Positions 1 through 20,341 of a DNA stretch of 20,341 bases are shown here, one piece after another; the first letter of the stretch is position 1; each line of letters starts with the position of its first letter. The stretch is from IMG/VR virus record IMGVR_UViG_3300030012_003148, positions 1 through 20,341 of that record. One strand, given 5' to 3'. A program made the translations under genes and the position numbers. The stretch is from a virus. Below the pieces are notes generated by a model. The model was not told the DNA's origin, ran no database searches, and saw only the letters and a list, made by a program, of their open reading frames with translations.

Positions 1-320
1 AAGTCAGCTTTAGTTAAATTTGGAGTCTGATTCTTATCAACTTTCATAGTTCCATCTCCTCTTTTACGTGCTGCCTCTACGCCGAATGTACTAAGCACCC
101 CCGTCAGAATCGAAGCGGGGAAGGTGATATCCTTGGGTTCTGTGCTATACCCTGGAATGGTTATGTAGTTTAAGCTAACGATAAAACCGGACCACCCAAC
201 TACGACAAGCCTTACTATGACTGAGATAAAGGCTAATTGTTCCTCTTTATCATCTATGTTGTCTTTAATTTTTTGAAAGACGTTTTTCTTTTTAACATCT
301 TCTTGATTCTTGTCTGTCAT
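1..320 (-). CDS. Small membrane protein, holin-like, cut by the left edge
   Basis: I found this by reading the minus strand: ATG at 318-320 opens a frame with no stop to the window edge, giving 106 complete codons. The first 28 residues are charged (MTDKNQEDVKKKNVFQ...). Then comes a hydrophobic segment at about residues 29-52 (LAFISVIVRLVVVGWSGFIV) and a second, weaker one at about 67-84 (FPASILTGVLSTFGVEAA), followed by a basic, hydrophilic tail with AARKRGDG. A charged N-terminus, two short membrane helices and a charged tail fit a class II holin or another small phage inner-membrane protein; the holin role is inferred, not shown. It is divergent from the plus-strand gene at 391, with about 70 bases between them. 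The C-terminus lies outside the window. Confidence 0.75.
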   Translation of the reverse strand, partial: MTDKNQEDVKKKNVFQKIKDNIDDKEEQLAFISVIVRLVVVGWSGFIVSLNYITIPGYSTEPKDITFPASILTGVLSTFGVEAARKRGDGTMKVDKNQTPNLTKAD

Positions 321-390
321 TATTTAAGTGTGATACATAGTAAGTTTACCCTCATGTAATATTGAAATAGCCGTCAAAAAAGTAAGAAAA

Positions 391-888
391 ATGTGGAAAT
401 TAATTCCTTTGTTTTTGTTGGTGTCACTCCCAGTAAAAGCAGATATTACTCATAAATTATCCAGCAGTGTGCAACTCACTACAAACGCTGCAGCAACTCA
501 AGTTGAGAGGATTGGTACATCATATGCAGTTTCGGGATCAGGGGTTGATACAACATACACACCTACTGGTGGTAGTGCAGTTTCAGATGGTCTAGGATCT
601 CTTACCATAAGTAGTGGCGTTGGAGCAGTACCAAGCTTAGAAGTTACACAGAAAACAGCTGGTAATAGCTTCTCTTTTACGCAATCCTTTACACAAGGAG
701 ATGCGGTTGCTACAAGTGCTCCCAGTGTTGGAGCTGTGGGTAATTTCAGTAGTCAAACATCAACTGCAGCGGGATCAGCAGGTGACCTCGCCGGTACAAT
801 CACAACATCTGGCGCAGTAACACTAACTGGGGGTGGTGCTGGATCAAGTGCTATAGGGCAATTTGTTAGCGAAATTTCAGTAAAATGA
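391..888 (+). CDS. Exported Ser/Thr/Gly-rich protein with signal peptide
   Basis: The 165-residue protein starts with a short classical Sec signal peptide (MWKLIPLFLLVSLPVKA, cleavage expected before D18). The mature part is low-complexity and rich in Ser, Thr, Gly and Ala with no cysteine, and probably forms beta structure. No enzymatic motif is visible and I do not recognise a named family. It is the first of three consecutive plus-strand genes whose products all look exported, in a window otherwise coded on the minus strand. Its stop TGA overlaps an ATG (ATGA at 885-888) that opens a small alternative frame. There is no Shine-Dalgarno match in the AT-rich leader. Possible roles are an envelope-acting protein made late in infection or a virion surface protein; the sequence does not decide. 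Confidence 0.75.
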   Translation: MWKLIPLFLLVSLPVKADITHKLSSSVQLTTNAAATQVERIGTSYAVSGSGVDTTYTPTGGSAVSDGLGSLTISSGVGAVPSLEVTQKTAGNSFSFTQSFTQGDAVATSAPSVGAVGNFSSQTSTAAGSAGDLAGTITTSGAVTLTGGGAGSSAIGQFVSEISVK

Positions 889-1049
889 AATTAAACAATC
901 ATGCCTTTACTTGTAATACAGGAGATTCTCCAGTAATGATTGATGAGAACCATGAAAACCATCCAAAATGTGATACTTGTGGTCGCTGTAAGCAGCATGA
1001 ATGCCGCTGTTCAAGCCGTTCCCTTAGTGCCAAACTTTCAGACTGGTAG
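885..1049 (+). CDS. Possible 54-aa cysteine-rich ORF, coupled by ATGA
   Basis: The ATG at 885 overlaps the TGA of the preceding gene and opens 54 codons ending in TAG at 1047-1049. A second in-frame ATG at 936 lies 11 bases after AGGAG (920-924), a better Shine-Dalgarno spacing than that of the overlapping gene's own start at 943. The product carries CDTCGRCKQHECRC at about residues 29-42, a dense metal-ligand-like cluster. Against it: the cysteine codons arise where the frame of the overlapping valine-rich signal peptide (GTG/GTC/GTA codons) is read shifted, which by itself produces TGT. It may be a real overlapping small gene, a leader peptide that couples translation of the next gene, or chance. 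Confidence 0.25.
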   Translation: MKLNNHAFTCNTGDSPVMIDENHENHPKCDTCGRCKQHECRCSSRSLSAKLSDW

Positions 1050-1392
1050 TCTCACTAGTCACACTGAAACAACTTCTACCGTAACAGAAACAATAAACGT
1101 TATTGATTATCAAACTGGATGGCAGTACACTGTGACTGGGAACAATGTTTCGACGGATGCAAACAGCTTAGTTCCTCCAGCTCAGACTACGACGCAAACA
1201 GTTAATGGAGTTCAGTCATCTTGGACAAATTTAGATGGTTCAAATATGCCAAACTTCACTGTCACGGACTCTTCAAAACCGTGGCAACTAACTACAACTC
1301 TAAGCCAACCTGGATTAAAGACTCAGACAATAATTCAAAGAACAACAGAAATAAATTCAGTAACAGATACAGTATCAACATTCAGTCAATAA
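943..1392 (+). CDS. Exported Thr-rich protein with signal peptide
   Basis: About 149 residues. A TTG at 940 extends the frame by one codon, and a further ATG lies at 952. The start MKTIQNVILVVAVSSMNAAV... (from 952) is a typical Sec signal peptide with cleavage expected after VQA. The mature part is rich in Thr, Ser, Gln and Asn with no cysteine and many alternating polar/beta-branched residues, suggesting an extracellular or virion beta-structured protein. I recognise no catalytic motif or named family. It is the middle gene of the exported plus-strand trio. Its TAA stop (1390-1392) overlaps the region where the third gene's signal peptide begins in another frame. The nearest AGGAG is 18 bases from ATG 943, rather far, so translation may depend on coupling to the upstream frame. 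Confidence 0.7.
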   Translation: MRTMKTIQNVILVVAVSSMNAAVQAVPLVPNFQTGSLTSHTETTSTVTETINVIDYQTGWQYTVTGNNVSTDANSLVPPAQTTTQTVNGVQSSWTNLDGSNMPNFTVTDSSKPWQLTTTLSQPGLKTQTIIQRTTEINSVTDTVSTFSQ

Positions 1393-2072
1393 AATATTAT
1401 TTAGCAACCTTACTAAATATAATTTATTTATCTCCTACTATCGTTCGTGCATCTGATGTTGGGGGAGTTTCTGCAACTGCAAATCCAGTAGCAAATTCAT
1501 CCGGAAGTGTTACGAATCAAGCTATACAGGTGCTTCAGGGTCCTTACATAACTAATACTTATGGAAATGGTGTTCAGTGTCAAGGACCAACATTAAATAT
1601 CACCCCATTTCTTACGACCTCAAATTCTTGGAAGGAGCCATATGAGGCTTACTATAATGATCCTGTCTTTGATACCTCTGATTCAGATAATGATGGAGTT
1701 ATGGACAACCCAGGTACTATCCTTTACTACAAACCTACTAGGACAGGTCAGAAGGCTAATCATAATATTGGTTGGGGTATTTCAGCCACAATATCAATAC
1801 CTCTTTCTAAACGTCATAATGAGTCCTGTTTAACTGCAGCTTCGAGTCAGAATAAATTAACTCAACAATTAATTGCTAATAAAAGATTAGATTTTGAAAT
1901 GGCAAGATTAAAACATTGTGCCGAGCAGAAAAAACTTGGAGTGTCATTTCATCCTAATAGTCCCTCCTTTCAAATCTGTGCAGATATTGTTGTGACAAAT
2001 CCTCATGGTGTTATTCCGAATCATGAGCACGTACTTTCGTCAGAATCTTCGACTTCTTCAAATGAGCAGTAG
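1380..2072 (+). CDS. Exported protein with Ca-binding-type motif; start codon unclear
   Basis: The frame is open from ATG 1221, but the sequence before about 1380 is the shadow of the upstream gene. A signal peptide (IKYYLATLLNIIYLSPTIVRA, read from position 1389) begins exactly where the upstream gene stops, and no ATG, GTG or TTG lies close to it; only ATT at 1380 and ATA at 1389 (overlapping the TAA) are available. I place the start at ATT 1380, giving about 230 residues, with low certainty on that end. The mature protein has four cysteines, an acidic DSDNDGVMDNPG stretch like thrombospondin type-3 calcium-binding motifs, and a His-rich end (NPHGVIPNHEHV). I recall similar conserved proteins in cyanophages but know no function. 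Its 3' end overlaps the convergent minus-strand gene by 62 bases. Confidence 0.7.
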   Translation: MQSIKYYLATLLNIIYLSPTIVRASDVGGVSATANPVANSSGSVTNQAIQVLQGPYITNTYGNGVQCQGPTLNITPFLTTSNSWKEPYEAYYNDPVFDTSDSDNDGVMDNPGTILYYKPTRTGQKANHNIGWGISATISIPLSKRHNESCLTAASSQNKLTQQLIANKRLDFEMARLKHCAEQKKLGVSFHPNSPSFQICADIVVTNPHGVIPNHEHVLSSESSTSSNEQ

Positions 2073-2754
2073 TAGAAAATAATTTTTTTTCTTTTTTACC
2101 TGATAATTTTTGAATTTTTTTAATTAATTGTTTTATTAAAGGCTTTATTAACCTTAATAATGGTGTTGCTAAGGCAGCTGAAGCTGTTGCTACCACTGCA
2201 ATAGTTGCTGTAGTGCTTAATTGACTAACAGATGGAATATATTTTTGAATAGGAGTAGTGAATTCGTAATTTGTTATACAAGTTTTACCGTCAGAACTCA
2301 GAGAATGAGAAACGACGATCTCTCTTGCCTCTCCATTTCTTATATCTCCTACACGCAAGTCATTAGGGCCAGGGCAAGGTACAGTTTCTTGATTAGGTAT
2401 TTTAGGTATTTCATTTAACGGAGGTGTTGTAGATCCAGTATCAGGTGGTGGTGGTACAACAGGAACAGGTTCAGGCTTTACATATATTAAATTCTCTGGT
2501 TCATAATTTAAAGGTTCGAAACTAGGTGTAGCTCCATCACAAAGAATTATATTTTGATCATCTTCTTCTAAAAGTTTTTGTGATTTTTTGTTTGCAGGAT
2601 TATATTTAACACATCCTGGGACTTCAATAATTGGACTGCCTATTTGAAGGGTGACTGGCACCGTCGGAGGTAATATATTTAAAGACTTTATTTGTAAAAT
2701 ATTAGTTTTCGGTAAAAAAATATCCCCGATTTTTATGTCAGGGATATCAGGCAT
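2011..2754 (-). CDS. Proline-rich protein with C-terminal membrane segment
   Basis: 247 residues in three parts. Residues 1-78 are beta-rich with Cys48 and Cys72. Residues about 79-129 are proline-rich (VKPEPVPVVPPPPDTG) and probably extended. After a segment with Cys127 and Cys159, residues 181-203 are a hydrophobic helix (TATIAVVATASAALATPLL), followed by a strongly basic C-terminus. This is a tail-anchored layout with a long, stiff stalk, as expected for a protein that spans a periplasm; a spanin-like or membrane-penetrating role is an inference. The start codon shares a base with the upstream stop (TGATG), so it is translationally coupled to the 73-aa membrane protein. The last 62 bases overlap the convergent exported-protein gene. 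Confidence 0.72.
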   Translation of the reverse strand: MPDIPDIKIGDIFLPKTNILQIKSLNILPPTVPVTLQIGSPIIEVPGCVKYNPANKKSQKLLEEDDQNIILCDGATPSFEPLNYEPENLIYVKPEPVPVVPPPPDTGSTTPPLNEIPKIPNQETVPCPGPNDLRVGDIRNGEAREIVVSHSLSSDGKTCITNYEFTTPIQKYIPSVSQLSTTATIAVVATASAALATPLLRLIKPLIKQLIKKIQKLSGKKEKKLFSTTAHLKKSKILTKVRAHDSE

Positions 2755-2975
2755 CAGAGCTTAGGAACTCCTATTACAGGTCCAGTGGATTTTGGTAATT
2801 TAGGAATTGCATTATCTATTACATTTGGTAATAGATCACTTACAGATTCAATAACTTTATCTTGAACAGAGTTAATAATCTTATCTCTTTGTAAATAAAC
2901 AATTAAACCAGTACCTACTATACTAATAGAAACCAAACCTGAAGCTATTGCGATTGTGTTAATAATCTTTTGCAT
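2754..2975 (-). CDS. Small N-terminally anchored membrane protein
   Basis: 73 residues. A hydrophobic helix at residues 6-28 (NTIAIASGLVSISIVGTGLI) is followed by YLQRDK, then an amphipathic helix (INSVQDKVIESVSDLLPNVI) and a proline-containing end (PKLPKSTGPVIGVPKL). The PVIGVPK end resembles SPIIEVPG in the next gene (247 aa, residues 40-47), which hints at related or interacting segments. It lies two bases downstream of the coiled-coil gene and overlaps the 247-aa gene by one base (TGATG), so the three are probably made together. Holin, spanin partner or minor virion membrane protein are all possible; no family recognised. Confidence 0.68.
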   Translation of the reverse strand: MQKIINTIAIASGLVSISIVGTGLIVYLQRDKIINSVQDKVIESVSDLLPNVIDNAIPKLPKSTGPVIGVPKL

Positions 2976-2977
2976 AA

Positions 2978-3175
2978 TTAATTGTCTTCTTTATTACAAG
3001 TTTCATCAGAAGCAATTAAATTGATTATTTCTTGAAGAGCACCCATTTTTGCTTTCCAAGCATCTGAAATTTGTACTAACTCATTATTTTTAGCAGCATG
3101 CTGTTGCTCTAAAACTCCTATTTCGTTTCTCAGTTCTGTTTCTCTTTTTTTTAATTCGTCAAGATGATGAGACAT
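2978..3175 (-). CDS. Small coiled-coil protein
   Basis: 65 residues, predicted almost entirely as one coiled coil: LDELKKRETELRNEIGVLEQ and the following residues keep a heptad pattern to about residue 55, then a short acidic tail with one cysteine (DETCNKEDN). There is no membrane segment. It leads the three-gene set 3175 to 2011, separated by only two bases from the next gene. The start is preceded by an A-rich leader without a Shine-Dalgarno match. A rod-like adaptor, chaperone or oligomerisation factor for the neighbouring membrane proteins is plausible; function unknown. Confidence 0.68.
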   Translation of the reverse strand: MSHHLDELKKRETELRNEIGVLEQQHAAKNNELVQISDAWKAKMGALQEIINLIASDETCNKEDN

Positions 3176-3226
3176 GTTTTTTTTAATTCTTATTAAATTT
3201 TACATGAAAATTTTTAATTTGCAATT

Positions 3227-3754
3227 TTAAGAGCTAGTTACTGTCTCCCAAGCAGATCCATTATAAACTTGTAATTTATTTAAAGTTGTATTATAGATAA
3301 AAGCTCCTGAAACTAAACTTGATAAATTATTTCTCTGAGTAGTAGTTACTTTGGGGATAACCATAAAGCGAGAAGTAGCACTACCCACCGATGAAAAATC
3401 AGGTGCAATTTTTGAGCCTGCAATAGCAGCTGTACCACTTACACTTGCATTTGTCACAACTCCATCAGCTACTGATTGAGTATCAACTCCTTGTCCTAAC
3501 ATCAAGCCCCAAAAACTTAAACCTGCAGCTGGAGCCGTAGTAAATGTTATTTGATTTGATTGAATTGTATAATCAGTGTTTGGATTTTGAATTACCCCAC
3601 CTAAAGATATTAATATTCCATTAGCATTACCTGGATTTACTGCCAAAGTCTGAAATGTTAAATTAAATAATGTCGTGCTTCCATTGAAAGAACTTGATAT
3701 ATCATCTACTTCACGTCTTCTACCTAATGAAGGTTCAGTTCCTATGTAACCCAT
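3227..3754 (-). CDS. Small fiber-like protein sharing N-module with the giant fiber
   Basis: 175 residues. Residues 17-27 (DDISSSFNGST) and the following segment to about residue 87 (ILISLGGVIQNP..., Q..ITFTTAP, ...FWGLMLG) align with residues 18-93 of the adjacent 1496-aa fiber, so both carry the same N-terminal module, probably the piece that attaches to the virion. The middle (VTNASVSGTAAIAGSKI) is a repeat-like connector. The C-terminus (FIYNTTLNKLQVYNGSAWET) is a motif common at the ends of phage fiber proteins. A fiber subunit or short companion appendage is likely. The gene follows the giant fiber by 45 bases; its start is directly preceded by an AGTATTTA element. Confidence 0.75.
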   Translation of the reverse strand: MGYIGTEPSLGRRREVDDISSSFNGSTTLFNLTFQTLAVNPGNANGILISLGGVIQNPNTDYTIQSNQITFTTAPAAGLSFWGLMLGQGVDTQSVADGVVTNASVSGTAAIAGSKIAPDFSSVGSATSRFMVIPKVTTTQRNNLSSLVSGAFIYNTTLNKLQVYNGSAWETVTSS

Positions 3755-3799
3755 CTAAATACTATAATTTTTAATATAACTAGTTTAAAATGGGTAATT

Positions 3800-6700
3800 T
3801 TATGCAGCTTCAAGGGCTGTGACTTTTACTGATAATTCTTTTATTGCATTTAACATATGCCAGAAAATATCGTCAGTATGCAAAGATTTAATACCAGTAG
3901 AACAAGTAACAACAGTGCTTGGTAATACTTTTTCAGATTCTTGTGCAATTAAACCAGTTTGTATCCCTGTTTTATCTACAACAGCAGATTTAATAACATC
4001 TTTAAGTTCTGGGTTATCTGTAATTATTTCATCTTCTGTTTTATATTCAAAATTTCTTACCTGTAATTGGTTAATAATTGATAAACCAGTGTCGTAATTA
4101 ACTATATTTTTCTTGATTCTTTCATCAGATGTTGTATCAAAGTGACTCTCATTTGCTTCATTAAATGTTCCTAAATTACCACCTAAGAACATTTGCTGTT
4201 GACCTTTACCAGTTAAGCCAGTTCCAATTGTATATTCAAGGTCGACAGAACTAGAAGAAACATCAGTACCATGACCAATCAATACATTTTTGTCTCCACC
4301 ACCTATACTATCACCAGTTTGATAACCAATGCAAACATTATCTTCTGCTGACGTAGCATTTTGCATAGCTCTAACTCCAATGGCTACGTTAGCACCTGCA
4401 GTTGTAATGGTACTCATAGTATAATTTCCAAGCGCTACATTATTTAAAGCAGTAGTACTATTTATTAAAGCTTCACGTCCTAGGGCAGTATTATTGCTAC
4501 CAGTTGTGCATGCTTGTAAAGCACTGTCCCCAATAGCAGTGTTATCTCCTCCTGTTGTATTATTTTGTAATGCCTGAAAACCTACAGCCGTATTATCACC
4601 AGCAGTTGTGTTTGCACTTAAAGCTGAAGAACCTACAGCTACGTTCTGAATTCCAGTTGTGTTATTAGATAAAGCTGCCCGACCTACGGCAACATTATTA
4701 TCAGCAGTTGTGTTAACATTTAAAGCATTAACACCAATACCAATATTAAAGACACCAGTTGTGTTTGATTGTAGTGCGTCTTTACCAACGGCAACATTTT
4801 CAAAACCTGAAGTATTTTGACCTAAAGCATCTTTACCAATACCTACATTGTTATAGCCTGTAGTATTAGCATCTAAAGCTGAAGCACCTACAGCCGTATT
4901 TGATGCTCCAGTTGTGTTTAGAGTTAAAGCAAGCGCTCCTACAGCAGTATTATTGTTTGCAGTGGTATTTTTTAATAACGCATTAACACCGAGTCCAGTG
5001 TTATTAACTCCTGTTGTGTTATCACCTAAACAGTTATATCCCACAGCAGTATTATCACTTGCAGAAGTATTTGCATCTAATGCATTAGCTCCAACAGCTA
5101 CGTTTTTATCTCCAGTTGTGTTAGACATCAAGGCTTTATATCCTAAACCAGTGTTATTACTTGCTGTTGAGTTTGAAAATAAAGCACCCGAACCAAGAGC
5201 CGTATTTTGACTTCCAGTAGTGTTGGCGAACATTGCCCCACCAATAGTTCCAGCATGATTGTTACCTACTGCTGTGTTTGCAATTCCAGTTGTGTTGTTG
5301 TATAGAGCTTGAAATCCAACAGCGAGTAGACCAATACCAGTTGTATTACTAAATAAAGCTTGAGTACCTACAGCAGTTATTTCTCCTGTGGTAGTTGACT
5401 TTCCAGCTTGTGCACCAACAGCCGTATTGGAGTCTGCAGTAGTGTTATTTTGTAATGCTTGATAACCAAAACCAGAATTATTACCTCCAGATGTGTTTCC
5501 ACTTACTGCTCCAAAACCAAAAGCACTAAGATTTGCTCCTGTTGTATTTGTTGTTGCTGCTGCATAGCCTAGGGCTGTGTTTGAATGTCCAGTTGTGTTT
5601 GCTTTTAAAGAATCTTTTCCAACGGCAGTATTATTTGATGCCGTAGTGTTAGCTACAAGTGAATCATGTCCTACCGCAGTATTATTAGATCCTGTAGTAT
5701 TTCCTGAAAGTGCAACATATCCAAGAGCTGTGTTGTTAGAAGCAGTTGTATTGTCATCCAAAGCATTAGCACCTACGGCTGTGTTCTCTGCTCCAGTTGT
5801 GTTTGCACTTAGAGCTTCTTGTCCTACAGCTGTATTTGCATCTGCTGTTGTATTTGCATCTAAGGCTAAAGTTCCAACAGCTACGTTTGCTCCTCCAGTT
5901 GTGTTTAAAAGTAATGAGTTATATCCAACAGCAACATTATTAGAGGCTGTGGTATTTGAACCTAAGGCTGATCTACCACAAGCTGTATTGTTATTTCCAG
6001 TAGTGTTTGCATCTAAAGCAATAGCACCAAAGGCAGCATTCTCTGTGCCAGTGGTATTTAATAGCATTGCATTTTGTCCGACAGCAGTATTAGCAGATCC
6101 AGTTGTGTTTGCTTCTAAAGCATTAGCACCTATAGCAGTGTTATTATTAGCCGTTGTATTATTTCTTAAAGAATCCGTACCTACAGCAGTGTTTAATGTT
6201 CCTGTTGTGTTAGCACTTAGAGCAACAATACCCATTGCTACGTTGTTAGATGCTGTTGTATTAGCAGATAAAGAATTGGTACCAACCGCTACATTATTAT
6301 TTCCTGTAGTATTTGCATCTAACGCGGCTTTACCTAAAGCTACGTTTGAATCTCCAGTTGTATTAGACAATAATGCGTCGTGACCGACTGCTACGTTGTC
6401 ATCACCCTCTGTGCTTACCTCCATAGCAGAATCACCTATGGCGATATTTCTTGATCCTGTCGTGTTATCTTCAAAAACCTCATAACCTATTGCTACGTTT
6501 GAAGATCCTGTAGTATTTAACTCTGCTGCTCTAGCTCCAATAGCTACATTTCGGTGTCCAGTTGTGTTTGTTTTTAAAGCTTCATCTCCTATTGCCACAT
6601 TATTAGACGCAGTTGTACTTGCAATTAAAGCACTTCTTCCAATTGCTACGTTTTTTTCTCCAGTTGTATTTGTCCCTAAAGCATTATTACCAACAGCAGT

Positions 6701-8290
6701 GTTATTAGAACCTGTAGTGTTACCTCCAAGAGCCGACCTACCAAGACCAGTATTACTACTTGCGGTTGTATTATTAAGTAAAGCATTTGCACCAAGAGCA
6801 ACATTTCTATCTCCAGTTGTATTTGCTCCTAATGCTTTATCACCTACAGCAGTATTAAACCCTGCAGTAGTATTAGCATCTAATGTTAAATAACCTATTG
6901 CTACATTACTTGATCCAGTTGTGTTTGCTCCTAAAGAATTTTTTCCAGCAGCTACATTATTTGATCCAGTTGTGGTGTTATTCATAGAGAAACGGCCAAT
7001 AGCAACATTACCCTCTGCTGTTGTAGAATTTTCTAAAGCTATTTGACCTACCGCAACATTGTCTGCTCCAGTTGTGTTTGTACTTAACGCTTGCATTCCT
7101 ACCGCAGTATTATTAGAAGCAGTAGTATTTGAAGCCAATGCTGATAAACCTATGCCAACATTATTTGATGCTGTTGTATTTGCTCCTAGTGCATTACGAC
7201 CTACGGCAGTTGAATAGTTACCAGTAGTATTTGCATCTAAAGCGTTACCTCCTACAGCAGTAAGTTGAGCGCCAGTTGTGTTTGCTGTTAATGCCTCGTT
7301 TCCAATAGCGGTGTTATTACTAGCGGTAGTATTTTCTTTAAGACAGTTAAATCCAACAGCACTATTATTTATCCCAGTGGTATTTGACCTAAGACTAAAA
7401 CGACCAACAGAAACGTGACCATCTCCAGTTGTGTTTGCTGTTAAAGCTTCATAACCAACAGCAGTATTGTTAGAAGCAGTAGTATTGGCATCTAAAGCAC
7501 TAGCACCTACAGCAGTATTAGAACCTCCAGTGTTTTGATTTAAAGCTACATATCCAATTGCAGTGTTGTTATGTGATGAAATGTTTGTTGATAAAGAACC
7601 ACTACCTAGGGCAGTATTATTTCCACCAGAGGTATCAGCATCTAAAGAATTTCTACCAACTGCGGTGTTATTTGTACCAGAAGTTAATACTGTTAGTGTA
7701 TTTTGACCGATAGCAGTATTGTTTCCACCAGTAACAGAACCATCTAAAGCACTTTCTCCAAGAACTGTGTTACCAGCAACAGAGTTTGCACCTTTACCAA
7801 CACTTATTGAGTTTATGGTTGCATCTTTAGAAGTAACTGTTAATCCATTTCCATCTATATTTACTATTTCAGTTGCGTTAGATACAAATCCAATATCACC
7901 TGATCCTTTTTTATACAAACCAGTGTCATCGTCGTTCGTGAAGGTTATGGATGGAGCACCTATTGATCCGTCAGGGAATGTTCCTCCTGCATTTAAATAA
8001 TCAGCTGTAGCATAAATTATTCCAAAAAAAGCATGCCCTCCAGTTGGAGCAGAACTGAAAACTATATTATTACCTGTGAGTGTAAATCCTGAAGAGCCAG
8101 TAGGATCTGGTTCTTGTATTACACCATTTACTGATATTAAAACTTGTTGAGGTGTTTTAGGAAAAGGAACTGGTGTTGATCCAGCAACTAATAAAGCAAA
8201 GGAAGTAGTGCTACCATTAAAGCTACTACTTATGTCATCTATTAATCTGTAGTCATCAGCAGACCTGATGTTATTTCCAATATATGGCAT
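3800..8290 (-). CDS. Giant tail fiber: 17-residue repeats plus S74 chaperone
   Basis: 1496 residues. Residues 1-93 are an N-terminal module shared with the 175-aa neighbour. Residues 110-173 (ITFTNDDDTGLYKKGSGDIG) are a common fiber linker. Residues 174-1332 consist of 68 tandem 17-residue repeats of consensus NNTAVGxxALxANTTGx, resembling the heads of trimeric YadA-like adhesins and expected to fold as a long left-handed trimeric beta roll. The C-terminus has SDERIKKNI at 1388-1396, the signature of the S74 peptidase/intramolecular chaperone domain of endosialidase-type fibers. Ser1388 and Lys1393 match the catalytic pair, and the protein should cleave itself before Ser1388 after trimerisation. 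It ends in a coiled coil (NAIKELSVKVTALEA). Probable role: receptor-binding or host-adhesion fiber. Confidence 0.9.
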   Translation of the reverse strand: MPYIGNNIRSADDYRLIDDISSSFNGSTTSFALLVAGSTPVPFPKTPQQVLISVNGVIQEPDPTGSSGFTLTGNNIVFSSAPTGGHAFFGIIYATADYLNAGGTFPDGSIGAPSITFTNDDDTGLYKKGSGDIGFVSNATEIVNIDGNGLTVTSKDATINSISVGKGANSVAGNTVLGESALDGSVTGGNNTAIGQNTLTVLTSGTNNTAVGRNSLDADTSGGNNTALGSGSLSTNISSHNNTAIGYVALNQNTGGSNTAVGASALDANTTASNNTAVGYEALTANTTGDGHVSVGRFSLRSNTTGINNSAVGFNCLKENTTASNNTAIGNEALTANTTGAQLTAVGGNALDANTTGNYSTAVGRNALGANTTASNNVGIGLSALASNTTASNNTAVGMQALSTNTTGADNVAVGQIALENSTTAEGNVAIGRFSMNNTTTGSNNVAAGKNSLGANTTGSSNVAIGYLTLDANTTAGFNTAVGDKALGANTTGDRNVALGANALLNNTTASSNTGLGRSALGGNTTGSNNTAVGNNALGTNTTGEKNVAIGRSALIASTTASNNVAIGDEALKTNTTGHRNVAIGARAAELNTTGSSNVAIGYEVFEDNTTGSRNIAIGDSAMEVSTEGDDNVAVGHDALLSNTTGDSNVALGKAALDANTTGNNNVAVGTNSLSANTTASNNVAMGIVALSANTTGTLNTAVGTDSLRNNTTANNNTAIGANALEANTTGSANTAVGQNAMLLNTTGTENAAFGAIALDANTTGNNNTACGRSALGSNTTASNNVAVGYNSLLLNTTGGANVAVGTLALDANTTADANTAVGQEALSANTTGAENTAVGANALDDNTTASNNTALGYVALSGNTTGSNNTAVGHDSLVANTTASNNTAVGKDSLKANTTGHSNTALGYAAATTNTTGANLSAFGFGAVSGNTSGGNNSGFGYQALQNNTTADSNTAVGAQAGKSTTTGEITAVGTQALFSNTTGIGLLAVGFQALYNNTTGIANTAVGNNHAGTIGGAMFANTTGSQNTALGSGALFSNSTASNNTGLGYKALMSNTTGDKNVAVGANALDANTSASDNTAVGYNCLGDNTTGVNNTGLGVNALLKNTTANNNTAVGALALTLNTTGASNTAVGASALDANTTGYNNVGIGKDALGQNTSGFENVAVGKDALQSNTTGVFNIGIGVNALNVNTTADNNVAVGRAALSNNTTGIQNVAVGSSALSANTTAGDNTAVGFQALQNNTTGGDNTAIGDSALQACTTGSNNTALGREALINSTTALNNVALGNYTMSTITTAGANVAIGVRAMQNATSAEDNVCIGYQTGDSIGGGDKNVLIGHGTDVSSSSVDLEYTIGTGLTGKGQQQMFLGGNLGTFNEANESHFDTTSDERIKKNIVNYDTGLSIINQLQVRNFEYKTEDEIITDNPELKDVIKSAVVDKTGIQTGLIAQESEKVLPSTVVTCSTGIKSLHTDDIFWHMLNAIKELSVKVTALEAA
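4295..7771 (-). repeat. 68-unit, 51-bp coding repeat of the giant fiber
   Basis: The period is 17 codons. I counted 68 units in the translation, nearly all exactly 17 residues: unit 5/6 and unit 48 are one residue short, and unit 50 has a 7-residue insertion (NNHAGTIGGAMFANTTG). The position after NTT alternates irregularly between Gly and Ala (NTTG or NTTAS). Units are diverged at the DNA level: the NTTG core is spelled with different third bases in successive units, so the array looks old and maintained rather than freshly expanded. Confidence 0.9.
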
Positions 8291-8312
8291 AACTAATTAG
8301 CTAAATCCTTAC

Positions 8313-8327
8313 TAAATACTGTATTTA
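8313..8327. promoter_or_regulatory. 15-bp perfect palindrome upstream of giant fiber
   Basis: TAAATACTGTATTTA has 7-base arms around a single central T, 23 bases before the giant fiber start. It also contains ATAAATA on the minus strand (8322-8328), resembling the -10 element of T4-type late promoters. It could be an operator, a late promoter, or chance in AT-rich DNA. Confidence 0.25.
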
Positions 8328-8353
8328 TTTTACTTTTACTAATTTTTTAAATT

Positions 8354-8677
8354 TTATGTATTAGGACCGTCAGTAGATGGTATGGTAGGCCAAACAATTG
8401 TTTTTAAAGACTTATTTTTATATTTTTGTGGTAAATCTCTTAGATTCTGTCGATATGCAGACCATTGAGATTGATCTACTGTCGAACCTGGGGTCATAGT
8501 CCAATCGGAAGATTTTAGTAAATAATTTCGTTTTTTTCTAATATTTTCCCAATTTTCATCATCTAATTCTAAAATTTTTTCATCATTTATTTTTTCAGCT
8601 AGTAAATCAACTTCGGATTTTAATTTATTAAAATTAACTAATAAATTAGCAAGATCATTATTTTGTGTTAAACCCAT
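8354..8677 (-). CDS. Phage tail-assembly-chaperone (APC) domain protein
   Basis: 107 residues. The first 45 form a probable coiled-coil helix (LLVNFNKLKSEVDLLAEKIN). Residues 46-98 (NIRKKRNYLLKSSDWTMTPG, then QWSAYRQNLRDLP and VWPTIP) match the pattern R..LL..SDWT...W..YRQ.LRDLP...WP of the Phage_tail_APC family, proteins found beside tail-fiber genes in many phages and thought to assist fiber or tail assembly. It sits between the 113-aa structural gene and the giant fiber, one base after the former, which suits an assembly factor for the giant fiber. Family assignment is by eye but the motif is distinctive. Confidence 0.82.
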   Translation of the reverse strand: MGLTQNNDLANLLVNFNKLKSEVDLLAEKINDEKILELDDENWENIRKKRNYLLKSSDWTMTPGSTVDQSQWSAYRQNLRDLPQKYKNKSLKTIVWPTIPSTDGPNT

Positions 8678-8678
8678 T

Positions 8679-9020
8679 TTATGTTTGTTCTAAATAACTG
8701 ATAGCAACATCACAAGAATTAGAAGTGTCTGTTCTGACTCTCAAAACATCACTTGACTCCATAATAATTTTTGAGCCACTTATAATTTCAAGTGAAGATC
8801 CAGCAGGAATAGGTGCATTCCTTAATAAAAACACGTCATCACCTGAACTAGTTACTAAAAATACATCTGCATCAGTACTAGCACCTGTTTTGTTTGAAAC
8901 TAAAATACTTAGAAGAACTAATGTAGCAGAGCCTCCAGCTGTCAAAACATTTGCGTTTGAGCTTGTATGAGCATCAGTAACAACACTAGATTTGGTGTCA
9001 ATTTTAAAGGTGTTTGCCAT
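8679..9020 (-). CDS. Small beta-structured virion protein
   Basis: 113 residues with a regular beta pattern (ATLVLLSILVSNKTGASTDA, DDVFLLRNAPIPAGSSLEII, DVLRVRTDTSNSCDVAISYL) typical of a small beta-sandwich. The segment NAPIPAGSSLEII...GSKIIMESSDVLRV resembles a class of phage structural proteins that I associate with marine cyanophages; no gene name can be given. It sits in the fiber cassette one base after the Mtd-N gene and one base before the APC-domain gene, so it is probably a small baseplate, tail or fiber accessory component. Confidence 0.68.
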   Translation of the reverse strand: MANTFKIDTKSSVVTDAHTSSNANVLTAGGSATLVLLSILVSNKTGASTDADVFLVTSSGDDVFLLRNAPIPAGSSLEIISGSKIIMESSDVLRVRTDTSNSCDVAISYLEQT

Positions 9021-9021
9021 A

Positions 9022-9423
9022 TTAGCCTAAAGCGAGAATAAGAGCGAGTTGATCAGAGAAGTTGGTGGTATCTGCAGTTAATGTGCCACTGACTGTGACA
9101 TTACCTGGAATTGTGACTGCTCCGTTAGAATCTATTGTAAGACGTGCAACTCCTGCGGTAGCAAGAGCTAAACTGCCGGTAGAAGGACTTATTAATCCAG
9201 TACCTACATCATTAACAAATTTTATTGCACAATTTGTTGGACTTCCTATAGGTAAAGCAGAATTAGATCCATCGGCTCTTAAAACTGGAAATCCCCCAGC
9301 TGTTACTGAGTCGTGGATAACAACAGTTCGTAGAGAAGTATCAACAGTAACTTCTCCCTCAGCTCCTCTGAAAAGTTGATGTTCAGCTGTAGTGCCTCTT
9401 CTAAATTGGACTTGGGTGCTCAT
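9022..9423 (-). CDS. Fiber protein with Mtd-type N-terminal domain
   Basis: 133 residues. The N-terminus VQFRRGTTAEHQLFRGAEGE followed by VTVDTSLRTVVIHDSVTAGG matches the N-terminal domain of the Bordetella phage major tropism determinant (Mtd_N), the part that docks a receptor-binding protein to the tail. The rest (RLTIDSNGAVTIPGNVTVSG) is a beta-prism-like connector, and there is no large C-terminal receptor-binding domain. It ends ...LALILALG, like the end of the adjacent 420-aa fiber (...TAIAVALG). Probably an adaptor or short fiber. No reverse transcriptase or template repeat is seen, so diversity generation by Mtd-like retroelements is not supported here. Confidence 0.78.
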   Translation of the reverse strand: MSTQVQFRRGTTAEHQLFRGAEGEVTVDTSLRTVVIHDSVTAGGFPVLRADGSNSALPIGSPTNCAIKFVNDVGTGLISPSTGSLALATAGVARLTIDSNGAVTIPGNVTVSGTLTADTTNFSDQLALILALG

Positions 9424-9427
9424 AATA

Positions 9428-10690
9428 CTATCCTAAAGCCACTGCTATTGCAGTAGCAAAACTTTCAGTGCTAATTGTTCCATTCGCATCAGGAACAGTC
9501 ATGGTTCGAGTTGTACTACCAGATATTCCTGAACATTCGAAAGCCAATTGTTTTGTGTTGTCTGAATTATCTCTTATTCTAAAACCATTATCATTAGTAA
9601 CTACGGCACTAGACGTTATGGAAGATAATCCAGTAATTGTTGTAGCACTACTTCCAAGAGCTATCCCAGTACTTCCTACTGTAATTGTGCTATTTGCTAA
9701 CTGAGAGTTAGGTATCGCATTCGTGCCAAACTCTCCTGTCCCAGAGTTATAAGTTAATCCAGAACCACTTGCTACACTTAAAGAATTTAAAAGGGCAACT
9801 GTACCTGTAGAGTCTGGAAAAGTAATTGTCCTATCAGCGGTTGGATTCGTAACTGTCAAAACTGTTTCATTAGCATCTGCTCCACTTCCTTCAAAGAGTA
9901 TATTTCCACTTCCTAAAGTTATAGAATTAGCAGCATCCGCAGAACCAGAGATTATGGTGGTTCCAACTAAAGTTGTTGAAGTTAAAGAAGATAGTCCGGT
10001 AAAAGTTGTAGCTGTTCCTCCTAAACTTATAGAGGTAGATCCTATAGTTACCGAAGAATTTGCTAGATTACTATTAGCAATTGAAGAGGCTGTGGAAAGT
10101 AAAGTACCTGTCTCGTTAGGTAATGTAAGAGTTTTGTCTGAACCTGTAGCATCTGCAGCTGTCAATATTAATTCATTCGCGTCAGCTGTTGATCCTTCAA
10201 ATGAAATATTGCCACCCGCTATAGCAATAGAATTTGCAGCATCAGCTACACCTGAAATTAGAGTGGTGGAAGCTAAAGAAGTTAAACCTGTGAAAGTTCC
10301 TTGAGTAGCTCCTAAAGAAACACTTGTACCTCCAATTGTTATAGCTGAGTTTGCTAGTTGACCGTTAGGTATTGCAGATGTACCAAACTCTCCTGTTCCA
10401 GAGTTGTAAGTCAAACCGGAACCACTGGCAACACTAAGATGTGCTCTTGCCTCAGAAGCAGATGGTCCTGTGTATGTTATGACACCTGTTGAATTGTTGT
10501 ATGCAAGACTTCCATCTCCTCCACTATCTGTTACAGATATAGAACCTCTTGATCTTGCATTAGTAAAATATTGATTAGAACCTTCATTTAAATCTGATGT
10601 ACTATTTCCAGCAAAGTCTAATTTATCAGAAGAAGAATTTAACTCCTGAAATAATCCAGAAACTAATACAAGTGATTTTCTTGTTGCCAT
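9428..10690 (-). CDS. Tail fiber with internal repeats
   Basis: 420 residues. The N-terminal region (YFTNARSRGSISVTDSGGDG, then SLAYNNSTGVITYTGPSA) is a connector type often found in phage tail fibers. The body is built of diverged repeats: residues 86-109 and 305-328 (SVASGSGLTYNSGTGEFGT) are almost identical, and the unit 'NSQLANSxITxGxTxxxLGxxxTTxTGLSSL' occurs three times (about 106-139, 205-236, 326-357). Between them lie FEGS.ADANE and T.T.P..TGT segments, also duplicated or triplicated. All is expected beta structure; no enzymatic motif. The C-terminus ends TAIAVALG. It follows a 74-base gap after the paralogue pair and precedes the Mtd-N gene by four bases. Confidence 0.82.
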   Translation of the reverse strand: MATRKSLVLVSGLFQELNSSSDKLDFAGNSTSDLNEGSNQYFTNARSRGSISVTDSGGDGSLAYNNSTGVITYTGPSASEARAHLSVASGSGLTYNSGTGEFGTSAIPNGQLANSAITIGGTSVSLGATQGTFTGLTSLASTTLISGVADAANSIAIAGGNISFEGSTADANELILTAADATGSDKTLTLPNETGTLLSTASSIANSNLANSSVTIGSTSISLGGTATTFTGLSSLTSTTLVGTTIISGSADAANSITLGSGNILFEGSGADANETVLTVTNPTADRTITFPDSTGTVALLNSLSVASGSGLTYNSGTGEFGTNAIPNSQLANSTITVGSTGIALGSSATTITGLSSITSSAVVTNDNGFRIRDNSDNTKQLAFECSGISGSTTRTMTVPDANGTISTESFATAIAVALG

Positions 10691-10703
10691 CTTATATTCT
10701 TAT

Positions 10704-10730
10704 TAGTTCAATAAATTAAGTAATGAACTA
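10704..10730. promoter_or_regulatory. Inverted repeat upstream of the 420-aa fiber
   Basis: TAGTTCA (10704-10710) and TGAACTA (10724-10730) form a perfect 7-base dyad with a 13-base loop in the 74-base gap before the 420-aa fiber gene. No T-run follows on the minus strand, so it is not a clear terminator. It may be an RNA hairpin or operator; low certainty. Confidence 0.25.
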
Positions 10731-10764
10731 CATACGTATAATTATTTTACCGCCCCTAAAGTTA

Positions 10765-11238
10765 TCAACTCAGTAATATTTCCGGTTCTACCTTAACAAT
10801 AAATTGGGCAGAAGTACCCGCTTCACCTACAGGAACTACAAAATGTCCTGCAGTTGTTGAAGGTGTTTCTCTAATTGCACCTGCACTTAAATGAGATAAA
10901 AAATAAATATTACCTGCATTTAAACCTGATGTTGCAATTAAACCTCTAACAATTGCTCTAACAGTAGATCCAGCACTTACAGTAGTTTCTGCAAAACCGG
11001 CAACGTGTGCTTTTTCTCTAGTATCATTAGCAATCGCTTTTCCTAATTTTCCATCGCTAGTTCTACAAAACAAAGCATCTCCTTGAGTTACGTCCTCGAA
11101 CACCTCTGCATTGTATGCAGCAATCTTAGTAACTACAGGCTTAACATCTCCCATAGTAAGACGAAAATCTTGTAAAGACCCAACAAAACCTTCATAGTTA
11201 GGAGAATAAGGTTGATTATTTACAATATTTGTACTCAT
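10765..11238 (-). CDS. Virion surface protein, paralogue 2 of a tandem pair
   Basis: 157 residues. Residues about 35-157 align along their whole length with the upstream 176-aa protein: GDALFCRTSDGKLGKA / NDALFIRTSDGKVGKA, GFAETTVSAGSTVRAIVRGL / GFARESANINSTVKVIVIGL, TSGLNAG / MSGLNAG, EPEILLS / EPPILLA. The GD.L...DGK..KA...GFA pattern is usual in phage fiber-tip or decoration domains. The N-terminus has one YSPNYEG motif at residues 11-17, versus two copies of the related YEPN motif in its paralogue. The start overlaps the previous stop by one base (TAATG). Function probably structural, on the virion surface; exact location unknown. Confidence 0.72.
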   Translation of the reverse strand: MSTNIVNNQPYSPNYEGFVGSLQDFRLTMGDVKPVVTKIAAYNAEVFEDVTQGDALFCRTSDGKLGKAIANDTREKAHVAGFAETTVSAGSTVRAIVRGLIATSGLNAGNIYFLSHLSAGAIRETPSTTAGHFVVPVGEAGTSAQFIVKVEPEILLS

Positions 11239-11768
11239 TATGCTAATAAAATTGGAGGTTCTGGTTGTATAGCAAACTCTGTGGTTGAAACACTTTCTCC
11301 TAACCTTACAACCGCTTGACCAGAACTAGAAGGTGCTGTTGTAGTAATAGCACCCGCTGTGCTTGGGGATAGAAAATGTAAATCACCTGCATTTAATCCA
11401 CTCATTGTTTTTAAACCTATAACTATTACTTTTACAGTAGAATTAATATTTGCACTTTCGCGAGCAAAACCAACTACATTTGCATTTTCTAAAGTTCCGT
11501 CAGCAGCACTAGCTTTGCCAACTTTTCCATCGGAAGTTCTTATAAATAATGCATCATTTTCTGAAACTGCCTCAAAAGATGTTGCGTCAAAACCTACTTG
11601 CAAAGGTGCAAAAGTAGGAAAACCTTCTTTTAAATCAATAATTGCATCAGTAAGCCCTCTAAAATTAGGTTCGTAAGGAGAACGAGTCATCGTAAAATCA
11701 TTACCAGTCATAAGATCAACTAGTACTGTTATTGCTCCTTCTATATTTGGTTCGTAACCTGTTGCCAT
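11238..11768 (-). CDS. Virion surface protein, paralogue 1 of a tandem pair
   Basis: 176 residues. The N-terminal 50 residues hold a duplicated short unit: YEPNIEGAITVLVDLMTG (5-22) and YEPNFRGLTDAIIDLKEG (32-49), probably two helical or loop peptides used for binding. The remainder is the beta domain shared with the following gene. It has a good Shine-Dalgarno, AGGAG six bases before the ATG (11775-11779 on the plus strand), unlike most genes here, and starts a new unit after the divergent 70-base intergenic region. Likely a structural component linked to the fibers, or a head decoration; not assignable to a named gene. Confidence 0.72.
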   Translation of the reverse strand: MATGYEPNIEGAITVLVDLMTGNDFTMTRSPYEPNFRGLTDAIIDLKEGFPTFAPLQVGFDATSFEAVSENDALFIRTSDGKVGKASAADGTLENANVVGFARESANINSTVKVIVIGLKTMSGLNAGDLHFLSPSTAGAITTTAPSSSGQAVVRLGESVSTTEFAIQPEPPILLA

Positions 11769-11804
11769 AAGAAACTCCTACTATTTAATATTTTAATTTG
11801 TAAA

Positions 11805-11830
11805 CTCCTATAGAATAGTAATAGGGAGGA
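11805..11830 (+). promoter_or_regulatory. Hairpin masking the Shine-Dalgarno of the holin-like gene
   Basis: CTCCTAT (11805-11811) can pair with ATAGGGAG (11821-11828), one G bulged, around a 9-base loop. The right arm contains the GGGAGG that serves the ATG at 11839 with an 8-base spacing. Folding would hide the strongest ribosome binding site in the window, suggesting translational control of this gene. The pairing is seen; the regulation is inferred. Confidence 0.35.
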
Positions 11831-11838
11831 ATTTCACA

Positions 11839-12081
11839 ATGGAACCGCAACTAATTGCCGCAATTATTTCAGGTAGTATTGGAGCTTTTGCTGGTATCAG
11901 TAGAGCCTTGGGAAATTTTAATAAAAAATTAGACAAAAGATTTGAAAATATAGAGACTAATGTTGATAGACTTAGAAATGAAGTGATACATGATTACGTT
12001 TTGAAAGAAGATTTTTTAAGAGAAATGCAAGCTGTCCATACAAAACTGGATAGAATATTAGATCATTTACTAAGTAAATAA
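11839..12081 (+). CDS. Holin-like N-anchored coiled-coil protein, isolated on plus strand
   Basis: 80 residues. Residues 4-24 (QLIAAIISGSIGAFAGISRA) are a Gly/Ala-rich membrane helix, followed by LGNFNKKLDKRFENIETNVD and a long coiled coil ending YVLKEDFLREMQAVHTKLDR. The layout resembles small phage lysis-associated membrane proteins (holin or i-spanin type), though cysteine or lipobox features are absent. It is the only plus-strand gene between 2.1 kb and the right edge. Its stop TAA (12079-12081) abuts the convergent neighbour's stop (TAATTA, zero bases between). A strong GGGAGG lies eight bases before the ATG. Separate orientation and strong but possibly masked translation suggest timing different from the structural genes. 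I recall similar proteins in marine cyanophages. Confidence 0.8.
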   Translation: MEPQLIAAIISGSIGAFAGISRALGNFNKKLDKRFENIETNVDRLRNEVIHDYVLKEDFLREMQAVHTKLDRILDHLLSK

Positions 12082-12507
12082 TTAAACGTTAATCCAAGAA
12101 TTACTAGATTGAACATACATTATTAATTGATTAGCATTCGTGTCGTAATGTAGCTGACCATTTACAGCATTAGCTGGTTGTCCAGAACCTATAGATACAA
12201 CAGCTTTTACAGTTTGCCAAGCAGCACCATCATATACTTCAAAAATTTGAGTACTAGAAGTATTTAACCATGTTTCTCCTTTACTAAAACTGGTAAATCC
12301 TGCAGGTGAAGTATTTGGTAATGTAGTTCCTACATGAACAGGACCAACCTTTATCAAACCTGTATTAGGTGAAGCGGTATTATCAGCAAAAAATAGACCT
12401 GGAGATCCTGAATTATTATTTAGAGCTAACTCTCCCTCACCTAACCTAATAGGAAAAGGTCTATCACTTAAAGTACTAGATCTTCTAGTTTGGATTTGTA
12501 CAGCCAT
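12082..12507 (-). CDS. Short fiber-like protein
   Basis: 141 residues. The N-terminus (QTRRSSTLSDRPFPIRLGEG, then ELALNNNSGSPGLFFAD) is an Mtd-like or fiber docking type: a tripartite R..t...P..l..GElA pattern frequent in phage fibers. Two C-terminal segments, IFEVYDGAAWQTV and HYDTNANQLIMYV...WINV, repeat the 'Y-N/D-G-x-W' fiber-end motif also seen in the 175-aa protein. All beta, no enzyme motif. It follows the 755-aa gene by two bases, so it is co-translated with it, and may be a fiber attached to that protein. Confidence 0.72.
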   Translation of the reverse strand: MAVQIQTRRSSTLSDRPFPIRLGEGELALNNNSGSPGLFFADNTASPNTGLIKVGPVHVGTTLPNTSPAGFTSFSKGETWLNTSSTQIFEVYDGAAWQTVKAVVSIGSGQPANAVNGQLHYDTNANQLIMYVQSSNSWINV

Positions 12508-12509
12508 AA

Positions 12510-14777
12510 TTAACTATTTATATAAAGTCCACCATCTACAACTGTATCTTGTGCAGTCTCAGGACTAAAGGTTCCAGCATCTAAATTACTAGTATTAATT
12601 TCAGCTTCAAGTTTTTCTCCATTTAAATATTCTCCTGCCTGTAAAAATCCAGTTTCAAACGAATCAACAAACTCTCCTAATGGCCTATTAACAATTCCAA
12701 ATTTTACATCATCTAATGTTGTAGGAGATTTATTAAAAAGTTTATTAACCATTGCAATTAATCTATTAGTGATATTTAAAGAATTGCCGGATCTATTTAA
12801 ATTACCCTTTTCATCTCTTTTAATACTGTCAGTAAGATTCATCGCAATTACTGAAGGATCAAAATTGGCAATATTTTGAGGTAAATTAAAATTACCAATT
12901 ATATTTTTATTACCCTCCCACTTTGTGGTTCGATTATATAAAGCAAAAACTTCTGCTGATTCTCTAAGCTTTTGTTGTTCTTTAGCCCAAACTTTCTCCC
13001 AATGTTTTAGACCTCTACCAATTGGTTTATCATTAGGTTCTAAAAGCCAAGCGTTTACATATTCATGTTTCTTTAAATTCTCTACGGTAACATAACCACT
13101 AGTATTTAATTCAAATGGATAGACCACAGTAAATTGATTTGGATTAGGAACATCTGTAATTGTATATTCACCTGAGATTGCATTTCCACTTGTAAAAGTT
13201 AATTGAATTTTCGTATTTTTTTCTAAACCATGATTCTCAAAATCAACAATAATATTAATATCTGTAATTTCATATTTTGCTGCTAGTTTCAAAGGTTCAT
13301 TCCCTTCATCATGCACTAAAGACCACATGGCTGCGTATATATGTTTACACCATCTAAGTTGATGATATTGAAGATTTTGAAATGAATCCTGTCTTTTATC
13401 TTCATATTCAGGTAATTGATAAAAATTATTTATTGTGACATAACCTAAATCTCTAAAAACACCTGGGTCATCTCTTCTATCACTTAAACTTCCGTCGTTT
13501 TCAATAACATTTCCTGGTTTTACATCTCGAATAGAAGTTACCGGAAATCTTCTATTATTTAAATTACTAAATAAATCATAACTATCACGTCTAGAAAAAT
13601 CTTGACAAGAACAATTCCACCTTAATTCTGTAGATAAAAATCTTCCTACAGCAAATCCTCGATGAGCCGGTACAGTTGTTTTAGCAATTGTATCTACAGT
13701 TTTTGCTCCATAACTATCTTTTTTCTCAAAAATTATTTCATTAGTGCTTGTATCGGAACCAGTCACGGTATATCCTACATAATCATCGTACCTAAAACCT
13801 TTTATTAAACGAAATAAAGTCAAATTACCTGAAGTAGTTCCTGTAGTAAGAGTTCTTACTGTAAATTGAGTTGCACTTAATACCGTAATAGTATATCTAC
13901 CCGAAGGAACATTACCACTTGATACATCTAGAAAGACTTTGTTATCACTAGAAAGACCGTGATTAGAACTACAAGTTACAGTAACTGTTGAACCAGATCT
14001 AGAATAAGTAGATGCAACTCCAGGATCTCTTTCAATAATCCTATCGGTCATTCGTTCATCAGTTAAAAAGCCTACCTCTGTAGGTAAGCTTTGTAATTTA
14101 ACTCTTACAAATCTCCATCTTGTATCATTAAATGCTGTTGAATTATGGTATGTTACATTTCCCGCAGTATTTAAAGATCCACTTGTAGTAACAGTAAATG
14201 TATTTTGAGTTTTACTTTGTATTGTTAGAGTGTCATCAACTGCACTTCCTGTAGAAAAATCAAGAAATACATCGTCGCCTGGAAATAAACCATGATCAGA
14301 TTTTGTTACTACTAAGGTTGTTCCACTTTGTGAATATGTTGCTTCAACAGATGGTGCTAAAAATCTTACAGCTAAGATTGGTAATCCAAATTCATAAAAA
14401 CTAAAACCATCTGTATCTCTCATTCCAACAATATGTTCTCCTAATTCCTGATTAGTAGAGGGAAATGTAAATATACGTGCAGGTATAAAGACACCTGGAA
14501 ATTGTTGAAAAGTAAAAAATAAACGATAATCTCCTCTCGTATCTCTTTCTTTAAATTTAGAACCTAATAAATTTTGAATTATTGTATATAATTCATAACC
14601 TCTTCTCCATCTAGTCCATAAAGAATCTTTATTATAAAAATTAATTTCGCTTTCTAGCTGTCTACCATCAGAACCTTGATTTACGCTTGGTACTTTTGGT
14701 GCATTATCAAAAGATTTAAATTCATTTTTAAAATTAAATTTTGATGTTTTGTCAAATCCATTTACATCAAAAGGCAT
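12510..14777 (-). CDS. Large structural protein with three beta modules and SWIM-like site
   Basis: 755 residues. Residues 1-146 include GYELYTIIQNLLGSKF and an aromatic-rich segment (YRLFFTFQQFPGVFIPARIF). Three copies of a roughly 65-residue beta module follow at about 147-211, 257-322 and 501-566 (pattern HGL....V.LDF.SG......Y.I.....F.V......SG.V). Between copies two and three, CSCQDF at 389-394 and CKHIYAAMW at 477-485 form a CxC...CxH set like a SWIM zinc finger, but with 85 residues between the pairs. The C-terminus (567-755) is helical then extended. Size and place, after connector genes and before fibers, would suit a tail nozzle or tail hub in a short-tailed phage; that is inference. 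Confidence 0.78.
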   Translation of the reverse strand: MPFDVNGFDKTSKFNFKNEFKSFDNAPKVPSVNQGSDGRQLESEINFYNKDSLWTRWRRGYELYTIIQNLLGSKFKERDTRGDYRLFFTFQQFPGVFIPARIFTFPSTNQELGEHIVGMRDTDGFSFYEFGLPILAVRFLAPSVEATYSQSGTTLVVTKSDHGLFPGDDVFLDFSTGSAVDDTLTIQSKTQNTFTVTTSGSLNTAGNVTYHNSTAFNDTRWRFVRVKLQSLPTEVGFLTDERMTDRIIERDPGVASTYSRSGSTVTVTCSSNHGLSSDNKVFLDVSSGNVPSGRYTITVLSATQFTVRTLTTGTTSGNLTLFRLIKGFRYDDYVGYTVTGSDTSTNEIIFEKKDSYGAKTVDTIAKTTVPAHRGFAVGRFLSTELRWNCSCQDFSRRDSYDLFSNLNNRRFPVTSIRDVKPGNVIENDGSLSDRRDDPGVFRDLGYVTINNFYQLPEYEDKRQDSFQNLQYHQLRWCKHIYAAMWSLVHDEGNEPLKLAAKYEITDINIIVDFENHGLEKNTKIQLTFTSGNAISGEYTITDVPNPNQFTVVYPFELNTSGYVTVENLKKHEYVNAWLLEPNDKPIGRGLKHWEKVWAKEQQKLRESAEVFALYNRTTKWEGNKNIIGNFNLPQNIANFDPSVIAMNLTDSIKRDEKGNLNRSGNSLNITNRLIAMVNKLFNKSPTTLDDVKFGIVNRPLGEFVDSFETGFLQAGEYLNGEKLEAEINTSNLDAGTFSPETAQDTVVDGGLYINS

Positions 14778-14782
14778 TGCTC

Positions 14783-15589
14783 TTAATAGAAACCACCTTG
14801 AACATTACAGTAAAATCCATTAGTTAAAGCTACAGCACCACCAGCAGCAACAAATAAAGCTTGCCCTCTTCTTAACATCAAACCTCTTTGCTTTGGAGCA
14901 ACTTCATTGTTTGCACTTCCAAAATTACTACCGGCTTGCACCGTAGGATGATTTATTAAAGGTAACGTTTCTTTCAATGTCGTACTTAAAATTTGATTTT
15001 CAGCTACTTGAGGTATGCTTTGCACAAATAAAGGAAAGAATTGGTTAACGTTTGTGACTGTACCTGTATTTACAAGATAAAAACAAAAGTCTATAGGCAG
15101 TGACAATGTTGAAGTACCAGTAATAGTTCCGCTTGCAATATTTGGAATAGTTATATCAAAAGTTGTTGGAGTAAAGTTTACTGTATCAGCAACAGTAAAA
15201 GTATCGTCTTTTGGAACCGTACCAGTATTGTATCCAGAAAAGTCTACAAATAATTTCTGACCTATTTCTAAATTATGTAAAACTCCTACAGGCATTGTAA
15301 TTGTACAAGTTGTACCTGTTGCAGAAAAAGTAGATGTCTGAGTTGCAGTGGCATCCATTTTTTGAATAACTCTCTTTGTATATGTAAACCATATCTCATC
15401 AATGTATGCTCCACTAATAGCAGTATCTGCTAAGGCTGAATCAACATCAAATACTTTAGTGGCATTACCAACAGCTGTAGGAATCAAGCTTGTTAAAAAA
15501 GATTGACCTGACGCAACTGTACATAATGTAGAAGTCGTCGCCGGACGATCTACCATCAATGGTTGTTTGTTTGAACTACTACTTGACAC
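14783..15589 (-). CDS. Structural protein sharing the beta module of the 755-aa protein
   Basis: 268 residues from a GTG start (15587-15589); the next in-frame ATG is 11 codons inside, and the poly-Ser start (SSSSSNKQPL) could be leader sequence. Residues about 88-160 (TCTITMPVGVLHNLEIGQKL, FVDFSGYNTGTVPKDDTFTV) match the HGL..G..V.LDFSSG module found three times in the next gene. The remainder (IDEIWFTYTKR, FFPLFVQSIP, LRRGQALFVAAGG) is beta-rich. The shared module and five-base spacing from the 755-aa gene suggest the two proteins sit in the same virion substructure. It begins a unit after a T-rich 46-base gap. Confidence 0.74.
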   Translation of the reverse strand: MSSSSSNKQPLMVDRPATTSTLCTVASGQSFLTSLIPTAVGNATKVFDVDSALADTAISGAYIDEIWFTYTKRVIQKMDATATQTSTFSATGTTCTITMPVGVLHNLEIGQKLFVDFSGYNTGTVPKDDTFTVADTVNFTPTTFDITIPNIASGTITGTSTLSLPIDFCFYLVNTGTVTNVNQFFPLFVQSIPQVAENQILSTTLKETLPLINHPTVQAGSNFGSANNEVAPKQRGLMLRRGQALFVAAGGAVALTNGFYCNVQGGFY

Positions 15590-15635
15590 TTTTTCTTACG
15601 AGGGAGTTAGGTTAATTATAAAGCAAGGTTTTTTA

Positions 15636-15818
15636 TTATTTTTTATCTTTTTTCTCCATACGTTTTCTAGCCTTAGTTACGGCTTCCTTACGTTGTTCTT
15701 TATCCATTTTACCTTTTTCTTTTTCGTCAGATTTTTCATCTTTTCCACCTTTTTCAGCATTTTTTTTCTTAAAATACTCTAGCAATTGAGGTGGCATTTT
15801 ACCTTTCTTTTCAGCCAT
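15636..15818 (-). CDS. Small highly charged Lys/Glu-rich protein
   Basis: 60 residues: after MAEKKGKMPPQLLEYFKKKN almost every residue is Lys, Glu, Asp or Arg (DEKSDEKEKGKMDKEQRKEA), ending KKDKK. It is predicted helical or disordered with no hydrophobic core. The start overlaps the previous stop (TAATG at 15816-15820), supporting it as a real coupled gene. Possible roles are a nucleic-acid or capsid-lattice binding peptide, an internal head peptide or an assembly chaperone; nothing visible decides. Confidence 0.6.
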   Translation of the reverse strand: MAEKKGKMPPQLLEYFKKKNAEKGGKDEKSDEKEKGKMDKEQRKEAVTKARKRMEKKDKK

Positions 15819-16096
15819 TAGTAAATAGTCTCCTGTTCGGAAGTAAATGGTGCAGACCTTAAAGCTCTGCTTGTGCGATAAAGACCAAGATCAGAACCCC
15901 TAATAGTCTTAGTTGGAACATCTCCAGCCGCAGCACCGAATATATCGATGTCTCCTGCCATTCTAGTACGCCCTTGACTTTGAGCAAATACATTTCTTTG
16001 TCTAGGATCTCTAATAATATCTTTATCTCTATTTATTCCTAACGTATACCCAAGATTAGTTCTTGGTTTTATTTTATCGACAGGAACTTCAATCAT
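15818..16096 (-). CDS. Small Arg-rich hypothetical structural protein
   Basis: 92 residues, basic and largely without hydrophobic runs: MIEVPVDKIKPRTNLGYTLG, then RDKDIIRDPRQRNVF and RGSDLGLYRTSRALR. It looks like an extended or partly disordered minor virion component. It is joined tightly to its neighbours: the upstream stop abuts its ATG (TAAATG) and its own stop overlaps the next ATG (TAATG). No family recognised. Confidence 0.62.
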   Translation of the reverse strand: MIEVPVDKIKPRTNLGYTLGINRDKDIIRDPRQRNVFAQSQGRTRMAGDIDIFGAAAGDVPTKTIRGSDLGLYRTSRALRSAPFTSEQETIY

Positions 16097-16438
16097 TTAT
16101 AGAGCTGCTAAATGAAAATCAACTGTAGGTGATCCACCATTTTTACTTACAAAATTAGCTCTAATAAATTTTACTGGGATACCATTAACATGGTAAGCAT
16201 GAGAGCCATTACTGGTTATCGTTTTATCAGCAATTATGGGAGCGTAATTAGTACCATCAATACTACCTTCAAGTCTTACAACAACATTCGTTCCAATACT
16301 TGCCACTACAGCAATTAATGTATAACTTTTAGTAGCAAAAAAATTGTTTTGCGTAACAGCTAATGCTGTACCAGTCCCAACTCCTGACAGCTGAGTATCA
16401 ATTAAAAATATAGTGTCTTGTTGATAGGTTACAGCCAT
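16097..16438 (-). CDS. Small beta-sandwich structural protein
   Basis: 113 residues with alternating beta strands: TYQQDTIFLIDTQLSGVG, SYTLIAVVASIGTNVVVRLE, GSIDGTNYAPI, HAYHVNGIPVKFIRANFVSK, PTVDFHLAAL. The 'V.LEGSIDGTNY...I' and 'G.PVKFIRANF' pattern is that of small phage head or tail beta-sandwich proteins (discoidin-like fold, as in decoration or fiber-base proteins). It sits in the neck-like region between the 159-aa helical gene and the small charged genes; an AGTATTTA element lies four bases before the start. Role structural, exact place unknown. Confidence 0.66.
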   Translation of the reverse strand: MAVTYQQDTIFLIDTQLSGVGTGTALAVTQNNFFATKSYTLIAVVASIGTNVVVRLEGSIDGTNYAPIIADKTITSNGSHAYHVNGIPVKFIRANFVSKNGGSPTVDFHLAAL

Positions 16439-16483
16439 TAATAAATACTTTTCTTTTTACTACAATAACAGGAGGAAATGTCT

Positions 16484-16963
16484 TTATCTATGATTTATTT
16501 CTAATAATAAACGTGTACCTACAGCAACATCAGCAGGTCCAGGTAAAGCCTGTATAAACTCGGCACCCTCTCTGTTAAATCTGTATCTAGCTTGCTCTGG
16601 GTTTCGATAATTAGGCACGTATAAATGCATTGCTAATCTATCAGTCTCATAAATATAAATTTCAGTCCAAGTTTTAAGTGTTTCCCTAAAATCAGATGTA
16701 GCAACTGTTCTATCAACATCACCGGCAATACTTTCAATTCTATTTCTAGGTAGAAAATCATTATTGATACTACCTGTCATATCAGTACGTTTCTCTGCCT
16801 CATCACATCTACCGACTTGCTCTATAATTTTACTTACCCAAAAAGTATCCTGCACATTATTAACAGCTTCCTCAAGTCTTGCCTGATCACCGGCAGGTAT
16901 AGAAGTTAAATTATAACCTAAGTGCCAACGCACTTTGGATTGTATAAACGTATCGAGCTTCAT
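16484..16963 (-). CDS. Helical protein, possible head-tail adaptor
   Basis: 159 residues. The first 70 are largely helical (MKLDTFIQSKVRWHLGYN, ARLEEAVNNVQDTFWVSKII), followed by helices LKTWTEIYIYETDRLAMHLY and RYRFNREGAEFIQALPG, ending in a strand LLLEINHR. Length, helix-rich makeup and location just downstream of the capsid unit fit head-tail adaptor proteins. No motif proves it and alternative minor virion roles remain. One cysteine in VGRCDEAEKRTD. 27 bases separate it from the helix-hairpin-helix gene. Confidence 0.65.
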   Translation of the reverse strand: MKLDTFIQSKVRWHLGYNLTSIPAGDQARLEEAVNNVQDTFWVSKIIEQVGRCDEAEKRTDMTGSINNDFLPRNRIESIAGDVDRTVATSDFRETLKTWTEIYIYETDRLAMHLYVPNYRNPEQARYRFNREGAEFIQALPGPADVAVGTRLLLEINHR

Positions 16964-16990
16964 TCAAACAAACTAACAATAGGCTTACTA

Positions 16991-17431
16991 TTAGTCTACT
17001 CTTACTAAGTCTGCCTTAAATATTTCGTCCCAATCAACTCTTTTTATTGAATGAAGTTGATCTAATCTTGTATATCTTTCTCCCGATAAAGTAGTTTGAA
17101 AATCTTTTATATCTCTAGCTGTTTTTAAACCCACCCCAGGTAAAGCATCAGCTATCTGTCTAGCACTAGCATTATTAATATTTATTCTTCTATCTATGGG
17201 AAAAGTTTCTTTCGTTGTAGGTTTAGCGGGTTTTACTCCATCCGCTTTTAATTCTTGTGTAAATTTTTCTTCATTTTTAATTTTTTCTGTTGTTGCATCA
17301 AGGTGTGGAACTAACATGTTTTCTTCAATGTAGAGAACCTCCTCATTAGCATCAACACACATAAAAATACCTTCATCATGTTGGCTTATTTTTTCTACAA
17401 GTCCCCCTGTCAATTTGTACTGATATAACAT
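16991..17431 (-). CDS. Helix-hairpin-helix (ComEA-like) protein in the head-neck cluster
   Basis: 146 residues. Residues 1-43 form a small beta-rich domain (YKLTGGLVEKISQHDEGIFM, then EVLYIEENMLVPHL). Residues 44-78 are a charged linker. Residues 79-146 contain ININNASARQIADALPGVGL followed by KTARDIKDFQ, a near-perfect ComEA-type helix-hairpin-helix (INxNxAsxxxLxxLPGvGxxxAxxI), which binds DNA backbone non-specifically in known families. It is the first gene after the capsid-unit terminator, in a structural neighbourhood. It could bind DNA at the portal or neck, or use the fold for protein contacts; a head-completion function is inferred, not shown. Confidence 0.78.
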   Translation of the reverse strand: MLYQYKLTGGLVEKISQHDEGIFMCVDANEEVLYIEENMLVPHLDATTEKIKNEEKFTQELKADGVKPAKPTTKETFPIDRRININNASARQIADALPGVGLKTARDIKDFQTTLSGERYTRLDQLHSIKRVDWDEIFKADLVRVD

Positions 17432-17483
17432 AGATTAATTAGATCTCTTTGAATAGCTTAACTCATTAAACTTTCCTTGCCAA

Positions 17484-17509
17484 TAAAAAAGCGAGCCATT
17501 AAGACTCGC
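17484..17509 (-). terminator. Rho-independent terminator after the capsid unit
   Basis: On the minus strand GCGAGTC and GGCTCGC pair over 7 base pairs (one G-U) around a TTAAT loop, immediately followed by TTTTTT (17485-17490). It lies about 26 bases after the stop of the 272-aa gene and before the helix-hairpin-helix gene. It should cut off the highly expressed capsid transcript and reduce expression of the genes to the left. Confidence 0.85.
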
Positions 17510-17535
17510 CTCTTTATATAATTTAAAAATATAAA

Positions 17536-18354
17536 TTATGAATCTGTACCGCCTACTTGTGATGCAAAGTCAACGAAGCCTTGGACATCATTGAAGCTTA
17601 CACCCGCAGCTGGACGTAGGTAATTAACGCGACATAGAATATATGCTGCTTTACCTGCTGTATGGTCATCATCAGAGATGAATAAACCATCACCATTAAC
17701 GGTTGTTGAAGTTACAGCGTTAACATTATAAATTTTAAATGTTGTGTTTGCTGTGACTTTGTACATCATGGAGTTTGCAGCATCCTGATCATCAATACCA
17801 GCTGTAGTTACAGCTGTCCAAAATGGAAGTTTTGCAACAGAAACGTTTGAAGTTCCTTGAGCGATAGTTGTACCACTAAATGTCAAAGTACTTGTAGCTG
17901 CTGCTAAACCGTTTGCTTGAGTTGCTGGTACACCAAGAGGAGCACCACCGTTGTCAGGTCCTAGTAAGATTACTTCAGTATTAGTACCTCCAATGTCTGC
18001 TGTCACTGGGGAAGCAGGGAAAGATGGAAGACCACCTGCTGGTATATCATTACCAATAGCTATAGAAGCTTGGTAGATGTAAGCAGGTCTATCTGAACTA
18101 GCATTTACTACTAGGCTGCTACGATCATTACGTACACGATCATCAGGACGACGATCGGGAGAAGGGATTGTTATGTTGAAACTCTTATGGTTTGCCTTAG
18201 TTCCTGATTTATTAGAAATCTTATGAAAACCAATAAGTTCGAATGCTTCAACTCCAGGCCAACCTTTAGTTCCTTCATGGTTGAAAGAAGATAAACGATT
18301 GATCTGATTTCCAGGTTCTATGATTGCACCTGAATCACTTTTGTAAGTTGCCAT
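17536..18354 (-). CDS. Probable capsid decoration or second head protein
   Basis: 272 residues, Gly/Ala/Thr-rich with beta strands throughout (ATSTLTFSGTTIAQGTSNVS, TTFKIYNVNAVTSTTVNGDG); the N-terminal part has a basic stretch (SPDRRPDDRVRNDRSS). No enzyme motif. It follows the capsid gene by 15 bases with a strong GGAGG ribosome site before the ATG and is followed by a clear terminator, so it is coexpressed at high level with the capsid protein. Its codon choice and GC content resemble the capsid gene more than the left-hand genes. A head decoration or cement protein is the best guess; a tail tube protein is an alternative given the abundance signals. Confidence 0.72.
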   Translation of the reverse strand: MATYKSDSGAIIEPGNQINRLSSFNHEGTKGWPGVEAFELIGFHKISNKSGTKANHKSFNITIPSPDRRPDDRVRNDRSSLVVNASSDRPAYIYQASIAIGNDIPAGGLPSFPASPVTADIGGTNTEVILLGPDNGGAPLGVPATQANGLAAATSTLTFSGTTIAQGTSNVSVAKLPFWTAVTTAGIDDQDAANSMMYKVTANTTFKIYNVNAVTSTTVNGDGLFISDDDHTAGKAAYILCRVNYLRPAAGVSFNDVQGFVDFASQVGGTDS

Positions 18355-18369
18355 TATTTAAATCCTCCC

Positions 18370-19515
18370 TTATTCAGTAATTGTGAAGGCTGTTGTAATG
18401 AAGTCCTTATTCAAGTTCGCAAAGCCAGCGTATAGCTGCCAAATCAGAATGATAAATCTGGAAAAATCATCATTGTTATTGATTAAAACTTGAGCATTAG
18501 GACCACCAATACCAACACCAATTGACTGAGGACCAAAGAATAGTCCAGCAGGAGTTGTTCTTGAGGAAGCTCCGTTACCATCACCAATATCGACCGTAAT
18601 TGTTTTTGATGGGAAGTTTGTAGATTCAAAGAATCTTACACCTTCAAATACGAATCCAGATGGCATAACTGGCTCACCTGCAACAAACTGTGCCTGACCA
18701 TACTGTCCACCTTGGTAGATTGCTTGGTTAGGAGCACCTGCTTGCATTAATGGGTTGCCTTGACCCATTCCTGGGTATCTTGCAACTTCTCTGAATCCTT
18801 GATCTGCACGTAGATCTTTCATGAATGAAGGATCAGCTATACAACGATAGTAACCATCGCCGAATACTGGTACGTGTCTCTTTCTTAAGCTCTTAACTAC
18901 TTCTAGAAGGTCTGTCTTAACGTTGAACTTGAAACGCTCTGATGCGTACTCTGTAGCAGTATATGCATTAAGAGTAGTAGAGTTTGACTTAGTTTTTGTG
19001 TTTGGATAGTAGTAACCACCTTGTGTGTCAGAAGACTGACCACGAGCTTCAGATTTGAATAGCTCATCAAGGAATACTCTATCTCTCCATCTTCTATAGT
19101 CATCCAACAGTGTAAGCGAACCAATTGACTGATGGAACATATTTAAGTTTCCAGTGTCAAGAAGCAGACGCTGAGCTGTCATTAGGGTTTCTCTAGCAAT
19201 TTTGAATGTGCTAGGTAGATTTGAGTTGTTAGGGTCAGCAGGACCTGTATATTCCCTAAGAGATACAAGTACTTTGTCCTTTACGATAGATCTGCTATTT
19301 GCTGTGCCAATTGTCTGGTCCTGAGTCCTCTCTCTTGAAGTCTTAGTTCCAGGATTGCCAAAGAATCTGTAGCGATCTAACTGAACGGTCTGACCTGGCT
19401 GCTTGGTGAAGTCATGTACAACCACTGGCTCTGTTGCCATTTCTACGATATACGCAGGATGTGGTCTATATAACTCGGCACCCAGCAGCTTCGGAAAATC
19501 GTTATCTATAAACAT
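18370..19515 (-). CDS. Probable major capsid protein
   Basis: 381 residues, the expected size for an HK97-type capsid protein. N-terminal half is alpha/beta with FTKQPGQTVQLDRYRFFGNP, then helices STFKIARETLMTAQRLLLDT and LDDYRRWRDRVFLDELF like the spine helix of this fold; the C-terminal half has VKSLRKRHVPVFGDGYYRCI (a catalogue-like 'G.Y.C...P' pattern seen in capsid P-domains), YGQAQFVAGEPV and SIGVGIGGPN. It shows no leader protease site. It follows two small hydrophilic genes and precedes the 272-aa gene and a terminator, and is richer in G+C than the surrounding genes, as for a very highly expressed gene. I do not recognise a named relative such as T4 gp23, T7 gp10 or N4 gp56; identification is by size, context and fold-like pattern. 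Confidence 0.72.
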   Translation of the reverse strand: MFIDNDFPKLLGAELYRPHPAYIVEMATEPVVVHDFTKQPGQTVQLDRYRFFGNPGTKTSRERTQDQTIGTANSRSIVKDKVLVSLREYTGPADPNNSNLPSTFKIARETLMTAQRLLLDTGNLNMFHQSIGSLTLLDDYRRWRDRVFLDELFKSEARGQSSDTQGGYYYPNTKTKSNSTTLNAYTATEYASERFKFNVKTDLLEVVKSLRKRHVPVFGDGYYRCIADPSFMKDLRADQGFREVARYPGMGQGNPLMQAGAPNQAIYQGGQYGQAQFVAGEPVMPSGFVFEGVRFFESTNFPSKTITVDIGDGNGASSRTTPAGLFFGPQSIGVGIGGPNAQVLINNNDDFSRFIILIWQLYAGFANLNKDFITTAFTITE

Positions 19516-19598
19516 TTTAGAATTTCAGCTAGGTTTGCTGATTGCGAACACTAAATTGTGCTCATTTTTGAAACTGGAAAATAAATTCCATTATTAGA

Positions 19599-19604
19599 AT
19601 TATA
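19599..19604 (-). promoter_or_regulatory. Possible capsid promoter -10 (TATAAT)
   Basis: TATAAT reads on the minus strand about 84 bases before the capsid ATG, in the largest intergenic gap (140 bases, 19516-19655). No good -35 lies 17 bases upstream. The gap also holds a CTTATATAAG palindrome further upstream. The capsid leader is long and lacks a Shine-Dalgarno match. Confidence 0.3.
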
Positions 19605-19655
19605 AATTAACTTAATATTGTACTTATATAAGCTTTCTCTAAAAATGTACCTTAG

Positions 19656-19862
19656 TTATCCGTATCCGTTTAACTGATTTGTTACTGTATATTCAGTTGG
19701 AGGAACAGTGCCAATACGTCCATAAGGATTAATTAAACCATCAGCTGGTTGCATAGTAGCTTGAGAAGCTTCTTCAGCTGCTCTCATTGCATCAAACTCA
19801 GCTGCAAATTTTTGAAAATCTTTTGCTTTTTTTGTTGCTTTTTTAGCTTTATTGGAATCCAT
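19656..19862 (-). CDS. Small hydrophilic protein before the capsid gene
   Basis: 68 residues. A Lys/Ala-rich helix (MDSNKAKKATKKAKDFQKFA, AEFDAMRAAEEASQATMQ) is followed by an extended end with tyrosines and prolines (INPYGRIGTVPPTEYTV). Its ATG abuts the previous stop (TAAATG), so it is coupled to the 142-aa gene. A small helical protein immediately before the capsid gene could be an assembly or scaffolding factor, though it is short for a scaffold; no family recognised. Confidence 0.6.
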   Translation of the reverse strand: MDSNKAKKATKKAKDFQKFAAEFDAMRAAEEASQATMQPADGLINPYGRIGTVPPTEYTVTNQLNGYG

Positions 19863-20291
19863 TTACTTTTTACCTTTTCTTGATTCTAATGGAGGCTGAC
19901 CTATGGGTAACTGCATAGTTCCAGCTAAAGGCATGTTTTGACCGTATATTAATTGTTCATTAGCGGCTATCTGTTGTTGTGTTATTTGTGCATTCATTAC
20001 GTTCCTAGGCATCAACATAGCGTTAGCAGGTAAAGGTGATCCTGGAAGATTTAATTTTAAATAAGATGCATCTAAATCAGAGGGCATAGCTGCTGATCCT
20101 GAGACTCGTGTGTCTCCCTGTTCCATTCGTCGGTTTGCATATTCATCTCTATTACCAGCAAATACTTGTTCACGAAGATCAGATCCTCCAAAACCTATAA
20201 GGCTTGGTGATCCTATTAGTCCTCCGGCTGTTCCAATCGTATTTAAAAATTGATCAGCTTTTTGTGATGTGCTTGGTTTTTTCTTCTTCAT
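19863..20291 (-). CDS. Gln/Pro-rich protein of unknown function
   Basis: 142 residues, starting with a basic patch MKKKKPSTSQKADQFLNTIG, then a Gly-rich stretch (TAGGLIGSPSLIGFGGSD), a charged middle (EYANRRMEQGDTRVSG) and a Gln/Met/Pro-rich end (NAQITQQQIAANEQLIYG). Largely disordered by appearance, with no cysteine and no enzyme motif. It begins the visible transcription order of the capsid region, nine bases after the T-run that follows the edge hairpin. It may be a portal-associated or scaffold-like factor by position only. Confidence 0.6.
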   Translation of the reverse strand: MKKKKPSTSQKADQFLNTIGTAGGLIGSPSLIGFGGSDLREQVFAGNRDEYANRRMEQGDTRVSGSAAMPSDLDASYLKLNLPGSPLPANAMLMPRNVMNAQITQQQIAANEQLIYGQNMPLAGTMQLPIGQPPLESRKGKK

Positions 20292-20294
20292 TTT

Positions 20295-20322
20295 AAAAAA
20301 GTAAGGGGTGAATTATCACCCC
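20295..20322 (-). terminator. Hairpin with T-run at the right edge
   Basis: GGGGTGA (20305-20311) pairs perfectly with TCACCCC (20316-20322) around a 4-base loop. On the minus strand it is followed by TTACTTTTTT; the plus strand also has a T-rich flank (GTTGTTTTTC). A stop TAA at 20335-20337 in a minus frame may be the end of the preceding gene. Likely a terminator separating that gene from the 142-aa gene, possibly bidirectional. Confidence 0.7.
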
Positions 20323-20341
20323 CTGTTGTTTTTCTTAGGAA

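Follow-up and report, generated by a model that had tools for sequence, protein, structure and literature searches.

What is the role of three consecutive genes for apparently exported proteins that lie on the strand opposite to the structural genes of a virus? The question is raised by the left end of the stretch of DNA analysed here (the window), which at 20.3 kb is a whole virus record [IMG/VR:IMGVR_UViG_3300030012_003148], probably a genome fragment, with structural and fibre genes on its minus strand. In the phage collection the major capsid protein matches that of a single record, the freshwater Synechococcus phage S-EIV1 (71% identity), so the window belongs to an S-EIV1-like cyanophage, not a T4-like one. 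The minus strand also encodes a 1496 residue fibre-like protein (3800-8290), consisting mostly of a short tandem repeat around 'NNTAVGxxALxxNTT'; its C-terminal region, ending 'DERIKKNIV...', we take to resemble an intramolecular chaperone. A lone plus-strand gene within the structural block (11839-12081, 80 aa) matches phrog_462, labeled 'lipoprotein' (E=1.9e-10). A search with Rfam found no RNA elements in the window.

The original prediction described three plus-strand genes for exported proteins. Two of these stand as drawn (391-888 and 943-1392), as does the frame ending at 2072, but the start of the third, placed near 1380, belongs at a TTG codon at 1221. The features at this end of the window are:

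1-320, minus strand: DUF6450 membrane protein (T4-GC 218 family, phrog_2714), assigned from PF20048 (E=1.1e-22), phrog_2714 and hydrophobicity; the gene starts at 320 and its C-terminal part is missing past the window edge

339-363, no strand assigned: degenerate version of an inverted repeat, situated where the promoters of DUF6450 and gene 1 diverge and located by visual comparison of upstream sequences

391-888, plus strand: gene 1, putative exported protein of 165 aa, phrog_564 (E=5e-57) / T4-GC 237, with a signal-like N-terminus

943-1392, plus strand: gene 2 (start at 940 or 943), putative exported protein, DUF6322 / phrog_650 / T4-GC 236 (PF19847, E=1.7e-30; S-SM1 annotation)

1221-2072, plus strand: gene 3, 283 aa, phrog_848 / T4-GC 235, starting at TTG 1221, with an alternative GTG at 1281

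1221-1392, plus strand: two-frame stretch that encodes both the C-terminal end of protein 2 and, read in -1, the N-terminal extension of gene 3, recognized by stop depletion

2011-2754, minus strand: r1, T4-GC 234 / phrog_570 (E=4e-59; S-SM1 synteny, charge and cysteine counts), whose 3' end overlaps the end of gene 3 (2011-2072)

2754-2975, minus strand: r2, T4-GC 414 / phrog_568, small, with a predicted N-terminal membrane segment (database match, S-SM1 synteny, hydrophobicity)

2978-3175, minus strand: small coiled-coil protein adjoining the cassette and not conserved with it, having no relative at other cassette loci

The gene order DUF6450 (minus), genes 1, 2 and 3 (plus), r1 and r2 (minus) is repeated, not always exactly, in dozens of viral contigs from the environment, and the annotation of phage S-SM1 equates the cassette genes in order with T4-GC 218, 237, 236, 235, 234 and 414. 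A further member, GC 219 (a phrog_605 membrane protein), adjoins the cassette in relatives and falls outside the window edge. DUF6450, gene 2 and gene 3 form the core, and gene 1, r1, r2 and the phrog_605 protein are its usual extras. The plus-strand genes had been noted to face, tail to tail, a minus-strand set of three, and a comparison had been suggested to see whether the six genes travel together. The facing arrangement and the synteny are confirmed; the coiled-coil gene, which has no relatives at the other loci among about 85 and is confined to the window, drops out of the conserved set, and DUF6450 and the phrog_605 protein join it.

This cassette is already known as a cluster of hypothetical genes. 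T4-GC 218, 219, 234, 235 and 237 plus a plasmid stability protein were found clustered in 15 of 16 T4-like cyanophages, where they were suggested to form a functional, mobile cassette (Sullivan 2010 [PMC3037559]). PHROG, Pfam and the S-SM1 annotation agree that homologues of T4-GC 218, 234, 235, 237 and the plasmid stability protein are adjacent in the window, here in an S-EIV1-like carrier and not a T4-like one. The portions of that paper considered here report no function, export signals, overlap analysis or members outside the T4-like phages [PMC3037559]. Likewise, the literature compared, which covers the field in part, does not mention that the cassette occurs outside T4-like phages, that its core is all-or-none or that the gene overlap is selected, nor a link to spanin-less phages, all described below.

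The cassette is shared between lineages of phages infecting marine picocyanobacteria. A viral-library fold search and sequence searches located relatives in T7-like cyanopodoviruses and the siphovirus-like phage MED4-184, and the cassette occurs, whole or reduced, in T7-like cyanopodoviruses, S-TIM5 and MED4-184. Profile searches recovered DUF6450, gene 2 and gene 3 in NATL2A-133, SS120-1, S-RIP2 and MED4-184; PHROGs concur for NATL2A-133 and, as regards gene 2 and DUF6450, for P-SSP7. Over 19 whole cyanophage records the core is all-or-none, occurring together in 11 (S-SM1, Syn9, P-HM1, P-SSM2, S-RSM4, S-TIM5, NATL2A-133, SS120-1, S-RIP2, P-SSP7, MED4-184) and jointly missing in 8. S-CREM2 has a single DUF6450 match, below the family cut-off, and neither gene 2 nor gene 3. 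Among viral contigs of the window's own capsid lineage, 13 of 23 carry gene 3; S-EIV1 itself does not. Relatives of gene 1 were found in 411 phage records and of gene 3 in 435, and all 445 matching phage records bear cyanophage-type or marine/uncultured names. A scan of bacterial and archaeal genomes yielded 10 contigs, filed under unrelated phyla, in which gene 3 adjoins gene 1 or gene 2; we rejected a host origin, these contigs being most likely cyanophage DNA. Two cassette-bearing contigs of 188-189 kb in bacterial genomes, L166 (a Prochlorococcus single cell) and L173 (Nonlabens xiamenensis), have the size of T4-like cyanophage genomes and are probably phage genomes or contamination.

N-termini resembling Sec-type signal peptides, which were originally predicted for all three plus-strand products, recur across the families. 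By simple rules (basic n-region, hydrophobic core, A-x-A-type site), a signal-peptide-like N-terminus is present in 69/69 relatives of gene 1 and 58/67 of gene 2. In eight of the nine gene 2 relatives that fail the rule a hydrophobic leader is still present, ending directly before a VPVVPNF-type motif; in the ninth (L047) the ORF was drawn too far upstream. Protein 3 has a signal-like segment (about 1389-1451) and an A-x-A-like site, followed by the conserved mature start VGGVSATANPVANSSGSVTNQAIQ from about 1452 and preceded by about 56 additional N-terminal residues. In none of proteins 1, 2 and 3 does the signal-like segment end in a cysteine, i.e. there is no lipobox. Gene 1, called 'OMP1' in S-RSM2, is a distant relative of gene 2 (hhalign probability 96.5%). 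The four cysteines noted in protein 3 proved invariant in its T4-like, S-EIV1-like, T7-like and MED4-184 relatives. Its calcium-type motif (DxDNDGxxDNPG) fared less well: it is partly kept in close relatives and missing from the podovirus and MED4-184 versions, and calcium binding is therefore not a defining feature of the protein.

Where gene 3 begins required closer attention. The window has no ATG, GTG or TTG near 1380 in the gene 3 frame, nearly all loci lack one where the hydrophobic segment of gene 3 begins, and in the window the frame is open back to TTG 1221, within gene 2. Near-cognate starts at ATA 1389 or ATT 1380 were rejected as not common to the relatives, unlike the overlapping open frame. 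In 76/78 loci gene 3 is read in the -1 frame with respect to gene 2. We compared the overlap with an expectation from synonymous recoding, using 33 divergent representatives (<80% nucleotide identity) and two controls. Across these representatives, which are not phylogenetically independent, so that the counts overstate the number of events, 11 stops were observed in the -1 frame of the overlap against 96.6 expected, and 28 of the 33 keep the frame open over the final 54 codons of gene 2, against 1.6 predicted. The control frames were not depleted in stops (+1 frame, 143 vs 118 expected; -1 frame further upstream, 158 vs 128). The overlap between genes 2 and 3 is under selection, and recoding with the two controls rules out an open frame that is a by-product of Thr-rich coding.

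The open -1 frame reaches a start codon formed at a conserved DUF6322 Trp codon, the preceding wobble base being A in 55 cases, G in 12, T in 6 and C in 0; loci in which stops block the frame have a later start codon, mostly ATG at -111. One locus (L064) provides a natural control, since its gene 3 follows gene 2, starting at an ATG of its own with an ordinary signal peptide, and the -1 frame contains four stops. The S-SM1 annotation likewise starts GC 235 within GC 236, and T7-like relatives have the same arrangement, with weak per-genome statistics. The constant frame relationship and the scarcity of start codons close to the signal segment would also be expected if genes 2 and 3 were one polyprotein made by -1 ribosomal frameshifting, with no internal start for gene 3. 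Against this, heptamers resembling X XXY YYZ occur in only 6/33 representatives, at no fixed place, the open frame leads to the Trp-codon start or to a later one if blocked, and L064 dispenses with the overlap altogether. Given the lack of a conserved slippery heptamer we favor internal initiation and regard frameshifting as highly improbable. Two database records bear on this region. In P-SSP7 (L260, 38376-39238) the annotated start of gene 45 (38783) is downstream of the gene's own signal segment, and the -1 frame is open back to a GTG at -111 within gene 44. In MED4-184 (L256, 4900-5020) the signal segment and mature part of gene 3 are in different frames, separated by a run of seven T just past the gene 2 stop; this may be a sequencing slip or a real shift.

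The conserved membrane partners of the exported proteins are DUF6450, r1 and r2. DUF6450 has two hydrophobic segments and charged, lysine-rich ends, and annotators of P-SSP7 predicted two helices in its version. Judged by hydrophobicity and charge, it is a candidate inner-membrane protein with holin-like topology. Class II holins also have two membrane segments, in their case with both ends inside (N-in/C-in); PHROG, Pfam and further profile searches gave no sequence match of DUF6450 to a holin family. The r1 protein is rich in proline and has four cysteines; after these come a membrane segment near the C-terminus and a basic tail (charges and cysteines counted in 82 relatives), and the positive-inside rule would place its cysteine-rich part in the periplasm. 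In r2 an N-terminal anchor is followed by only about 45 residues. A 'plasmid stability' function for r2 was discarded as an inherited database label; r2 has the appearance of a small membrane protein.

Searches for structural relatives returned chance-level or weak matches, and kinship with proteins of known structure was not demonstrated. Sequence searches of solved structures gave nothing or chance-level matches for genes 1, 2, 3 and r1. The AlphaFold2 model of protein 2 (pLDDT 76, pTM 0.36) has two 24-25 residue Ser/Thr-rich strands flanking a beta head, and its weak structural neighbors are stems of pore-forming oligomers and phage tail, collar and ring proteins, which suggests a ring or tube. 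In the model these strands resemble the stems of iota-toxin Ib and lysenin and the beta-barrels of phage tail knobs or flagellar rings; the best Foldseek match in the PDB (E 0.005) and the best Z (4.0 over 45 residues) do not demonstrate kinship with them. The strands show no amphipathic alternation, so a membrane-inserted barrel is without support from the sequence of protein 2. The model of protein 3 combines a beta-rich N-terminal half with a 42 residue helix at low confidence (pLDDT 65), and its best fold matches (PDB E 0.27, Z under 4) do not prove kinship either. PHROG, Pfam and further profile searches revealed no similarity of cassette proteins to any transporter, binding protein or enzyme. 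A known anti-phage defence system was rejected, since no PADLOC model matched any of eight cassette and neighboring proteins.

Genomic context offers some indication of timing. An [ACT]TAAATA box occurs at -28 to -35 of gene 1 in 29/69 loci, compared with a background of about 3% per 60 nt on one strand and with 3/61 for gene 2. The same box, at the same place, precedes gp25, gp9 and gp8 of S-SM1, which marks it as a T4-late-type promoter. T4-like carriers having it include S-SSM4, S-RSM2 and S-H68; it is missing from the window and most S-EIV1-like loci. In many S-EIV1-like loci an inverted repeat, TAAGTTTAC-N6-GTAAACTTA, possibly an operator or promoter element, lies between the divergent starts of DUF6450 and gene 1, with a fuller form in 12/69 loci; it is seen upstream of gene 1 in L018, L021, L022, L025 and L102, and several of the loci without the box have it instead. 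A lysozyme gene (PF00959) is found about 3 kb from DUF6450 in 10/10 loci that have the divergent arrangement and enough flanking sequence. These are S-EIV1-like carriers, and the window ends short of the corresponding position. Cyanopodoviruses have the core between the tail fibres and the small terminase, the position that holin gene 17.5 occupies in T7. The T4-like copies inspected lie among replication genes with no adjoining endolysin, away from the structural genes and on the opposite strand. Late-type promoters in T4-like carriers, the nearby lysozyme in S-EIV1-like ones and the podovirus location together argue for action on the envelope late in infection.

Exported proteins, membrane partners, conserved synteny and the all-or-none core bear out the original idea of an envelope-directed system; of the purposes suggested for it (lysis, superinfection exclusion or surface change), the evidence leans toward lysis or egress, short of proof. 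Our best explanation, held tentatively and at somewhat less than even probability, is that the cassette is a late-acting, transferable egress module that breaches the outer membrane and is not a spanin. It is favored because it accommodates the export signals, the holin-like partner, late timing, the lysis-type context and the occurrence in unrelated phages that infect one group of hosts. Proteins 1-3 would be exported and processed late in infection and would then form, within the periplasm or the outer membrane, a beta-rich, disulphide-stabilized oligomer, which together with the inner-membrane partners would breach the envelope for egress. The cassette would thus fill the task that spanins have in other Gram-negative phages by a different mechanism. 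More doubtful is the specific composition of such a machine, common to unrelated picocyanobacterial viruses, as a holin-like DUF6450 plus exported, beta-rich, disulphide-bonded proteins encoded by overlapping genes.

A survey of spanins listed about 20 marine cyanophages as spanin-less, including P-SSP7, P-HM1, P-SSM2, S-RSM4, S-SM1 and Syn9, and its authors guessed that the outer membrane of the hosts is fragile (Kongari et al. 2018 [PMC6139136]). Like two-component spanins of the Rz/Rz1 type, the cassette has an overlapping gene pair in different frames, envelope-directed products and cysteines, and by analogy may share the task of outer-membrane disruption. Unlike in those systems, the products of genes 2 and 3 include neither a lipoprotein nor an inner-membrane protein anchored by its N-terminus, both are exported, and another exported protein and several membrane proteins come with them. 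The features of an i-spanin, an N-terminal inner-membrane anchor and a coiled-coil periplasmic domain, are absent from proteins 1-3, whose leaders are of cleavable type, and from r1, whose membrane segment is near the C-terminus; r2 does carry an N-terminal anchor, but with only about 45 residues beyond it. The egress explanation must be tempered by several observations: Syn5, P60, S-PM2, PSS2, S-CBS4 and Pf-WMP4 are spanin-less [PMC6139136] yet also without the core, the T4-like copies have no endolysin next to them, the window's own lineage is without the late-type box, and the structure models are of low to middling confidence with no significant matches.

Other functions would account for part of the same evidence. 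Proteins 1-3 might cover or modify the infected cell's outer membrane, with the result that rival phages fail to adsorb or inject, or that the cell is protected until lysis. Exported, beta-rich, Ser/Thr-rich proteins common to unrelated phages that compete for the same hosts, in a transferable cassette, would suit such superinfection exclusion or host-surface alteration, but a late-type promoter, as in T4-like carriers, would act late for this purpose, genes for exclusion commonly vary and do not form a near-fixed set with holin-like and proline-rich membrane partners, and the podovirus position and lysozyme neighborhood point elsewhere; we judge this role unlikely. Rather improbable, in our estimate, is periplasmic support of the infected cell through nutrient uptake, envelope stabilization or stress protection instead of lysis. 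Cyanophages are rich in host-support genes and the S-SM1 cassette is near pstS, phoA and hsp20; on the other hand, the cassette proteins resemble no transporter, binding protein or enzyme, they are found also in small podoviruses and a 38-kb phage with few host-support genes, and the late-type promoter again fits poorly.

The proteins could instead belong to the virion, as particle-attached fibres or spikes or as a periplasm-exposed entry conduit. The podovirus genes do follow tail-fibre genes, the window genes neighbor fibre genes, and tail and collar proteins are among the weak structural neighbors of the protein 2 model. Signal peptides, however, would remove the products from the cytoplasm, where virions assemble, and in T4-like carriers the cassette is distant from the structural genes and on the other strand. 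Homologues occurring as abundant virion proteins would have contradicted the predicted secretion; in the text of Sullivan 2010 considered here, which covers three virion proteomes, the cassette genes are called hypothetical, and a single virion structural protein is counted among the 12 cyanophage-only genes present in exactly 15 genomes [PMC3037559]. We consider a virion role very improbable. The S-CREM2 virion proteome is uninformative here, as that phage is without genes 2 and 3.

Because gene 3 starts internally, the N-terminus is wrong in some public annotations of its family, for example that of P-SSP7 gene 45. Among the records tested, the DUF6450 membrane partner was never found without genes 2 and 3 in carriers (the sub-cut-off match in S-CREM2 aside). 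Much of the turnover of ocean carbon runs through marine picocyanobacteria and their phages, and if the egress explanation holds, the cassette would give named genes for how spanin-less cyanophages open the outer membrane of their hosts.
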